A stretch of 64,000 bases of DNA from Sphingobium fuliginis. Lineage in GTDB: Bacteria; Pseudomonadota; Alphaproteobacteria; Sphingomonadales; Sphingomonadaceae. Shown piece after piece: positions 1 to 64,000 of the stretch. The notes beneath the pieces are model-generated. The model was not told where the DNA came from. It searched no databases and worked only from the letters and a program-made list of their open reading frames with translations. The stretch is from positions 620,001-684,000 of the forward strand of contig NZ_SEON01000002.1 of assembly GCF_004152845.1 (NCBI RefSeq), in the 5' to 3' direction. The stretch's first letter is position 1; every line of letters begins with the position of its first letter. The position numbers and the translations under genes are program-made.

Positions 1-127
1 CGGGCAGCGCATCGGGATGCATCCACATGATCGCGCCGAAAGCCATGACCAGCGCCGACATGGAGCCGAAAAAGGGCCAGATGCTGGGCGGAAGAATATG
101 ATAATCGTGGTTCTTGGCGCCTGCCAT
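1..127 (-). CDS. ctaE: Cytochrome c oxidase subunit III, N-terminal part (cut by window edge)
   Basis: Only about the first 42 codons are present. The gene reads leftward and leaves the window at base 1. The N-terminus begins [20 protein letters not shown] and continues into a hydrophobic stretch containing a GAIMWMHP segment, which is how bacterial COX3 proteins start before transmembrane helix 1. It lies directly downstream of ctaG on the same strand, its usual place in alphaproteobacterial aa3 oxidase operons. Subunit III is an integral inner-membrane subunit that stabilises the oxidase. The start is the ATG whose complement is at 125-127. The rest of the gene cannot be assessed. Confidence 0.88.
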
Positions 128-163
128 GACGTTTCTCATCCCCGTTCGCGTTATGATTGTGCC

Positions 164-739
164 TTAGCTTGGCTTCTTGTCCTGCTCAACAGGATAGAAG
201 GTGTAGCTGAGCGTGATTTCCTGCGTGTCCTTATTGTCGGCGTCCGTCAATATCTTCGGGTCGACATAGTAGATCACCGGCATGCGCACCTGCTCTCCCG
301 GCTGCAGCGTTTGCTGGGTGAAGCAGAAGCACTGGATCTTGGTGAAATAGGCGCCCGCCTGAAGCGGCGTGACGTTGAAGCTCGCGGTCCCCGTCACCGG
401 CTTGTCCGACATGTTCTTCGCCACGAAGATCGCCATGTTGCGCGCGCCGACCGTCACGGTCTGGGTGCGGCGTTCGGGATGGAACTGCCACGGCATGCCC
501 GGCGCCACATTGGAATCGAAGCGGATCGACATGCGGTGGCCCACCGCTTCCCTGACCTGCACATCGGCGGCCGCCCGCTGCGTGGTGCCGCCGAAGCCGG
601 TCTGCTCGCAGAAAATGCGGTAGAGTGGCACGGAAGCGAAACCCAGGCCCAGCATGGCGAGACCGACGCCCGCCATGCCGATCATGGTCCGCCGGTTGCG
701 GCGGTCCCGGTCGAAAGGCGATGGCGGCAGGCTCGCCAT
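164..739 (-). CDS. ctaG: Cytochrome c oxidase assembly protein CtaG/Cox11
   Basis: This periplasm-facing copper chaperone delivers Cu to the CuB site of subunit I. The 191-residue protein has a basic N-terminus, one membrane anchor at about residues 18-40, then a beta-rich domain. The copper-binding CFCF motif is at about 137-140, with a further Cys at the end of the anchor (YRIFC). The length matches the Cox11 family. The ATG at 739 shares its A with the TGA of the upstream small gene, so translation is probably coupled. A GTG one codon upstream (742) is an alternative start. It belongs to the ctaC-ctaD-ctaB-coxF-ctaG-ctaE operon. Confidence 0.95.
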   Translation of the reverse strand: MASLPPSPFDRDRRNRRTMIGMAGVGLAMLGLGFASVPLYRIFCEQTGFGGTTQRAAADVQVREAVGHRMSIRFDSNVAPGMPWQFHPERRTQTVTVGARNMAIFVAKNMSDKPVTGTASFNVTPLQAGAYFTKIQCFCFTQQTLQPGEQVRMPVIYYVDPKILTDADNKDTQEITLSYTFYPVEQDKKPS

Positions 740-870
740 CACTGGCCGCCGCCGATCTTGGCGATGGTGATCGCGTAGAAAAGGATGACCAGCGCGCCCA
801 GCAGCACGCCCGTCACGATGGCGCGGGATTTCTGCCGCGCGCGGACCTGCCGGTCTTCCTCGGGGGTCAT
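739..870 (-). CDS. Small single-span CoxF-like protein of the oxidase operon
   Basis: This 43-residue protein has a charged N-terminus ([16 protein letters not shown]), one hydrophobic helix ([20 protein letters not shown]) and a Gly-rich tail. Its ATG overlaps the ctaB TGA (ATGA at 867-870) and its stop overlaps the ctaG start. It is therefore wedged with no spacer between two assembly genes, which argues strongly that it is real. Small CoxF proteins sit between ctaB and ctaG in many alphaproteobacteria. Their molecular role is poorly defined; a part in oxidase assembly is inferred from context only. Confidence 0.8.
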
Positions 871-1787
871 GCGGCCACCCAGCGGTCCACGACCACCGCG
901 CCGAAGAGGAGGAAGAGGTAGAGGACCGAATATTTGAACAGGCGCTTTTCCGGGGTCATGCGCGCGGGATCGCTCTCGCGCCGGCGGAACACCTGAAAGG
1001 CCAGGGCCACGAACAGCGCCGTGCCGAGCAGGGCCGTGGTGCCATAGATGGGCCCGGTAAGGCGCAGCAGGACCGGCGCCATGGCGGCGACGGCCATGAT
1101 CGCGGTGTAGAACCAGATCTGGCGCCGCGTCGCCACCTCGCCGGAAACGACCGGCAGCATGGGAATGCCGGCGGCGGCATAATCCGTCTTCACGAACAGG
1201 GCCAGCGCCCAGAAATGGGGCGGCGTCCAGAAGAAGATCAGCATGAACAGCGCAACCGGCAGGGCGCCGATGTCGCCCGTCACCGCCGCCCAGCCGATGA
1301 CGGGGGGGAAGGCGCCCGCCGCGCCGCCGATGACGATGTTCTGCGCCGTCCTGGGCTTGAGCCAGATGGTGTAGACGAAGACGTAGAAGAGGATCGACAC
1401 GGTCAGCACCGCCGCCGCCAGCCAGTTGGTCGCGACGCCCATCAGCAGGACCGAGAAGAAGGAGAGCCCGACACCGAAATGCAGCGCCGACTGGCGGTCC
1501 ATCCGCCCGGCCGGCAGCGGCCGGTTGGCCGTGCGCTTCATCTTCGCGTCGATGTCGGCTTCATACCACTGGTTGAGCGTCGCCGCGGCGCCCGCGCCCA
1601 GCGCGATGCAGAGAATCGCCGTGAAGGCCAGAACCGGGTGGATATGCCCCGGCGCCGCGAGCAGACCGCACAGCCCGGTAAAGACGACCAGCGTCATCAC
1701 CCTGGGCTTGGTCAGCGCGACGAAGTCCCGCCAGTGCGCGGGAATCACAGGAGCCGAACCTTCGGTCATGATCGGCGTGCTTGCCAT
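867..1787 (-). CDS. ctaB: Protoheme IX farnesyltransferase (heme O synthase)
   Basis: This membrane UbiA-family prenyltransferase converts heme B to heme O using farnesyl diphosphate, the first step towards the heme A of aa3 oxidase. The 306-residue protein is polytopic. It has the diagnostic Asp-rich prenyl-diphosphate site [12 protein letters not shown] followed by [10 protein letters not shown], and a [11 protein letters not shown] segment typical of CtaB. The start is ATG 1787, preceded by GAGGAG six bases upstream. A TTG six codons further upstream (1805) is open but lacks this support. It lies about 115 bp after ctaD, and its stop overlaps the coxF-like start. Confidence 0.95.
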
Positions 1788-1904
1788 AATCTCCTCATGC
1801 GGCAACCCGGCGCGACGGCCGCGCCGGGATCGCCCTGATTCCGGAATTGGCGGCCTTTACGCCAATCCGGGCGTTCCGGCAAACCGGAACGCCCTTGCCT
1901 GCGG

Positions 1905-3590
<1,686 letters not shown>

Positions 3591-4604
3591 TCAAAGCTTG
3601 GCGGCAGGAGCGGCGGCGGGCGCGGCGGCTTCGGCCGTGGCCGCGGGTGCGGCGGCCTTCAGCGTGCCGCCCTGCGACAGCAGCCACTGGTCGAACTGCG
3701 CGGGCTCCAGCGCCTCGATCGCGATCGGCATGAAGCCGTGGCGCGCGCCGCAAAGCTCGGAACACTGGCCGTAATAGACGCCCGGCTTCTCGATGGTGAA
3801 GCTCTTCTCATTCAGGCGGCCCGGCACCGCGTCCATCTTCACCCAGAGCGAGGGGACCGCGAAGCTGTGGATCACGTCGGCGCCGGTGATGATCAGCTTG
3901 ATCGGGCGGCCGACCGGCAGGACCAGACGATTGTCGGGCGCCAGCAGATAGGGCTCGCCATTCGCCTCCGCCTTGTCCTTGGGCAGCATGTTCGAAACGA
4001 ATTCCGGAATGCCGTTGTCGGGATATTCATAGCCCCAATACCATTGATAGCCGGTGACCTTGACGGTCAGCGCATCCTTGGGGGCGGGCTTGTACTGGTC
4101 CGCCAGCAGGCCGATCGACGGCACGGCGATGGCCAGCAGGATCACGACCGGCACCACGGTCCAGATCACCTCGATCACCGTATTGTGCGATGTCTTGGAC
4201 GGCGTCGGATTGGCGCTGCGGCGGAAACGGACCATCACATAGAGCATCAGGACCAGGACGAAGATCGAGATGATGGTGATGATCGGCACCAGCATCACGT
4301 CATGCAGCCAGCGCGCCGTGTGCCCGGTGGGCGAGAACTGCTTCTGGAGGGTGATTTCGCCCGGCATCGGCATGCCGATGCCTGGAGTGGGCTTCATCCG
4401 GGGCGGCGCGGCCACCTTCGCCGCGGGCGCGGCATCCGCGGCGGGCGCCGCTGCATTGCCGGCCGAATCAGCGGCCGCGGCTTCGTTCCCGGCGGCTGGA
4501 GCCGCGACGGCGGCATTGTCCTGGGCCAGTGCCGGACCGTTCATGGCGAGCGTGGGCGCAAAGGCCAACAACCCGGCGAGAACGAGCGATTTCACCTTGT
4601 TCAT
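3591..4604 (-). CDS. ctaC: Cytochrome c oxidase subunit II
   Basis: This subunit carries the CuA centre that receives electrons from cytochrome c. The 337-residue protein begins MNKVKSLVLAGLLAFAPTLA, a signal peptide. An Ala-rich low-complexity linker follows, then two transmembrane helices, then a cupredoxin domain. The CuA motif is GQCSELCGARHGFMP, and the aromatic region WYWGYEYP is the electron-entry segment. The C-terminus ends in another Ala/Pro tail. The start at 4604 was chosen because it begins the signal peptide and has an AAGA-type ribosome site upstream; the longer reading to 4655 lacks support. It heads the oxidase operon. Confidence 0.97.
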   Translation of the reverse strand: MNKVKSLVLAGLLAFAPTLAMNGPALAQDNAAVAAPAAGNEAAAADSAGNAAAPAADAAPAAKVAAPPRMKPTPGIGMPMPGEITLQKQFSPTGHTARWLHDVMLVPIITIISIFVLVLMLYVMVRFRRSANPTPSKTSHNTVIEVIWTVVPVVILLAIAVPSIGLLADQYKPAPKDALTVKVTGYQWYWGYEYPDNGIPEFVSNMLPKDKAEANGEPYLLAPDNRLVLPVGRPIKLIITGADVIHSFAVPSLWVKMDAVPGRLNEKSFTIEKPGVYYGQCSELCGARHGFMPIAIEALEPAQFDQWLLSQGGTLKAAAPAATAEAAAPAAAPAAKL

Positions 4605-4845
4605 AAGCGTCTTCTTACCCCGTAACCCCTTGGCGCCGCTGCAACGAAGACACACGCATACACGTCCCCCCCGCCCGTATCGGTCTGCCGCGGCTTATAA
4701 GCATCTTTTTTTACGCCTCAAGCTTCCACAACCAGATTTTCTTCGCTGTTGCAACGCCTAGTTGGTGAGCCTATCTCGCTCTCCGCGCACAGGGGCGCGA
4801 TCATGGGGCGACCCATGAAGGGTAAGCCATGGATCGAAGACACGG

Positions 4846-5427
4846 ATGACCGACGAGGAAGTATTAGCGGAATTCAGGGCTGCAGGCGCGTTGCTGGAGG
4901 GGCATTTCATTCTGTCCTCGGGCCGCCGCAGCGCCAATTACCTGCAGTGCGCGCGCGTGCTGATGAACGCGGAACGCGCGGGGCGGCTGGCGCGCGCCAC
5001 GGTGCAGAAGCTGCCGCGCGAACTGCGGCAGGAAATCGACCTGGTGGTCTCCCCTGCCATGGGCGGCCTCATCATCGGCCATGAAATCGGCCGCGCGCTC
5101 GACAAGGATGCCGTATTCCTGGAACGCCCCGAAGGCACGTTCGAACTGCGCCGCGGCTTCGCCATCGCGCCGGGGCAGAAGGTGCTGATGGTGGAGGACG
5201 TCGTCACCACCGGCCTCTCCTCCCGCCAGGCGATAGAGGCGGTCGAGGCGGAGGGCGGCATCGTCATAGCGGAAGCCGCGCTGGTCGACCGTTCCGCCGG
5301 AGAGGTGGAGCTGGGCGTGCCCTTCTATCCGCTCGTCAGCATCAACTTCCCGGTCTACGACGCCGATCAGGTCCCGCCCGAACTGGCGGCGATCCCGGCG
5401 ATCAAGCCGGGCAGCCGGAAGCAGTAG
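4846..5427 (+). CDS. pyrE: Orotate phosphoribosyltransferase
   Basis: This enzyme makes orotidine 5'-phosphate from orotate and PRPP in pyrimidine synthesis. The 193-residue protein has an N-terminal hood ([15 protein letters not shown]), a central [14 protein letters not shown] segment and the PRPP-binding signature [11 protein letters not shown]. It starts a plus-strand operon: pdxJ begins 3 bp after its stop. The roughly 240 bp upstream separate it from the divergent ctaC and should hold both promoters. Confidence 0.96.
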
Positions 5428-5430
5428 CCC

Positions 5431-6168
5431 ATGTCCCGAACCCCCGCTCATCTGCGCCTGGGCGTCAACATCGATCATGTGGCGACCATCCGCAACGCGC
5501 GCGGGGGAACGCATCCCGATCCCGTCAAGGCCGCGCTGCTGGCGGCCAAGGCGGGCGCCGACGGCATCACCGCCCATCTGCGCGAGGACCGGCGGCATAT
5601 TCGCGACGAGGACATCGCCACGCTGATGGCGGCGCTCACCGTGCCGCTGAACCTGGAAATGGCGGCGACGCAGGAAATGCTGGGCATCGCGCTCCGGCAT
5701 CGGCCGCATGCCGCCTGCATCGTGCCGGAAAAGCGGGAGGAGCGCACCACCGAAGGCGGGCTGGACGCAGCCGGGCAGATCGACGCTCTCGGCCCGATCG
5801 TCGATGCGCTGAGCAAGGCCGGCGTGCGCGTCAGCCTGTTCATCGAGCCCGATGCCGCGCAGATCGAGGCGGCCATGCGCCTGGGCGCGCCGGTGGTCGA
5901 GCTGCACACTGGCCGCTACGCGCATCTGGAGGGTTCCGAGCGGGCGGAGGAACTGCGCAGGCTGGCCGATGCGGCGGCGCTGGCGGCGAAGAACGGCATC
6001 GAACCCCATGCCGGCCATGGCCTGACCTTCGACAATGTCGGGCCGGTCGCGGCGATCCCCCAGGTCGCCGAACTCAACATCGGCCATTTCCTGATCGGGG
6101 AAGCGATCTTCGGCGGGCTGGAGAGCAGCATCCGCGAAATGCGCCGGCAGATGGATCTGGCCCGTTGA
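5431..6168 (+). CDS. pdxJ: Pyridoxine 5'-phosphate synthase
   Basis: PdxJ condenses 1-deoxyxylulose 5-phosphate with 3-amino-2-oxopropyl phosphate to form pyridoxine 5'-phosphate (DXP-dependent vitamin B6 pathway). The 245-residue TIM-barrel protein shows the typical [17 protein letters not shown] start, the acid/base segment [15 protein letters not shown], and C-terminal GHGLTFDNV and [14 protein letters not shown] motifs. It lies 3 bp after pyrE, and its TGA overlaps the TTG start of acpS. The linkage pdxJ-acpS-lepB is conserved in alphaproteobacteria. Confidence 0.98.
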
Positions 6169-6566
6169 TCGTCGGCCTCGGCTCCGACCTCTGCAATATC
6201 GAGCGGATTCAGAATTCGCTCGACCGCTTCGGCGAGCGGTTCGAGAATCGCGTGTTCACCGATGTGGAGCGGGCCAAGGCCAACCGCCGCCCCTTCACCA
6301 GGGCGGGCACGCTCGCCAAGCGCTTCGCCGCCAAGGAGGCTTTTTCGAAAGCGGTCGGCACCGGCTTCAACCGCGGCGTGTTCATGAAGGACATCGGCGT
6401 CGTCAACGGCCCCAGCGGCGCGCCGACGCTGCACCTGACCGGCGGGGCGCTCGCCCGGCTGGAATCGCTGGTTCCGGCGGGGCACCGGCCGGTCGTTCAC
6501 CTGACGCTCACCGACGATCATCCATGGGCGCAGGCCTTTGTGATTATCGAAGCCCTGCCGTTATAA
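6165..6566 (+). CDS. acpS: Holo-[acyl-carrier-protein] synthase
   Basis: AcpS transfers 4'-phosphopantetheine from CoA to the active serine of ACP. The 133-residue protein begins [14 protein letters not shown], in which the Asp binds magnesium, and contains the family signature [15 protein letters not shown]. The start codon is TTG at 6165 and overlaps the pdxJ stop in a TTGA, implying coupled translation. No better start exists, because the conserved motif begins immediately after it. Confidence 0.96.
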
Positions 6567-6597
6567 GCGTCGCACCTCTCCAGCCGGAAATCCTCCC

Positions 6598-7488
6598 ATG
6601 ACGGCAGCCGACATGACCGAAAACGAATCCGCCCCGTCCGAACAGCCCAGCCCGGCTTCCGAACCGGAAAAGGCATCCCTCGACTGGTGGCACGAGGCGA
6701 AGAGCATCGCCCTGCTGATCCTGGCGGTGCTGGCCTTCCACAGCTTCGTCGCCAAACCCTTCTACATTCCCAGCGAATCGATGATGCCGGTGCTGTTGAA
6801 GGGCGACCGGCTGGTGGTCAGCAAATATCCCTATGGCTGGTCCTATGTCTCCCCCAGCTTCCACCCGCTGCCCTTCCTGAAAGGCCGGATTTTCGGGCGC
6901 CTGCCGGAGCGGGGCGACATCGTCATCGTCTCTCCGCAGAACAAGCGGGAGGATTATATCAAGCGGGTCATCGGCCTGCCCGGCGACATATTGGAGGTGC
7001 GCGGGGGCCAGGTCGTGCTGAACGGCGTGCCCGTGCCGCAAAGGGCGCTGAAGCCCATCCGCATTCCCGTGGACGGCAACGCGCCCTGCCCGCCCATGCA
7101 ATTTCCCGGCGCGCTGGTGACGGACGCCAATGGCAAGAGCTGGTGCGAACTGCCGGTGCGGCAGGAGGTGCTGCCCAATGGCAGGAGCTACGTCACCATC
7201 GACATGGGGCCCAGCACGCTCGACTGGTACGGGCCAGTGCGGATTCCGGCGAATCACGTTTTCCTGATGGGCGACAATCGCGACAACAGCGCCGACAGCC
7301 GCGCACCGCTGGAGGAGAACGGACTGGGCGGGCCGGTGCCATGGGAAGCCATTGGCGGGCGGGCGGAATTCATCACCTTCTCGCTCGACGGCGATGCATC
7401 CTGGAACCCGCTGAGCTGGCTCCATGCCTTCCGCGGTGGCCGCGCGGGGAACAGCCTGCGCCCGGCGAGCGTTACCCCGCCGAAATAA
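6598..7488 (+). CDS. lepB: Signal peptidase I
   Basis: LepB is an inner-membrane serine-lysine protease that cleaves Sec and Tat signal peptides. The 296-residue protein has a Glu/Pro-rich cytoplasmic leader, one membrane helix at about 36-52, and the catalytic Ser in PSESMMP (about residue 61). The general-base Lys is in YIKRVIGLPGD (about residue 122), and the conserved GDNRDNSADSR box is near the C-terminus. It starts 31 bp after acpS. In many alphaproteobacteria lepB is followed by rnc and era; here it is followed by a permease instead. An internal ATG at 6613 is an alternative start. Confidence 0.96.
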   Translation: MTAADMTENESAPSEQPSPASEPEKASLDWWHEAKSIALLILAVLAFHSFVAKPFYIPSESMMPVLLKGDRLVVSKYPYGWSYVSPSFHPLPFLKGRIFGRLPERGDIVIVSPQNKREDYIKRVIGLPGDILEVRGGQVVLNGVPVPQRALKPIRIPVDGNAPCPPMQFPGALVTDANGKSWCELPVRQEVLPNGRSYVTIDMGPSTLDWYGPVRIPANHVFLMGDNRDNSADSRAPLEENGLGGPVPWEAIGGRAEFITFSLDGDASWNPLSWLHAFRGGRAGNSLRPASVTPPK

Positions 7489-7511
7489 GCATTTCACGAT
7501 AGGGGCTTGGG

Positions 7512-8594
7512 TTGAGCGGGACGAAAATCCACATAGAGGAACCCGGCCCCAGCGAGTTGCGCAGCCCGCTGGTCCAGCATGAGATAAAGCGGGCCGGCGT
7601 GTGGTTCGCCATCGGCATCGCCATCGCCCTGCTCGTCCTGCTGGCGCAGCCCATCATGCTGATCATGGGCGCGCTGGTGCTGACGACGATGATGGACGGC
7701 GGTACGCGGCTGCTGGGCCGGGTGCTGCCCATCGGGCGCGGCTGGCGGCTGGCCATCGTGCTGATCGCCGCCCTCGCCTTCCTGGTCTATACCTTCTACC
7801 TGACCGGTTCGAGCCTGGCGGCGCAGGCCCAGGCGATGCGGGTCATCGTGGAGACGCAGGTCAACCGCATCAGCCAGTGGCTCCAGCAACTGGGCGTCAC
7901 CACCACGCCGGAGGATTTCAAGAGCCTGGCGCAGCAGGCGATGAGTTCGCTCGGCCGGGTGACGGCGGCGGTCGGCACCATGGTCGGCGCAATCACCAGC
8001 GGCGTGATGATGCTGGTGCTCGCCATCTTCATCGCGATCGAGCCCAAGCTCTACGAGCGCGGCGTCGCCTGGATGCTGCCGATGGACAAGCGCGGCCGCT
8101 TCTACGCCATTGCCGACAGGATGGGCTGGACCTTGCGGCGGCTGATGTTCGGCCGGCTGATCGGCATGGCGGTGGAAGGGGTGGGCACCTGGCTGCTGCT
8201 CTGGGCGGGCGGCGTGCCGATGGCGGGGCTGCTGGGCATATTGACCGGGCTGTTCGCCTTCCTGCCCAATATCGGGTCGATCATATCGGGCGTGCTGATC
8301 GTGCTGGTCGGCTTTTCCGCCGGCGTGGATGCGGGGCTCTACGCTTTCGGGGTCTATCTGGTGGTGCAGATCGTCGACGGCTACCTGATCGTGCCCATGG
8401 TGGCCAAACGCGCCACCGACCTGGCGCCCGCGCTCGTCCTTGCGGCGCAAATCCTCTTCGGCGCGCTGTTCGGGATCATGGGACTGTTCCTCGCCGACCC
8501 CATCGTCGCGATGATCAAGGTCTATCTGGAGGAGCGGTCGAAAGCGCTGGAGGCGGAGAATGACAGGAACGCGGCGGTTCCGGTCGCAGGATAG
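7512..8594 (+). CDS. AI-2E family (PerM/YhhT-type) membrane transporter
   Basis: This 360-residue polytopic protein has about seven to eight hydrophobic segments and a long extracytoplasmic loop at roughly 95-150. It has the family's conserved C-terminal half, with segments such as GRLIGMAVEG, FLPNIGSIISG and GLFLADPIVAMIKVY. Members were named after a proposed AI-2 exporter, but others act as sodium/proton antiporters or have unknown substrates, so no substrate is assigned. The start codon is TTG at 7512, 23 bp after lepB, so it probably belongs to that operon. A strong terminator follows at 8701-8732. Confidence 0.85.
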   Translation: MSGTKIHIEEPGPSELRSPLVQHEIKRAGVWFAIGIAIALLVLLAQPIMLIMGALVLTTMMDGGTRLLGRVLPIGRGWRLAIVLIAALAFLVYTFYLTGSSLAAQAQAMRVIVETQVNRISQWLQQLGVTTTPEDFKSLAQQAMSSLGRVTAAVGTMVGAITSGVMMLVLAIFIAIEPKLYERGVAWMLPMDKRGRFYAIADRMGWTLRRLMFGRLIGMAVEGVGTWLLLWAGGVPMAGLLGILTGLFAFLPNIGSIISGVLIVLVGFSAGVDAGLYAFGVYLVVQIVDGYLIVPMVAKRATDLAPALVLAAQILFGALFGIMGLFLADPIVAMIKVYLEERSKALEAENDRNAAVPVAG

Positions 8595-8700
8595 ATGGTC
8601 CCCGCGCCTTACCCCTGCATTAGCGGATCATGGCACGGCCTGAACCGGGCTCCCGTCTCCGCAGCAGCGGGTTGCAGATGGACAAGGCAAATCCGCCAGG

Positions 8701-8732
8701 AAAAAGGGCCGGGAAAATCCCGGCCCCTTTTT
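8701..8732. terminator. Bidirectional intrinsic terminator
   Basis: A GGCCGGGA / TCCCGGCC stem with a three-base AAA loop is flanked by an A-run on the left and a T-run on the right. It can therefore terminate in both directions. It lies between the convergent permease gene (ends 8594) and the FKBP gene (ends 8755). Confidence 0.88.
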
Positions 8733-8754
8733 CGCTTTTCGACTGTTGCCGACC

Positions 8755-9318
8755 TTATTGGCCCGGCACGCCCTGCGGCATTCCGCCCTGCTGCTGCATC
8801 ATCTGCTGCATGCGCATGATGTCCGCCTTGGACTTGAAGTCATGCAACTGGACGTCGAACACCAGCACGGAATTGGCCGGGATCGGCCCCGCCGCCTGCT
8901 CGCCATAGCCAAGCTGCGGCGGAATCCACAGGCGATACTTGCCGCCCTTCTTCATCTTCTGCAGACCTTCGGAGAAGCCGGGAACCACGCCGTCCACCGG
9001 CATGGCGGTCTGCGGATTCTCGTCGAACACCGTACCGTCGAGCAGCGTGCCCTTATAGCCTACCAGCGCCACGTCGGCGGGCGTCGGGCTGGGACCGGCG
9101 CCTTCCTCCAGCACCTTGAACTGTAGGCCCGATTCGGTCGTCACCACGCCCTCTTCGCCGCCATTATGCGCCAGGAAGCTGGCGGGCGAAGGCTTCACGC
9201 CCTGCTGCCCGGCCCAGGCCAGGCCACCGGCCGCCAGCGCCACCACGGCGACACCCACCCAGAGCCGCGTCAGCGACCCCTTGGCGATAGGATGAAGGGG
9301 AACGGCCGTGGTCGACAT
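8755..9318 (-). CDS. FKBP-type peptidyl-prolyl isomerase, membrane anchored
   Basis: This predicted envelope foldase catalyses prolyl cis-trans isomerisation. The 187-residue protein has an N-terminal helix at about 14-33 (WVGVAVVALAAGGLAW) that should anchor or export it. An FKBP domain follows at about 60-160, with YKGTLLDGTVFDEN, GVVPGFSEGLQKMKKGG and the conserved WIPPQLGYGEQ. The C-terminus is a Gln/Met-rich tail (MRMQQMMQQQGG). It is transcribed on the minus strand about 90 bp downstream of rpsU and ends at a strong terminator. Confidence 0.93.
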   Translation of the reverse strand: MSTTAVPLHPIAKGSLTRLWVGVAVVALAAGGLAWAGQQGVKPSPASFLAHNGGEEGVVTTESGLQFKVLEEGAGPSPTPADVALVGYKGTLLDGTVFDENPQTAMPVDGVVPGFSEGLQKMKKGGKYRLWIPPQLGYGEQAAGPIPANSVLVFDVQLHDFKSKADIMRMQQMMQQQGGMPQGVPGQ

Positions 9319-9369
9319 GGCTTAAGCCTCGCAAATTGGTGCGGGTGATGTTTTCTGTCAGCAGGGGGA

Positions 9370-9393
9370 CGGGACGATCGGTCGACCGTCCCG
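9370..9393. terminator. Possible terminator/hairpin after rpsU
   Basis: CGGGACG and CGTCCCG arms enclose a GC-rich loop just downstream of the minus-strand rpsU stop at 9407. No clear T-run follows, so intrinsic termination is uncertain. It could be a processing or attenuating hairpin between rpsU and the FKBP gene. Confidence 0.45.
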
Positions 9394-9406
9394 ACAAAGG
9401 CGGTCC

Positions 9407-9613
9407 TTAACGGACGCCGTCGCGCTCGGCGCGCTTGCGCTCCAGCTTGCGGGCGCGGCGAACGGCGGCAGCCTTTTCGCGCGCGCGCTTTTCGGACGGC
9501 TTCTCATAGTGACGGCGCAGCTTCATCTCGCGATACACGCCCTCGCGCTGCAGCTTCTTCTTGAGCGCGCGCAGGGCCTGGTCGACATTGTTGTCGCGAA
9601 CGATGATTTGCAT
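9407..9613 (-). CDS. rpsU: 30S ribosomal protein S21
   Basis: This 68-residue, very basic protein starts [20 protein letters not shown] and has an Arg/Lys-rich C-terminal helix ([20 protein letters not shown]), the standard S21 architecture and length. S21 sits on the 30S platform near the anti-Shine-Dalgarno region and aids initiation. It is a single gene on the minus strand. The roughly 220 bp between its start and the divergent aldolase gene at 9837 should contain both promoters; I see no other gene there. Confidence 0.97.
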
Positions 9614-9836
9614 AAGCCAGTCAAACTCCAGTCGAAAACGGACGGATCGCCAGGAAACATAACCCTTCCCGACGGGCCGCCCGAATGAAATAGCGGTGAG
9701 TCGCCGCAGGTCACCCTGCGCCGTGTGGGGCGCGCCCTACCAGCAGAGTCGCGCAAATTCAACCCAAAAGCCGTTTTTCTCGACAGGGGCGCGGGACAGG
9801 CAGATAGTCGCCCCATAAACAAGGAGGAGGATCGCC

Positions 9837-10607
9837 ATGGCAACTGCCGCCAGGACCACGGGCCAGCGCCCCGAGATGTCGGCCACGGAATGGGCCGCGC
9901 GCCAGCAACTCGCCGCCTGTTACCGCATTTTCGACCATCTCGGCTGGTCGGAGCTGATCTACAACCACATCACCCTGCGCGTGCCGGAGGAGGAGAACGC
10001 CTTCCTCATCAACCCCTTCGGCCTGCTCTATGGAGAGGTGACGGCGTCGAACCTCGTCAAGATCGACATGGACGGCCATGTGCTGGACGGCAGCCCCTAT
10101 CCGGTGAACCGCGCCGGCTTCACCCAGCACAGCGTCTTCCACCGCCACCTGCCCGACGCGCATTGCATCATCCACACCCACACCACCGCCGGCATGGCCG
10201 TCAGCGCCACGCGGGAGGGGCTGACGCCGACCAATTTCTACGCCGCGGCCTTCATCGGCCGAATCGCCTATCATGACTTCGAAGGCGTCACGATCCGGGC
10301 GGAGGAAGGGGAACGGCTGATCGCCCATCTGGGCGAGCGGCGGATCATGATGCTGCGCAACCATGGCACGCTGGTCATGGCGCAATCTCTGCCGGAAGCC
10401 TTCCTGATCCAGTGGATGCTCCAGCGCGCCTGCGAAATCCAGGTCGCGACCGGCGCCGCCGGAACGCCGGTCGACATCCCGCCGGAGGTCATCGCCGTGC
10501 ACCAGCGCGACCTCAGCGGCGTGCAATTGCCGCTCGGCCCGGGCGTGCCCGATTTCGAAGCGATGGTGCGCAAGATCGACCGGATCGATTCGAGCTGGCG
10601 GGACTAG
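9837..10607 (+). CDS. Class II aldolase/adducin family protein
   Basis: This 256-residue zinc-dependent aldolase-like protein spans the Aldolase_II domain almost completely. Metal-binding histidines are visible in IIHTHTTAG and MLRNHGTLV, and the substrate/phosphate region is ITLRVP...FLINPFGLLYGEV. Relatives include fuculose-phosphate aldolase, sugar epimerases and non-catalytic adducin-like proteins. The substrate cannot be inferred here, since no sugar operon surrounds it. A good AAGGAGGAGG ribosome site precedes the ATG. Its TAG stop is supplied by the left end of the 146-bp palindromic repeat that follows. Confidence 0.88.
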   Translation: MATAARTTGQRPEMSATEWAARQQLAACYRIFDHLGWSELIYNHITLRVPEEENAFLINPFGLLYGEVTASNLVKIDMDGHVLDGSPYPVNRAGFTQHSVFHRHLPDAHCIIHTHTTAGMAVSATREGLTPTNFYAAAFIGRIAYHDFEGVTIRAEEGERLIAHLGERRIMMLRNHGTLVMAQSLPEAFLIQWMLQRACEIQVATGAAGTPVDIPPEVIAVHQRDLSGVQLPLGPGVPDFEAMVRKIDRIDSSWRD

Positions 10608-10750
10608 AGCCAATCGACATTCAGATGATGACGAGCCGAAAATGGCGGTTTTCCGTGACCCGGAGCGCAGCCTACTCAAGGTAGGTGAGCACCGGAAGCA
10701 CGGAAAAGCGTCATTTGCAGGCCGTCAGGGCTGAATGTCGATTCGCTCTA
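10605..10750. repeat. 146-bp palindromic repeat element with TAGAGC ends
   Basis: The ends are 20-bp inverted repeats (10605-10624 and 10731-10750) that match at 19 of 20 bases, TAGAGC outward. Inner arms also pair: about 10637-10655 with 10699-10716, and near the centre CTAC(TCAAG)GTAG with flanking CGGAGCGCAGC / GTGAGCACCG. The whole unit can fold into one long hairpin. No protein is encoded. It looks like a non-autonomous palindromic (REP/MITE-like) element, and its left end provides the stop codon of the aldolase gene. Confidence 0.8.
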
Positions 10751-10881
10751 GACGGTTTCGACCACGGCTTCTTCCTTCGGGAGGGGCGGGCCCGCCAAGG
10801 GTGGCAAAGCCAGGCAGGCCTGCCAGACCTCACCTGATTACAACAGCCTATCGCCGCTTGCTCCCCGCGCCATATTTTCGC

Positions 10882-12762
10882 ATGTTCCACCCCATGCCCG
10901 CGATCCGCCCCGAACGGTCGATCTTCCTGCTGCTGTTGGCCTTGCTGATCGTCGGGTTGGCGTTCGGCAGCACCTATTGGCTCTATGCGGTGCAGCAGCG
11001 GGTCAACATCTGGGTTCAGCACACATTGCGCGTCGAGAACCAGCTTTCCGCGCTGCTGCTCCACGCGCAGGAGGCCGAAAGCGCGCAGCGCGGCTTCATG
11101 CTGACGCGCAAGGATTCCTTCCTCGGCCCCTATGAGGTCTTCCGCGGCCAGTGGCGGCAGGAACTGGCCGCCCTGCGCATGGAGGTGCGCGACAATCCCC
11201 CGCAGGCCCGATCGGTGGAGGAGCTGGAGGAGTTGCTCGACGACCGCCTGTTCCTGATGCGCACGGGCATAGAAAGGCGGCGGCGGGGCGAGGTCGTGCC
11301 GGCGGGCGACTTCGATGCGGGCATGGTGACGATGGCCCGCATCCGCGCGCTGGTCGCGACGATGCGGGCGCGGGAAGCGCAGCTGCTGAAGGGCCGGACC
11401 GCCAATGACAACCGCCTCAGCACCATGGTTTCGGCCGGGCTTGCGGTGTCCGCCGTGCTGATCACCCTGTTGGGCGCGGTGGCGCTGCGCACCGCCTATC
11501 GCCGCGTGGCCGAGGCAACCGAAAGCCAGCAGGCGCTGGCCGACATCAACCGGCGCCTGATGAGCGAGGCGCGGGACCGTGAAACGGCCGAGGGGCAATT
11601 GCGCCAGATGCAGAAGATGGAATCGATCGGCCAACTGACCGGCGGCATCGCCCATGACTTCAACAATATGCTCGCCATCGTCATCGGCTCGCTGGACATC
11701 GTCCGGCGGCGGCTGGCGCCGGACGCCGACACCCGGGTCGTCAGGGGCATCGACAATGCGACCGAAGGGGCTCAGCGCGCCGCCCAGCTTACCGCCCGGC
11801 TGCTCGCCTTTTCCCGCCAGCAGCCGCTCGACCCGCAGCCGACCGACGTCAACAAGCTGGTCGGCGGCATGTCGGAACTGCTGCGCCGCACCATCGGGGA
11901 GAGCATCCGGGTGGAAACCGTGCTGGCAGGCGGGCTGTGGCGGGCCAGCATCGACGCCAGCCAGCTCGAATCGGCCATCATCAACCTCTGCGTCAATTCG
12001 CGCGACGCCATGCCCATGGGCGGCCGGCTGACGATCGAGACGGCCAATGCCCATCTCGACGACGCCTATGCCGCGGTCCATGGCGATGTCGCGGCCGGCC
12101 AATATGTGATGGTATCCGTCACCGACAGCGGCACCGGCATGCCGCCCGAGGTGGTGGAGCGCGCCTTCGACCCCTTCTTCACGACCAAGGGCGTGGGCAA
12201 GGGCACCGGCCTCGGCCTCAGCCAGGTCTTCGGCTTCATCAAGCAGTCGCGCGGCCATGTGAAAATCTATTCCGAACCGGGCGAGGGCACGGTCATCAAG
12301 ATCTACCTGCCGCGCCATTACGGGCCTGAACCGGCCGCCGGCACCCTGATGGCGGCGCCTGCCGAACTGCCCCGCGCGCGGGGCGAAGAGATCATCCTGG
12401 TGGTGGAGGACGAGGAACGCGTCCGGCACATGTCCGTCGATTCGCTGCGCGAGCTGGGCTACACCATCGTCCAGGCCTCCGACGGCGAACAGGCGCTGGC
12501 GATGCTGGCGATCCAGCCACGCATCGACATGCTGTTCACCGACGTCGTCATGCCCGGCATCAACGGGCGCGTGCTGGCCGACCGGGCGCGGGCAAGCCAT
12601 CCCGGCCTCAAGATCCTCTACACCACGGGCTACACCCGCAACGCCATCGTCCACAACGGCATGCTCGACCCCGGGGTCTCCTTCCTCGCCAAGCCCTTCA
12701 CCCTCGGACAGCTGGCGGTAAAGGTCCGCCAGGTTCTGGACGCCGATCCCGCGCAAGCCTGA
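10882..12762 (+). CDS. Hybrid sensor histidine kinase with CHASE3 domain and C-terminal receiver
   Basis: This 626-residue signalling protein has TM1 at about 13-34. An extracytoplasmic CHASE3-like sensory domain (about 35-180, including [17 protein letters not shown]) follows, then TM2 at about 182-205. The coiled linker leads to a HisKA domain (phospho-His in [10 protein letters not shown], about residue 258) and an HATPase domain ([21 protein letters not shown]). A REC domain has its phospho-acceptor Asp at about 554 (LFTDVVMPG). The open frame extends upstream to 10735 through the repeat element. I chose ATG 10882 because the upstream 49 codons are repeat-derived and the first helix begins just after it. 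Its response-regulator partner is not adjacent. Confidence 0.92.
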
Positions 12763-12812
12763 CTGATCGAGATTATGGACAGGGGAGATCGGGGAACATA
12801 TGATGAACAATC

Positions 12813-14060
12813 ATGGCCACCCTCTCCACCCGACAGAAGCTGGAAATCCTCGCCGACGCCGCCAAATATGACGCATCCTGCGCGTCGTCCGGCACGGCGA
12901 AGCGCGATAGCGCGTCGGGGCGGAAGGGCGGCATCGGCTCGACCGAGGGGATGGGCATCTGCCATGCCTATGCACCCGATGGTCGCTGCATTTCGCTGCT
13001 CAAGATCCTGCTGACCAACAGCTGCATCTTCGACTGCCATTATTGTATCAACCGCCGGTCCAGCGACGTGCGGCGCGCCCGCTTCACCGTGCGGGAAGTG
13101 GTCGACCTGACGCTCAGCTTCTACCGCCGCAACTATATTGAGGGGCTGTTCCTTTCCTCCGGCATCATCCGTTCGTCCGATTACACGATGGAACAGATGG
13201 TGGCGGTGACCCGGAGCTTGCGGGAAGAGCATGATTTCCGCGGCTATATCCACCTCAAGACCATTCCCGACGCCGATCCGGAACTGGCGCATCAGGCGGG
13301 CCTTTATGCCGACCGGCTGTCGATCAACGTCGAACTGCCCACCGAGCAGGGCCTGCGCAGTCTGGCGCCGGAGAAGGACAAGGACCGGATCGAAAGCGCC
13401 ATGGCGGGGATGCGCGACGCCATGGAGGACGGGTCGGACGCCAGCCGCCGCTACACCCATGCGCCGCGCTTCGCCCCGGCCGGCCAGTCCACCCAGATGA
13501 TCGTCGGCGCGGACCAGGCGGACGACCGCGCCATCATCCGGCGCGCGAGTTCGCTCTACAGCCGGCACAGGCTGCGCCGCGTCTATTACAGCGCCTTCTC
13601 GCCCATCCCCTCGCCCAGCAGCGTGCTGCCCTTGAAGCGTCCGCCGCTGATGCGCGAGCATCGGCTCTACCAATCCGACTGGATGATGCGCTTCTACGGC
13701 TATTCGGCGCAGGAACTGGAAAGCGCCACCGATCCCGTCACCGGCTGCCTGCCGCTCGACATCGATCCCAAGCTCGCCTGGGCGCTGCGGCATCGGGATT
13801 CCTTTCCGGTCGACGTCAACCGCGCCCCGCGCGAAGCGTTGCTGCGGGTGCCGGGGCTGGGCGTGAAGGCCGTGGACCGGATCGTCGCCAGCCGCCGCCA
13901 TCGCCGGCTCCGGCTGGACGATGTCGCGCGGCTGACGCAGAGCATCGCCAAGCTGCGCCCCTTCCTGGTCGCGGCCGACTGGCGGCCGGTGCATCTGGCC
14001 GACCGGCTGACCCTGCCCATGGCGCCGCCGCCCGCGTCGCAATATGAGCTTTTTCCGTGA
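12813..14060 (+). CDS. Putative DNA modification/repair radical SAM protein with helix-hairpin-helix
   Basis: This 415-residue radical-SAM protein has the 4Fe-4S/SAM motif C71-x3-C75-x2-C78 (SCIFDCHYC). A C-terminal helix-hairpin-helix (VPGLGVKAVDRIVASRRH, about 345-365) implies DNA binding. It matches the family usually named putative DNA modification/repair radical SAM protein, whose genes commonly neighbour DUF4130 and UdgX-type uracil-DNA-glycosylase genes. Exactly that pairing occurs here: the DUF4130-UdgX fusion lies 1 kb downstream on the same strand. The biochemical reaction is unknown. It starts 50 bp after the histidine kinase gene. Confidence 0.9.
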   Translation: MATLSTRQKLEILADAAKYDASCASSGTAKRDSASGRKGGIGSTEGMGICHAYAPDGRCISLLKILLTNSCIFDCHYCINRRSSDVRRARFTVREVVDLTLSFYRRNYIEGLFLSSGIIRSSDYTMEQMVAVTRSLREEHDFRGYIHLKTIPDADPELAHQAGLYADRLSINVELPTEQGLRSLAPEKDKDRIESAMAGMRDAMEDGSDASRRYTHAPRFAPAGQSTQMIVGADQADDRAIIRRASSLYSRHRLRRVYYSAFSPIPSPSSVLPLKRPPLMREHRLYQSDWMMRFYGYSAQELESATDPVTGCLPLDIDPKLAWALRHRDSFPVDVNRAPREALLRVPGLGVKAVDRIVASRRHRRLRLDDVARLTQSIAKLRPFLVAADWRPVHLADRLTLPMAPPPASQYELFP

Positions 14061-14189
14061 GTCGCGCGCATTTTGCCGTTGATCGGACGGGCGGTTCATG
14101 TTTTCCTTGTCCGACGCAAGGAAAGGGCCCGATTTTTGGCGACGAAGTGGAACGATGGCGCAACCCGCCGCACGGGCCATGCCCAGCGG

Positions 14190-14486
14190 ATGAGCACCCA
14201 TCTGGCCGCCGCTCTCGTCATCTTCTGCCTGCTTCAGATCTTCATCGTCGCCAGGATGGGCGGATCGTTGCTGCTGCATCTCGGCATCATCGTGGCGATC
14301 GGCGGCTTTGCCGTCGCGGCGCGGGGACTGGAACGCCGCTGGGAGTTGCTCGACCGCAGCGGCCTGCCCGCGCACAGCCTCGATCTTCGCTTCCGCCGCG
14401 ATCTGGTGCAGCTCTGGTCCGCCAGCATCGTCGGCGGACTGCTCTGGATTCCCGTCGCGATCATCTTTCGCGCACTGTTCGGCTGA
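14190..14486 (+). CDS. Small membrane protein of unknown function
   Basis: From ATG 14190 this is a 98-residue protein with two adjacent hydrophobic segments at about 5-36 (AAALVIFCLLQIFIVA and LLLHLGIIVAIGGFAVA). A basic loop follows, then a third hydrophobic segment at the C-terminus (SIVGGLLWIPVAIIFRALF). I do not recognise a family. It lies between the radical-SAM gene and the hemerythrin gene on the same strand. The frame is open back to 14073, but that extension is Arg-rich and has no support. Confidence 0.6.
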   Translation: MSTHLAAALVIFCLLQIFIVARMGGSLLLHLGIIVAIGGFAVAARGLERRWELLDRSGLPAHSLDLRFRRDLVQLWSASIVGGLLWIPVAIIFRALFG

Positions 14487-14539
14487 ACCCAAAGCCGCGG
14501 TCCATCGTTGTTCCTTCTGCAAGAGAAGGAGCATGCCCC

Positions 14540-15010
14540 ATGGCCGACAGCAGCATTTTCGACCGGTTGAAGCAGGATCATGACGCCCATCGGCAGCTAT
14601 TCGACAAGATGGCCGATGCGAAGGACGAGCCGGATCGGCTGGAAAAGCTGTTCGAACAGTTCCGGGTGGAGGTAACCGCCCATGCCGCGGCGGAGGAAGA
14701 AACGCTCTACGCCACCATGCTGGCGCGGCCCGACCTGCGCGAAGATGCCCAGCACAGCGTGTCGGAGCATAAGGAGATCGACGATTATCTGGAGGAACTG
14801 GAAGACCTCCCCTTCAACGGCGATGAATGGAACCGCGTCTTCGCCCAGCTCAAGAAGCGCTACCTCCACCATATCGACGAGGAAGAGGAGGAGATGTTCC
14901 CCGACGCGGCGAAGGAACTGACCGCAGAGGAGGAGCAGAAGCTGGCGGCGCTGTTCGCCCGGCGCAAGCCGGCCGAACTGCAACGCGCCGAAGCGGAGAC
15001 GAATGACTGA
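14540..15010 (+). CDS. Hemerythrin HHE-domain protein
   Basis: This 156-residue all-helical protein has the repeated His/Glu iron ligands of hemerythrins: LKQDHDAHRQ, VTAHAAAEEETLY, SEHKEIDDYLEEL and RYLHHIDEEEEEMFP. Such cytoplasmic di-iron proteins bind O2, NO or protect against oxidants and serve in iron homeostasis. The start ATG 14540 has GAGAAGGAG upstream; the frame is open further upstream without coding support. It is located inside the repair cassette, about 100 bp before the DUF4130-UdgX gene, which could indicate a redox or iron link, but that is inference. Confidence 0.9.
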   Translation: MADSSIFDRLKQDHDAHRQLFDKMADAKDEPDRLEKLFEQFRVEVTAHAAAEEETLYATMLARPDLREDAQHSVSEHKEIDDYLEELEDLPFNGDEWNRVFAQLKKRYLHHIDEEEEEMFPDAAKELTAEEEQKLAALFARRKPAELQRAEAETND

Positions 15011-15109
15011 AGGCGCTCCTTCCATGTTCCCGCGAAGCCGGGAACCCGGCCCAGATACCGGCCCCGATACCGGCCCGGCGCGCCACGCCCAGGGCAGCCA
15101 TGCCGAACC

Positions 15110-16507
15110 ATGTATCGCGCAAGGCTGAACGGCCCGGATGATTTCGACGGCTGGCGCGACGCGGCCCGCGCCTTGACGCTGGCGGGCATCGCGCCCGCCG
15201 ACATCGTCTGGCAGGACGGCGAGGGCGCTGGCGACCTCTTCGCCGCCGACGAACCGCTTCCGGTCGCAAGCGAAGCCGCCTTCTCCGTCCCGCGCGCCTT
15301 TGTCGAGCTGGCGGAAACGGCGATCCTGCACCGCGATCCGGAACGTTTCGCCCTGCTCTACGCCTTGCTCTCCCGGTTGCGCGACCGCCCCGCCAGCCTG
15401 GAAGATCGCGCCGATCCACTGGTCCGGCGCGTGGAATCGCTGGCCAAGGCCGTGCGGCGCGACATGCACAAGATGCGCGCCTTCGTCCGCTTCCGCGAAC
15501 TGGCCGATGCGCAGGGGCCGCGCTTCGTCGCCTGGTTCGAACCGGACCATCATATCGTCCGCGCCAATGCCGGATTCTTCGTGCGGCGCTTCGCCTCGAT
15601 GCGCTGGTCGATCCTGACGCCCGAACTCAGCATCCATTGGGACGGCGATGCGTTGACCGAGGGACCGGGCGCCACGCGCAGGGATGCGCCGGGCGACGAT
15701 CCCGTCGAGGACATCTGGAAGGGCTATTATGCGGCGATCTTCAATCCGGCGCGGCTCAAGGTCGGCGCGATGCTGTCCGAAATGCCCCGGAAATATTGGC
15801 GCAACCTGCCAGAGGCCGCGCTCATTCCCGAACTGGTGGCGGGCGCCCAGACAAGGGAGGCGGCCATGATCGCGACCCCACCCAAACCCGCCGCCCGCCG
15901 GGGGAACGCCGCCACGGCCTGGAGCGCGCTGCGCGAGGAGGCGATGGGCTGCACCCGCTGCCCGCTCTACCGCGACACGACGCAGACGGTGTTCGGGGAG
16001 GGGCCGGTCGATGCGCCGCTGATGTTCATCGGGGAACAGCCGGGCGATCAGGAGGATCTGGCCGGGCGCCCCTTCGTCGGGCCGGCCGGGCAATTGTTCG
16101 ACCGCGCGCTGGAAGAGGCCGGGATCGACCGCCGGCGCGCCTACATCACCAACGCCGTCAAGCATTTCAAGCATGAGCGGCGGGGCAAGCGGCGTATACA
16201 CCAGACGCCCGAAACGCCGGAAATCCAGGCCTGCCGCTGGTGGCTGACGCAGGAGCTGGAGCTGGTCCGCCCCCGGATCATCGTCGCGCTGGGCGCCACG
16301 GCGGGGCGCGCGCTGCTGGGGAAGGCGGTGACGATCAGCCGGGTCCGTGGCGCGCCACTGGCGCTGGAGGGCGGCGCGCAGGGCTGGATCACGGTGCATC
16401 CCAGCTATTTGCTGCGGGTGCCCGAAGAGACGCGCAAGGCCGAGGAGAGAAAGCGCTTCGTAGAGGAGTTGCGGGAGATTGGAGAACGGGTGAAGGCGCT
16501 GGTCTAG
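15110..16507 (+). CDS. udgX: DUF4130-UdgX fusion: uracil-DNA binding/glycosylase superfamily protein
   Basis: This 465-residue protein has two parts. Residues about 1-245 match DUF4130, the DNA-metabolism domain found beside the radical-SAM repair protein. Residues about 265-465 are a UdgX-type uracil-DNA glycosylase domain with CTRCPLYRD, motif A GEQPGDQED (308-316), NAVKHFK, the R-loop KRRIH (His364) and HPSYLLR. In mycobacterial UdgX the KRRIH histidine forms a covalent bond with the abasic product, trapping uracil-containing DNA. All those residues are kept here, so suicide-type repair activity is plausible. The stop codon TAG coincides with the end of a palindromic repeat. Confidence 0.93.
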   Translation: MYRARLNGPDDFDGWRDAARALTLAGIAPADIVWQDGEGAGDLFAADEPLPVASEAAFSVPRAFVELAETAILHRDPERFALLYALLSRLRDRPASLEDRADPLVRRVESLAKAVRRDMHKMRAFVRFRELADAQGPRFVAWFEPDHHIVRANAGFFVRRFASMRWSILTPELSIHWDGDALTEGPGATRRDAPGDDPVEDIWKGYYAAIFNPARLKVGAMLSEMPRKYWRNLPEAALIPELVAGAQTREAAMIATPPKPAARRGNAATAWSALREEAMGCTRCPLYRDTTQTVFGEGPVDAPLMFIGEQPGDQEDLAGRPFVGPAGQLFDRALEEAGIDRRRAYITNAVKHFKHERRGKRRIHQTPETPEIQACRWWLTQELELVRPRIIVALGATAGRALLGKAVTISRVRGAPLALEGGAQGWITVHPSYLLRVPEETRKAEERKRFVEELREIGERVKALV

Positions 16508-16596
16508 AGCATCGTGCGCAAAAGTGGGAACCGGTTTTGCGCGGACCCATTATGTTCCTGCGAAGGCAGGAGCAGGATGATGCAAGACGTTAGAGC
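16505..16596. repeat. Palindromic repeat bounded by TAGAGC and GCTCTA
   Basis: The left end TAGAGC begins at the UdgX stop. A strong hairpin follows (GCGCAAAA ... TTTTGCGC, about 16515-16542), then a second region with complementary CCTGC/GCAGG arms. The right end is a TAGAGC in direct orientation at 16591-16596, overlapping the stop of the minus-strand DUF1489 gene. The converging genes therefore share this small element as their 3' ends, and it probably acts as a terminator. Confidence 0.6.
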
Positions 16597-16988
16597 AAGC
16601 CCAGCTTCGACAACTCCCCCAGCAACCGCGTCGGCATGGCGTCCAGATCGTTCGCCTCGCCCTCGCCCAGATCGGGCGGCGCGTCCTTGCCCTCCAGATA
16701 GCGCCAGCCCTGATGCGCCCGCTTGGGCAATGCGCGCACCGGGATCAGCCGGGGCTCCAGCCTGATCCAGTAACGGCCCTGCCCGGTCTCCTGAAAGCCC
16801 AGCAGAGGACTGCGCCCGACAAGCTGATGCCCATGAATCCAGAAGAGCGAACCGCCCGTCAGTTCATCGACCCGCTTGGGCAGATAGCGCGTCGTCAGCC
16901 GCGCCTCCTGCGCATGGCTTTCCAGCCAGGCGCGAAGCGTCGCGGGACTTTCGCTCCGAAAGGCGATCTTGGTCAGGTGAAGCGGCAT
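16590..16988 (-). CDS. DUF1489 family protein
   Basis: This 132-residue cytoplasmic protein has family-typical segments TTRYLPKRVDEL, GSLFWIHGHQLVGRSPLLGF and PRAHQGWRYL-like KRAHQGWRYLEGKDAPPDL. DUF1489 is restricted mainly to alphaproteobacteria and has no assigned function. The start at 16988 (MPLHLTKIAF) was chosen because the family begins there; the upstream 19 codons look non-coding. It lies 28 bp downstream of mgtE on the same strand and may be cotranscribed. Its TAA overlaps the right end of the repeat at 16505-16596. Confidence 0.88.
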   Translation of the reverse strand: MPLHLTKIAFRSESPATLRAWLESHAQEARLTTRYLPKRVDELTGGSLFWIHGHQLVGRSPLLGFQETGQGRYWIRLEPRLIPVRALPKRAHQGWRYLEGKDAPPDLGEGEANDLDAMPTRLLGELSKLGLL

Positions 16989-17016
16989 GGCACGAAGATG
17001 GGCGCTGGCTGGCCGA

Positions 17017-18444
17017 TTACAAACCCCAGACCGTGGCAAGGCCAAGGAAGGAGAAGAAACCCATCACATCGGTCATCGTCGTCACGAACACCGCCGATGA
17101 AACGGCCGGGTCGATATTCATCCGGTCGAGCGTCACCGGCACCAATATGCCGGCCAGCCCGGCGACCAGATTGTTGATCAGCATGGCGAGCGCGATGACG
17201 ATCCCCAGATCGTGATTGCCGTAGATGAAGCCCACCGCGACCCCGATCAATATGCCGAGCGCGGTGCCATTGGCGCTGGCGATGCGGAATTCGCGCACGA
17301 TCTGCCGGATGGTGTTGGAACTGGTGAGCTGGTTGGTGGCGAGCGCGCGCACGGCCACCGCCATGGTCTGCGTCCCCGCATTGCCGCCCATGCCCGACAC
17401 GATCGGCATCAGCACGGCGAGCACCACATATTTGGAGATGGTCGACTGGAACAGCCCGACCACCGACGCCGCCAGGATCGCCGTGCCCAGATTGACCACC
17501 AGCCATTGCAGGCGCGTGCGCACGGTTTCCAGGATCGGCTGGTTGATGTCGCCCTCACCCGCGCCCGACAGGCGGAGTATGTCCTCGCCCGCCTCCTCGG
17601 AGATGATGTGGACGATGTCGTCGACCGTGATCATGCCGACCAGCCGGCCGCTGCCGTCCACCACCGCGGCGGAGATCAGCGCATATTTCTGAAAGCGCAG
17701 CGCGACCTCCTCCTGGTCCATGTCGACCGGGATCAGGGTCTGTTCGCGCTTCATCAGGTCCGCCATGGCGACGCTGCGCGGGCAGGTCAGCACCCAGCTC
17801 AATTGGCAGGTGCCGATCGGCTTGTGCGCTTCGTCCACGACGAAGATTTCCCAGAAATCGGTGGTCAGGTCGCGATTGTCGCGCAGATAGTCGATCACCT
17901 GCCCGACCGTCATATGTTCCGGCACCGCGACCAGGTCGCGCTGCATCAGGCGCCCGGCGGATTCCTCCGGATAGGAAAGCGCGCTTTCGATGGCGGCGCG
18001 ATCTTCCGGCTCCATCGCGTCGAGGACGGCCTGCTGGTCGGCCTCCTCCATATCCTCGATGATGGCGACGGCGTCGTCGGTGTCGAGTTCGGCGGCGAAC
18101 TCCGCCACCTGTTCGGGCAGCAGCGCGTCCAGCAGGTCGTCGCGCACATAGTCGTTGAGTTCGGACAGAACCTCCGCGCCGACCAGGTCGCCCAGCGCGG
18201 CCGCCACCTCCCCGCGCCGTTCGGACGGGGTGAGTTCCAGAAGGTCGGCAATGTCGGCCGGGTGCAGCGGCGACACCAGTTCGCGCGCCCGTTCCCTGTC
18301 ATCCGCCTCCACCGCATCCAGAACGGCGTCGACGAATTCGCCCTTCAGCCGGTCATCCTCATCATGGCGGGATTCGACCTGCTCGGCGGCAATATCCTCA
18401 AATTCGTCCGGCCGGGGTTCGGCCGTATCGGCTCGCTCGCTCAT
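17017..18444 (-). CDS. mgtE: Magnesium transporter MgtE
   Basis: This 475-residue Mg2+ channel/transporter has an acidic N-terminal superhelical MgtE_N domain (about 50-160, e.g. LVSPLHPADIADLLELTP). Two CBS domains follow (about 165-290, VPEHMTVGQVIDYL and MITVDDIVHII). A C-terminal five-helix membrane domain carries the conserved PIVSGMGGNAGTQ and NNLVAGLAGILVP segments. CBS and N domains gate the channel in response to intracellular Mg2+. It is divergently placed from the cyclophilin gene, with about 135 bp between. Confidence 0.96.
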   Translation of the reverse strand: MSERADTAEPRPDEFEDIAAEQVESRHDEDDRLKGEFVDAVLDAVEADDRERARELVSPLHPADIADLLELTPSERRGEVAAALGDLVGAEVLSELNDYVRDDLLDALLPEQVAEFAAELDTDDAVAIIEDMEEADQQAVLDAMEPEDRAAIESALSYPEESAGRLMQRDLVAVPEHMTVGQVIDYLRDNRDLTTDFWEIFVVDEAHKPIGTCQLSWVLTCPRSVAMADLMKREQTLIPVDMDQEEVALRFQKYALISAAVVDGSGRLVGMITVDDIVHIISEEAGEDILRLSGAGEGDINQPILETVRTRLQWLVVNLGTAILAASVVGLFQSTISKYVVLAVLMPIVSGMGGNAGTQTMAVAVRALATNQLTSSNTIRQIVREFRIASANGTALGILIGVAVGFIYGNHDLGIVIALAMLINNLVAGLAGILVPVTLDRMNIDPAVSSAVFVTTMTDVMGFFSFLGLATVWGL

Positions 18445-18580
18445 CGCGTCCCCTACTGTCCGGTTCCTGTAACATTTCGCTGCTTTTGCCCATGCCCGTC
18501 ACAATTGCAATGGCTTCCATCCCCGTCTTAACGCTCTATATGGTCCATCTCCCCAATTTTCCCCGAAGAGAGGATTTTTC

Positions 18581-19033
18581 ATGGCCGACGACACCCTGAC
18601 CCTCACCCTCGACAGCGGCGGCGACGTCGTCATCAAGCTGCGTCCTGACCTCGCCCCCGGCCATGTGGAGCGCATCAGGCAGCTCGCCCAGGACGGCTTC
18701 TACGACGGCGTGGTCTTCCACCGCGTCATCCCCGGCTTCATGGCGCAGGGCGGCGATCCGACCGGCACCGGCATGGGCGGGTCGAAGCTGCCCGACCTCA
18801 AGGCCGAATTCAGCCGCGAACCGCATGTCCGGGGCGTCTGCTCCATGGCCCGCGCGATGAACCCGAACAGCGCCAACAGCCAGTTCTTCATCTGCTTCGA
18901 CGACGCCACCTTCCTCGACGGCCAGTACACCGTCTGGGGCGAAGTCACTTCCGGCATGGAGCATGTCGACGCCCTGCCCAAGGGCGAGCCGCCCAAGACC
19001 CCCGGCAAGATCCTGAAGGCGACTATTTCCTGA
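18581..19033 (+). CDS. Cyclophilin-type peptidyl-prolyl cis-trans isomerase
   Basis: This 150-residue protein is composed of one cyclophilin domain with no signal peptide, so it is cytoplasmic. Conserved motifs are YDGVVFHRVIPGFMAQGGDPTG (active-site Arg in HRVI), NSANSQFFICF and YTVWGEVTSGMEHVD. It assists folding at proline bonds, like PpiB. It is a single gene whose 3' end overlaps the converging lipoprotein gene by about 11 bp. Confidence 0.95.
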   Translation: MADDTLTLTLDSGGDVVIKLRPDLAPGHVERIRQLAQDGFYDGVVFHRVIPGFMAQGGDPTGTGMGGSKLPDLKAEFSREPHVRGVCSMARAMNPNSANSQFFICFDDATFLDGQYTVWGEVTSGMEHVDALPKGEPPKTPGKILKATIS

Positions 19034-19694
19034 TCGGATTGTCCGTGGCGGAGATGGCGTTGCCCGCCGTCTCCGTCGCTTCGCCGGCAGGCGGTTCATA
19101 GGGGCCGATGCTCTCTATATGCCAGCGGCGGTCCGCCTCGCTGGAGCCGGGCACGTCATTGGCCCGCCGCAGCGTCACCTGCCGCAGCCGATACCAGGGC
19201 TTGCCGTTCGCGGCCAGACGGCCATAGACCTGCACCGGCACCGTCACGAACAGCGATCCCGCCGCCCCCTCGATCGCGCCGGGCGCGCCCACCTGGGCAT
19301 GGATTTCGCTGAACCCGCGAAAACGGGCGGCGAAGCGCGCATCGTCTTCCGCCCCCATGGCGCTGTTGTCGTTCCACAGGTCCTGCGCGTCATTATAGCG
19401 CTTTTCCTCCAGCAGGCCGTAATAGCCCTGCACCACCTGGGCGGCGCCCTGCGCACCCTTGGGATCGATGGAGTCTTCCTCCACCACCGGCCGCGGGTCG
19501 ACCGGCAGGCCGCCGGGCATGCCCGGCGCGGGAGGATTCAGCGGCTCCAGAACCGCCTGCGCCTCCGCCCGGACATTATTTTCGACCTGCGCCGCATTGG
19601 CGCCATTGGCCAGATTGTCGATCGCGCTCTCCTCCCGGCCATCGCAGGCCGCGAGCAGGAGCAGGGCGATAACCGCGCCGGACCCAGGCCGCAT
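19023..19694 (-). CDS. Hypothetical lipoprotein
   Basis: This 223-residue protein has a short signal sequence ending in a lipobox (LLLLAAC, Cys about 16), so it should be a membrane-anchored lipoprotein. A low-complexity Pro/Asn region precedes a C-terminal domain containing VVQGYYGLLEEKRYNDAQDLW, FAARFRGFSEIHAQ and VYGRLAANGKPWYRLRQVTLRR. This resembles NTF2-like accessory folds, but I cannot name a family. Its ATG shares a base with the TGA of the upstream Tyr-rich lipoprotein gene, so the two are coupled. The 3' end overlaps the convergent cyclophilin gene. Confidence 0.75.
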   Translation of the reverse strand: MRPGSGAVIALLLLAACDGREESAIDNLANGANAAQVENNVRAEAQAVLEPLNPPAPGMPGGLPVDPRPVVEEDSIDPKGAQGAAQVVQGYYGLLEEKRYNDAQDLWNDNSAMGAEDDARFAARFRGFSEIHAQVGAPGAIEGAAGSLFVTVPVQVYGRLAANGKPWYRLRQVTLRRANDVPGSSEADRRWHIESIGPYEPPAGEATETAGNAISATDNPIRK

Positions 19695-20317
19695 CAGTCG
19701 CGCCGACCCCGCCAGCCCTCACGGCCGGAGCGGCCGCCGCCACCGGAACGCGCGCCGCCGTCGGACCGCGTGCGCGGCGTCCCCCAATTGCGTTCGGTCC
19801 GTGGCGTCGTCATATCCCCTTGTCCCCTTCCTGGCCCGGGCGCCTGCGCGCCCGCAGCGGGATTGCCCTGTCGGGCGTTCCGCCAATTCCCATTCCACCG
19901 CCCATTTCCATTCCACCGCCCATTTCCATTCCACCGATTGCCATCGCCGCCGGAACGCTCCCGCCAGCCCTGACGCGGTGCGCCATTGTTCCAGTTGCCG
20001 CGCCGGCCGTCATCGCGGCGGGCCTCCCGGCGTCCTTCCCAATAGCGGCGCTGGCCGTCGTTCCAACGCTGGCGATGGCCGCTGCGGTTGTACACATAAT
20101 AGCCGCTGCCCGGATAGTAATAGCCGTCATACCAGCCCCCATAATAGCCCGGGCGATAATAGCCCGGACCCCAATAGTCATCATAATAGCCGCCGCCATA
20201 ATAGCCGCTGCCCACGCTCACGCCGCCATAATAGCCATCGTCATAAGCACAGCCGCCCAGGGCCAGCGCACCGGCAAGGCCGATCGCCGCGAGGAACCTC
20301 CGTCCGGTCCAGGCCAT
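19694..20317 (-). CDS. Tyr/Gly-rich then Arg/Gly/Asn-rich low-complexity lipoprotein
   Basis: This 207-residue protein has a signal peptide and lipobox (LAGALALGGC, Cys about 23). The first half of the mature part is Tyr-Gly-rich (GGYYDDYWGPGYYRPGYYGG). The second half is basic and contains tandem RWNGNG hexapeptides, then RSGGGGRSGREGWRGRRD. I do not recognise a named family; it resembles envelope proteins with glycine-tyrosine repeats seen in sphingomonads. It is translationally coupled to the following lipoprotein gene (shared base at 19694). Function unknown. Confidence 0.7.
   Translation of the reverse strand: MAWTGRRFLAAIGLAGALALGGCAYDDGYYGGVSVGSGYYGGGYYDDYWGPGYYRPGYYGGWYDGYYYPGSGYYVYNRSGHRQRWNDGQRRYWEGRREARRDDGRRGNWNNGAPRQGWRERSGGDGNRWNGNGRWNGNGRWNGNWRNARQGNPAAGAQAPGPGRGQGDMTTPRTERNWGTPRTRSDGGARSGGGGRSGREGWRGRRD
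19891..19942. repeat. 18-bp in-frame tandem repeat within the lipoprotein gene
   Basis: Two full copies of the 18-bp unit CATTCCACCGCCCATTTC (19891-19908, 19909-19926) are followed by a partial third copy. On the minus strand they encode hexapeptide NGRWNG repeats. Because the unit is a multiple of three, copy-number changes would keep the frame open. Confidence 0.85.
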
Positions 20318-20441
20318 TGCCTTTCTCCTTCATCCTGCATCCATGCCATGCATAACGCCGGCTGCTTGAATTGGTTGTGAATGGCCGGGATCGAAGAGAG
20401 GATCGGGCCGGCGGCGGGAAAGCGCGCGGCGGTCCCGGCCG

Positions 20442-20906
20442 TCACCCCGCCTCCCCCACCCGATACCAGGCGGCGACGCGGTCCAGCGCCAGCGTCAGCA
20501 CCAGCTTGCCCGCCCGGGTCGGCCAGCCCAGCGCCTTTTCCGCCGCGCTCAACCCCTCGCCCGCGCAGGCCACCCGCCACAGCACATCGGCCAAGCCCGG
20601 CCCTGCGGCGCGGATCGCGCCGTCGAACCGCTCCCGCGCGGACAGTTGCGCCAGGCCCGGCTCCGCTCCCGCCGCGCCGCCAGCCCGCTGCCGCCCCGGC
20701 GCCGCATCCCAGCGCATCGTGATCCGCGGGCCCAGACCCGCCTTCTCCCAATCGGCGCGCAGCCTGTCGCCGGCAAGATAATGCCGCTCGCTCAAATGCC
20801 CCCGCGCATGCAGCCAGGCGAGGGGCGATTCGTGCAGGTTGACCGCGACCTTCTGCGCCCGGCCGAAGGGGTCCTCTATGATCTGTTCGACATATTGCGT
20901 GGCCAT
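20442..20906 (-). CDS. DUF6456 domain-containing protein
   Basis: This 154-residue protein has an N-terminal segment KVAVNLHESPLAWLHARG and the conserved HYLAGDRLRADWEKAGLGPRI region. A C-terminal helical part (LADVLWRVACAGEGLSAAEKALGWPTRAGKLVL shortened here to its core WRVACAGEGLS) looks like a helix-turn-helix. It matches DUF6456, found in alphaproteobacterial putative DNA-binding regulators. It is divergent from the XRE-type gene at 21004 across a 97-bp intergenic region, a typical regulator layout. Targets are unknown. Confidence 0.75.
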   Translation of the reverse strand: MATQYVEQIIEDPFGRAQKVAVNLHESPLAWLHARGHLSERHYLAGDRLRADWEKAGLGPRITMRWDAAPGRQRAGGAAGAEPGLAQLSARERFDGAIRAAGPGLADVLWRVACAGEGLSAAEKALGWPTRAGKLVLTLALDRVAAWYRVGEAG

Positions 20907-21003
20907 GGCGCTTCTCCTTGCAGCAATCCGATGCAGGGGGACTTGCCATGCCGGCCTGTTTGTAGGAAAGCGTTAAAACCAAATAGGTGAAACAGGACAA
21001 GAT

Positions 21004-21567
21004 ATGATCACCCGCATCCGGGAGGTACGCAAGGCCAAGGGGCTCACATTGGAACAGGTCGGCGCCTTATGCGTCCCGCCCACCACGGCCCAGACGATCG
21101 GCCGCCTGGAAACGGGCACCCGAACCGTATCGGTCAACTGGCTGAACCGCATCGCAAAGGCATTGGGCGTCGCCTCTTCCGAACTGGTCGCGCTGCCGGG
21201 CCAGAATGTCGTGCCCGTGGCCGCCCTGCTGGGGCCGGAGGGCGCCCGCGCGCCCACCCGCCCGCTCTCGCTCGCCCCGCCGGCCCCCGCGGACGCGATG
21301 GTGGGGGTGCAGGTATCGGGCAGCATCGGCGATTACCGCAGCGGTGACGAGATATGGTGCCGCCGCATCATGCCGGAGGAGTTTTCCAGCGTGCTCAACC
21401 GCGACCTGCTCTTGCCGCGCCACGCCGGGCGCTTCCTGTTCGGGCGGCTGATCGGGCGCGAGGACGACCGGCTGCACATCCTTCCCCTGGGCAGCGGCAC
21501 GCGCCAGCAGGTGATAAGTGACCCACCCTGGGGCGCCGTGGCGGTCCAACTGGTCAGACGACTGTAG
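21004..21567 (+). CDS. XRE-family transcriptional regulator with S24-like C-terminus
   Basis: The 187-residue protein has an N-terminal helix-turn-helix (ITRIREVRKAKGLTLEQVGA ... TIGRLETGTRTVSVNWL, about 3-60). A Pro-rich linker leads to a C-terminal beta-rich region (MVGVQVSGSIGDYRSGDEIWC; LFGRLIGREDDRLHILPLG) like the S24/LexA-type domains of phage-repressor-like regulators. The catalytic Ser-Lys dyad of self-cleaving repressors is not evident. It is divergent from the DUF6456 gene. Targets are unknown, and there are no phage genes nearby. Confidence 0.8.
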   Translation: MITRIREVRKAKGLTLEQVGALCVPPTTAQTIGRLETGTRTVSVNWLNRIAKALGVASSELVALPGQNVVPVAALLGPEGARAPTRPLSLAPPAPADAMVGVQVSGSIGDYRSGDEIWCRRIMPEEFSSVLNRDLLLPRHAGRFLFGRLIGREDDRLHILPLGSGTRQQVISDPPWGAVAVQLVRRL

Positions 21568-21697
21568 ACAAAGGCGCTTTCATCCTTAACCCTGTCCTGA
21601 CCATGTCTGCCGGAAAGAGACCCGCCCCAGCATTGTCCCGTCGGACGGCATCGCCGGACGCCCGGGGCAATGCGGGAACAAGAGATAGTTGGATGCG

Positions 21698-22873
21698 ATG
21701 ACGCTGAACGTCCTGATGCTCTCGACCCTGTTCCCGGACATGAGCCGCCCCAATTTCGGCGTCTTCGTGGAACGGCAGGCGCGCGAGCTGGCCAGCCGGG
21801 ACGGCGTCAGGGTCACGGTGGTCGCGCCGCTCGGCATTCCGCCCTGGCCGCTGTCCAGCGCCGGGCGCTACGCCGCCCTGCGCGCCCTGCCCGCCAAGGA
21901 ACGGTGGAAGGACCTGACCGTCCACCGCCCGGTCTTCCCCATCATTCCCAAATTCGGCGGCCGCTTCAACGTCCACAGCATGACCCGCGCCATCCTGCCG
22001 CTGGTCAGGCGCCTCCATGCGCAGCAGCCTTTCGACGTCATCGACGCCAGCTTCTTCTTCCCCGACGGCCCGGTGGCGCAGCGCCTTTCCCGCGCGCTCG
22101 GCATTCCCTATTCGGTGAAGGCGCGCGGCGCCGACATCCATTATTGGGGCACGCGCAAGGGCACGCGGAAGATGGTGAAGCGCGCCGCCGACGATGCCGC
22201 CGGCCTGCTTGCCGTGTCGGACGCGATGCGCCGGTCGATGGCGCGCATGGGCATCGACGGGGACAAGATCCGCGTCCATTATACCGGCGTCGACCTCGAC
22301 CGTTTCGAAATAAGCGACCGCGCCGCCGCGAAGGAAAGCCTGGGTTTCGAAGGCCCGGTGGTGCTGTGCGTCGGCGCGCTCATCCCGCGCAAGGGGCAGG
22401 AACTGCTGGTCCAGGCGCTGCCGCAACTGCCCGGCGTCACGCTGCTGTTCGCCGGACAGGGGCAATATCGCCGCGCCCTGGAAAAACAGGCCGAGGAACT
22501 GGGCGTCGACCGGCGCATCGGCTTCCTGGGCTCGGTGCCGCACGATCGCCTGCCGCGCATCTATGCCGCCGCCGACGTCATGGCGCTCCCCTCCTCGTCC
22601 GAGGGTCTGGCCAATGCCTGGGTGGAGGCGCTGGCCTGCGGCACGCCGGTCGTGATCAGTGATGTCGGGGGAGCACGCGAACTGCTCGACCGGCCGGAGG
22701 CGGGCCGGATCGTCGCCCGCGAACCCGAAGCGCTGGCCGCCGCCATCAGCGATATATTGGTGAACCCGCCCGAACGGGAAGCCGTCCGCGAAGCGGCGCT
22801 ACGCTTCACCTGGGCCGCCAATGGCGACGCGCTGCTGGAGCATCTCCGCGCCATCGCAGCTCAGCCGGCCTAA
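21698..22873 (+). CDS. Glycosyltransferase family 4 protein
   Basis: This GT-B fold protein of about 391 residues has a GT4 N-terminal domain (VLMLSTLFPDMSRPNFGVFVERQ) and a Rossmann-like C-terminal domain. The C-terminal domain has VVLCVGALIPRKGQELLVQALP and the nucleotide-sugar motif PSSSEGLANAWVEALACGTPVV, with the EGLxNAxxEALACG signature. Such enzymes add sugars to envelope or exopolysaccharides; the substrate is unknown. ATG 21698 and TTG 21689 (three codons earlier) are both possible starts. It stands alone, not in the capsule cluster 6 kb downstream. Confidence 0.88.
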   Translation: MTLNVLMLSTLFPDMSRPNFGVFVERQARELASRDGVRVTVVAPLGIPPWPLSSAGRYAALRALPAKERWKDLTVHRPVFPIIPKFGGRFNVHSMTRAILPLVRRLHAQQPFDVIDASFFFPDGPVAQRLSRALGIPYSVKARGADIHYWGTRKGTRKMVKRAADDAAGLLAVSDAMRRSMARMGIDGDKIRVHYTGVDLDRFEISDRAAAKESLGFEGPVVLCVGALIPRKGQELLVQALPQLPGVTLLFAGQGQYRRALEKQAEELGVDRRIGFLGSVPHDRLPRIYAAADVMALPSSSEGLANAWVEALACGTPVVISDVGGARELLDRPEAGRIVAREPEALAAAISDILVNPPEREAVREAALRFTWAANGDALLEHLRAIAAQPA

Positions 22874-23058
22874 AGCGCTTCCCAGGCAGATGGAATCATC
22901 CACCGACCCGGAAAACGCAGTAAAACAAGCAGTAAAACAAAAGGCCTGGGACAGATCCCGGGATCGCCGGATCGATTGGTCGGGACGGCTCGAACTGGCC
23001 AAATCCTGCCGCTCCGGACGCACCCACATCCGGAATCCGAAGTTCGCCACCTTGCCGG
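22874..23058. other. Intergenic stretch between convergent genes; short direct repeat
   Basis: Contains no convincing gene. An AGTAAAACAA unit is repeated at about 22919-22940 (GCAGTAAAACAAGCAGTAAAACAA). The minus-strand frames here do not resemble the missing C-terminal domain of the adjacent molybdopterin oxidoreductase. Confidence 0.5.
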
Positions 23059-24738
23059 TCAGCGGGCCCGAAAGGCGGCCTGATCCCAAAAGGCGATCAA
23101 CCGCGCCTTGCCATCCGCCGTCGGGAAAAGCCCCTCGTCGAACGGCACCTCCCCCCAGCGCCACGGCGTCAGCTCATCATAAGCCGGGTTGGAGATCGGC
23201 GCATGCCGCTTGAGATTGAGCAACCGCCTGCCCTCGTTGCGATAGGCGGTCAGCCGCACATGCTCGCGATAGATTTCCGCGGGGCGCTCATAATGGAAGG
23301 CGTCGCGCCAACCCATGGCCTGCGCGATCCGGGTGAGTATCCACCAGTCGGGCTTGGTCTCTCCGGGCAGCGGGAACAACCAGCGCTGGCGGCTGATCAG
23401 CCGGTCGGCGCCGGTCAGCGTCCCATCCTTCTCGATCCATAGCGGGGACGGCAAGGCGACCATGCGCAGCGCGTCCATTTCCGGCTCGCTCCACGGCGTC
23501 ATCAACAGGACCAGCGGCACCTGCTCCAGCAAGCTGCGGATCGGATGGGATGCCGTAGGCAGGCCGCCGGGCATCAGCAGCGCCTTGATGCGCCCCGCCT
23601 CTATCGCCCGGGCCAGCGCCTCGCCGGCCAGCCCCGGCCGGTCAGCCAGCCTCGTCGCGCCCCAGAAACGGCCGACCTGCGCCAGGGCATCCTCCGAAAA
23701 ATCCCGGTGCGCGGCCAGTTCCCCGGCCCGGCAGCCGACTTCCCGCACGCCCATGCCGTTGGCGGCGTCCGTGACGGCGAAGGGCGCGGCGCCCGCCTTG
23801 CCGATGCGTCCGGTCGCCAGATGGAAATTGAGGATGGCGGCCGACAGGCGATGCGCTTCCTCGCCCTGCCCATGCGGGCTGAACAGCGTCACCAGCCGGG
23901 GCGCCGCCGCGACCTGCTCGTAGAAGGCACGCACCTCGCCCGGCGCCAGGCCGCAGGCGCGCGCCACCGACCAAAGGTCATGACCCCGGCTCAATCCCGC
24001 CCAGAAACCGGCCGGCACCGACAGCCTCCGTTCCAGAAATTCCCGGTCCAGCAAGCCATTGTCATGGCAATGCAGCAGCAGCCCGCTCAACAGCGCCGCC
24101 TCGCTGCCCGGCGCGACGGTCAGGCGCTCATCCGCCTCGACCTCCGGCCCGTCGCCCGCATGCGCGATCAGGATCAGGCGCGCGCCCTGCTCCGCCCGCG
24201 CCTCGGCCATCCTCTCGTGCAGCACCGGATGGCGGCGGGCCGTCGGCATGCCCACCAGCAGCAGCATGTCCGCCTGCGCCAGATCCTCATAGGCGGCGGG
24301 CATCACATCCTCGCCAAAGGCCGCGCGCTGCGCCGCCGCCATGCCGCCCGCCTCGCTGCAGGGCGCCTCGACATGCGCGGAGCCGATGAACCCCTTCATC
24401 AGCTTGTTGGCGACATAATAGTCTTCGGTCAGCAGGCCACCCGGCACATGCATCGCCACGCTGCCCGGACCATGACGGTCGATGACGGCGGACAGGCGGC
24501 GCGCGGCCTGGTCGATGGCGCGGTCCCAGCCGACGGCGCGGCCATCCACCACCGGCCGCAACAGCCGCCCCTCCAGCGCGAACATGTCCTTCAGCGCTTC
24601 GCTGCGGGTGCAGAGCAGGCCGCCATTGGCAGGATGCACGGGATCGCCCTCGATCGACGCCTCGCGCCCCTCGCCGGTGACGGCGCGGATGCCGCATCCC
24701 ACGCCGCATTGACCGCAAAGCGAACGAACGACCGCCAC
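23059..24738 (-). CDS. Molybdopterin oxidoreductase, NasA-like, lacking the C-terminal Mo-cofactor dinucleotide-binding domain
   Basis: The 559-residue protein has the N-terminal 4Fe-4S motif C8-x2-C11-x3-C15 ... C43 (LCGQCGVGCG; GGLLCTRSE) and a candidate Mo-ligand Cys at 127 (VEAPCSEAGG). The body is a nitrate-reductase/formate-dehydrogenase-type catalytic domain (e.g. DAANGMGVREVG, WIEKDGTLTGADR). NasA/NarB-type enzymes are usually about 700-900 residues and end with a molydop-binding domain after a PTADGKARL segment. Here the protein stops 13 residues after that segment. It is divergent from modA, consistent with a molybdenum enzyme. The substrate is uncertain; the missing domain may be truncation or supplied elsewhere. 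Confidence 0.82.
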   Translation of the reverse strand: MAVVRSLCGQCGVGCGIRAVTGEGREASIEGDPVHPANGGLLCTRSEALKDMFALEGRLLRPVVDGRAVGWDRAIDQAARRLSAVIDRHGPGSVAMHVPGGLLTEDYYVANKLMKGFIGSAHVEAPCSEAGGMAAAQRAAFGEDVMPAAYEDLAQADMLLLVGMPTARRHPVLHERMAEARAEQGARLILIAHAGDGPEVEADERLTVAPGSEAALLSGLLLHCHDNGLLDREFLERRLSVPAGFWAGLSRGHDLWSVARACGLAPGEVRAFYEQVAAAPRLVTLFSPHGQGEEAHRLSAAILNFHLATGRIGKAGAAPFAVTDAANGMGVREVGCRAGELAAHRDFSEDALAQVGRFWGATRLADRPGLAGEALARAIEAGRIKALLMPGGLPTASHPIRSLLEQVPLVLLMTPWSEPEMDALRMVALPSPLWIEKDGTLTGADRLISRQRWLFPLPGETKPDWWILTRIAQAMGWRDAFHYERPAEIYREHVRLTAYRNEGRRLLNLKRHAPISNPAYDELTPWRWGEVPFDEGLFPTADGKARLIAFWDQAAFRAR

Positions 24739-24844
24739 GGTGCGATCAGGCCGGGACCGGCGGGGTCGGAAACATGGTCATACGCTCCCGCTTAACCGAT
24801 GCAGGACGAAGACAAAAGGGTGCGCAACTGGCAGGACAAGGGTC

Positions 24845-25618
24845 ATGCCGAAACCGATTCTCCGCGCGCTCGCGTCCATCGCCCTGTTCCTCCATATGGT
24901 GCCGGTTCCGGCCATGGCGCAGCAGCGCGGCCCGCTGGTGCTCGCCGCCGCCAGCATGCAGGAGGCGATGGGCGCCGCCGCCGATGCCTGGGCGGCGCAG
25001 CGCCATGCTCGGCCGGTCTTGTCCTTCGCCGCCTCCTCCGCCCTCGCCCGGCAGATCAGGGGCGGCGCCCCGGCCGACCTGTTCGTGTCGGCCGACGAAG
25101 ACTGGATGGACGATGTCGAAAGGGCGGGCTTCGTGCAGCGCGGCAGCAGGGCCGACATGGCGGGCAACCGGCTGGTGCTGATCGCCCCGGCGCGCGCCCC
25201 GCTGAAGCTCCGCATCGCACGCGGCATGCCGATCGCTAGGGCGCTGGGCGACTCCCGGCTGGCCATGGCCAATCCGGACAGCGTGCCCGCGGGCAAATAT
25301 GGCAAGGCGGCGCTGGGCGCGCTGGGCGTCTGGCCCGGCGTCGCCAACCGGCTGGCGCTGGGCGACAATGTGCGATCCGCCCTGACCCTGGTGGAACGGG
25401 GCGAGGCGCGGCTGGGCATCGTCTATGCGACCGACGCCCGCGCATCGAAGGCTGTCCTGGTGGTCGGCGCCTTCCCGGCGGGAAGCCATGCGCCGATCCG
25501 CTATCCCCTCGCCCGCCTGCGCGCGAGCCGGAACCCGGACGCGGAAGGCTTTCGTCGTTTCCTGCTGTCGCGGGCCGGCCAGAACATCCTCGCCCGCTAC
25601 GGCTTCAGCCGCCCGTGA
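24845..25618 (+). CDS. modA: Molybdate ABC transporter, periplasmic binding protein
   Basis: The 257-residue protein has a signal peptide (MPKPILRALASIALFLHMVP ... AMAQQ) and ModA-type binding segments: VLAAASMQEAMG, SFAASSALARQI, GAPADLFVSADEDWMDD and LGIVYATDARAS. It binds molybdate or tungstate in the periplasm for the ModB/ModC importer. ATG 24845 begins the signal peptide; the open frame upstream is not coding-like. It is separated from modB by a HAD gene on the opposite strand. It is divergent from the molybdopterin oxidoreductase gene across 106 bp. Confidence 0.93.
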   Translation: MPKPILRALASIALFLHMVPVPAMAQQRGPLVLAAASMQEAMGAAADAWAAQRHARPVLSFAASSALARQIRGGAPADLFVSADEDWMDDVERAGFVQRGSRADMAGNRLVLIAPARAPLKLRIARGMPIARALGDSRLAMANPDSVPAGKYGKAALGALGVWPGVANRLALGDNVRSALTLVERGEARLGIVYATDARASKAVLVVGAFPAGSHAPIRYPLARLRASRNPDAEGFRRFLLSRAGQNILARYGFSRP

Positions 25619-25651
25619 CCCTGTTCCTCCCCTCCCGCAGGAAGGGGAAAG

Positions 25652-26398
25652 TCACCTCTGACAGGCCACGATCGCGTCGATCACCGCCAGCGTCTCCTGC
25701 GGATCGCGCACCCGCACCGTGTCCAGCCCCAGTTGCTTGGCCGGATAGTCGTTGCCGCCGGGGAAGATCGCATCGCCGATGAACATCATCGCCTCCAGCG
25801 CGATCCCGCTCGCGTCGCGCAGCTTCTTCAGGCCATAGGCCTTGTCCACCCCCTCCCGCGTGATGTCGATGGAGGTCGCCCCGCCCATGTTGATCGACAG
25901 CCCCGGCAGGCGCTGGCGCAGGTCCGCCTGGATCACCTTGCGCTTGGCGAAGTCGGGGTCCCACCCATCCTTGGCATGGATCGGCGCCTGCTGGCCCAGC
26001 GCGGAAAAGGTGATCTGGCTGCCCCGATCCTCGATCCGCTCGCCCCACACCTCTTCCGGCACGAAGCCCGTCGCCTCCAGCGAGGCGTCGAACGCCGCCA
26101 GGATCGCCTGCTTCTGCGCCTCCTCGAACAGTTCGGCATAGACCGGCGTCCACTGCCCGTCGCGATGGGTGTAGAGCTTGGTCCCCGTCGTCGGCATCAG
26201 CCACAGGCGCGAGCGGTCGGCGCGTTCCGGCAGGCGGCTCGCCACCTGCTTGTCGAATTGCGGCCAATCCCCGCCGGAGATCACCGCGACATGCGCCACC
26301 TGCAACAGCCGGGCCAGGGCGTCGCCCATCGCCTCGCGCAGCGGCTGCTTGCTCTCCGCCAGCGTTCCGTCGAGGTCGAAGGCAATCAGGTCTTTCAT
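25652..26398 (-). CDS. HAD-IIB family phosphatase, phosphomannomutase-like
   Basis: This 248-residue HAD hydrolase begins MKDLIAFDLDGTLAESK, with the DxDGT nucleophile motif. It has VAVISGGDWPQF (motif II), a capping domain with GSQITFSALGQQAP, a conserved Lys region (INMGGATSIDI..GVDKAYGL) and C-terminal FIGDAIFPGGNDYP (motif IV). The GSQxTFSALGQ and IN.GG.TSIDIT-type features resemble eukaryotic-type phosphomannomutases and HAD-IIB sugar phosphatases. The ATG at 26404 is a second possible start. It lies on the opposite strand between modA and modB, so its connection to molybdate is doubtful. Confidence 0.82.
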   Translation of the reverse strand: MKDLIAFDLDGTLAESKQPLREAMGDALARLLQVAHVAVISGGDWPQFDKQVASRLPERADRSRLWLMPTTGTKLYTHRDGQWTPVYAELFEEAQKQAILAAFDASLEATGFVPEEVWGERIEDRGSQITFSALGQQAPIHAKDGWDPDFAKRKVIQADLRQRLPGLSINMGGATSIDITREGVDKAYGLKKLRDASGIALEAMMFIGDAIFPGGNDYPAKQLGLDTVRVRDPQETLAVIDAIVACQR

Positions 26399-26520
26399 GC
26401 ACATGCTCCAGTTTGAAGGGCTGTCCGGCTTTGCCCTCTGGCCTCGACCGATGCAATGCCGATGAGCGGGACATGACGGGGGGCTGGTGTTTTCCCCTAT
26501 CCTGACCGAAAGAGGGCGGC

Positions 26521-27219
26521 ATGATCCTCTCTGCCGATGAATGGGGCATCGTTGCGCTGTCGCTCCGGGTCAGTCTGGTGGCGGTCGGGCTGATGCTGCC
26601 GGTCGCCTTCACCTTCGCCTGGCTGCTCGCCCGCTCGCGCTTCCCCGGCAAGCTGCTCGTGGATGCGCTGATCCACCTGCCGCTGGTGGTGCCGCCGGTC
26701 GTCACCGGATGGCTGCTTCTGCTCCTGTTCGGCGCGAACGGCCCGCTCGGCAGGCTGTTCGAACAGATGCTGGGCGTCAGCTTCATGTTCCGCTGGACCG
26801 GCGCGGCGCTTGCCTCCGCGATCATGGCGATGCCCCTCATGGTGCGCGCGATGCGGCTGTCGATCGAGGGCATCGACCACCGGCTGGAACAGGCCGCGCA
26901 GACGCTGGGCGCGGGCCGGTGGCGCGTCTTCCTCACCATTTCGCTGCCGCTGTCGCTGCCGGGCATAGTGGCGGGACTGGTGCTCGGCTTCGCCCGCTCC
27001 ATCGGGGAGTTCGGCGCGACCATCACCTTCGTTTCCGACGTTCCGGGCGAAACCCGCACCCTGCCCATCGCCATCTATTCCGCGCTGCAGATGCCGGGCG
27101 CCGAATCGGCGGTGACCCGGCTCGCCATCATCTCGATCCTGCTGTCGCTGGCCGCGCTGGTCGCATCGGAGGCATTGGCCCGCCGGGCGAGCGGCGGAAG
27201 GACCAACCATGTCCTTTGA
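26521..27219 (+). CDS. modB: Molybdate ABC transporter permease
   Basis: This 232-residue inner-membrane permease has about five to six helices. The cytoplasmic EAA loop is EQAAQTLGAGRWRVFLTISL, and GFARSIGEFGATITFVSD is characteristic of ModB. It forms the translocation pore with ModC as ATPase. Its 3' end overlaps modC by 11 bp, indicating coupled translation. The start codon is ATG, preceded by AAAGAGGGCGGC. Confidence 0.95.
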   Translation: MILSADEWGIVALSLRVSLVAVGLMLPVAFTFAWLLARSRFPGKLLVDALIHLPLVVPPVVTGWLLLLLFGANGPLGRLFEQMLGVSFMFRWTGAALASAIMAMPLMVRAMRLSIEGIDHRLEQAAQTLGAGRWRVFLTISLPLSLPGIVAGLVLGFARSIGEFGATITFVSDVPGETRTLPIAIYSALQMPGAESAVTRLAIISILLSLAALVASEALARRASGGRTNHVL

Positions 27220-27817
27220 CATCGCCGTCGACCATCGCATCGGCGACCGCCTCATCCACCTGCGGGCGCAGGCAGGCGCCGGCCTTGTCGCCCTTTTCGG
27301 CCCCTCCGGCGCGGGCAAGACCAGCATCCTCAACATGGTCGCCGGCATATTGACGCCGGACAGCGGCCGGATCGCCGTGGCCGGCGAGACGCTGTTCGAC
27401 AGCGGCGCGGGCATCGACATTCCCGCCGCCCGGCGGCGCGCCGGCTATGTCTTCCAGGACGGGCGGCTGTTCCCGCAGATGCGCGTGCGCGCCAATCTGC
27501 TCTACGGCCGCCATGGCGACGCGCCGCTGCCGTTCGACGCGGTCATGGACTTTCTGGGCATCGGCCATCTGCTCGACCGCTGGCCCGCCACCCTGTCCGG
27601 CGGCGAAGCGCAGCGCGTCGCGATCGGACGGGCGCTGCTGTCCGGCCCCCGATTCCTGCTGCTGGACGAGCCGCTGTCCTCGCTCGACCCCGCCCGGCGC
27701 GAGGAAATCCTGACCGTGATAGAACGGATGAAGCGCGATCTCGCCATGCCGATGCTCTATGTCAGCCACGACCGGGCGGAGGTCGAACGGCTGGCCGATC
27801 AGGTCATCGCGCTGTAG
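27209..27817 (+). CDS. modC: Molybdate ABC transporter ATPase, short form without TOBE/Mop domain
   Basis: This 202-residue ABC ATPase has Walker A GPSGAGKTS (about 32-40), a Q-loop VFQDGRLFPQM, signature LSGGEAQRVAIGRALL, Walker B FLLLDEPLSSLD and the H-loop VSHDRAEVE. Typical ModC proteins are about 350 residues with a C-terminal molybdate-binding TOBE/Mop domain. This one ends right after the ATPase core, so substrate feedback by bound molybdate is likely absent. It overlaps modB by 11 bp, and its end overlaps the convergent phosphotransferase gene by 19 bp. Confidence 0.93.
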   Translation: MSFDIAVDHRIGDRLIHLRAQAGAGLVALFGPSGAGKTSILNMVAGILTPDSGRIAVAGETLFDSGAGIDIPAARRRAGYVFQDGRLFPQMRVRANLLYGRHGDAPLPFDAVMDFLGIGHLLDRWPATLSGGEAQRVAIGRALLSGPRFLLLDEPLSSLDPARREEILTVIERMKRDLAMPMLYVSHDRAEVERLADQVIAL

Positions 27818-28626
27818 GGGGGCAGGCCCGCCCTAGCCAGGGCCCGGTTCAAATAGGCCAGGAAAGCCGCCTGCCTGACCGGCGCCCGCGCCCGCAACCA
27901 GGCCAGCGCAACGACGGCCCGCCATTCCGCGCCATGCTCCAGCGCCGGGGCGAGCCGCCTGTAGCTGGCGACATAATGGCGCGCCGCCCAGTCCCGCGCC
28001 ATGTTGGTCAACCGATCCTGCGGCCCCTCGCCGAAGCGCAGCAGCATCTCCGTCCGCAACAGGTCGGGCACGAAGTCGCCACGCGCCGCCTTCGACCAGT
28101 CGATCGCCACCATGCCCGAAGGCGACAGCAAAATATTGCCGATGTGGAAATCGCCGTGCAGCAGCCGGTCGCCGTCCGGCAGTCCGTCCAGCAGCGCCAC
28201 CGCCCCCTCCTGCAAGCCGCGATCCGCCGGGCCGTAAAGGATGTCCGTGCGCAACACCTGCCGCAGGGAGCGCAGGCCCGGCGCCGCCTCCCCGTGAATC
28301 CGCCGGTGCAGCGCCGCCATGTCGCGCAGGCACGATCCCGATTGCAAAGGCCGCAGCCGCATGCGCCGCATCAGCGTCGGCCCGGTCACTTCGGGATAGA
28401 GGATCGCCCGCCCCTCCGCCATGTCCAGCCGTCGCAGGGGCCGGGCGACCGGCAGGCCCGCCTCCGCCGCCAGCGTCGCCGCATCAACCTCGCGGGCGAT
28501 CATCTCCTCCGACACGGCGGCGTGGAATATCTTGGCCACGCGCCCCTCGCCCACGCGGCAGACGCGCGAACTCGCGCCAGCGGCCAACGGCACCAGCGGG
28601 CCGGGCGGATCGTCCTGCTGCGGCAC
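27799..28626 (-). CDS. Aminoglycoside-phosphotransferase-like kinase (APH/choline kinase fold)
   Basis: This 275-residue kinase-fold protein has an N-lobe SSRVCRVGEGRVAKIF, the catalytic loop LLHGDFHIGNILL, and the metal-binding Asp in MVAIDWSKAARGDF. The substrate is unknown. Its position immediately upstream of no other kinase, and 6 bp downstream of kpsS on the same strand, suggests a role in capsule or envelope sugar metabolism (compare Kdo kinases of the same fold), but that is inference. There is no evidence of drug resistance. It overlaps the convergent modC by 19 bp. Confidence 0.8.
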   Translation of the reverse strand: MPQQDDPPGPLVPLAAGASSRVCRVGEGRVAKIFHAAVSEEMIAREVDAATLAAEAGLPVARPLRRLDMAEGRAILYPEVTGPTLMRRMRLRPLQSGSCLRDMAALHRRIHGEAAPGLRSLRQVLRTDILYGPADRGLQEGAVALLDGLPDGDRLLHGDFHIGNILLSPSGMVAIDWSKAARGDFVPDLLRTEMLLRFGEGPQDRLTNMARDWAARHYVASYRRLAPALEHGAEWRAVVALAWLRARAPVRQAAFLAYLNRALARAGLPPYSAMT

Positions 28627-28632
28627 GCGCCC

Positions 28633-29907
28633 CTATCGCAAGGCCGCCCGGGCAGGCTGGCGGTCATGCACCAGCCGCGGCTCGGCCCGCGAAGGGGCGG
28701 GACGGGTCAGCCGCTCCACGGCATTGTCCACCAGCATCCGCAGCCCTTCCTCGCTCAGCAGGCCGCCCCGGATCAGGCAACGGTCGATCAGCACCCGGCG
28801 GAAAGCCGAATAGAGCGCCATGTCGGGCGCCCCCGGCGCGGACCAGAATTCGTCGAGCGAACGCCTGTGCACCACGCCCGGCACCTTGTAGACCGCATGG
28901 CCCAGCACGACCACCGGCTTGCCGGCGTTAAGCGCCAGCGTGCCCACCGTGCTGTTGACCGTCACCACGCCCAGCGACCTGTCGACCACTTCGGCAATGT
29001 CCCAGTCCGCCAGGTAGAAGACCCTGTCCCCGACGCCATATTGCGCCGCCAGCCGCCGCGTCAGCCGTCCCCAGGCGACCAGTCCCGGATCGAGCGGATG
29101 GCGCTTCACCACCAGGGCGGTGTTGGCGGGCGCATGGGCGGCGAAGCTCTTGATGACGAAGCGCAAGGCCGCGCGCATCGTGCCGAAGGGCGAATGGACG
29201 CGGATCTGATAGTCGGAATCGAGCTGGAGCGGCAAAGTGAAATAGGGCCGGTCGCACACCGCCCCCCATTGCTCGCGCGACCTGCGGCGCTCCGCCTTGC
29301 GCAGGTTCAGCTTCTTGAACCAGCCCGCCGTCTCCCACAGGAAGCTGTTGGGCCGGTGCGTGCGATAGAAGGGAAAGGCGGGCCGCATCAGCGCCGACGC
29401 CATGCCGTTGCGCCCGGTGTTGAAGGCGCGCTGCCGGAAGGTGGAGGGGATTTGCGGCTGCCGCCCATTCTCCTCGGGCGGCAGCGCCCTCGCCTGCTCC
29501 AGATACCATTCGGGGTCGAGCGGCAGGGTCGAATTGCCGTTCACGCCATCTTCCTGAAGCGTCAGGAAATCGGGGCGGATATACCCCTCCTCCACCACAT
29601 GGACGCGCAGGTTGCGCAGCCGCGCCATCTTGTGGGCGGAGGCATGATAGGGGCGGCAATCGCCATAGAGGATCAGGTCCGTCACGCCATGATGGACGAT
29701 ATGGTCGTCGAAGAAGATCGGCCAGTTGCGGAACGTCCCGCGATAATCGGTCGCCCCCTCCCCCGGCCAGTCGACCTTGTCGCCGCCATTGATGTTGATG
29801 CGCAGCGCCCGATGCCCCCGCGCCCTCAGCGCCTCCGCCAGCATGGCGAAAAAGGGCCCATGCGGCCCCTGGAGGAACAGGAAGGTTCTGGCCTTGGCAT
29901 CAACCAT
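28633..29907 (-). CDS. kpsS: Capsule polysaccharide export/Kdo transferase KpsS
   Basis: This 424-residue KpsS/LipB-family protein begins with FLFLQGPHGPFFAMLAEALR and has the family segments DLILYGDCRPYH, HVVEEGYIRPD and VVTVNSTVGTLALNAGKPVVVLG. KpsS adds the first beta-Kdo to a phosphatidylglycerol anchor in group 2 capsules, and KpsC extends the linker. The N-terminus overlaps the kpsC stop by 8 bp, which fits stable co-translation. The first half has the conserved Kdo-binding EGYIRP motif. Confidence 0.9.
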   Translation of the reverse strand: MVDAKARTFLFLQGPHGPFFAMLAEALRARGHRALRININGGDKVDWPGEGATDYRGTFRNWPIFFDDHIVHHGVTDLILYGDCRPYHASAHKMARLRNLRVHVVEEGYIRPDFLTLQEDGVNGNSTLPLDPEWYLEQARALPPEENGRQPQIPSTFRQRAFNTGRNGMASALMRPAFPFYRTHRPNSFLWETAGWFKKLNLRKAERRRSREQWGAVCDRPYFTLPLQLDSDYQIRVHSPFGTMRAALRFVIKSFAAHAPANTALVVKRHPLDPGLVAWGRLTRRLAAQYGVGDRVFYLADWDIAEVVDRSLGVVTVNSTVGTLALNAGKPVVVLGHAVYKVPGVVHRRSLDEFWSAPGAPDMALYSAFRRVLIDRCLIRGGLLSEEGLRMLVDNAVERLTRPAPSRAEPRLVHDRQPARAALR

Positions 29908-31537
29908 GGAAATACTCGGCGGACAAAGTCATAAATCTCTGCAACTTCCCCTGTAAAGTCCGCAGCCGGATCAACCATGAAACCGGGGCCGGCGCCCCGC
30001 TTGCCAAACGCTCGACCATGATTTCAGGTCCGCATGGCAAGCGCGTCACCGGGTCCAGATAGCGTGGATAGAGAATCAAGGCCCCGGCCACAAGCTGGTC
30101 CAGGGTGAGTTGACGCCCGCGCCGTCCGTTGGGGGCCGCCAGATCGCGGGTCAGCCCCCAGCCGGCATAGAAGGGCATGCCATGGACCGTCACCGGCCGC
30201 CCGCGCATCAGCGCCTCGAACCCGGTGAGGGAGGAGAGGACATGAACCTCGTCCACCGCCTGCACCAGCTCCATCAGCGGCGACCCGGTATCGATGGCGT
30301 CGGCCTGCTCCAGCACCGCCGCATCGCTCAGATGCCCCTTGCGCAGACCCGCCTGCACATCGGGGTGCGGGCGATAGACGATATGGGCGTCGGGCTCGGC
30401 CGCGCGCACCCGCTTCAGCAGGTCGAGATTGCCCGCCACCCCCGCGCCGCCATATTCGACCGACAGATCGTCCTCGACCTGCCCGACCGCCAGCACCGTG
30501 CGGCGACCCTGGGGCAGGCCGATCATCCGCCCCCCGCCCTTGCCATATTTGGTGACGCCGGAAGCCCGGATCTGCGTCAGCAGCCGCGCCGCCCGCCGTT
30601 CCAGCGCGGGCGTGAAGACGCAGGTCGCCAGCAGCAGCTCCATGTCGCTGGCGGAGCGCGCGTCATAATAGATGCCCGTCCGGTCGATCACCACCGATCC
30701 GGGCGGATGCAGCGCCGCGCCCAGCCCCTTCGACCGCAGGAAGCCGTCCTCCACCCGGGCGATGGTCACGCCCTGCCGGCGCGCATCCTCCATGGCGCCG
30801 GGCGTCACGCGCGACGGCCAGACCGCAAGCGCGCCTCCCCGCCGGGCGGCACGCCGCAGGCCCCTGCGCTCCGGCAGGAAGGGCGGCGACGCGACGCCGT
30901 CCCACAGGAACCGCCGGATCGCCTCCCGCTTCCACAAGGCCATGCCGCTCGCCGCCGCGATGCCATGATTGCCGTCCAGATGCCGCCGCCAGTCGGCCAG
31001 TTGCGCCACGGCCTGCACGGCATCGGCGTCCTCGCCGCTGAAACAGTCGCGATAGGTCGCCGCCGCCAGCGCGGCACGGGCGCTGTCACGCAGGACCGCC
31101 GGCTCGATGGCCGCGCCGTCCGCGCCGAAGACCGGCACATGCAGCAGCCCGGCGATGATCGCCAGTTCGTCGTCCGCCCCGGCATGAACGGAGGCCGCGC
31201 CCGCGATCAGCGCCCAGAGGTCGGTCGGTTCCGGCAGGACATGACCGGGGCCGGAGTCCGCGCCCCGCCCCGCCTTCCCCACAATGCCGATTTCCTGCCG
31301 CGCAAGGCCGTCCATCATGGCCTGCGGGACGGCCACGCCGGCCCGCGCGACCCGCCTGATGCCGACGGGCCGATGGCCCCAGAATGTGCCGCCGACCCGC
31401 GCCTCGGCGACGGCGTCCAGCAAGGCGTCGGAAACAGGCGCAGCCGCTTCGCCATCGCGCCGCATGCGACTGATCGCCGCCGTCGCGGGGTCAATGCCCG
31501 GAAAGGGGGGCGAGCGCAGAAACGGAGTCGCGTTCAC
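29900..31537 (-). CDS. kpsC: Capsule beta-Kdo transferase KpsC, short first module
   Basis: This 545-residue KpsC/LipA-family protein has a clear C-terminal GT module: VEDGFLRSKGLG (about 270), GIYYDAR, VGQVEDDLSV, YRPHPDVQAGLRKG, VLSSLTGFEALMRG and FYAGWGLTRD. KpsC proteins usually have two such modules and are about 650-700 residues. Here only one EDGFLRS motif is present, and the first roughly 200 residues are divergent. It alternates Kdo residues on the capsule lipid linker. It precedes kpsS with an 8-bp overlap and is separated from the upstream glycosyltransferase by about 110 bp. Confidence 0.88.
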   Translation of the reverse strand: MNATPFLRSPPFPGIDPATAAISRMRRDGEAAAPVSDALLDAVAEARVGGTFWGHRPVGIRRVARAGVAVPQAMMDGLARQEIGIVGKAGRGADSGPGHVLPEPTDLWALIAGAASVHAGADDELAIIAGLLHVPVFGADGAAIEPAVLRDSARAALAAATYRDCFSGEDADAVQAVAQLADWRRHLDGNHGIAAASGMALWKREAIRRFLWDGVASPPFLPERRGLRRAARRGGALAVWPSRVTPGAMEDARRQGVTIARVEDGFLRSKGLGAALHPPGSVVIDRTGIYYDARSASDMELLLATCVFTPALERRAARLLTQIRASGVTKYGKGGGRMIGLPQGRRTVLAVGQVEDDLSVEYGGAGVAGNLDLLKRVRAAEPDAHIVYRPHPDVQAGLRKGHLSDAAVLEQADAIDTGSPLMELVQAVDEVHVLSSLTGFEALMRGRPVTVHGMPFYAGWGLTRDLAAPNGRRGRQLTLDQLVAGALILYPRYLDPVTRLPCGPEIMVERLASGAPAPVSWLIRLRTLQGKLQRFMTLSAEYFHG

Positions 31538-31648
31538 GTTGAAAAGCCGCCCCCAGCCACAGATAGATCAGCGCGAATGGAGCGACGCTTCAGCCATTCG
31601 AAAACGCAATCCATACAACAGCTTCTGTGATCGCCCGGCACAGGGACG

Positions 31649-32947
31649 TCAAGCGGAAGCGCGAACCGTCATTTCGTCCAGCATGCCGGCGACGATGTCG
31701 AAATAATCCCCCCATGTCGGCGCCCGCCACGCCGCGATCCGCGCGATCTGCGCCGCCCGTTCGGGCGCATCGGCCTTGCTGTACGCCTCTATGGCCCTCA
31801 GCCAGCCGAGGCCGTCCAGCGGGTCGAGATAATCCGGCGCCTCGCCGCCCACCTCCCGATGCGCGACGATGTCGCTGCAGATCACCGGCACGCCCGCCGA
31901 CAGGGTTTCGATCACCGGCATGCCATAGCCTTCCTCGAAGGAGGGCATCAGCATCGCCCGCGCCCCGGCGACCAGCGCGTTCATCTCATTGTCCGGCACG
32001 CTGCCCGCCTCGATCACATGGCCGCGCAGGATTTCCGCCCGCTCCAGCATGTCGACGACATTTTCATTTTCCCAGCCGCGCCGCCCGATCAGCACCAGCA
32101 CCGGCGCCTTGTCGCCCCATCTCTCCACCAGCCGCCGCCAGATGTTGAGCAGCAGAAGATGGTTCTTCCGCGGCTCGATGGTCGAAATATAGACGAAATA
32201 GGGCCGATCCGGCACTTCATGGCTGCCCTCCACCACCATGTCCGGCGCGTCCGCGCCGAAATGGGCGACGCGGATCACCCGCCCCTCCAGGCCGCGCGTC
32301 AGGCGCGGCGCCAGCGCATCGATCGTCGCCTGGCTGTTGCCGATGATCCCGTCGGCATAGCGGTCGATCGTGCGCACCCGCTTCAGATGCTCCTCCGCGC
32401 CCTGCGGCCGGGCGAATTCGGGATGGGTCAGCGGAATGACATCATGCACCAGCGTCACGAAGCGCGCGCCCTCCGCCCGCAGGATCGCGCCGACCTGATC
32501 GGCGTCGTCCAGATGATGGGGCGACACCTGCAGATAGATGCGCGGCCCATGCGCCACCGGCACCGGGCGCGGGCGCAGCGCGATCAGGTGGCGGATCACC
32601 GCCGCCTTGCTCTCGCGCTCGTCCACCTGCTCCGTGTTGCGCCAGCGCGCCGCGGTGAAGGCCAGGAACTGGCGCACCGCCGCATCCTTCAGCCGCCCAT
32701 AATAGCCGCCCGCCGGATGAACGGCGGCGAAGGCCAGCCGGTCCGGCATCCGCTCCAGCAATTCGCGGGCATAGGTGAACTCGACCCGGTCGATCCCGGT
32801 CGGCGCGGCATGGAAACTGCGGGACAGCAGCCGGGAAATGTCCAGGACGATCTCCGCCGGCCGGCTGCCGCCGGCGAAGCGCCGGCTCTCCCGCTTGGCG
32901 CGCAGCGCCAGCCGCGCGCCGGGGGCCTTGAAGGGCTTGAGCGCCAC
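31649..32947 (-). CDS. GT4-type glycosyltransferase in the capsule region
   Basis: This 432-residue GT-B glycosyltransferase has an N-terminal basic region and a PTGIDRVEFTYARELL segment. It also has VHDVIPLTHPEFARP and a GT4 C-domain with YFVYISTIEPRKNH, PSFEEGYGMPVIETLSAGVPVI and SDIVAHREV. The pattern TGIDRVE...DVIPLTHPE is common in capsule/LPS mannosyl- or other hexosyltransferases. It lies on the same strand upstream of kpsC, likely in the same capsule operon. Donor and acceptor are unknown. Confidence 0.9.
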   Translation of the reverse strand: MALKPFKAPGARLALRAKRESRRFAGGSRPAEIVLDISRLLSRSFHAAPTGIDRVEFTYARELLERMPDRLAFAAVHPAGGYYGRLKDAAVRQFLAFTAARWRNTEQVDERESKAAVIRHLIALRPRPVPVAHGPRIYLQVSPHHLDDADQVGAILRAEGARFVTLVHDVIPLTHPEFARPQGAEEHLKRVRTIDRYADGIIGNSQATIDALAPRLTRGLEGRVIRVAHFGADAPDMVVEGSHEVPDRPYFVYISTIEPRKNHLLLLNIWRRLVERWGDKAPVLVLIGRRGWENENVVDMLERAEILRGHVIEAGSVPDNEMNALVAGARAMLMPSFEEGYGMPVIETLSAGVPVICSDIVAHREVGGEAPDYLDPLDGLGWLRAIEAYSKADAPERAAQIARIAAWRAPTWGDYFDIVAGMLDEMTVRASA

Positions 32948-32977
32948 CTCAGGGCGCTTTCACGAAGGTCTGGCGCA

Positions 32978-33418
32978 TCAGAACTGGGCGCGAATCTCTT
33001 CGGCCAGCTTCTGCAGTTCCGCCGGATCGGCAAAGTCGCCCTGCGCATGGGCGACGAAGCCGCGCGGCTGGCCTTCCCAGCGCGGCACGATGTGGAAATG
33101 CAGGTGGAACACGGTCTGCCCGGCAGGCGCGCCGTTGAACTGCGCGACATGGATGCCGTCGGGGTCCAGCGCCCTGCGGGTGGCGTTGGCGACCTTCTTC
33201 ACCGTCGCCATCACCTGCGCCAGCGCCTCGTCCTCGACGTCCAATATGTTCCGCGCCTTCGACCATTTGGAAATGACCAGGCTGTGCCCCTTGGACTGCG
33301 GCTGGATGTCGAGGAAGGCATATGTATGCTCGTCCTCATAAAGCCTGGTCGAAGGAATCTTCCCAGCCAGGATCAGGGCAAAGACATTGCCATCGTCATA
33401 GGTGCCGTCGAGGCTCAT
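32978..33418 (-). CDS. HIT family nucleotide hydrolase/transferase
   Basis: This 146-residue HIT protein has the triad VFHLHFHIVPRW near residue 105, plus the family start FALILAGKIPSTRLYEDEHT and a GHSLVISK segment. HIT hydrolases cleave adenosine-phosphoramidates or AppppA-like substrates. It lies on the same strand 30 bp upstream of the capsule glycosyltransferase. Whether this is operonic or accidental is unclear. Confidence 0.94.
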   Translation of the reverse strand: MSLDGTYDDGNVFALILAGKIPSTRLYEDEHTYAFLDIQPQSKGHSLVISKWSKARNILDVEDEALAQVMATVKKVANATRRALDPDGIHVAQFNGAPAGQTVFHLHFHIVPRWEGQPRGFVAHAQGDFADPAELQKLAEEIRAQF

Positions 33419-33428
33419 CGTGCTTCCT

Positions 33429-33529
33429 CAGAGCGATTTGCAGGTGATCCGACTGGATCGCCGGTTAAGAAATCGCGGTAAACAAAAAACTTCGGAGCGG
33501 CGATCCGATTCGATCGGATCGAAGCTCTA
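33429..33529. repeat. Palindromic repeat ending on the scoB stop codon
   Basis: Left CAGAGCGATTTG...GATCCGACTGGATCGCCG (from about 33429) pairs imperfectly with right GCGGCGATCCGATTCGATCGGATC...GCTCTA (to 33529). About 100 bp form a large dyad around an A-rich centre. The right end GCTCTA gives scoB its stop codon (TAG on the minus strand). This is the same arrangement as at 10605 and 16505. Confidence 0.6.
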
Positions 33530-34162
33530 GGACTGATAATGCGCACTGGTCTTGGCGGCGACTTCCTCCGCTGTCACGCCCGGCGCGCATTCGATGAGGC
33601 GGAACGGGCTGTCATGGTCGGGCCGCTGGAACACGCAGAGGTCGGTGACGATCATGTCGACCACATTCCTGCCCGTCAGCGGCAGGGTGCAGGCCGGGAT
33701 GAACTTGGGACTGCCGTCCTTGGACGTGTGCTCCATGACGACGATGATCTTCTTGACGCCCGCGACCAGGTCCATCGCGCCGCCCATGCCCTTGATCATC
33801 TTGCCCGGGATCATCCAGTTGGCGATGTCGCCATGTTCCGAAACCTCCATCGCGCCCAGCACGGTCAGGTCGATATGCCCGCCCCGGATCATCGCGAAAC
33901 TGTCGGCGCTGGAAAAATAGCAGCTGTGCGGCAATTCGCTGATCGTCTGCTTGCCCGCATTGATCAGGTCGGCATCCTCCTCCCCCTCATAGGGGAAGGG
34001 GCCGATGCCCAGCATGCCATTCTCCGACTGCAGCGTCACTTCCACGCCGTCGGGAATATGGTTCGCCACCAGCGTCGGGATGCCGATGCCCAGGTTCACG
34101 TAGAAACCGTCCTGCAATTCCTTCGCCGCCCGCGCGGCCATTTCGTCACGAGTCCAGGGCAT
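33527..34162 (-). CDS. scoB: CoA-transferase subunit B (3-oxoacid type)
   Basis: This 211-residue beta subunit shows [15 protein letters not shown], the catalytic Glu in [30 protein letters not shown], and [14 protein letters not shown]. With subunit A it transfers CoA between succinyl-CoA and acetoacetate or another 3-oxoacid. The ATG at 34162 begins [13 protein letters not shown]; the longer open frame is not coding-like. The gene is 1 bp after the acid-phosphatase gene, which separates it from subunit A. Its stop is within a palindromic repeat. Confidence 0.94.
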
Positions 34163-34163
34163 G

Positions 34164-35060
34164 TTATTTCTCCCCATCGGCAGGCGCGGCCCACCTCTTG
34201 TCCAGCGGAAAAACCTCGTCGAAGCCGCCCTTGAGGCCGCTTCCATAAACCGGATTGGGCAGGACGAACCAGCCATTGCCCCACATCTGCGCGATCGCCG
34301 GCCGCATGGTCGCGGCACGCCGCGCCGTCACCGGCGGTCCGCCATTGAACAGGTCCGAAAAGTCGCCCAACTGGTCGCCGCCCATGGCGATGACGCAATA
34401 TCGCGCCGCGATCGTCGCCCGCCGCCCGTCCTTGCGCGATCCCATGGCGTCGTCGCCGCTCAGGAACAGCGTCTGCCCATGCACGGCATCGCCCAGACCG
34501 GCCGCCTTTATGGCGCGGACGGTCGGCTCGACATTCCCGGCGGTGCGATTGGTGTTGAACACCACCGTCACGCCCATCTGCCGCAGCGCGCGCACCATCC
34601 GGTCCGCGCCCGGAACCGGCGCGACCGCAGCTTCGCCCGTCCTTTCCCACGCATCCCAGGCGGCCGTGTCGAATCCCCTGCCCGTCCGCGCTGCATGATA
34701 TTCATAGCCGATGTTGAGCATCACCGTCTCATCGACATCGAAGACGGCGGCAAGGGGCTTTGCGCCGCAGGGCACGAAGCGCGGATCGTCGAGGCCTGCG
34801 CCTTCGGCCAGGATCACGCTGTCGGCCGGGCGCGCCTTCACCTTCGCCGCGACATGCGCCAGCAAAGCCCGATAGGCCTGGAGCGAAAGCGCCGAAGCCT
34901 CCCCCGACCCATAAAGATACTGCATCCCGGCCGGGGGCGTTTCGGGCGCGACCGGAACCGCCGCCGGCCGATCGGCCGAACAGCCCGCCAACATCATCGA
35001 AACCGCCAGGCCGACAGCCCCCCTCCCACTCGCGGGAGGGGTCGGGGAAGGGCATGTCAC
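34164..35060 (-). CDS. HAD-superfamily acid phosphatase, e(P4)-like lipoprotein
   Basis: The 298-residue protein has a signal sequence and lipobox (VSMMLAGC). The phosphatase core has the DDDD-type nucleophile motif [13 protein letters not shown], then [11 protein letters not shown] and the C-terminal metal site [11 protein letters not shown]. This matches class C / 5'-nucleotidase e(P4) acid phosphatases that dephosphorylate nucleotides outside the membrane. It starts with GTG at 35060, immediately after the scoA stop, and the first codons overlap a GC-rich hairpin. It is unexpected between the two CoA-transferase subunit genes. Confidence 0.88.
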
Positions 35061-35061
35061 G

Positions 35062-35772
35062 TCAAACCGCCTCCCTCTGGCGGACGGTGCGGAATTCGAT
35101 TTTCTTGTCGTAAGGCGCTCCGACGATCATGCGCTTGACGTAGATGCCGGGCAGATGGATCGCATCGGGGTCGAGGCTGCCGGTGGGCACCACCTCCTCC
35201 ACTTCCGCGACGCAGATCTTCGCCGCCGTCGCCATGGGCTGGTTGAAGTTGCGCGCCGTCTTGCGGAAGATGAGGTTGCCGCTCTCATCGGCCTTCCAGC
35301 CCTTGATGACCGCCACATCGGCGAAGATGCCGCGCTCCAATATATAATCCTGCCCGTCGAAGCTCTTCACTTCCTTGCCCTCGGCCACCGCCGTGCCGAC
35401 GCCCGTCCTGGTGTAGAAGCCCGGAATGCCCGCGCCGCCCGCCCGGCAGCGTTCGGCCAGCGTGCCCTGCGGGCAGAACTCCACCTCCAGCTCCCCGGCC
35501 AGATATTGCCGCTCGAACTCCTTGTTCTCGCCCACATAGCTGGAGATCATCTTCCTGACCTGCCGCGTGCGCAGCAGCTTGCCCAGCCCCTCGCCATCTA
35601 CCCCCGCATTGTTGGAGGCGATGGTCAGATCCCTGACGCCCGAATCCCGGATCGCATCGATCAGCCGCTCGGGTATCCCGCACAGACCGAACCCGCCAGC
35701 GCACAGATGCATGCCGTCGAACAGCAAACCCTCCAACGCACTCGCCGCATCGGGGTAGAGCTTGTTCACCAT
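35062..35772 (-). CDS. scoA: CoA-transferase subunit A (3-oxoacid type)
   Basis: This 236-residue alpha subunit has [20 protein letters not shown], the family loop [38 protein letters not shown] and [18 protein letters not shown]. With ScoB it forms the heteromeric 3-oxoacid CoA-transferase of ketone-body and branched-chain catabolism. The ATG at 35772 begins [13 protein letters not shown]. The next gene, the acid phosphatase, starts 1 bp after its stop. About 225 bp upstream to thiSG hold no gene I can support. Confidence 0.94.
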
Positions 35773-35997
35773 CGCCTGTCCTCCTGCCGGGAATCCGCCC
35801 AAGGAGATAGAAGCAACCCGACGAAGGGTCAATTTGCTGCAACGGCGAAAGTCGCAACCCCACCGATACCGCAATAACTCCCGCGCAGGCGCTCCAATGA
35901 GGCAGGCGGCTCATGACCGCCCCGTCCTGCCCCGTTCAGACACCATCCTACAGGCTCCTGCCTCCGCGGGAGCATGGCGCACCCTCTTGCCAGCGCC

Positions 35998-37023
35998 TCA
36001 GATCAGCCCAGCCAATGGACTTGAAGGATCGGCATACATGCGCTTCGCCATCCGTCCGGCCCGATAGGCCATCCGGCCCGCCTCGACCCCGGCCTTCATC
36101 GCGGCGGCCATCAGCACCGGGTCCTTCGCCTCGGCAATGGCCGTGTTCATCAGCACGCCGGTGCAGCCCAGTTCCATCGCCTCGGCCGCTTCGGAAGCCG
36201 TCCCCACGCCCGCATCGACCAGCACCGGCAGCCGGGTCCCTTCCACGATCAGCCTTATCGTCACGCGATTCTGGATGCCCAGCCCCGACCCGATCGGTGC
36301 GCCCAGCGGCATGATCGCCACCGCGCCCGCATCCTCCAGCCGCTTCGCCGCAATGGGATCGTCCACGCAATAGACCATCGGCTTGAAGCCTTCCCTGGCC
36401 AGTATCTCCGTCGCACGCAACGTTTCCACCATGTCGGGATAGAGCGTCCGCGCCTCGCCCAGCACTTCCAGCTTCACCAGATCCCAACCGCCCGCCTCGC
36501 GCGCCAGGCGCAAGGTGCGGATCGCCTCCTCCCCCGTGTAGCAGCCCGCCGTATTGGGCAGATAGGTGATCTTCCGGGGATCGATGAAATCCGTCAGCAT
36601 CGGCGCCTTGGGGTCCGACACATTGACCCGCCGCACCGCCACGGTGACGATCTCCGCCCCCGAAGCCGCGACGGCCGCCGCATTCTGCTCGAAATCCCTG
36701 TACTTGCCCGTGCCGACGATCAGCCGCGAACGGAAGGTCCGGCCCGCCACGGTCCAGCCATCCTCATCCACCGCCGGGACATCGCCGCCGCCCGCGACCG
36801 GATGGTCGCCACCGCCAACGAAATGCACGATCTCCAGTTCGTCGCCATCGTCGACGCACACCTGCGCCAGCGTCGATCGCGGCACCACCTCCAGATTGCG
36901 CTCCACCGCCACCTTCTCCGGCACGAAACCCAGTTCGCTCGCCAGCTCCGCCAGCGTCATGCCCGCACGCACGCGGCGATGCTCGCCATTGATATGGATG
37001 GACACGGTTCCGTCGACGCTCAA
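35998..37023 (-). CDS. thiG: ThiS-ThiG fusion: sulfur carrier plus thiazole synthase
   Basis: The 341-residue protein fuses ThiS (about 1-72: [15 protein letters not shown] ... IVHFVGGG) through a Gly/Asp-rich linker to full ThiG (about 88-341). In ThiG the substrate Lys is in [17 protein letters not shown] (about 184), and [15 protein letters not shown] and [14 protein letters not shown] bind phosphate. ThiG builds the thiazole of thiamin from DXP, dehydroglycine and sulfur carried by ThiS. The ThiS Gly-Gly tail is internal here, so its thiocarboxylate can form only if the chain is cut after GG, or the fused part acts structurally. No TPP riboswitch is visible upstream. Confidence 0.93.
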
Positions 37024-37133
37024 TGCTCTGTCCTGTCAAACAAGGTGTCTCGACTTGGCGCGACACGAAGGGCTAAAGATCAGCGCGCATATAGGGGCGT
37101 CGACGCCCCACCCGCAACCATAAGGGGACCGCC

Positions 37134-37574
37134 ATGGCCGAAACGCGCAAAATCTATGTCCTGAACGGTCCCAACATCAACATGCTCGGCACGCGGGAGC
37201 CTGAAATCTACGGCTATGACACGCTGGACGACATTGCCGAGCGGATGGAGGACGCCGCCAACCGCGCCCATGTCGAGATCGATTTCCGCCAGTCCAACCA
37301 TGAAGGCCATCTGGTCGACTGGCTGCAGGAGGCGCATGCGGAGGGCGCGCACGCCGTCATCCTCAACGCCGCCGGCCTTACCCACAGCTCCGTCGCGCTG
37401 CACGACGCGATCAAGGCCATCACGGTCCCGGTGATAGAGGTGCACCTCTCCAACCCCCACCGGCGCGAGGAATTCCGCCACAAAAGCTATGTCGGCATGG
37501 CGGCGAAGGGGACCATCGCGGGCTTCGGCGCCCTGTCCTACATGCTCGCGCTGGAGGCGGCGCTCGAACTGTAG
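37134..37574 (+). CDS. aroQ: 3-dehydroquinate dehydratase, type II
   Basis: This 146-residue dodecameric-type enzyme of the shikimate pathway has ILNGPNINMLG-like VLNGPNINMLGTREPEIYG (catalytic Tyr in EIYG), FRQSNHEGHLVDWL, NAAGLTHSSVALHD (His/Ser sites) and VHLSNPHRREEFRHKSY. The start ATG is preceded by AAGGGGACC. It is followed about 85 bp later by accB on the same strand. Confidence 0.97.
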   Translation: MAETRKIYVLNGPNINMLGTREPEIYGYDTLDDIAERMEDAANRAHVEIDFRQSNHEGHLVDWLQEAHAEGAHAVILNAAGLTHSSVALHDAIKAITVPVIEVHLSNPHRREEFRHKSYVGMAAKGTIAGFGALSYMLALEAALEL

Positions 37575-37658
37575 CTCGACGCACATAAGTTGCGCTCCGG
37601 CGCAAATGCGCATAGGCGCGGGCATCGGAACACGAAATTCACCGTCCAGGGACTGAAA

Positions 37659-38144
37659 ATGAACGACAAGGCTGAAAAGGGCGCAATGCAGGTGGACGTA
37701 CAATTGGTGCGCGATCTCGCCGCGCTGCTCGACGACACCAACCTGACGGAAATCGAGGTGGAGGACGGCGACCGCAAGATCCGCGTCGCGCGCAAGGTGG
37801 GCGGCGGCGCCGTCACCTATGCGCCCCCGCCCGTCGCCGCCGCTCCGGTCGCCACGGCCGCGCCGGCCGCCGCCCCCGCTCCGGCCGAAGCCGCCGCCCC
37901 GGCCGTGGCCGCCAACGCCATCCGCTCGCCCATCGTCGGCACCGCCTATCTCGCCGCCGAACCGGGCGCTGCGCCCTATGCCGCCGTCGGTTCGACCGTA
38001 AAGGCGGGCGACACCGTGCTGATCGTCGAAGCCATGAAGGTCATGAACGCCATCACCGCGCCCCATGCCGGCACGGTCAAGGCCGTGCTGGTCGATAACG
38101 GCCAGCCGGTCGAATATGACCAGCCGCTGATCGTCATCGAATAA
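37659..38144 (+). CDS. accB: Biotin carboxyl carrier protein of acetyl-CoA carboxylase
   Basis: The 161-residue protein has an N-terminal helical domain ([24 protein letters not shown]), an Ala/Pro-rich flexible linker and a C-terminal biotinyl domain. The lysine to be biotinylated is in [10 protein letters not shown]. It carries CO2 from biotin carboxylase to the carboxyltransferase in fatty-acid synthesis. ATG 37659 begins [10 protein letters not shown]; the frame is open upstream, but that part is not conserved. accC starts 14 bp after it. Confidence 0.95.
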
Positions 38145-38158
38145 GGGCCGCTTCACAC

Positions 38159-39505
38159 ATGGCCATCGAAAAGCTGCTGATCGCGAACCGGGGCGAAATC
38201 GCGCTCCGCATCCATCGCGCCTGCCATGAAATGGGCATCAAGACGGTGGCGGTGCATTCGACCGCCGACGCCGACGCCATGCATGTGCGCCTCGCCGACG
38301 AAGCGATCTGCATCGGCCCGCCCGCGGCGAAGGACAGCTATCTCAACATCGCCGCGATCATCTCCGCCGCCGAAATCTCCGGCGCGGACGCGATCCATCC
38401 CGGCTATGGCTTCCTGTCGGAAAACGCCCAGTTCGCGGAGATCGTGGAGGCGCACAACATCGCCTTCGTCGGTCCCAAGCCCGAACATATCCGCATCATG
38501 GGCGACAAGGTGGAGGCAAAGCGCACCGCCGGCGCGCTCGGCCTGCCGCTGGTTCCCGGCTCCGACGGCGCGATCTCCGACATCGCGGAAGCGAAGGAAA
38601 TCGCCGCGAAGATCGGCTACCCCGTTCTCATCAAGGCGGCCTCTGGCGGCGGCGGACGCGGCATGAAGGTGGTGCCTTCCGAAGACCAGCTCAAAACGCT
38701 GATGAAGCAGGCCGGCTCGGAAGCCAAGGCCGCCTTCGGCGACGACACCGTCTATATGGAAAAATATCTGGGCAATCCCCGGCATATCGAATTCCAGGTC
38801 TTCGGCGACGGCAACGGCAACGCCATTCACCTGGGCGAGCGCGACTGCTCGCTCCAGCGCCGCCACCAGAAGGTGCTGGAGGAAGCGCCCTCCCCCGTCC
38901 TCTCCACCGCCGAGCGCGACCGGATGGGCGAAGTCGTGCGCAAGGCGATGGCCGACATGGCCTATCGCGGCGCGGGCACCATCGAATTCCTCTGGGAAGA
39001 CGGCGAATTCTACTTCATCGAGATGAACACCCGCCTGCAGGTGGAGCATCCGGTGACGGAGATGATCACGGGCGTCGATCTGGTGCGCGAACAGATCCGC
39101 GTGGCGGAGGGCAAGCCCCTCTCGGTCGAGCAGAAGGACCTGGTCTTCACCGGCCACGCCATCGAATGCCGCATCAACGCCGAAGACCCGCGCACCTTCG
39201 CGCCCTCGCCGGGCACCGTCACCAGCTATCATGTGCCGGGCGGCATGCATGTCCGCGTCGATAGCGGCCTGTATCAGGGCTATAAGGTGCCGCCCTATTA
39301 TGACAGCATGATCGGCAAGCTGATCGTCTATGGCCGCACCCGCGAAGGCGCGATCATGCGCCTTCGCCGCGCGCTGGAGGAATATGTGATCGAGGGGATG
39401 AAGACCACGATCCCGCTCCACCAGAAGCTGCTGACCGACCCGGACTTCCTCAACGGCGACTACACGATCAAGTGGCTGGAAGAGTGGCTGGAACGTGAGG
39501 GATAA
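38159..39505 (+). CDS. accC: Acetyl-CoA carboxylase, biotin carboxylase subunit
   Basis: This 448-residue ATP-grasp enzyme carboxylates biotin on AccB. Motifs: [20 protein letters not shown], the ATP-binding loop [15 protein letters not shown], the [14 protein letters not shown] segment, [20 protein letters not shown] and [16 protein letters not shown]. The full-length C-terminal BC domain ([13 protein letters not shown]) is present. It is in an operon with accB. Confidence 0.98.
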
Positions 39506-39511
39506 GAAGGC

Positions 39512-39856
39512 ATGAGGGCGACCATCTGGCACAACCCCCGCTGCTCCAAGTCGCGCGCGGCGCTCGCGATCCTGGAAAATGCACCGGGGGTCGACATAGA
39601 GGTCGTCGAATATCTCAAGACTCCGCCCAGCCGCGCCGAAATCGAGGCGGTCCTGAAGAGGGCGGGCGTCCGCCCATCGGAAGCCGTCCGCAAGGGCGAG
39701 GGCATAGCGAAGGAAATCGGCCTGGACGTGTCGGACGACAAGGCCGTCCTCGACGCGATGGCCGCGCACCCGATCCTGATCGAACGCGCCATCGTGATCA
39801 CGGACAAGGGCGCGCTGATCGCCCGGCCGCCAGAACGGGTGAGCGAAGTCCTCTAG
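39512..39856 (+). CDS. ArsC-family (glutaredoxin-like) protein
   Basis: The 114-residue protein has a thioredoxin-fold ArsC domain with catalytic Cys in NPRCSKSR (residue 11) and ERAIVITDKGALIARPPE near the C-terminus. Such proteins reduce arsenate using glutathione/glutaredoxin, though many family members (Spx/MgsR- or YfgD-like) have other roles. It begins 6 bp after accC and has no arsenic operon around it, so the substrate is uncertain. Confidence 0.88.
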   Translation: MRATIWHNPRCSKSRAALAILENAPGVDIEVVEYLKTPPSRAEIEAVLKRAGVRPSEAVRKGEGIAKEIGLDVSDDKAVLDAMAAHPILIERAIVITDKGALIARPPERVSEVL

Positions 39857-40378
39857 CCTGCGTCATTCTGCGCTCGACCCAGGGCCAAGGCCGAAATGGA
39901 AGACGAAAAAGGGTGGAGAGCGGACACCCGCTTTATCCCTCTCCCTTGAGGGAGAGGGCTGCGCAGACTTGGCAGCTTGCTGCTTAGTCGTAGCTGGGTG
40001 AGGGGGTTGCGATCCAGGGGATCGCGCGGGCCGCAGGCCCGCTCCTCCCTCATCCAAATCAGCCTGGGCTCCTTCGCCGCCAAGACTTCCTATTCTTCTC
40101 TCTCAAGGAAGAAGGAAGGTCTCGAATTGGCCAATTTACAGCCATTCTGCTCCCGACCTTGCGCCAAGCCCCCCGCAGGAGCATGTGACCCAAGCGCAAC
40201 AGGCTCCTGACAAAATATCCTATTTCCCCGACATGACCCAATTCGGCCTGTCCTATTGTCCGCCGGCCGGCCTATCGCCCACCCCTCTTTGAAACGTCCG
40301 ACGCATTGCGCGACGCGCCTACGCGCGCCCGGGCACGCGCGCGCATACACTGTGAACTTCGGCTGAAAATCGCCGTTT
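39857..40378. other. 522-bp intergenic region holding a dispersed repeat
   Basis: No gene is supportable. The main content is a dispersed repeat copy (39911-40090). It is followed by a segment with a dyad around TCTCTCTCAAGGAAGAAGG (about 40095-40120) and by non-coding sequence with GCGC-rich runs near 40310-40350. The minus-strand reading frames here come from the repeat and do not look like proteins. Confidence 0.6.
39911..40090 (-). repeat. Dispersed repeat, copy A
   Basis: On the minus strand it carries GGAGCGGGCCTGCGGCCCGC, then CGCAACCCCCTCACCCAGCT and a CAGCAAGCTGCCAAGTCTGC segment. A CCTCTCCCTCAAGGGAGAGG hairpin ends it. Copies B (58558-58684) and C (60313-60490) lie in plus orientation. 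Copies A and C agree over the entire roughly 180 bp with scattered changes. Confidence 0.92.
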
Positions 40379-41734
40379 TCAGGCCGGCAGAACCAGACTC
40401 GCTTCCAATCCGCCCTGCGCCCGGTTGGCGAGCTTCAGCGCGCCGCCATGTTCGGTCATGATCGCCCGAACCAGCGCCAGCCCCAGGCCGGCCCCGCCAG
40501 TGTCCCGATTGCGCGAGCCCTCCAGCCGGGTGAAGGGCTCCATCATCTCTTCCATCCGGTCTTCCGATATGCCGGGTCCATCGTCCGCCACGATCAGCCG
40601 GATGGTGCCATCCCCTCTTTCGACCGAGACATGAGCCCGCTCGCCATAGACGATGGCATTCTCGATCAGGTTGCGCAGCGCGCGGCGAATCTGTTGCGGG
40701 CGCACATTGGCGACCGCGCGATCGCTGTCGGCCAGATCGACCGGAGATCCGAGTTCCAGAAAATCCTCGACCACGGCGTCCGCCAGCGCCGACATATCGA
40801 CCTTCTGCCGGGCTTCGCTGCTGCGACCCGCGCGGGCGAGCGAGAGAATATCCTCCAGCATCCGGTTCATCTCGTCGATCGTCTCGGACATGCGGGCGCG
40901 CTCGCCCTCGTCCTCCACCGATTCGGCGCGCACGCGCAGCGAGGCCAGGGGCGTGCGCAGGTCATGGCCGATGGCGCCCAGCATCCGGTCCTTCTCGTTC
41001 AACATCGCAAAGATGCGGCTGCGCATCGCGTTGAAGGCTATGGTGAGCTGCCGCACGTCGCCGGGGCCGCTTTCCTCTACCGGGTCGGCCGATCCGGTGC
41101 GGGCGAACTGCTCCGCCGAAAGGGTCAACTGCTTCAATGGCCGCGCCAGCCTGCGCCCGACCCAGAGCAGCGGCAGCAGCACGATCGCGTAGAGGATCAG
41201 CGTCTGCCCCACCAGCCATCCGCCGAAGCGCGGCGGCCGGTCCCCGATGCGCGTCTGCGTCAGCGCCCATTTGCCCGGCTGATATTCGACCGCCATCGCC
41301 AGACGCGTCATATGCACATGATCATGCCTGCCGCCGGCCGCGCGCATGCGGAAATTGTCCCAGCGCCGCAGCGGCAGCAGCTGCGGCTGTTCGGCCGCAC
41401 GGATGGAGCGGACCGAAAGGCCGACATCGTCGAACATCGCCCTCGCGCGGCGCTCGACGTCCGGCCGGGCTTGCCCCGGCAAGGGCGGGGCAGCATCCAG
41501 GAAGCGCACCCTTCCCCGCCGATCCGCCTCGTCGCCGCCGCGCCGGTCCGGCCGGTTGTCGAGCGCGTCGACGATGCGATAGACGCCCGGCGCGGTCTGC
41601 GCGGTCAGCTCGATCCGTTGGCGCTCGCGCAGCAACAGGGTGAAATTGATCGCCTGCGCCACGAACAGCGCCAGCGCGACGAGGATGATGATCTGGCCGA
41701 CGACGCTCTGCGGCCAGAGGCGCAGCCGCCTCAC
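40379..41734 (-). CDS. Sensor histidine kinase of an OmpR-type two-component system
   Basis: This 451-residue membrane kinase has TM1 (about 11-30) and a periplasmic domain (about 31-165). TM2 (LILYAIVLLPLLW) and a HAMP segment follow. The HisKA box is IGHDLRTPLASLRV (phospho-His at about 251). The HATPase has N-box NLIENAIVYGE and G-box DDGPGISEDRMEEMMEPF. Its start overlaps the response-regulator stop by 4 bp, so they form a pair. The signal is unknown; the upstream EF-hand gene may be relevant. Confidence 0.94.
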   Translation of the reverse strand: MRRLRLWPQSVVGQIIILVALALFVAQAINFTLLLRERQRIELTAQTAPGVYRIVDALDNRPDRRGGDEADRRGRVRFLDAAPPLPGQARPDVERRARAMFDDVGLSVRSIRAAEQPQLLPLRRWDNFRMRAAGGRHDHVHMTRLAMAVEYQPGKWALTQTRIGDRPPRFGGWLVGQTLILYAIVLLPLLWVGRRLARPLKQLTLSAEQFARTGSADPVEESGPGDVRQLTIAFNAMRSRIFAMLNEKDRMLGAIGHDLRTPLASLRVRAESVEDEGERARMSETIDEMNRMLEDILSLARAGRSSEARQKVDMSALADAVVEDFLELGSPVDLADSDRAVANVRPQQIRRALRNLIENAIVYGERAHVSVERGDGTIRLIVADDGPGISEDRMEEMMEPFTRLEGSRNRDTGGAGLGLALVRAIMTEHGGALKLANRAQGGLEASLVLPA

Positions 41735-42450
41735 AGCTTCCGCACGTCCGCGGACAGGGTGTAGCCGCCGCCCCAGACCGTCTTGATGAGGGTCGGGTTC
41801 TTCGGGTCCGGTTCTATCTTCTTGCGCAGGCGGCTGATCTGGTTGTCGATCGCCCGGTCGAAGGCATTGGCCTCCCGCCCCTGGGTGATGTCCAGCAACT
41901 GGTCGCGGCTCAACACCTGATTGGGCCGGGTGGCGAAGGCCAGCATCAGATTATATTCCGCCGTGGAAAGGGGCAACGCCACCCCCTCGCCGTCGACCAG
42001 CGTGCGTTCCTGCGTCTTGAGCAGCCAGTTGGCGAAGGCATAGGTTGCGCCATCGGGGGCCGTGACCCGCTGCCCGCCGGTCGCGACGCGGCGGAAGATC
42101 ACCTTGATGCGGGCGACCAGCTCGCGCGGGGAAAAGGGCTTCAGCACATAATCGTCCGCGCCCATTTCCAGCCCGACGATACGGTCCGTCTCCTCCGATT
42201 TCGCGGTCAGCAGGATCACCGGAATCTCGCTGGTCTCACGGATGTGGCGGCAGAGCGACAACCCGTCCTCGCCCGGCATCATGATGTCCAGGATCACTAG
42301 GTCGATGGCGTTGGCGTTAAGGCGCATCCGCGCTTCCGACGCATTTTCGACGGCCGTCACGCGAAAGCCGTTGCGGCCGAGATATTGCGCCAGCGGCTCG
42401 CGGATCGAGCGCTCGTCGTCGACGAGCAGCAGATGGGGTCGTTCGCTCAT
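41731..42450 (-). CDS. OmpR-family response regulator
   Basis: The 239-residue protein has a REC domain (DDERSIREPL; phospho-Asp in DLVILDIMMPGEDG; Lys in YVLKPFSPRELVARI) and a winged-helix DNA-binding domain (LSTAEYNLMLAFATRPNQVL; ANAFDRAIDNQISRLRKKIE). It is the partner of the kinase, with a 4-bp overlap. About 70 bp separate it from the EF-hand gene upstream on the same strand. The dyad upstream of the EF-hand gene may be its own binding site. Confidence 0.95.
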   Translation of the reverse strand: MSERPHLLLVDDERSIREPLAQYLGRNGFRVTAVENASEARMRLNANAIDLVILDIMMPGEDGLSLCRHIRETSEIPVILLTAKSEETDRIVGLEMGADDYVLKPFSPRELVARIKVIFRRVATGGQRVTAPDGATYAFANWLLKTQERTLVDGEGVALPLSTAEYNLMLAFATRPNQVLSRDQLLDITQGREANAFDRAIDNQISRLRKKIEPDPKNPTLIKTVWGGGYTLSADVRKL

Positions 42451-42523
42451 GGTCCGGTTCTTGTCATGGCTGGATGCGGGTGGGAAGGGCGAAGGCGCGC
42501 AATCGACGCCTTCACCCCTGCCC

Positions 42524-43174
42524 TCAATTGGCGGGCGGCGGCCCCTTGCGGTCGCGCCACCCGTCGCGGAAGGCCTGCCGCGCCGCCTTCATCTCATCGG
42601 CGGTCACCTTGCCGTCATGATTGGCGTCGGCCTTGTCGAACATGGCGAGCGGGCGGGCCATGAATTCGGCCTTGGTGACGGTGCCGTCCTTCTTCATTTC
42701 ATCGCCCGGACCGCCGCGCATGCCCTGTGCCCCACCATATTGTCCGCCACCATGCTTTCCCCAACCGCGATGGCCCCAGCCATGGCCGTCCGGCCCGCCG
42801 GGCTTGCCCATGCGGTCGTGCATGCCGTCCCGGCCCCGATGCCCGGCGGCAAATTCCGCCTTGCTGATCTGACCATTCCTGTCGGTGTCCAGCGCGGCGA
42901 AGCGTTCATCGAGCCGCTGCTGACGGAGGACTTCGCGATCCGCCTGGTCGAGCTTGCCGTCCTTGTTGGCGTCCAGCCTGGCGAAGCGGGCTTCGAGGGC
43001 GGCGGTCAGTTCCACCTTTGTGACGGCGCCGTCCTTGTTGGCGTCGGCCATCATCAGCATGCCGCCGCCGCGCGGTCCGGCGCTGTCGTCCTGAGCGAAA
43101 GCAAGGTGCGAAGCAGCGAGCCCGCCGACGAACAGCGAGCCCAGCGCCACCGTGGTCATGAATTTGCGGATCAT
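42524..43174 (-). CDS. Secreted EF-hand calcium-binding protein
   Basis: The 216-residue protein has a signal peptide (ALGSLFVGGLAASHLAFA) and four EF-hand-type loops: DANKDGAVTKVE, DANKDGKLDQAD, DTDRNGQISKAE and DANHDGKVTADE. A Gly/His-rich central part includes GHGWGHRGWGKHGG and could bind other metals. It probably resides in the periplasm and buffers or senses Ca2+. The gene lies upstream of the regulator/kinase pair on the same strand, suggesting an operon in which the envelope protein could modulate the kinase. Confidence 0.88.
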   Translation of the reverse strand: MIRKFMTTVALGSLFVGGLAASHLAFAQDDSAGPRGGGMLMMADANKDGAVTKVELTAALEARFARLDANKDGKLDQADREVLRQQRLDERFAALDTDRNGQISKAEFAAGHRGRDGMHDRMGKPGGPDGHGWGHRGWGKHGGGQYGGAQGMRGGPGDEMKKDGTVTKAEFMARPLAMFDKADANHDGKVTADEMKAARQAFRDGWRDRKGPPPAN

Positions 43175-43242
43175 GGAAATCTTCCTTCAAAGCGTCTGTC
43201 ACGAACGGCGCGCTGCCGTCCTTGCAGATGCTTATCGGGGAG

Positions 43243-43297
43243 TTTTGTCCCGCAATTTTGTCACGTCACCCGATAAAATGTCGCAATTTGTATCGGG
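43243..43297. promoter_or_regulatory. Dyad and direct repeats upstream of the EF-hand/two-component operon
   Basis: A 29-bp imperfect palindrome has outer arms CCCGATA (43269-43275) and TATCGGG (43291-43297) and inner AAAATG / CAATTT symmetry. Next to it, TTTTGTCCCGC and TTTTGTCACGT recur 13 bp apart (43243-43253, 43256-43266). The region lies about 70-125 bp upstream of the EF-hand gene start at 43174. It is a candidate operator or promoter, perhaps for autoregulation by the response regulator. Confidence 0.5.
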
Positions 43298-43348
43298 CGG
43301 AGGCTTGGCTTCGGTTCCAAACCTCCTTCGCGGGGATGACAATCAAAT

Positions 43349-44566
43349 TCAACGATCGCGGCGTCCCAGCAGACGCAGGCGAAGCGCGTTCAGCTTGATG
43401 AAGCCCGCCGCGTCGCGCTGGTCATAGGCGCCCGCATCGTCCTCGAAGGTCACGACCTTCTCGCTGTAGAGCGAATAGGGCGACTTGCGGCCGACGACAT
43501 AGACGCCGCCCTTGTAGAGCTTCAGGCGAACCGTGCCGGTCACCTTCTCCTGGCTGAAGTCGATCGCCGCCTGCAGCATCTCGCGCTCGGGCGAGAACCA
43601 GAAGCCGTTATAGATGAGTTCGGCATAGCGCGGCGCCAGTTCATCCTTCAGGTGCGCGGCCCCCCGGTCGAGCGTCAGTTGCTCGATCCCGCGATGGGCG
43701 AGGTGGTAGATGGTGCCGCCCGGCGTCTCATACATGCCGCGCGACTTCATGCCGACGAACCGGTTCTCGACCAGATCGAGGCGGCCGATGCCATGCTTGC
43801 GGCCATAGTCGTTGAGCGTTTCCAGCAAGGTCGCGGGCGACATGCCGACGCCATTGATCGCCACGCCGTCGCCGCGCTCGAAATCGATGGTGATATATTC
43901 GGGCGCGTCGGGCGCATCCTCCGGATTCACCGTGCGCGAATAGACATAGTCCGGGGTTTCTTCCCACGGATCTTCCAGCACCTTGCCCTCCGAAGAGGTG
44001 TGCAGCATGTTCGCGTCCGTCGAGAATGGGCTTTCGCCGCGCTTGTCGCGGGGGATCGGAATCTGGTGCTTCTCAGCGAATTCGATCAGCCTGGTGCGGC
44101 TGGTGAGGTCCCATTCGCGCCAGGGCGCGATCACCTTGATGTCAGGCGCGAGACCGTAATAGCCAAGTTCGAAGCGCACCTGGTCATTGCCCTTGCCGGT
44201 CGCGCCGTGGCTGACGGCATCCGCCCCGACCTGCTTCGCGATCTCGATCTGCCGCTTGGCGATCAGCGGCCGGGCGATGGACGTGCCGAGCAGGTAAAGT
44301 CCTTCATAAAGCGCGTTGGAGCGCATCATCGGGAAGACATAGTCCTTCACGAATTCCTCGCGCAGGTCATCGATGAAGATATGCTCTTCCTTGACGCCCA
44401 TCAGACGCGCCTTGGCGCGGGCGGGCTCCAGTTCCTCGCCCTGTCCCAGATCGGCGGTGAAGGTCACCACCTCGCACTGGTAGGTCTGTTGCAGCCATTT
44501 CAGGATCACGCTGGTATCCAGCCCACCTGAGAAGGCAAGAACGATGCGGTTGATCTGGTCGGACAT
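43349..44566 (-). CDS. argG: Argininosuccinate synthase
   Basis: The enzyme joins citrulline and aspartate with ATP in arginine synthesis. The 405-residue protein has the PP-loop start [57 protein letters not shown] and [23 protein letters not shown] 44566 begins [15 protein letters not shown]; a longer frame to 44605 is unlikely. It stands alone on the minus strand. Confidence 0.98.
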
Positions 44567-44671
44567 GGGCAACTTTCCTTGAAGCGGGCCTGGGCGGCCA
44601 TGCAATTACCGGCGGGCCGGTATCAGGCCGGGCGATCCAACGCAACCGCAACGGCGGAACTATCGCATGAC

Positions 44672-44705
44672 GAAGGGGATGCCGATCGGAACCGGCATCC
44701 CCTTC
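44672..44705. terminator. Strong hairpin, probable terminator
   Basis: Perfect 13-bp arms GAAGGGGATGCCG (44672-44684) and CGGCATCCCCTTC (44693-44705) enclose an 8-base loop. It sits just after the minus-strand gene ending at 44727 and before argG. No long T-run follows, so it could be Rho-assisted or a 3'-stabilising hairpin. Confidence 0.7.
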
Positions 44706-44726
44706 CCTCAAGGAATCGAATCGGGC

Positions 44727-45671
44727 TCAGCTCGTCCGCGGCTTGAAGACGCTGTCGCGGCGCCGGTCGGAACCGAAACGATAGACCGTCTGCGTGGCCG
44801 CAGGCGCGGGCCTGGCTGATACTGGCGGCGCTGCCATGGTTTCCTCCGCCGCCGGGGTCGCCGCCTGCTTCTGCCGCTGCGCGAGGAGGAATTTTGCGCG
44901 GGTCATGCGCTTGGCGTGGGTTCGGAACGGGTTTTCCGGGCTGGGCGGCGCAGCCACCATCGCTTCCAAGCTGCTTTCCTCCTCGCTCCGCGCAGGAGCA
45001 ATCGCGGGCGGCGGCGTCATCAGCGGCATGGCGGGAGCAGGTTCCGCAGGCATGGGCTGGATCACCTCGCCCTCCCAATGCTCCTCGCCTTCCCACTGCT
45101 CCTCACGACGCTTGCGCCTGCGCAACAGGGCAGCGCCCGCGAGGCCCGCCATCAGCAGCGAGCCGCCGCCCAGCGCCCAAAGCAGCGCGGGATCGATCCC
45201 GGCTTGCGACGGAGGAACCGGCGCCGGCCTGACAGGAGCGGCGGCTGCTGGCGGAGCGGCCGCCTGTACAGGCGCCGGGACAGGCGCTTCGCTTTGTACC
45301 GGGGCCGTAGCGCGTTGCGGGGACGCGACAGGCTCGGTCCGCGCTGCCGTTCGGGTCGCTGGCCTTGGTGCGCGCCGCTCCACCGGAGCCGCTACCGCAG
45401 TCTGCGCCTTCTCCTCCGCCTGCGATGCCGCGATGGCGGCATCCAGCCGCTGTTCGACCGAAGGCGTCGATTGAACCACAGGCTGCGCGGGCGCAAATGC
45501 CGGAGCGGACGAAGCTGGCGGTTGCTCCGGTTCCGCGGCTGGATTGACAATCACCGGCTGGCTCGGCGGCACGATGGTCTGCGCGAGCAGCGGAGGCGAA
45601 CTGAAAGCCAGAACAGCGGCAATCGCGGCCCTGGCGGGGCGAAGTGAGCGAATGTTTCCAGTCATAGCCAT
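44727..45671 (-). CDS. Pro/Ala-rich single-span envelope protein of unknown function
   Basis: The protein is about 314 residues: signal peptide (RAAIAAVLAFSSPPLLA), then a long Pro/Ala/Gln-rich extracytoplasmic stretch. One membrane helix (LLWALGGGSLLMAGLAGAAL, near 165-185) is followed by a basic stop-transfer (RRRKRREEQ). A cytoplasmic tail includes PFRTHAKRMTRAKFLLAQRQ. No family is recognised. The frame is open from GTG 45692; ATG 45671 and 45665 are possible starts. The ATTCGTTCATTTTGATGGATGATG region upstream is AT-rich and probably promoter sequence. Confidence 0.65.
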   Translation of the reverse strand: MAMTGNIRSLRPARAAIAAVLAFSSPPLLAQTIVPPSQPVIVNPAAEPEQPPASSAPAFAPAQPVVQSTPSVEQRLDAAIAASQAEEKAQTAVAAPVERRAPRPATRTAARTEPVASPQRATAPVQSEAPVPAPVQAAAPPAAAAPVRPAPVPPSQAGIDPALLWALGGGSLLMAGLAGAALLRRRKRREEQWEGEEHWEGEVIQPMPAEPAPAMPLMTPPPAIAPARSEEESSLEAMVAAPPSPENPFRTHAKRMTRAKFLLAQRQKQAATPAAEETMAAPPVSARPAPAATQTVYRFGSDRRRDSVFKPRTS

Positions 45672-45844
45672 GATCAAACCCGCGAGCCTCACGATTCAGC
45701 GCAAAGCCTGAAGGCTATTCCCGATCAATCGAGCCAAAGGGCCGACGAAATGATCAGAACAGGGCCAATATGAACATTCGTTCATTTTGATGGATGATGT
45801 TTTAGACTTTATATTCTTGCCTGTGGTTCAGAATCAGCGATCTA

Positions 45845-46039
45845 TTATTTGGGACTATCATCCCTATTGTCACGGCGCGCGCCTTCGATCAGCCGCCTGT
45901 TCCGTTCTTCTTCCGCTGACTGCGCCAGACGTTCCGCCTTGGTGCGGCCGAATTTGACGCGATTGCCCTGCGCCTGGCGTTCCTTATCCGCCCGAGCCTT
46001 CGCCTTGCGCGCCTGTCGTAGATTGACGATGTCGCCCAT
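45845..46039 (-). CDS. DUF4169 family protein
   Basis: This 64-residue basic protein starts MGDIVNLRQARKAKARADKE and continues RVKFGRTKAERLAQSAEEER. This is the standard DUF4169 sequence from alphaproteobacteria, function unknown. ATG 46039 begins the conserved MGDIVNLRQ. It is next to tRNA-Gly on the same strand. Confidence 0.9.
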   Translation of the reverse strand: MGDIVNLRQARKAKARADKERQAQGNRVKFGRTKAERLAQSAEEERNRRLIEGARRDNRDDSPK

Positions 46040-46066
46040 GGGCGTGGACGGGCCTCCATGAGGGGA

Positions 46067-46140
46067 TGGAGCGGGTAGCGGGGATCGAACCCGCATCACA
46101 AGCTTGGAAGGCTAGTGCTCTACCATTGAGCTATACCCGC
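46067..46140 (-). tRNA. tRNA-Gly (anticodon TCC)
   Basis: A complete cloverleaf is readable on the minus strand. The acceptor stem is GCGGGTA/TACCCGC, the D-arm GCTCAATGGTAGAGC, and the anticodon loop CTTCCAA gives anticodon TCC. The T-arm is GCGGGTTCGATCCCCGC. Discriminator T and an encoded CCA (complement at 46067-46069) complete the 3' end. TCC reads GGA and GGG codons. Confidence 0.97.
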
Positions 46141-46250
46141 CCGTCAGGCTGAGCGCCCTGCCATCTTTGGGCGGCCTTCGTCAATATGCCAAAGCGATAT
46201 TCACCCAATATCGGCCTTAACCCCGCGCGATATTTGCACTATCAGGGGCC

Positions 46251-47165
46251 ATGGCCACGCCTTCCCTGCGCCAGTTGGATATATTCGCGCAGATGGTGGC
46301 ATCGGGCAGCCTCTCGCGCTGCGCCAGCGATCTGGGGATCACGCCCGATGATGTCGCGCGCGATCTGGCCTCGCTGGAGCTGCGTCTGGGCTACCGCCTC
46401 TTCGACGATCTTGCCGGCGCCCCGCGCCTGACCGCTGCGGGCCGGAAAACGGCGGAGGCCATGACCCTGTTGTCGCAGGATCAGCCGGAAAACTGGGGGG
46501 TCGATCAGGCGGACGGCATGATCCCCGCCACCCCTCCGTCGGAATCGGCGCCATCGCGGCAAAGCATCGTCCTGGCCGCGCCCGCCCCGGTCTTCGGCCA
46601 TTTCCAGGAAGCGCTGGCCGCGTTCGAGGCCGCGAATGACGACATCGCCATCACGCTTGACCTGACGATCCACCTGGCCGACGAAGCTGCCTGGGCGCTC
46701 CGCCGGGGAAAGGCCGACATCGCCTATTTCTATGCGTTGGGCGAGACGAATGAGCCATCCTCCCGCTATGGCTGGTCGGAGCAGATCAACCTCTATGCGG
46801 GCGCGGAGCATCCGCTCGCCCGCCGCGACAGCGTTGCGACCGGAGAGCTTGCCGCCATGCCGACATTGGCGATGGAGCCGCGCAACGGCCTGCGGCGGAT
46901 CATCGACGAGGCGCTGCTGCGCGGCGGCGTCCGGCTGGGCGATCCGGTGCTGGAAACCGACAATCTGTTCGACATCATGACCATATTGCGCGAAGGGGCG
47001 GGCTGCTTCGCCGCCTTCGGCCCCCTCGCCCGCGACCTGGGCCGGATGACCGGGATCAGGCGGGTCGCGCTCGAACGTCCGCTCCCGGCCATCGAAGTGC
47101 GGCAGGCTCTCCGCCCGGAAAGCCCGGCTGCGGTTGCCGCACTGGCGGAATTCCTCTTTCTCTGA
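46251..47165 (+). CDS. LysR-family transcriptional regulator
   Basis: The 304-residue protein has an N-terminal winged helix (LRQLDIFAQMVASGSLSRCASDLG; LELRLGYRLFDD) and a periplasmic-binding-protein-like effector domain (about 100-300). It lies upstream of the TonB receptor gene in the same direction with a 115-bp gap, so it may regulate the receptor. The ligand is unknown. Confidence 0.87.
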   Translation: MATPSLRQLDIFAQMVASGSLSRCASDLGITPDDVARDLASLELRLGYRLFDDLAGAPRLTAAGRKTAEAMTLLSQDQPENWGVDQADGMIPATPPSESAPSRQSIVLAAPAPVFGHFQEALAAFEAANDDIAITLDLTIHLADEAAWALRRGKADIAYFYALGETNEPSSRYGWSEQINLYAGAEHPLARRDSVATGELAAMPTLAMEPRNGLRRIIDEALLRGGVRLGDPVLETDNLFDIMTILREGAGCFAAFGPLARDLGRMTGIRRVALERPLPAIEVRQALRPESPAAVAALAEFLFL

Positions 47166-47229
47166 TCGTCCGCTGCGACTGGCTGAGCCGATTTCGCGGG
47201 CAAGCGATCGATCCCGCGCCGAGCAGTAT

Positions 47230-47244
47230 TGATATGCTATATCA
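47230..47244. promoter_or_regulatory. Perfect 15-bp palindrome upstream of the TonB receptor
   Basis: TGATAT-GCT-ATATCA is a perfect 6+3+6 palindrome about 40 bp upstream of the receptor ATG, in an otherwise AT-rich promoter-like window. It resembles operators of metal regulators such as Zur. A second dyad AGGAGA-N5-TCTCCT (47253-47269) follows and could fold in the 5' UTR. Confidence 0.5.
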
Positions 47245-47280
47245 TTTCAGATAGGAGAGCACATCTCCTCCCATTCAAGG

Positions 47281-49407
47281 ATGACGAACCGAATGTATCG
47301 TTCCGCACTGTTGCGTGCCGGTTGCGCCTTTTCCGCATTGTCTGCCGCCCTTCCCGTCTTCGCTCAGGACGCACCCGCCGACGCGGCGCCCCAAGCCTAT
47401 CATGATCAACGAGCGGACATCGTCGTCACCGCCATCATTCCACGCCGGCAGGGCGATATTCTTTCAGGAACGTCGGTCGTATCCGGCGAAGAACTCACCC
47501 GGGCGCTGCGCCCCACCATCGGCGACACTCTGGCGCACCAGCCCGGCGTCTCGGCAACCTCCTTCGGCCCCAATGCTTCCCGCCCCGTGCTGCGCGGCTT
47601 CCAGGGCGAGCGCGTGCGCATCCTGACCGACGGCATCGGCAGCTTCGACGTGTCGAACACCTCCGTCGACCATGCCGTGGCGATCAATCCCCTCACCGCC
47701 GACCGGATCGAGGTGCTGCGCGGCCCTGCGGCGCTGCTCTACGGCTCCTCCGCCATTGGCGGCGTGGTCAATGTGATCGACAGCCGCATCCCCCGCCGCG
47801 TGCCGGACGAACCGATCCACGTCGACGGCATCGCCACCTATGGCAGCGCAGCCAATGAACGCACTGGGTCGGGCGAGATCGAGGCCCCCATCGGTGACAA
47901 GTTCGTTGTCCATTTCGACGGCAGCTATTCCAAGAGCGGCGATCTGGACACCGGCAGCTATATCCTGACCCCCGCCCTGCGGGCCCAGGCGAACGCCAGC
48001 AGCGATCCGGAAATCCGCGACCTTGCCACCCTGCGCGACAAGTTGCCCAACAGCGCGGCGCGGACATGGGAGGTGGCGGGCGGCGCGGCGCTCATCACCG
48101 ATGGCGGCAATCTGGGCTTTTCGGTGGCGCATACCGACAATTTCTACGGCGTGCCGGTCCGCTATTCGCTCGATCCCGATGGCGAAGCGGAAAAGGTGCG
48201 GCTGCACATGAAGCAGGATCGGGCCGACCTGCGCGCCGAACTGCCCGTCAATGGCGGCTTCCTGGAATCGATCCGCCTGCGCGCGGGCTTCGCCGATTAT
48301 CAGCATCAGGAGATAGAGGAGACGGGCGAGGTCGGCACGACATTCTACAACCAGTCGATCGAATCCCGGCTGGAACTGGTTCAGGCCAGGCGCGGCGGCT
48401 GGGACGGCGCGATCGGCGCGCAGTTCTTTGCACGCAACTTCCACGTGGTGGGGGAAGAAAAATTCCTGCCGCGCAACGAGACGGAGCAACTGGGCTTCTT
48501 CACGCTGCAATCCTTCGACCTCGGCACCACCCGGGTCGAGCTGGGCGGGCGTTATGAACATACGCGGGTCGGGGCCGATGCGGACGAGACGCTGCTCAAT
48601 CCCGCCTATCATCGCAGCTTCAATGCACTTTCCGGTTCGCTGGGGATCAGCCAGGAACTCGCTCCGGGCTGGCGGGTCGGGTTGAACCTGTCCCGCACGG
48701 AGCGCGCTCCTTCGGCCGAGGAGCTGTTCGCCCGCGGCAACCATGCGGGAACGCAGGCCTTTGAACTCGGCAATCCCGATTTCGGGCTGGAAAAGAGCTG
48801 GGGCATCGAAGGCACGCTGCGCGGCCAGGGCAATGGCTATACCCTCTCGCTTTCCGCCTATCACAACTGGTTCGACGGCTATATCTACGATACGCTGGCC
48901 GACGACAGCGTCTGCATGGCCGCCAATGGCGGAGAACCGCTGGATTTCCCCTGCTACCAGAATCTGCAGGCGAATGCTCGCTATCTCGGCTTTGAGGCGG
49001 AAGGCACGGTGAAGCTGGGGCAGATCGGCGGCTATGCCCTCAACCTGGATGGCGTGGCCGACTATGTGCGCGCCACCATCGTCGGATCGGGTCCGGCGCC
49101 GCGCATACCCCCGCTTCGCCTGCTGGGCGGCGTGGAATTGCAGGGCGACCGGCTGAGCCTGCGGGGCGAGGTCGAGCGCAGCTTCGCCCAGAACCGCATC
49201 GCGGACACCGAAACGCCGACCGACGGTTTCACGCTGGTCAACGCCTCGCTCTCCTTCAAGCCGCTCAAGGGCAATGACCGGACCACCATCACCCTTTCCG
49301 CCAACAACATCTTCGATGTGGAGGCGCGGCGGGCGGCCAGTTTCCTGAAGGATTACGCCCCCCTGGCGGGACGGGACATCCGCCTGACGGCCCGCCTGTC
49401 GATCTGA
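47281..49407 (+). CDS. TonB-dependent outer-membrane receptor, ZnuD-like
   Basis: The 708-residue protein has a signal peptide (ALLRAGCAFSALSAALPVFA), a TonB box region (DIVVTA) and a plug domain (LAHQPGVSATSFGPNASRPV; DRIEVLRGPAALLYGSSAIGG). A 22-strand barrel ends in RLTARLSI. The loop region GNHAGTQAFELGNPDFGLEKS and the DGYIYDTL...FPCYQNL part resemble neisserial ZnuD zinc receptors. The outer-membrane transport substrate is probably a metal (zinc) or metal complex. ATG 47293 is a possible alternative start. A palindrome is upstream. Confidence 0.9.
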   Translation: MTNRMYRSALLRAGCAFSALSAALPVFAQDAPADAAPQAYHDQRADIVVTAIIPRRQGDILSGTSVVSGEELTRALRPTIGDTLAHQPGVSATSFGPNASRPVLRGFQGERVRILTDGIGSFDVSNTSVDHAVAINPLTADRIEVLRGPAALLYGSSAIGGVVNVIDSRIPRRVPDEPIHVDGIATYGSAANERTGSGEIEAPIGDKFVVHFDGSYSKSGDLDTGSYILTPALRAQANASSDPEIRDLATLRDKLPNSAARTWEVAGGAALITDGGNLGFSVAHTDNFYGVPVRYSLDPDGEAEKVRLHMKQDRADLRAELPVNGGFLESIRLRAGFADYQHQEIEETGEVGTTFYNQSIESRLELVQARRGGWDGAIGAQFFARNFHVVGEEKFLPRNETEQLGFFTLQSFDLGTTRVELGGRYEHTRVGADADETLLNPAYHRSFNALSGSLGISQELAPGWRVGLNLSRTERAPSAEELFARGNHAGTQAFELGNPDFGLEKSWGIEGTLRGQGNGYTLSLSAYHNWFDGYIYDTLADDSVCMAANGGEPLDFPCYQNLQANARYLGFEAEGTVKLGQIGGYALNLDGVADYVRATIVGSGPAPRIPPLRLLGGVELQGDRLSLRGEVERSFAQNRIADTETPTDGFTLVNASLSFKPLKGNDRTTITLSANNIFDVEARRAASFLKDYAPLAGRDIRLTARLSI

Positions 49408-49513
49408 TAACCTGGTTGATTGCGCAATGTGACGATTTCGTTACAAGGCGCGGATGGACCAGGGGTGGGCGAAACTCGATCGGATGCGCCGGCGGGCGTA
49501 TAAGGGCGGCTGA

Positions 49514-50629
49514 ATGCGTCAGATCGCCGCCCTTCCCTATTCGACCGGCCCCGACGGGTCGATGCGTATCCTGCTGATCACCTCTCGCGATACGCGGCGC
49601 TGGGTGATTCCCAAGGGCAATCGCATCAAGGGCATGGCCGGCCACCGCGCCGCAGAGCTGGAGGCTTATGAAGAGGCGGGCATTCACGGCATTGCCTGCC
49701 CCGCGCCGCTCGGCCGCTATCGCTATGACAAGAAACGGCGGCGGGGCGACACGAAAGAGGCGACGGTCGAGGTTTTCCCGCTTGCGGTGACGGGCCAGTT
49801 GTCGCAATGGCCCGAACAAGGGCAGCGGGAACTGCGTTGGTTCCCCGTTGCCGAAGCTGCAAAGGCTGTCGACGAACCCGATCTGCAATCCATCATCGCC
49901 GCTTTCCGCGAACCGCCCCGGGACCCGGGCCTGTTCGTGCGGACGTTGCTGCGGGTCAAGGAATGGCAAAGCGAAAGGACTGGAATGCTGCGCTGGTTTC
50001 ACGCGCTGATGCCCAAGCAAGGGCGCTTTTTCGAGCAGTTCGAGGATCATGCCGCGACTTTGGTCGCCGGCGCCGATGCGCTCGCCAAGCTGCTGAAGGG
50101 CGGGCCGGACATCGACGCCCACATCAAGGAGATTTCGGACCGGGAGCATGAGGCGGACGACATCATCCGCGAAGTGCTGCAGGATGTGCGCCGCATCTTC
50201 GTGACGCCGTTCGACCGCAGCGCCATTACGGGGCTGATCGGGGTGATGGACGACGCCATCGACCAGATGAACCAGACGGCGAAAGCCATCGCGCTGTTCG
50301 AGGTGAAGGAATTTCCGTCGCAGATGCAGGACATGAGCGCCCTGATCGTCGAATGCGCGCGGATCACGGCGGAGGCGATGCCGCTGCTGCGGTCGCTGAA
50401 CCTGAATTCGGCGCGGCTGCATGACCTGACCGAACGGCTGGTGAAGCTGGAGGGGCATGCCGACATCCTGCATGAGGCGGGGCTGAAAGCGCTCTACAAT
50501 CAGGCGCGGCAGGGCAATCCGATGGATTTCGTCGTCGGCAACGAAATCTACAGCCATCTGGAGAAGGTGACGGACCGGTTCGAGGATGTCGCCAACGAGA
50601 TTTCCGGCCTGGTCATCGACCACGCCTGA
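49514..50629 (+). CDS. Nudix hydrolase fused in frame to a DUF47 phosphate-transport accessory protein
   Basis: Residues about 1-145 form a Nudix domain of the WVIPKGNRIKGMAGHRA..EAYEEAGI type. Residues 158-371 are a full DUF47/PhoU-like domain beginning MLRWFHALMPKQGRFFEQFE and ending EISGLVIDHA. There is no stop codon between them. An internal ATG (49985) preceded by AAAGGAC could independently start the DUF47 protein, so one or two products are possible. The Pit gene follows 18 bp later. DUF47 proteins commonly accompany Pit; the Nudix partner could hydrolyse inositol or nucleotide polyphosphates. Confidence 0.88.
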   Translation: MRQIAALPYSTGPDGSMRILLITSRDTRRWVIPKGNRIKGMAGHRAAELEAYEEAGIHGIACPAPLGRYRYDKKRRRGDTKEATVEVFPLAVTGQLSQWPEQGQRELRWFPVAEAAKAVDEPDLQSIIAAFREPPRDPGLFVRTLLRVKEWQSERTGMLRWFHALMPKQGRFFEQFEDHAATLVAGADALAKLLKGGPDIDAHIKEISDREHEADDIIREVLQDVRRIFVTPFDRSAITGLIGVMDDAIDQMNQTAKAIALFEVKEFPSQMQDMSALIVECARITAEAMPLLRSLNLNSARLHDLTERLVKLEGHADILHEAGLKALYNQARQGNPMDFVVGNEIYSHLEKVTDRFEDVANEISGLVIDHA

Positions 50630-50647
50630 TCCGGCCAGAGCAGATAG

Positions 50648-51649
50648 ATGGAAGCCCATATCGCCTTTCCGCTGCTGATCGCGCTGATCGGGGTCGCGCT
50701 GCTGTTCGATTTCCTGAACGGGCTGCACGACGCCGCCAATTCGATCGCGACCATCGTGTCGACGCGGGTGTTGAAGCCGCAATATGCGGTCGCCTGGGCG
50801 GCGTTCTTCAACTTCATCGCCTTCCTCTTCTTCGGGCTGCATGTGGCGGAGACCGTGGGCAAGGGCATTGTCGACGCCAGCATCATCGATCCGGCGGTGA
50901 TTTTCGGCGCGCTGATGGGGGCCATCGCCTGGAACCTCATCACATGGGGGCTGGGCATCCCCTCCTCCAGCAGCCATGCGCTGATCGGCGGGTTGCTGGG
51001 CGCGGGGACGGCCAAGGCGGGACTTTCCGCGGTGGTGTGGAGCGGGGTGTTCAAGACCAGCGCCGCCATCGTGCTGTCGCCCGCCATCGGGCTGGTGCTG
51101 GCATTGCTGCTGGTGCTGGTCGTGAGCTGGATTTTCCGGCGCTTCACGCCGCAGGGGGCGGACCGGGTGTTCCGCAAGATGCAGCTTGTGTCGGCGTCGC
51201 TCTATTCGCTGGGGCATGGCGGCAATGATGCGCAGAAGACGATGGGGATCATCGCGGTGCTGCTCTATTCGCAGGGCATGCTGACGGGCGGGTTCCATGT
51301 GCCCTTCTGGGTGGTGCTGAGCTGTCAGGCGGCGATGGGCCTTGGGACGCTGCTGGGCGGGTGGAAGATCGTCCACACCATGGGGTCGAAGATCACGCGG
51401 CTGACGCCCGGACAGGGATTTTGCGCGGAGACCGGCGGGGCGCTGACGCTGTTCCTGGCGACGCATCTGGGCGTGCCGGTGTCGACGACCCACACCATTA
51501 CCGGCGCGATCGTGGGCGTCGGGGCTTCGCGGCGGCTGTCGGCGGTGCGGTGGAACGTGGCGTCGAGCATCATCGTCGCCTGGGTGGTGACGCTGCCGGC
51601 GGCGGCGGTGATCGGCGCGGCCTTTTACGGGCTGACGCGGCTGTTCTGA
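50648..51649 (+). CDS. pit: Low-affinity inorganic phosphate transporter, Pit family
   Basis: The 333-residue polytopic permease has the Pit N-terminal repeat FLNGLHDAANSIATIVSTR and the C-terminal repeat FLATHLGVPVSTTHTITGAIVG, with GIPSSSSHALIGGLLGAG and SLGHGGNDAQKTMGII. It moves metal-phosphate with protons across the inner membrane. It is 18 bp downstream of the Nudix-DUF47 gene and ends at a terminator. Confidence 0.95.
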   Translation: MEAHIAFPLLIALIGVALLFDFLNGLHDAANSIATIVSTRVLKPQYAVAWAAFFNFIAFLFFGLHVAETVGKGIVDASIIDPAVIFGALMGAIAWNLITWGLGIPSSSSHALIGGLLGAGTAKAGLSAVVWSGVFKTSAAIVLSPAIGLVLALLLVLVVSWIFRRFTPQGADRVFRKMQLVSASLYSLGHGGNDAQKTMGIIAVLLYSQGMLTGGFHVPFWVVLSCQAAMGLGTLLGGWKIVHTMGSKITRLTPGQGFCAETGGALTLFLATHLGVPVSTTHTITGAIVGVGASRRLSAVRWNVASSIIVAWVVTLPAAAVIGAAFYGLTRLF

Positions 51650-51650
51650 C

Positions 51651-51690
51651 GGGAAAAGGGCGCGGTCGGTTTTTCCGCCGCGCCCTTCCC
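51651..51690. terminator. Terminator after pit
   Basis: GGGAAAAGGGCGCGG (51651-51665) pairs with CCGCGCCCTTCCC (51678-51690), with a 2-base bulge and a T-rich loop. It lies immediately after the pit stop at 51649 and before the convergent small gene at 51711-51878. Confidence 0.75.
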
Positions 51691-51710
51691 TCTCCTGAAC
51701 CCTGAAACGC

Positions 51711-51878
51711 TCAGCTCACCCGGCCGAGGCGGTGGTAGAGATTGGCGTATTTGACAGATTCCGGCTTGTCCTGAACCTCGCGCAGATAATGGGCGATGGC
51801 GGTTCGGATCAGGCCGAAATCCTCCTGGGAGAAAACCGCGCGGGAGCGGGCGGGCTGGGGTGCTTCGGTCGTTTCCAT
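51711..51878 (-). CDS. Small conserved-looking protein, 55 residues
   Basis: Translation from ATG 51878 begins METTEAPQPARSRAVFSQED and later gives LIRTAIAHYLREVQD and KYANLYHRLGRVS. It is a soluble, mostly helical small protein. The ribosome site GGAAAGGAAG lies just upstream. I do not recognise a family; the coding bias and the good ribosome site make it likely real. It is too short for routine gene finders. Confidence 0.65.
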   Translation of the reverse strand: METTEAPQPARSRAVFSQEDFGLIRTAIAHYLREVQDKPESVKYANLYHRLGRVS

Positions 51879-51976
51879 GGGTCTTCCTTTCCGTTGGGAT
51901 GACGCATCAAACCATGAACGAGTCGGTCAATGAAGGCCGATTAGTGAAGCGGTGTCATGCGGTGACTTGTTCATAT

Positions 51977-51999
51977 TGTCATTTTTTGACATAGTGACA
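51977..51999. promoter_or_regulatory. Inverted repeat TGTCA-N5-TGACA plus a third half-site over the regulator start
   Basis: TGTCA (51977-51981) and TGACA (51987-51991) form a dyad, and a further TGACA is at 51995-51999. The ATG of the XRE regulator starts at 52002, two bases after it, and no Shine-Dalgarno sequence is present. The site could be an autoregulatory operator, and the transcript could be leaderless or nearly so. Confidence 0.5.
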
Positions 52000-52001
52000 G
52001 T

Positions 52002-53417
52002 ATGGCGGATGATCGGAAACTCTATCTGGGGCCGAAGCTGCGGGTTTTGCGGCGGGAGCTGGGGCTGAACCAGACGCGGATGGCGGAGGAACTGGGGGTG
52101 TCGCCCAGTTACCTCAACCATCTGGAGCGCAATCAGCGGCCATTGACGGCGCAGATGCTGCTGCGGCTGGCCAATGTCTATGACATCGACATTCGCGATT
52201 TCGTCGCCAGCACGCAGGAAGGGGCCGCCAGCGCGCTGGGGGAGATATTGTCCGACGCGCTGGTGCGCGACATCGGCATCGCCCGCGACGAAGTGCTGGA
52301 GGTCGCGGAAAATTATCCGGGGGTGAGCGAGGCGATCAGGCGATTTTACCGGGCGCTCAGCGATTTGCGGCGCCTGCCGGAGCAGGTGGCGTCCGGACTG
52401 GCGGGGGCGCCGGGGAGCGTGGCGCCGCTGCATGCGCCGCTCGACTGGCTGCGCGAGACGATCGCGCGGGCGGGCAATCATTTCGCGGAGCTGGATGCGG
52501 CGGCGGAGTCGCTGGCGGGGGAACTGGGCGACGATCCATCGGCCTTGCAGGCGGGCATCCGGGCGCGGCTGAAGGAGCGGCATGGCATGGCCGTGCAGAT
52601 CGTGCGGGAGGATGTACTGGCGGGAACGCTGCGCCATTATGACATGCACCGGCGGCGGCTGTTGCTGAGCGAGCGGCTGGCCTCTTCGGGGCGGCTGTTC
52701 GCGGTGGCCTATCAGCTTTGCGCGCAGGAACTGGCGGACGCCATAAGCGGGCAGGTGACGCGGGCGGGGCCGCCGGACGAGGACAGCCGCCGCCTCGCCG
52801 GAATCGCGCTCACCAACTATGCGGCGGCGGCGCTGATCATGCCCTATGACCGTTTCGCCAAGGCGGCGGAGCAGAGCCGGCACGACCTGCCGCTGCTGCG
52901 GGCGCGCTTCGGCGTGTCGATGGAGCAATTGGCGCATCGGCTGACCAGCCTGGGGCGGACGGGGGCGCGGGGCGTGCCCTTCTTCATGGCGAAGGTGGAC
53001 CGGGCGGGCATCGTGTCGAAGCGCTTCGACGGGGAGGCGTGGCCCTTTGCGCGGCTGGGGGGCACCTGCCCGCGCTGGGACGCGCATGAGGGGCAGGCGC
53101 CGGATGCGGTGCATACGCAACTGATCGAGACGGTGGACGGGCGGCGCTTCGTCAGCCTGACGGTGGGGTTGCCCAAGGAGGGCGGCGCGCGGGGGCGGTC
53201 GGTGATCGCGCTGGGCTGCGAGGCGAAGCATGGGGCGCGGATCGTGCATGCCGACGGGATCGATCTGGAGAAGGGCGCGGCGACCGGGGTGGGGCCGACC
53301 TGCCATCTGTGCGAGCGGCGGGGGTGTCCGGATCGCGCTTTGCCGCCGGTGACGCGGGCGCTGGATCTGCATGGCTATGAGCGGACGGTGGCGCCGTTTC
53401 CGTTTCGGCGGGTTTGA
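52002..53417 (+). CDS. XRE-family regulator with IrrE-like and DUF2083 domains (short-chain acyl-CoA type)
   Basis: The 471-residue protein has an N-terminal helix-turn-helix (LRVLRRELGLNQTRMAEELG; LERNQRPLTAQML). A middle IrrE/ImmA-like domain includes FAVAYQLCAQELAD. A C-terminal DUF2083 domain carries Cys-rich GPTCHLCERRGCPDRALPP. Such regulators control propionate, glyoxylate and other short-chain acyl-CoA metabolism in alphaproteobacteria and actinobacteria. A TGTCA/TGACA operator overlaps its start. Target genes are not adjacent. Confidence 0.9.
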   Translation: MADDRKLYLGPKLRVLRRELGLNQTRMAEELGVSPSYLNHLERNQRPLTAQMLLRLANVYDIDIRDFVASTQEGAASALGEILSDALVRDIGIARDEVLEVAENYPGVSEAIRRFYRALSDLRRLPEQVASGLAGAPGSVAPLHAPLDWLRETIARAGNHFAELDAAAESLAGELGDDPSALQAGIRARLKERHGMAVQIVREDVLAGTLRHYDMHRRRLLLSERLASSGRLFAVAYQLCAQELADAISGQVTRAGPPDEDSRRLAGIALTNYAAAALIMPYDRFAKAAEQSRHDLPLLRARFGVSMEQLAHRLTSLGRTGARGVPFFMAKVDRAGIVSKRFDGEAWPFARLGGTCPRWDAHEGQAPDAVHTQLIETVDGRRFVSLTVGLPKEGGARGRSVIALGCEAKHGARIVHADGIDLEKGAATGVGPTCHLCERRGCPDRALPPVTRALDLHGYERTVAPFPFRRV

Positions 53418-53493
53418 GGGGATTTTGGCCGGAACCGGAAAGGCAGCTTCCCCAGCATGGACGCAAAAATCGGTGTTCGGAGTCTACCGCAAG

Positions 53494-55332
53494 TTAAGCC
53501 TCTGCCGGTGCTGGCCCTACTTCATCACCCGCTTGCGGCGCTACCTTGTTGAGATACGCCTCGATTTTGTCGAGTGCGGGACCGAACGCTACAAAGTCGT
53601 CGCCCGTCCCATGCTCGCACATCCTCTGGCATAGTTCAGCCTTGCGAAGAGTTTTTCGAGTGAGAACATCCCCATTCGGCTTCCGGCTTTCAATCGCCTC
53701 ATAATCAGCCTCGGTAATGGATGCTTCCGCCAGGAGATTTTCGATTCCTGCCCGCACTTTCGAGTTTCCGTCATTCGTCGGCATGCTTATTACTGAAACA
53801 ATGCCATGGTCCGCATCGGCCTTATTCACATCGTTATCGTATAAAAGAAGGATCGGTCTATTCGAGAGCTTAGGATTTGCGCGAAGCACCGCGAGGGTAT
53901 GGTCAAGTGCCGCCTTGCCGGTATGAAACCCTTGACCGCTTTCGTCCTTAGCGCCGATCCACTGAACATCACAGCGTTCAAGCAGTTCATTGCGACCGAG
54001 CAATTGAGCAGCGCGACGAATGTAAGGTGTGTCGGTTTCCCCTTCGACGAATATGATCGGAAGGCCTGTCTGTGCTGTCTCTGAAAGCAGCTTCTCATTG
54101 AATGCTTCGGTCGCCGTCAGAGCCTGCATCGCTTTGCCAAACTCAGAGTAGGTTTCAGCAGTGACGGAATGCCCGCCGGGCATTTCGACGAGCTGGAAAC
54201 CGTCGGTACCGAACTCCTTCTCCATTCCCAGCACGAACAACGGTGAATGGCTTGAAATTATGAATTGAACGCGAGGAAATAGCTTAATCAGCGAGGGTAA
54301 AATTCGATGTTGAAGATCGACATGTATGTGCGAGTCGATCTCATCGACAATGCAGATTCCTTCAATCGACGCGAGATCGAGCGCATGACCACTGCTTGAT
54401 TGATCCCCATACCGCAGAAGCGTGCCAAAAAGACCCAACAGAATCGACTGTCCTCCCGAAAGGGCATCGAGGTTGGGCAGGAAAAGCTCATCTCCTCGCG
54501 CGACTGCGAGCTTATCGGGCGACTTTCTCCCCAACCAAACAAATCTGACATCTTCGTCGTCAAGTACGCGACGTAGAACCAAGTTGCATTGGGCGAGTAC
54601 CAATTCCGACATCAGTGTTGCGTTCACGTCGCCCCTGACTTGAAGCTGCAAGGCTTGTTCCGGGCCGACTGCCAAACCGATGTGCGCTCTGGATTCAAGG
54701 ATAACGGAAATCAGCCATTGCTTTATTTGGTCAAGGCTCCGCTCAACGAAAATAGGTTTCCGCAAACGTTTAGCGAATGCGGCAAACACATCGAACTCAG
54801 TCTCCGGCAACGATTCCCTGTTGAGCCAGTACGGTATTTCGGACCGGCTGGACGGGAAGTAGGCATAAACCCCGTCCCCAAAGATGCGGCGTGATACTTC
54901 GTCCCCGACAGGAAACTCCTTCACTGAGCCTTCCGTCGGCCAGTTGACAGCCCCAGCGAGATCAGCGGACACCCTTTCCCTCGCTTGAACTGGATCGACG
55001 GTGCCAGCCTTCTCTTTGTAAATAAGGCTTTCACCGCCATGCTCGAACCGCAAAAGCGTGAATCCGCCAAGTGTGCCCACTGTGGTCGTTCGACCGCCGA
55101 CCACCCTGAACCAAGCTCGGCCAGCACCTCTGGCAGGAAGCACGTTCTCATAGTGCACAGCAGCGGCCTCAAAGAGCGCATCAGTGATGAGAGACAAGAT
55201 ATTCGTCTTTCCGCCACCATTGGCTCCAACGAGCACAATAGGTCTCGGGGCGCCCTCGCTGCTGAACGCAAGATCTAGGTCGATCCGCCGGAGCGGACCA
55301 CTGTTCTCGATGACTGCCTGTTTCAGATACAT
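53494..55332 (-). CDS. OLD-family-like ATPase with C-terminal TOPRIM nuclease domain
   Basis: This protein of about 612 residues has an ABC/RecF-like ATPase: Walker A VGANGGGKT (about 36-43), signature ALSGGQSILLG (about 291), Walker B CIVDEIDSHIH (about 328) and SSHSPLF. A C-terminal TOPRIM-like domain has IIFVEGETD (Glu about 430) and LLLYDNDVNKAD (Asp about 499/501). This is the OLD (overcoming lysogenisation defect) nuclease layout. The sequence is visibly AT-richer, with different codon use from its neighbours. It is a lone gene with no UvrD-type helicase. The frame is open back to 55401. A phage-defence role is inferred. Confidence 0.85.
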   Translation of the reverse strand: MYLKQAVIENSGPLRRIDLDLAFSSEGAPRPIVLVGANGGGKTNILSLITDALFEAAAVHYENVLPARGAGRAWFRVVGGRTTTVGTLGGFTLLRFEHGGESLIYKEKAGTVDPVQARERVSADLAGAVNWPTEGSVKEFPVGDEVSRRIFGDGVYAYFPSSRSEIPYWLNRESLPETEFDVFAAFAKRLRKPIFVERSLDQIKQWLISVILESRAHIGLAVGPEQALQLQVRGDVNATLMSELVLAQCNLVLRRVLDDEDVRFVWLGRKSPDKLAVARGDELFLPNLDALSGGQSILLGLFGTLLRYGDQSSSGHALDLASIEGICIVDEIDSHIHVDLQHRILPSLIKLFPRVQFIISSHSPLFVLGMEKEFGTDGFQLVEMPGGHSVTAETYSEFGKAMQALTATEAFNEKLLSETAQTGLPIIFVEGETDTPYIRRAAQLLGRNELLERCDVQWIGAKDESGQGFHTGKAALDHTLAVLRANPKLSNRPILLLYDNDVNKADADHGIVSVISMPTNDGNSKVRAGIENLLAEASITEADYEAIESRKPNGDVLTRKTLRKAELCQRMCEHGTGDDFVAFGPALDKIEAYLNKVAPQAGDEVGPAPAEA

Positions 55333-55507
55333 ACTGCAATTAAAGCTACTATTTAGGATGGGGCAAGAGCGACAGTAGATATCGTCCTCTGGAGGGGCCA
55401 TTTTGCGCCGCGAGCAAACACTCGGGACGCTGCTGATAGAGGGTGCATCTCGAAACGCTGAATGACCGGATTAGGCGCAAAGCTGCCTATCAAACCTAGC
55501 ATGAAAC

Positions 55508-55540
55508 AAAAAAGGGGCCGCCGGGCAGGCGACCCCTTTT
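55508..55540. terminator. Intrinsic terminator of the cold-shock gene
   Basis: AAAAGGGGCCGCC (55510-55522) pairs with GGCGACCCCTTTT (55528-55540), with one mismatch. On the minus strand the hairpin is followed by a T-run, correctly placed after the cold-shock gene ending at 55571. Confidence 0.85.
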
Positions 55541-55570
55541 ATCCTCTCCCTAAAGCGGGCAGGCTGTTCT

Positions 55571-56401
55571 TTAGTCGGCCTTCGTCTGAAGGTTGACGGC
55601 CGCATATTTGCCGCGGCGGTCTACTTCCAGTTCGAAGTCGAGGCGGTCGCCTTCATTGAGGGCGCTCATGCCGGCGCGTTCTACGGCGCTGATGTGCACG
55701 AATGCGTCGGGCTGGCCGTCGTCGCGCTGGATGAAGCCGAAGCCCTTCATGGCGTTGAAGAACTTGACCGTGCCGCTGGCGCGTTCGCCGGTGAGCTGGC
55801 GCTGCGGGCCGCGGTCGCCGCCGCCCGGACGATCGCCGAAGCCGCCGGCGCGGGGTTCGCGGGGGGCGCGTTCGGTGACGGGGAGCGGTTCGCCCTCGAT
55901 CTTGAGATCGGTGGCCGACACCTTGCCGCCGCGATCCACCAGGGTGAAGCCGAGCGGCTGGCCTTCGGCGAGGCCCGTCAGGCCCGCCTGCTCGACGGCG
56001 CTGATGTGGACGAACACGTCTTCGCCGCCATCGTCGCGGACGATGAAGCCGAAGCCCTTCTGCCCGTTGAAGAATTTGACCACGCCGGTGCCTTCACCGA
56101 CGACCTGCGCGGGCATGCCGCGGCCACCGCCGCCGAAACCGCCGCCGCCGCCGCCGCGACCACCGCCAAAGCCGCCGCCACCGCCGCCGCCGCCGAAACC
56201 GCCACGGTCGCCGCCGAAGCCACCACCGCCGCCGCCACCGAAGCGGTCGCCGCCGCCGAAGCCACCACGATCACCACCGAAACCGCCGCGGTCGAACCCA
56301 CCGCCGAAGCCGCCACGGCCGCCTTCATAGAAACTGTCGTCGCCGAAACTGTCGCGCTTGTCCTTGCCGCGCCCGCCGCGGCGACCTCTATCAAAACTCA
56401 T
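55571..56401 (-). CDS. RGG-rich protein with two cold-shock domains
   Basis: The 276-residue protein has a long Gly/Arg/Asp-Phe-rich N-terminal segment (RGGFGGGFDRGGFGG) of about 115 residues. Two cold-shock domains follow, with RNP motifs GVVKFFNGQKGFGFIVRDDG / VFVHISAVEQ and GTVKFFNAMKGFGFIQRDDG / AFVHISAVER. Double-CSD proteins occur in alphaproteobacteria as RNA-binding chaperones or regulators; the RGG-like head suggests extra RNA binding or phase separation. ATG 56401 begins MSFDRGRRGG. A terminator follows at 55508-55540. Confidence 0.92.
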   Translation of the reverse strand: MSFDRGRRGGRGKDKRDSFGDDSFYEGGRGGFGGGFDRGGFGGDRGGFGGGDRFGGGGGGGFGGDRGGFGGGGGGGGFGGGRGGGGGGFGGGGRGMPAQVVGEGTGVVKFFNGQKGFGFIVRDDGGEDVFVHISAVEQAGLTGLAEGQPLGFTLVDRGGKVSATDLKIEGEPLPVTERAPREPRAGGFGDRPGGGDRGPQRQLTGERASGTVKFFNAMKGFGFIQRDDGQPDAFVHISAVERAGMSALNEGDRLDFELEVDRRGKYAAVNLQTKAD

Positions 56402-56648
56402 GCCCTGTTGGTCACTTTCGCTTCGCCCCAGACTAAACCAGACAAGCATGTCGGGCGAATGACATGCAGAATCCACCGCTCACGCGCGGTTTGGGAATCA
56501 CTATATCAACTTTTCCGGGACAGGCGAATGATTTTTGAGGCGGGTAAAAGGCCTGAAAATGGCGGCTTTGCGACCGCCCCGGTCGCCTTTCGTTCCCGGT
56601 CGCCAAGGGGCGATTGCGAACCGGCGGCTTTGGCCATAGAGGGGAATC

Positions 56649-57266
56649 ATGACCGTCCATTTCCATGAAGAGGATTTGCCCGAGGGCGTCCTTGCCCCCG
56701 GCCCGATCGCCGTCGACACCGAAACCATGGGGCTGATCACGCCCCGCGACCGCCTGTGCGTCGTGCAGATCAGCGACGGCGGGGGGGACGAGCATCTGGT
56801 CCGCTTCAACCCCGGCAGCGATTATGCCGCGCCGAACCTGCGCGCGGCGCTGGCCGATCCGGAGCGGCTGAAGCTCTATCATTTCGGGCGTTTCGACATT
56901 GCGGCGATCCGCCATTATCTGGGCGTGGTGGCGGCGCCCGTCTATTGCACCAAGATCGCGTCGCGGCTGGTGCGGACCTATACCGACCGGCATGGCCTTA
57001 AAGAACTGGTGCGCGAGCTGCTGGGGCAGGAGATCAGCAAGCAGCAGCAGTCGAGCGACTGGGGCGCGCCCGTGCTGTCCGACGCGCAGAAGGATTATGC
57101 GGCGTCGGACGTCCGGTACCTGCATGCGTTGAAGGCGGAGCTGGACAAGCGGCTGGTGCGCGAGGGGCGGATGGAACTGGCGCAGGCCTGTTTCGATTTC
57201 CTGCCGCACCGGGCGGAGCTGGACCTGGCGGGTTGGCCGGAGATCGACATCTTCGCGCATATGTGA
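56649..57266 (+). CDS. rnd: Ribonuclease D-like 3'-5' exonuclease, HRDC-less
   Basis: The 205-residue DEDDy exonuclease has Exo I AVDTETMGL, Exo II YHFGRFDIAAI and Exo III YAASDVRYLHAL. The C-terminal HRDC domain of classical RNase D (about 370 residues) is missing. It trims structured RNAs such as tRNA precursors. It lies 11 bp upstream of lptC on the same strand, a common alphaproteobacterial neighbourhood. Confidence 0.92.
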   Translation: MTVHFHEEDLPEGVLAPGPIAVDTETMGLITPRDRLCVVQISDGGGDEHLVRFNPGSDYAAPNLRAALADPERLKLYHFGRFDIAAIRHYLGVVAAPVYCTKIASRLVRTYTDRHGLKELVRELLGQEISKQQQSSDWGAPVLSDAQKDYAASDVRYLHALKAELDKRLVREGRMELAQACFDFLPHRAELDLAGWPEIDIFAHM

Positions 57267-57277
57267 GGGCTGAACCC

Positions 57278-57925
57278 ATGTCGATACAGGCCGATCAGCA
57301 ACGCAATGTGCGCCGTCACTGGGCGCGGCCGGGGGGGAGCCACGACCGGCTGGTCGGGCTGCTCAAGAACTGGTTGCCGGTGTCGGTGGGCGTGCTGGCG
57401 GCGTTGCTGGCGACGGCGCCCTTCACCGGGGGGGACAAGGTGAGCTTCGTGCTCGACAAGAACAAGGTCGAGGTGGCGAAGGAGCGGATGCGCGTGACCG
57501 AGGCGCTCTATCGCGGGGAGGACAGCAAGGGGCAGCCCTTTTCCCTGCGGGCGGGTTCTGCCGTGCAGAAGAGTTCGCGCGAGCCGATCGTCGACCTTAA
57601 CGACATGTCGGCGCGGATCCTGCTGTCCGACGGGCAGGCGCTGCTGCGGGCGCAGAAGGGGCGGTACGACATGGATACGGAGCGGGTCGCGATCGACGGG
57701 CCGGTGCAGTTCCAGTCGGAGGGCGGATACCGGATGACCACGCGGGACGTGGGCGTGGACCTCAAGACGCGGCGGATGCAGAGCGCGGGGCGGGTCGACG
57801 GGCGGATACCCATCGGGACGTTCAGCGGCGATCATCTGGAGGCTGACCTGAGCGCGCGGACGGTGACGCTGAACGGGCGGGCGAGCTTGCGTATCGAACA
57901 AAATGGTCTCAAAGGGCAAAGGTGA
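57278..57925 (+). CDS. lptC: Lpt transport protein LptC
   Basis: The 215-residue protein has an N-terminal membrane anchor (WLPVSVGVLAALLATAPF) and a beta-jellyroll LptC domain (e.g. YDMDTERVAIDGPVQFQSE; GRIPIGTFSGDHLEADL). LptC links the inner-membrane LptBFG ABC exporter to the LptA bridge. It starts from ATG 57278, and its end overlaps lptA by 4 bp. In this lineage, where glycosphingolipid replaces LPS, the cargo could be glycosphingolipid. Confidence 0.9.
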   Translation: MSIQADQQRNVRRHWARPGGSHDRLVGLLKNWLPVSVGVLAALLATAPFTGGDKVSFVLDKNKVEVAKERMRVTEALYRGEDSKGQPFSLRAGSAVQKSSREPIVDLNDMSARILLSDGQALLRAQKGRYDMDTERVAIDGPVQFQSEGGYRMTTRDVGVDLKTRRMQSAGRVDGRIPIGTFSGDHLEADLSARTVTLNGRASLRIEQNGLKGQR

Positions 57926-58488
57926 TGAGAAAGCCCCTTCTTTTGCTGTCGCTGGGCGCGTTGGGCGCGGCGGGCCTCCTTTATGCGGGGGCGGACGCGC
58001 AGGTGCTGAAGAATCATGACAGCAATGCGCCGGTCAACTTCACCGCCGACCGGATCGAGGTGCAGGACCGCGCCGACCGCGTCGTGGTGTCGGGCAATGT
58101 CGAGGTGACGCAGGCGGGCATGACGCTGAATGCGGCGCGGATGACGGTGGCTTACCGGAACCAGCCGGGGGGCGGGACCGGGCCGGGCGGCGTGGAGATC
58201 GACCGGATCGATGCGTCGGGCAATGTCGTGGTGCGCAAGGCGGACCAGACGGCGAAGGGCAATGTCGCGATCTACGACCTCAACAGCAGGCTGATCACCA
58301 TGCTGGGCAATGTGTCGCTGACGCAGGGGTCGAACCGGCTGACCGGGGGGCGGCTGGTGATCGACCTGACCAGCGGGCGCTCGACCGTGGACGGGCGGGC
58401 TGCCGGGGGCGGCGGTCCGGGGGTTTCCGGGAGCGGCTCGGGCGGGCGCGTGTCGGGGACGTTCACGGTGCCGCAGCGGAAGGATTGA
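57922..58488 (+). CDS. lptA: Lpt periplasmic bridge protein LptA/OstA
   Basis: The 188-residue protein has a signal peptide (LLLSLGALGAAGLLYAGADA) and the OstA/LptA beta-jellyroll (NFTADRIEVQDRADRVVVSG; AMTVAYR; LITMLGNVSLTQGSNRLTG). A Gly-rich, low-complexity C-terminus (GGGGPGVSGSGSGGRVSG) follows. It bridges the periplasm for Lpt transport. The usual next gene lptB is not present: repeat DNA follows the stop. Confidence 0.88.
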   Translation: MMRKPLLLLSLGALGAAGLLYAGADAQVLKNHDSNAPVNFTADRIEVQDRADRVVVSGNVEVTQAGMTLNAARMTVAYRNQPGGGTGPGGVEIDRIDASGNVVVRKADQTAKGNVAIYDLNSRLITMLGNVSLTQGSNRLTGGRLVIDLTSGRSTVDGRAAGGGGPGVSGSGSGGRVSGTFTVPQRKD

Positions 58489-58496
58489 GCCGGGGG

Positions 58497-58550
58497 CGAC
58501 GTAAGGAGCTTGGGCGACGTAAGGAGCCTGGGCGACGTAAGGAGTCTGGG
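58497..58550. repeat. Three 18-bp tandem repeats
   Basis: Units CGACGTAAGGAGCTTGGG, CGACGTAAGGAGCCTGGG and CGACGTAAGGAGTCTGGG occupy 58497-58514, 58515-58532 and 58533-58550. They resemble the CGACGAAGGAGCCTGGG edge segment of repeat copy C, so this is an amplified edge of the repeat just before copy B. Confidence 0.9.
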
Positions 58551-58557
58551 CGGAGTT

Positions 58558-58684
58558 GGATGAAGGGGGCGGGCCTGTGGCCCGCGCGATCCCCGGGATC
58601 GCAACCCCCTCACCCAGCTACGACTAGGCAGCAAGCTGCCAAGTCTGCGCAGCCCTCTCCCTTGAGGGAGAGGGATAATGGGGT
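58558..58684 (+). repeat. Dispersed repeat, copy B
   Basis: This is the core of the dispersed family: GGGCCTGTGGCCCGCGCGAT, then CGCAACCCCCTCACCCAGCT, a CAGCAAGCTGCCAAGTCTGC segment and a CCTCTCCCTTGAGGGAGAGG hairpin. It is in the same orientation as copy C and lies between lptA and the phosphatase gene. Confidence 0.92.
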
Positions 58685-58727
58685 TTGCTGACTGCTCTTG
58701 GTTGTCGTTTTGGGCTTTCGGCGGCGG

Positions 58728-59318
58728 TTATGGGCGGACGTCCCACCGGATGAGATCGACCTCGCCCCCTCCCCCCACCGTCAGTTCGCCGAAGGCGCCG
58801 GTGCGGAGTTTGAGGTCGGCGAGCGGCAGGCCTAGCGCAAGGAGCGCGAAGCGGGCGGCGCCGTTGCTGGTGATGAGGAGGTCGGCGCCCTCCCCTGCTT
58901 GCGCGAACCATTGCCTCCAGGCGGCGATGCGCGGTTCGGCGTCGACTTTCCAGTCCTTGGGCGGGATGCCCTGTTCGTCCCAGGCGGCTAGGGCCTGGGG
59001 GCCGAGGCGGGTCAGGACCTGCGCTTCGGGTTGGCCTTCGTCGGGGCCGTGGTCGATCTCGTTGAGCCAGGGAAGGGAGCCGTCGCTGGCGTGGCCGGTG
59101 GCGGCGGCGATGCTGGCGGCGGTCTGCCGGGCGCGGAGGAGCGGGCTGCTGTGGAGGCGGCGGATCGGCAAGTTCTGCGCCGCGAACCAGACGCCGAGGC
59201 GGTCGGCCTGGGCATGGCCGCTTTCCACCAGCGGAATATCGGTGCGCGCGCCGATGCGGCGGGCCTGCGCGCTGCTTTCGAAGGTGTTGCCGTGGCGGAT
59301 GATGAAGATGCGGCGCAT
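58728..59318 (-). CDS. Histidine phosphatase family protein
   Basis: The 196-residue protein starts MRRIFIIRHGNTFESSAQAR with the RHG catalytic motif. It continues with HSSPLLRARQTAASI and the second His region LLITSNGAARFALLALGL. In SGNGxARFALLA-type relatives the second His is replaced by Asn/Gly, so activity may be altered. Substrate unknown. It follows kdsB on the minus strand by 52 bp. The frame is open upstream to 59390 but overlaps kdsB. Confidence 0.85.
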   Translation of the reverse strand: MRRIFIIRHGNTFESSAQARRIGARTDIPLVESGHAQADRLGVWFAAQNLPIRRLHSSPLLRARQTAASIAAATGHASDGSLPWLNEIDHGPDEGQPEAQVLTRLGPQALAAWDEQGIPPKDWKVDAEPRIAAWRQWFAQAGEGADLLITSNGAARFALLALGLPLADLKLRTGAFGELTVGGGGEVDLIRWDVRP

Positions 59319-59370
59319 GGACTGATGATGTTTCCCGACTTCGCTCGAAACGAACGGAAGATGTTGAGGA

Positions 59371-60180
59371 TCAGGGGGTGGGATCGCCATGGGCGGCGAT
59401 CAGCGCCTCGACACGGGCGATGTCGGCTTCGGTGTCGATGCCGGAGCTGTCGAAGACCGGCGGGGATACCGGGACGGTGGTGACGGGGATGCCGAGTTCG
59501 AGCAGGCGGAGCTGTTCGAGGCCTTCGAGATTTTCGAGCGCCGTGGGGGGCGTGGCTTCGAAGCGGGTAAGGGCTTCGAGCGTGTAGCCGTAGAGGCCGA
59601 CATGGCGCCAGACTGGGGAGAGCGGCTGGCTTTGGCGCAGGGCGTCCTCATTGCGGATGGCGGGGATGATGGTCTTCGAGAACCAGAGGGCGCGGCCGTC
59701 GGGCGCGCGGGCGCAGGTGGTGCCGCTGAAGGGCGAGCGGGTCTTGTGGTCGCGCAGGGCGTCGAGCGCGGGCCAGTCGAGGGCGATGACGGGGGTGGCG
59801 ACCTGTGCGCCGGATTCCAGCGCGGCGATGACGGCGCGGAGGGCGTCCTGGGGCTGGAAGGGGCTGTCGCCCTGGAGGTTGACGATGAAGCGGGGTTGGC
59901 TGTCGCACTGGCGGGCGGCGGCGAGGGCGCGGCCGGAACCGGTGGCGATGGCGCTGTCGGTCAGGGCGGCGTCGCAGCCCGCGGCGCGGGCGTGGGCGGC
60001 GATTTCCTCGTCGTCGGTGGCGACGAGCAGCTGGATGTCGGAGAGGCCGGTCGTGGCGGCGCGGGCCATGGCGATGGTCCGGTGCAGCAGCGTGCGGCCC
60101 GCGATCGGGCGCAGCGGCTTGCGCGGGAGGCGGGAGGAGCCGGCGCGGGCGGGGATGACGATGAGGGTGGGCGGGGTCAT
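59371..60180 (-). CDS. kdsB: 3-deoxy-manno-octulosonate cytidylyltransferase (CMP-Kdo synthetase-like)
   Basis: The 269-residue protein has VIPARAGSSRLPRKPLRPIAG (nucleotide-binding) and VATDDEEIAAHARAAGC, plus VNLQGDSPFQPQDAL at the QGDEP-type site where KdsB normally has Glu; here it is Ser. C-terminal YTLEALTRFEATPPTALENLEGLEQLRLLE (core ENLEGLEQLRLLE) is typical KdsB. It activates Kdo (or a related ulosonic acid) with CTP. With KpsC/KpsS elsewhere in the window it probably supplies capsule Kdo. Confidence 0.88.
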   Translation of the reverse strand: MTPPTLIVIPARAGSSRLPRKPLRPIAGRTLLHRTIAMARAATTGLSDIQLLVATDDEEIAAHARAAGCDAALTDSAIATGSGRALAAARQCDSQPRFIVNLQGDSPFQPQDALRAVIAALESGAQVATPVIALDWPALDALRDHKTRSPFSGTTCARAPDGRALWFSKTIIPAIRNEDALRQSQPLSPVWRHVGLYGYTLEALTRFEATPPTALENLEGLEQLRLLELGIPVTTVPVSPPVFDSSGIDTEADIARVEALIAAHGDPTP

Positions 60181-60577
60181 TTCAGGAGCAATGCCGTTGA
60201 GGAGCTGCGTGAAGGGGCATGTGCGGAAAGGCGGTCAGGGGCTGGGTGGACGGATCGGGATGGGGGACATGGCCATTTTACGACCTTCCTTATCCATGGA
60301 GGGAGAAGGATGGGAAGCCTTGGCGACGAAGGAGCCTGGGCTGATCTGGATAAGGGGGAGCGGGCCTGCGGCCCGCGCGATCCGTTGGATCGCAACCCCC
60401 TCACCCAGCTACGACTAGGCAGCAAGCTGCCAAGTCTGCGCAGCCCTCTCCCTCGAGGGAGAGGGATAATGGGGGTGTCCGCTTTCCACCCAAATCGATC
60501 AGGCTGAAGAACCCCGAATTTGCCCGCCCCGGCTTCCGCCTTTGCGGGAGTGCGGTCGTCCCTGGGGCGAATGGCGC
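60181..60577. other. 397-bp intergenic region with repeat copy C
   Basis: No gene is supported. The right half is dispersed repeat copy C. The left half has GGGGCATGTGCGGAAAGG and a CCATGGAGGGAGAAGGATGGG-like stretch (about 60293-60315) that forms the upstream arm of the repeat. Confidence 0.6.
60313..60490 (+). repeat. Dispersed repeat, copy C
   Basis: This is the longest plus-strand copy, from GGAAGCCTTGGCGACGAAGG through GCGGGCCTGCGGCCCGCGCG, the CAGCAAGCTGCCAAGTCTGC segment and the CCTCTCCCTCGAGGGAGAGG hairpin to GGGGGTGTCCGCTTTCCACC. It matches copy A (39911-40090) over its full length and copy B in its core. Confidence 0.92.
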
Positions 60578-61585
60578 TCAGGCGACGCCCGCGTGGAGGA
60601 GGTCGTGCATGTGGAGCGCGCCGACCAGGCGGTCCTTTTCGCAGACGAAAAGGAGCGTGATATTATGGTCGTGCATCAGGCGGAGCGCTTCGGAAGCAAG
60701 TTCTTCCGGGCCGACCGACACGGGCCTGACCGTCATGTAGCGGCCGACCGGCTCGTTCATGTGGCGGGTGCCGGTGACGGTGCGGCGCAGGTCGCCGTCG
60801 GTGAAGGCGCCGATCAGTTCGCCCTTGCCGTTGACCACCGCCGTGCCGCCAAGCCGGGCGCGGGTCATTTCGATGGTGGCGTCGAGCAGCGAGGCGTCCT
60901 CCTCCACGCGGGGCACGTCGCCGCCCGAGGCCATGAGTTCGCGCACCTTGACGAGCTGCGCGCCGAGCCGGCCATTGGGATGGAATTTATGGAAGTCGTC
61001 CGCCGAGAAGCCGCGCATTTCCATGAGCGCGATGGCGAGCGCGTCCCCGAAGGCCATCTGGATCGTGGTGGAGGTGGTGGGCGCGAGCGAATTGGGGCAC
61101 GCTTCCTTCACGTCGGGCATCAGGATGCAGATGTCGGACGCCGCCGCGACCGTGCTGCGCTTGCGCGCGGTCATGCCCAGCAGGGGGATGGCGAAGCGCT
61201 TGCAATATTGGATGATCGGGCCGAGTTCGTTGGATTCGCCCGAATGGGACAGCATCAGCACGACGTCGTCCGGCGTGACCATGCCCAGGTCGCCATGGCC
61301 CGCGTCGGCGGGGTGCAGGAAGATGGCGGGCGTGCCGGTCGAGGTGAGCGTCGCCGTCATCTTGCGCGCGACGATGCCGCTCTTGCCCATGCCGGTGACG
61401 ATCAGGCGGCCGCGCACATTCATGATGATGCCGACCAGCCGCAGGAAGGTCGCCGAAAATTCCCGGTCGTTGAACTGGTTTTCGAGAGCGCTGAGCCCTT
61501 CGGCCGCGATGGACAATGTCCGGCGCGCGGTTTCCGCAATGCGCCCGCCTGAGCCGAATGGCACGATCTTCGTTACTGTCGACAC
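60578..61585 (-). CDS. kdsD: Arabinose-5-phosphate isomerase, KpsF/KdsD (SIS plus two CBS domains)
   Basis: The 335-residue protein has a SIS domain (RLIVTGMGKSGIVARKMTATLTSTGTP core GMGKSGIVARKM; LMLSHSGESNELGPII; SIxNSLAPTTSTT) and two CBS domains (about 215-330, VREL..VEEDASLLDATIEM; RPVSVGPEELASEALRLM). It isomerises ribulose-5-phosphate to arabinose-5-phosphate, the first dedicated step to Kdo. GTG 61585 begins VSTVTKIVPFG, the family start; the longer frame upstream is not conserved. Confidence 0.94.
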   Translation of the reverse strand: MSTVTKIVPFGSGGRIAETARRTLSIAAEGLSALENQFNDREFSATFLRLVGIIMNVRGRLIVTGMGKSGIVARKMTATLTSTGTPAIFLHPADAGHGDLGMVTPDDVVLMLSHSGESNELGPIIQYCKRFAIPLLGMTARKRSTVAAASDICILMPDVKEACPNSLAPTTSTTIQMAFGDALAIALMEMRGFSADDFHKFHPNGRLGAQLVKVRELMASGGDVPRVEEDASLLDATIEMTRARLGGTAVVNGKGELIGAFTDGDLRRTVTGTRHMNEPVGRYMTVRPVSVGPEELASEALRLMHDHNITLLFVCEKDRLVGALHMHDLLHAGVA

Positions 61586-61928
61586 GCGTAAGCCCTTTTT
61601 TCCACCGCCGCCGCCGGCTTTTTCCGACTGACGACAGCGGCGACGATCCACCGTCCCAGGGTGTTCCGTCCTTACCTCGTTCCGCGACCCGACCGGTCGA
61701 AACGACCGGCACCCGGCTGCCGGGGATAAGCGTCTTCCCCTAGTATTGGCAATCGATTTCGCAAGCGCGAATGATGATTTCCGCGCCATTAACGCCACAA
61801 TGGATGAAAAAGCGATGAGCCGCCGAATAATATCGGCGGATGGCGGAACCTTTTACGAGGGAAGCGGTTATGGGGCGCCGTGCTGCATTGCGCCACGGTC
61901 AGGGGAATAAACCTGTAAAGGACGCCGT
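61586..61928. other. 343-bp intergenic region upstream of kdsD
   Basis: No gene is supported. The half near the epimerase gene is AT-richer (ATTAACGCCACAATGGATGA; AATAATATCGGCGG), consistent with promoters. There is no recognised RNA structure. Confidence 0.55.
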
Positions 61929-62939
61929 TTATGCGCCTGCCGTTCCACCATGATAGGCGCGGTACCAGTCGACGAAGCGGGGCACCCCCAGTTCGATCCC
62001 GGTGGTCGGCGCGAAGCCGATGTCCTGCGCGATGGCGCTGATGTCCGCGAAGGTCGCCGGCACGTCGCCCGGCTGCATCGGCTGGAAGTCGATCTCCGCC
62101 TTGCGGCCGCAGGCTTCCTCCAGGACGGAGATGAGGTGCATCAACTCCTCGGGGCGGTTGTTGCCGATATTGTAGAGCCGGTGGGGCGAGCGGCTGCCCC
62201 CCGCCTTGGGCGCGCCGTCATCTTCCGGCGCATGGTCGAGGCAGCCGATCACGCCGCTGACGATGTCGTCTATATAGGTGAAGTCGCGCTGCATCCGGCC
62301 GTGGTTGAAGACGGGGATCGGCTGGCCCGAGAGGATTTTCGAGGTGAAGATCCACATCGCCATGTCGGGGCGGCCCCAGGGGCCGTAGACGGTGAAGAAT
62401 CGCAGGCCCGTCATGGGAATGCGGAAGAGATGGGCGTAGGTCTCGCTCATCAGCTCGTCTGCGCGCTTGGTCGCGGCATAGAGCGAGACGGGGTGGTCGG
62501 CGCGGTCCTCGACCCGGAAGGGCAGCGTGTCGTTGCCGCCATAGACCGAGGAGGAGGAGGCGTAGACGAGGTGCCGCACCCGCCTTTCCCGCGCCACTTC
62601 CAGCATGTTGACATGGCCCGCGAGGTTGGAGCGGACATAGGCGTGCGGGTTGATCAGCGAATAGCGCACGCCCGCCTGCGCGCCCAGATGGACGATCGCG
62701 TCGACGGGATGGTCGTGCAGCGCCGCCTGGAGCGCGTCCATGTCGGCGAAGTCCAGCTCCGCGAAGGTGAACAGGCCGCCATGGCGATCGTGCAGGGCGG
62801 CGATCCGGTCCCGCTTCAGCGAGACGGGGTAATAGTCGTTCATATTGTCGATGCCGAAGACGGCCCGGCCTTCGGACAGAAGACGGTCCGCGACGGCCAT
62901 GCCGATGAAGCCGGCGGCGCCGGTCACGAGGATTGTCAT
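61929..62939 (-). CDS. NAD-dependent epimerase, UDP-glucuronate 4-epimerase-like
   Basis: The 336-residue SDR protein begins MTILVTGAAGFIGMAVADRL (NAD-binding GxxGxxG). It has YASSSSVYGGN and the catalytic pair in SLYAATKRADE (YxxxK), with YGPWGRPDMAMWIFTSKIL and DFTYIDDIVSG. These features, including HLGAQAGVRYSL and the NMNDYYPVSLKRDR region, fit UDP-glucuronate 4-epimerases giving UDP-galacturonate for capsule. It is on the same strand upstream of kdsD across 343 bp. Confidence 0.92.
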   Translation of the reverse strand: MTILVTGAAGFIGMAVADRLLSEGRAVFGIDNMNDYYPVSLKRDRIAALHDRHGGLFTFAELDFADMDALQAALHDHPVDAIVHLGAQAGVRYSLINPHAYVRSNLAGHVNMLEVARERRVRHLVYASSSSVYGGNDTLPFRVEDRADHPVSLYAATKRADELMSETYAHLFRIPMTGLRFFTVYGPWGRPDMAMWIFTSKILSGQPIPVFNHGRMQRDFTYIDDIVSGVIGCLDHAPEDDGAPKAGGSRSPHRLYNIGNNRPEELMHLISVLEEACGRKAEIDFQPMQPGDVPATFADISAIAQDIGFAPTTGIELGVPRFVDWYRAYHGGTAGA

Positions 62940-63097
62940 GGGTTGCGGGTTCCTGTCCTTGCCTTGGCGCTGGAGTCTTTCACAGACAATCCGGGAGGCG
63001 ATGTAAAGGGCTTTCCCCAGAAGCTCCGTGTTAGTCCCTAAAAATTGCCGGGTTAGGATGCGGATGGGCTGGCGGAAATGGGTGGTTTCCTGCCATC

Positions 63098-63232
63098 AAG
63101 CCCCTCCCCTTCAGGGTCAAACGAGGCACGTGACTCGTTTGAAGGGTTGGGGTGGGGGAGTGCCTCTACAGGCTGAGTTTGCGCGTGGGGCACGCCCCCA
63201 CCCCTCGGTCCCCTCCCCTGAAGGGGAGGGGA
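63098..63232. repeat. GC-rich repeat with several dyads
   Basis: It opens with AAGCCCCTCCCCTTCAGGG, then the dyad AAACGAG-GCACGTGA-CTCGTTT (63119-63140) and the dyad GCGTGGGGCACGCCCCCACC (near 63182). It ends with CCCCTCCCCTGAAGGGGAGGGG (about 63210-63231). The outer CCCCTCCCCTTCAGG / CCTGAAGGGGAGGGG arms are inverted. A short related GC-rich hairpin is at 35015-35045. Confidence 0.7.
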
Positions 63233-63272
63233 AGCATTGTCGTCCGGTAGCCCCGGCCAGATGGAATATTGG

Positions 63273-63304
63273 ATGAGGGTGGGACTGCATGAGGGTGGGA
63301 CTGG
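63273..63304. repeat. Two 16-bp tandem copies
   Basis: ATGAGGGTGGGACTGC (63273-63288) is followed directly by ATGAGGGTGGGACTGG (63289-63304), differing at the last base. Confidence 0.85.
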
Positions 63305-63414
63305 GACCGGCCCTTGCAGACGCACGACTTGCCTGGATCGAGCCCAGATGATCCAGAACCACTATTCAGGTCCGCCTTCGGCAAGCTAGACCATCCCTTT
63401 TCCCGGGGGATGGA

Positions 63415-63654
63415 TTGCCGATCCTTGTCGAAATCGCCGGATGGCTGGGCGCGTTGCTGGTGTTGGGCGCCTATCTGCTCGTGTCGAGCGGGCATGTGTC
63501 CGGCAAGTCGGCCCTGTTCCAAGGGATGAACGCTCTGGGTTCGACGCTGTTCATCCTCAACACATGGTGGCACGGCGCCATCCCCTCCATGGTGCTCAAC
63601 ATCATCTGGCTCGGCATAGGCGCGGTCGCGTTGATGCGCATCGCCCGCCAATAG
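63415..63654 (+). CDS. Small membrane protein, CBU_0592-like
   Basis: The 79-residue protein has three hydrophobic segments (GWLGALLVLGAYLLV; LGSTLFILNTWW; MVLNIIWLGIGAVALM). The pattern ALFQGMNALGSTLF...WW...PSMVLNIIWLGIG is like the CBU_0592-type small membrane proteins. The start codon appears to be TTG (63415). Function unknown. Confidence 0.78.
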   Translation: MPILVEIAGWLGALLVLGAYLLVSSGHVSGKSALFQGMNALGSTLFILNTWWHGAIPSMVLNIIWLGIGAVALMRIARQ

Positions 63655-63716
63655 CCCTCATTTCAAAAACCCAAGAAAGGCTGGGGTGGCAGGCCATGTT
63701 CTCTTTGGCTACCAGC

Positions 63717-64000
63717 ATGGTGGAGATGAAGAAAGCGCTGATCGTCCGACATGTGCCGCGGGAGGGAGCGGCAGGCTATCTCCAACCGATCGAGGCCGCG
63801 GGCTATGCGATCGAACGGATCGACGTCGCCAGCCCCGACTTTGCCGATGTCGACCTCTGCACCCCGGACCTGTTGATCATGATGGGCGGCCCGATGGGCG
63901 TCTATGAGCAGGACCTGCACCCCTGGATTCCGCTCCAGATCGAAAAGCTGTCCGCCCGGCTGGAGCAGGACCTGCCGACCCTGGGCGTCTGCCTGGGCAG
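63717..64000 (+). CDS. Class I glutamine amidotransferase-like protein, N-terminal part (cut by window edge)
   Basis: The reading frame stays open to base 64000. The translation begins MVEMKKALIVRHVPREGAAG and proceeds DLLIMMGGPMGVYEQDLHPW to LPTLGVCLG, where the Cys would be the nucleophile of a class I glutamine amidotransferase. This type (GMP-synthase-like) often has unknown substrates. ATG 63717, 63726 and 63696 are all possible starts. Confidence 0.85.
   Translation, partial: MVEMKKALIVRHVPREGAAGYLQPIEAAGYAIERIDVASPDFADVDLCTPDLLIMMGGPMGVYEQDLHPWIPLQIEKLSARLEQDLPTLGVCLG

What the first reader, a model, noticed from the sequence alone, without database searches (positions are those of the whole stretch)
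12813..16507. Radical-SAM/HhH protein with a DUF4130-UdgX fusion: a covalent uracil-DNA repair cassette
The two DNA-repair genes are separated only by a small membrane protein and a hemerythrin, all on one strand. The glycosylase half keeps motif A GEQPGDQED, the KRRIH R-loop and HPSYLLR, which in mycobacterial UdgX allow irreversible histidine capture of uracil DNA. It is fused to DUF4130, the frequent genomic partner of the neighbouring radical-SAM protein. A combined pathway (radical-SAM chemistry plus a suicide uracil binder) has not been described biochemically, as far as I know.
Basis: partly seen in the sequence, partly recalled or inferred. Interest (0 to 1): 0.8.

Follow-up and report, generated by a model that had tools for sequence, protein, structure and literature searches.

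The report
SOS-inducible radical-SAM and UdgX repair operon
This stretch of DNA carries what looks like a damage-inducible bacterial DNA-repair operon of a family already known by name; its two halves, an uncharacterised radical-chemistry pair and a protein that probably glues itself to uracil in DNA, are separable in evolution, so they are probably two repair functions sharing one switch, not one pathway.

Summary
In detail: 12813-14060 is a TIGR03916 radical-SAM protein, 15110-16507 a DUF4130-UdgX fusion with motif A, KRRIH (His364) and HPSYLLR intact. The association is not new: NCBIfam names it, a 2013 paper mentions it, and a 2021 paper reports SOS control of what I take to be the same operon.
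Such a box precedes this gene in 36 of 36 loci of the window's class, an E. coli-type box in 6 of 8 others.
The obligate unit is radical-SAM plus DUF4130 (the same 31 of 200 genomes of the phylum); UdgX is optional (23 of those 31) and absent from 50 of 50 other genomes with the radical-SAM gene. In six genomes UdgX stands at the cassette's site without the partners. I read two separable repair functions under one SOS switch. Covalent capture by UdgX is likely, untested; the radical-SAM/DUF4130 chemistry is unknown. A known kind, with useful natural experiments.

The parts
12776..12804 (+). sigma-70-like promoter TGGACA-17-TATGAT; its -10 lies inside the LexA box; a transcript from it would start about at the ATG (leaderless, inferred)
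   Evidence: only promoter-like site found in 12600-16700 (shuffles mean 0.4); sequence
12794..12808 (+). LexA (SOS) box GAACATATGATGAAC
   Evidence: only GAACN7GAAC or GTTCN7GTTC in the 64 kb window; such a box in 36 of 36 loci of the class; GAACRTANNNNGAAC 13 sites in the genome, reversed control 0
12813..14060 (+). radical-SAM protein with C-terminal HhH-like part (TIGR03916); CX3CX2C at C71/C75/C78 plus three further invariant Cys C23, C50, C59
14190..14486 (+). small hydrophobic protein, 98 aa, no family match over cut-off; no relative in 132 fetched loci of the cassette or of solo UdgX
14540..15010 (+). hemerythrin HHE protein, 156 aa; also in 6 of 132 fetched loci (five with the cassette, one with solo UdgX)
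15110..15817 (+). DUF4130 domain (TIGR03915) of the fusion protein, residues 1-236
15818..16504 (+). UdgX domain (TIGR03914) of the fusion protein, residues 237-465; His364 corresponds to MsmUdgX H109

Best explanation
This is most likely a LexA-repressed, SOS-inducible repair operon built from two separable modules. The core module is the radical-SAM/HhH-like enzyme plus DUF4130, an obligate pair probably acting on damaged DNA by radical chemistry (substrate unknown). UdgX is an added module, fused to DUF4130 in Pseudomonadota, which on induction should excise uracil and bond its His364 to the resulting abasic sugar, shielding or marking the site while error-prone synthesis proceeds. LexA would sit on the -10 of a promoter whose transcript starts about at the ATG; cleavage of LexA would release it. 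Shown by sequence: gene content, motifs, conserved boxes, constant pairing of radical-SAM with DUF4130, separability from UdgX. Inferred: LexA binding, one transcript through the inserted genes, leaderless start, DNA as the radical-SAM substrate, cross-linking by this protein, the cell-level role.
For: Family matches. LexA box in 36 of 36 loci of the class within -100..+15 of the gene (expected 0.0045 each) and CTGTATAN5ACAG just upstream in 6 of 8 loci of other classes, nowhere else in those loci. In the own genome GAACRTANNNNGAAC has 13 sites against 0 for its reversed control; five proteins next to such sites were scanned: two ImuA-like (NF033429, below cut-off), one SRAP, one PA0069-family radical-SAM, one endonuclease/exonuclease/phosphatase; lexA has GTTCTCCATCCGTTC just upstream of its start. 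Published SOS control of COG1573-COG4277. The same 24 of 118 and the same 31 of 200 genomes hold radical-SAM and DUF4130 over cut-off. Separability. A His stands at the R-loop place in 45 of 45 UdgX domains.
Against: No expression or biochemical data. Solo UdgX has a box in only 1 of 9 loci, so the SOS link of UdgX is through the cassette. L208 has a divergent loop and motif B HPAAVLR; L209's UdgX is split over two frames. L179 and L187 show neither box. Physical fusion in most loci of the class argues for some coupling of the modules. Of the 80 named loci, five show no DUF4130: L242, L283, L286, and L213 and L290, which lie near contig ends. Most of the 13 genome sites were not tied to a scanned gene.
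Confidence: 0.65

Rival explanations
1. One integrated pathway: UdgX captures uracil-DNA and hands the covalent adduct to DUF4130 and the radical-SAM enzyme, which process or release it.
For: Fusion of UdgX to DUF4130 and shared LexA control; 23 of 29 UdgX genomes of the phylum set also hold the pair.
Against: The pair lacks UdgX in 8 of 31 genomes of that set; 50 of 50 other genomes with the radical-SAM gene lack UdgX at E 1e-15; UdgX stands alone at the cassette's site in six genomes with its loop His kept.
Confidence: 0.15
2. The core pair is a spore-photoproduct-lyase-like direct-reversal enzyme for UV lesions, with UdgX a passenger.
For: A 2013 figure legend calls the partner of DUF4130 SplB-like; SOS box.
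Against: The best structural matches of the model are HydE (Z 17.7), lipoyl synthase (17.0) and biotin synthase (16.7); no entry titled spore photoproduct lyase is among the 50 rows shown, which does not exclude it. The genome has a separate boxed radical-SAM gene of the PA0069 family.
Confidence: 0.12
3. The fused UdgX no longer cross-links and serves only to bind uracil or abasic DNA and recruit DUF4130.
For: Fusion context; NCBIfam itself calls the family a uracil-DNA binding protein.
Against: All the residues that the two papers name as important in MsmUdgX are present: E309, Q310, D313, D316, F322, N348, K351, R362, H364, H430, R436.
Confidence: 0.07

Closest known systems
NCBIfam trio TIGR03916 rSAM_link_UDG / TIGR03915 SAM_7_link_chp / TIGR03914 UdgX family
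   Same: All three domains far above cut-off, usual order and strand; several plasmid records carry the names 'putative DNA modification/repair radical SAM protein' and 'UdgX family uracil-DNA binding protein' together.
   Different: A hemerythrin and a small hydrophobic gene lie between the usually adjacent genes.
Mycobacterium smegmatis UdgX (6ajo, 6io9 and others)
   Same: UdgX half, E 2e-52; the named key residues are kept.
   Different: The UdgX chains in the PDB are 205-229 residues, with no DUF4130; here the domain is fused and its operon has a LexA box.
COG1573-COG4277 SOS operon of Bacteroidetes, Verrucomicrobia and Alphaproteobacteria (PMC8565304, passages seen)
   Same: Two-gene operon under LexA motifs. 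That COG4277 is this radical-SAM family, and so that the operons are the same, is from recall.
   Different: The paper calls the partner a uracil-DNA glycosylase. In the 80 named loci read here (mostly Bacteroidota) no UdgX domain was found; where a partner was found (75) it is DUF4130. The paper's own species list was not compared.
Lipoyl synthase, MiaB, HydE (radical-SAM enzymes)
   Same: Fold of the radical-SAM part; LipA rows align from about residue 4, so including the N-terminal part. Three extra N-terminal Cys recall the auxiliary cluster of LipA and MiaB (from recall).
   Different: Spacing of the extra Cys, the HhH-like tail, the operon.
RecJ/Cdc45 DHH-DHHA1 superfamily
   Same: Most of the 50 rows for the DUF4130 model are of this superfamily (my count 47, partly from recall of what the entries are), best Z 7.9.
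   Different: Z under 8, within the tool's stated background; Foldseek E 0.026 at best; no profile-profile match to RecJ; DHH-type aspartates not conserved.

Membership tests
UdgX (TIGR03914) | Score over the curated cut-off | tested here: met
   326 bits against 190
UdgX (TIGR03914) | Motif A GEQPG with Gln in place of Ala/Gly of family 4 | tested here: met
   Residues 308-312, Q310; definition
UdgX (TIGR03914) | R-loop with R107 and H109 equivalents, the signature residues of UdgX | tested here: met
   KRRIH 360-364, so R362 and H364; definition; a His is kept at this place in 45 of 45 domains compared
UdgX (TIGR03914) | Motif B HPS(S/A)(L/V)(L/V)R | tested here: met
   HPSYLLR 430-436; Tyr instead of Ser/Ala at the fourth place, so the published pattern is met in 6 of 7 positions
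UdgX (TIGR03914) | Covalent adduct with uracil-DNA through the R-loop His | not testable with these tools
   Needs protein
TIGR03916 radical-SAM | Score over cut-off and CX3CX2C | tested here: met
   564 bits; C71/C75/C78 in 84 of 84 aligned
TIGR03916 radical-SAM | C-terminal HhH DNA-binding motif | tested here: inconclusive
   PF12836 E 4e-4, below Pfam's cut-off; weak ComEA and RuvA matches by profile, E 0.006-0.09
Spore photoproduct lyase (SplB) | Nearest fold among radical-SAM enzymes | tested here: inconclusive
   Not among the 50 rows shown
DHH/DHHA1 phosphoesterases (for DUF4130) | Shared fold | tested here: inconclusive
   Rows at Z 7.9 to 4.5; hhalign probability 0.1 against RecJ
DHH/DHHA1 phosphoesterases (for DUF4130) | Conserved Asp/His metal-binding residues | tested here: not met
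   In 96 sequences the only invariant acidic residue is E235; the other invariant ones are R, F, W, Y, P; H120 is in 92 of 96
LexA/SOS regulon | Operator of the class's type at the promoter | tested here: met
LexA/SOS regulon | Induction by DNA damage through LexA | not testable with these tools
   Reported in print for related operons only

The most novel reading that the evidence does not exclude
The radical-SAM enzyme and DUF4130 form an uncharacterised, widespread SOS repair machine: a radical-SAM enzyme with a second, N-terminal iron-sulfur cluster (C23, C50, C59), which may donate sulfur or electrons as in lipoyl synthase, works on single-stranded DNA held by DUF4130, a catalytically dead RecJ/Cdc45-like clamp. 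In Pseudomonadota it gained a covalent uracil anchor (UdgX) that parks the machine at uracil or abasic sites behind error-prone polymerases.
Probability: 0.1. Interest if true: 0.85.

Novelty: new member of a known kind. Interest (0 to 1): 0.45.

Why it matters
UdgX is used as a laboratory tool, but its natural role is unclear (from recall). Placing it in a LexA-boxed operon whose other two genes can be missing while it stays, and which itself can do without UdgX, gives natural comparisons and laboratory species in which to ask what each half repairs. If the published COG1573-COG4277 operon is this one, it also corrects a reading in print: in the mostly Bacteroidota loci seen here the partner has no UdgX domain, so the conserved SOS function would be the uncharacterised radical-SAM/DUF4130 pair, not uracil excision.

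Tried and rejected
Sequence link of DUF4130 to RecJ: hhalign of 96 DUF4130 against 16 RecJ gave probability 0.1, and a profile search of the PDB gave nothing below E 0.15; I keep the DHH likeness only as a weak structural lead.

Auxiliary cluster in the radical-SAM model: residues 24-49 have pLDDT under 50, so the grouping of C23/C50/C59 could not be judged; coordinates were not on hand.

Chance neighbourhood: rejected. Hemerythrin or the small hydrophobic gene as part of the core: rejected; of 132 fetched loci (L159-L290) the hemerythrin has a relative in 6 and the small protein in 0 at E 1e-3. The hemerythrin's weak hits to RIC (20 bits, cut-off 205) and the PA2171 family (40 bits, cut-off 190) are not membership.

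Papers: in the library searched, I found no paper on the biochemistry of the radical-SAM/DUF4130 pair. Two primary papers, Erill 2016 and Paes da Rocha 2008, are not held; I know them only as cited in PMC8565304. A search for Caulobacter locus tags gave mostly unrelated papers.

Rows left out: the two genome sets hold 50 distinct genomes with the pair over cut-off (24 + 31, five shared); 44 were read as regions (43 fetched and the window); not fetched: G002, G097, G226, G234, G279, G306. For one search, 50 of the 80 named loci were given. For the alignments behind the models, 118 DUF4130 were filtered to 110 and 124 radical-SAM to 92, of which 96 and 84 were aligned. Solo UdgX: nine loci read; L204 shows only a 1 kb match to a cassette locus, L205 and L207 none, so the same-site claim is for L199-L203 and L206 only. 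Loss, not late gain, of the partners is directly seen only in L203, which keeps a DUF4130 stub; in the other five it is inferred, and the number of separate losses is not known.
Full report
WHAT IS THERE. The window encodes, on the + strand, a radical-SAM protein with a C-terminal HhH-like part (12813-14060), a 98-aa hydrophobic protein (likely 14190-14486), a hemerythrin (14540-15010) and a DUF4130-UdgX fusion (15110-16507). NCBIfam gives TIGR03916 at 564 bits, TIGR03915 at 216 and TIGR03914 at 326, all far over cut-off; Pfam agrees for Radical_SAM, DUF4130, UDG and Hemerythrin. The UdgX half matches UdgX chains in the PDB at E 2e-52; a single-sequence search finds nothing for the radical-SAM protein but a weak HhH match, E 0.09. 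The residues named as important in MsmUdgX (abstracts and passages of PMC10359453 and PMC10776899) are all present, by motif position: E309, Q310, D313, D316, F322, N348, K351, R362, H364, H430, R436.

REGULATION. A LexA box GAACATATGATGAAC lies at 12794-12808, the only GAACN7GAAC or GTTCN7GTTC in the 64 kb. It overlaps the -10 of the only sigma-70-like site found in 12600-16700, TGGACA-17-TATGAT at 12776-12804 (shuffles: mean 0.4), and ends four bases before the ATG, so a transcript would be leaderless or nearly so (inferred). Of the 36 loci of the window's class with the radical-SAM gene that I read, 36 have a box within -100..+15 of the estimated gene start; 20 other boxes in 518,894 nt give 0.0045 expected per such stretch. 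In 26 of the 36 the first in-frame start codon after the box lies within 6 bases (starts not verified). Of the 8 loci of other classes, 6 have CTGTATAN5ACAG just upstream and nowhere else in the locus; L179 and L187 have neither box. In the own genome GAACRTANNNNGAAC has 13 sites, its reversed control 0; five proteins next to such sites were scanned: two ImuA-like (NF033429, below cut-off), one SRAP, one PA0069-family radical-SAM protein, one endonuclease/exonuclease/phosphatase-family protein; the rest were not scanned. lexA (170 bits) has GTTCTCCATCCGTTC just upstream of its start. SOS control of a COG1573-COG4277 operon is in print for Bacteroidetes and, by citation there, Verrucomicrobia and Alphaproteobacteria (PMC8565304, passages).

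WHICH PARTS BELONG TOGETHER. In 118 genomes of the order, radical-SAM and DUF4130 are over cut-off in the same 24; UdgX in those 24 plus G056 and G112. In 200 genomes of the phylum, radical-SAM and DUF4130 are over cut-off in the same 31 (a DUF4130 fragment is seen in one more, G187); UdgX in 29, of which 23 are among the 31 and six are not. So 8 of 31 have the pair without UdgX. The two sets share genomes, so their counts must not be added. In 80 named loci from a collection scan that kept the 80 best of a capped list (mostly Bacteroidota, with Moraxellaceae, a Brachymonas and Fibrobacterota), DUF4130 follows on the same strand in 75, within 300 nt of the end of the radical-SAM frame in 67 of them; UdgX is in 0 of 80. 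Without DUF4130 are L242, L283, L286, and L213 and L290, which lie near contig ends. UdgX is absent at E 1e-15 from 50 of 50 of these genomes searched whole. The named control Bacteroides ihuae likewise rings over cut-off for radical-SAM and DUF4130 and not for UdgX, while Caulobacter vibrioides rings for all three. All 96 aligned DUF4130 match Pfam's DUF4130, and the UDG family is not among the families reported (the fused rows had been cut to the DUF4130 part, so this bears on the standalone ones). Other uracil-DNA glycosylase families were not searched for. On a tree of 63 radical-SAM proteins all 36 fused rows lie in one 43-row branch of proteobacterial genomes; the label needs five changes on the best tree, of which well-supported branches force three, as if gained there and lost several times. 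The rooting is not established.

NATURAL SEPARATIONS. Nine solo UdgX loci were read. Four (L201, L202, L203, L206) match the fused locus L188 on both flanks, one (L200) matches L178 and L164 on both flanks, and L199 matches L173 and L175 on the upstream side, where it keeps the hemerythrin. None of these six genomes has radical-SAM or DUF4130 over cut-off elsewhere. In L203 the LexA box is kept and is followed by a 35-residue stub of DUF4130 joined to an intact UdgX, so loss of the partners is directly seen; in the other five it is inferred, and separate events cannot be counted. So UdgX can persist without its partners. The loop His is present in 45 of 45 UdgX domains; L208 has a divergent loop and L209's UdgX is split over two frames. 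Eight of nine solo loci have no box near the gene.

THE UNKNOWN HALF. Six Cys are invariant in 84 radical-SAM sequences: the CX3CX2C triplet and C23, C50, C59, which could bind a second cluster (inference). The model (pLDDT 87) is closest to HydE, lipoyl synthase and biotin synthase (Z 17.7, 17.0, 16.7); residues 24-49 are not modelled reliably. DUF4130 models well (pLDDT 92) but has no clear match: Foldseek E 0.026 at best, VIA Z up to 7.9, with most rows from the RecJ/Cdc45/DHH group; sequence profiles do not support kinship. Its twelve invariant residues are R, F, W, Y, P and one Glu (E235), without a conserved acidic metal site. A nucleic-acid-binding role fits better than a nuclease (inference).

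THE INSERTED GENES. In 5 of 20 fetched sphingomonad loci, and in the window, a hemerythrin lies between the pair; in two of these five more than 2 kb of further sequence is inserted as well. The small hydrophobic protein has no relative in 132 fetched loci. No terminator-like site was found in 12600-16700, but the shuffles gave 2.4 on average, so this says little. A protective or iron-supplying role of the hemerythrin for an oxygen-sensitive enzyme is possible but untested.

KNOWN OR NEW. The family trio, its linkage and its SOS control are known; the window is a new member with an unusual insertion. What I did not find said in the papers I could search is that the partner in the mostly Bacteroidota loci lacks a UdgX domain, that the constant unit is radical-SAM plus DUF4130, and that UdgX stands at the same site without both. 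Related genes occur on plasmids: of 72,556 records 393 match some of the fusion protein at E 1e-30 (144 over at least 80% of it) and 158 the radical-SAM protein at E 1e-40.

VERDICT. Observation confirmed; interpretation partly supported; ordinary as a family, useful as a testable system.

Noticed in passing
window 14540-15010; L164, L173, L174, L175, L178, L199: A hemerythrin gene travels with this cassette in one part of the sphingomonads and stays beside UdgX in L199, where radical-SAM and DUF4130 are missing.
   Followed up: partly
L297 (own genome, C15:269110-269124): A second radical-SAM gene (PA0069 family, 477 bits) in the same genome has the same type of LexA box.
   Followed up: partly
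L298-L301 (own genome, C16 and C17): Two places with paired LexA boxes about 1.15 kb apart; one SRAP gene (L298) and one ImuA-like gene (L301, below cut-off) were scanned there, so the genome may hold several SOS mutagenesis cassettes.
   Followed up: no
L209 (G030) UdgX: UdgX is split over two frames behind an intact radical-SAM and DUF4130; true frameshift or sequencing error not decided.
   Followed up: no
window 54001-56000: A stretch of lower G+C (0.573 against about 0.65); a crude ORF pick shows no likely gene between 53417 and 55571.
   Followed up: no
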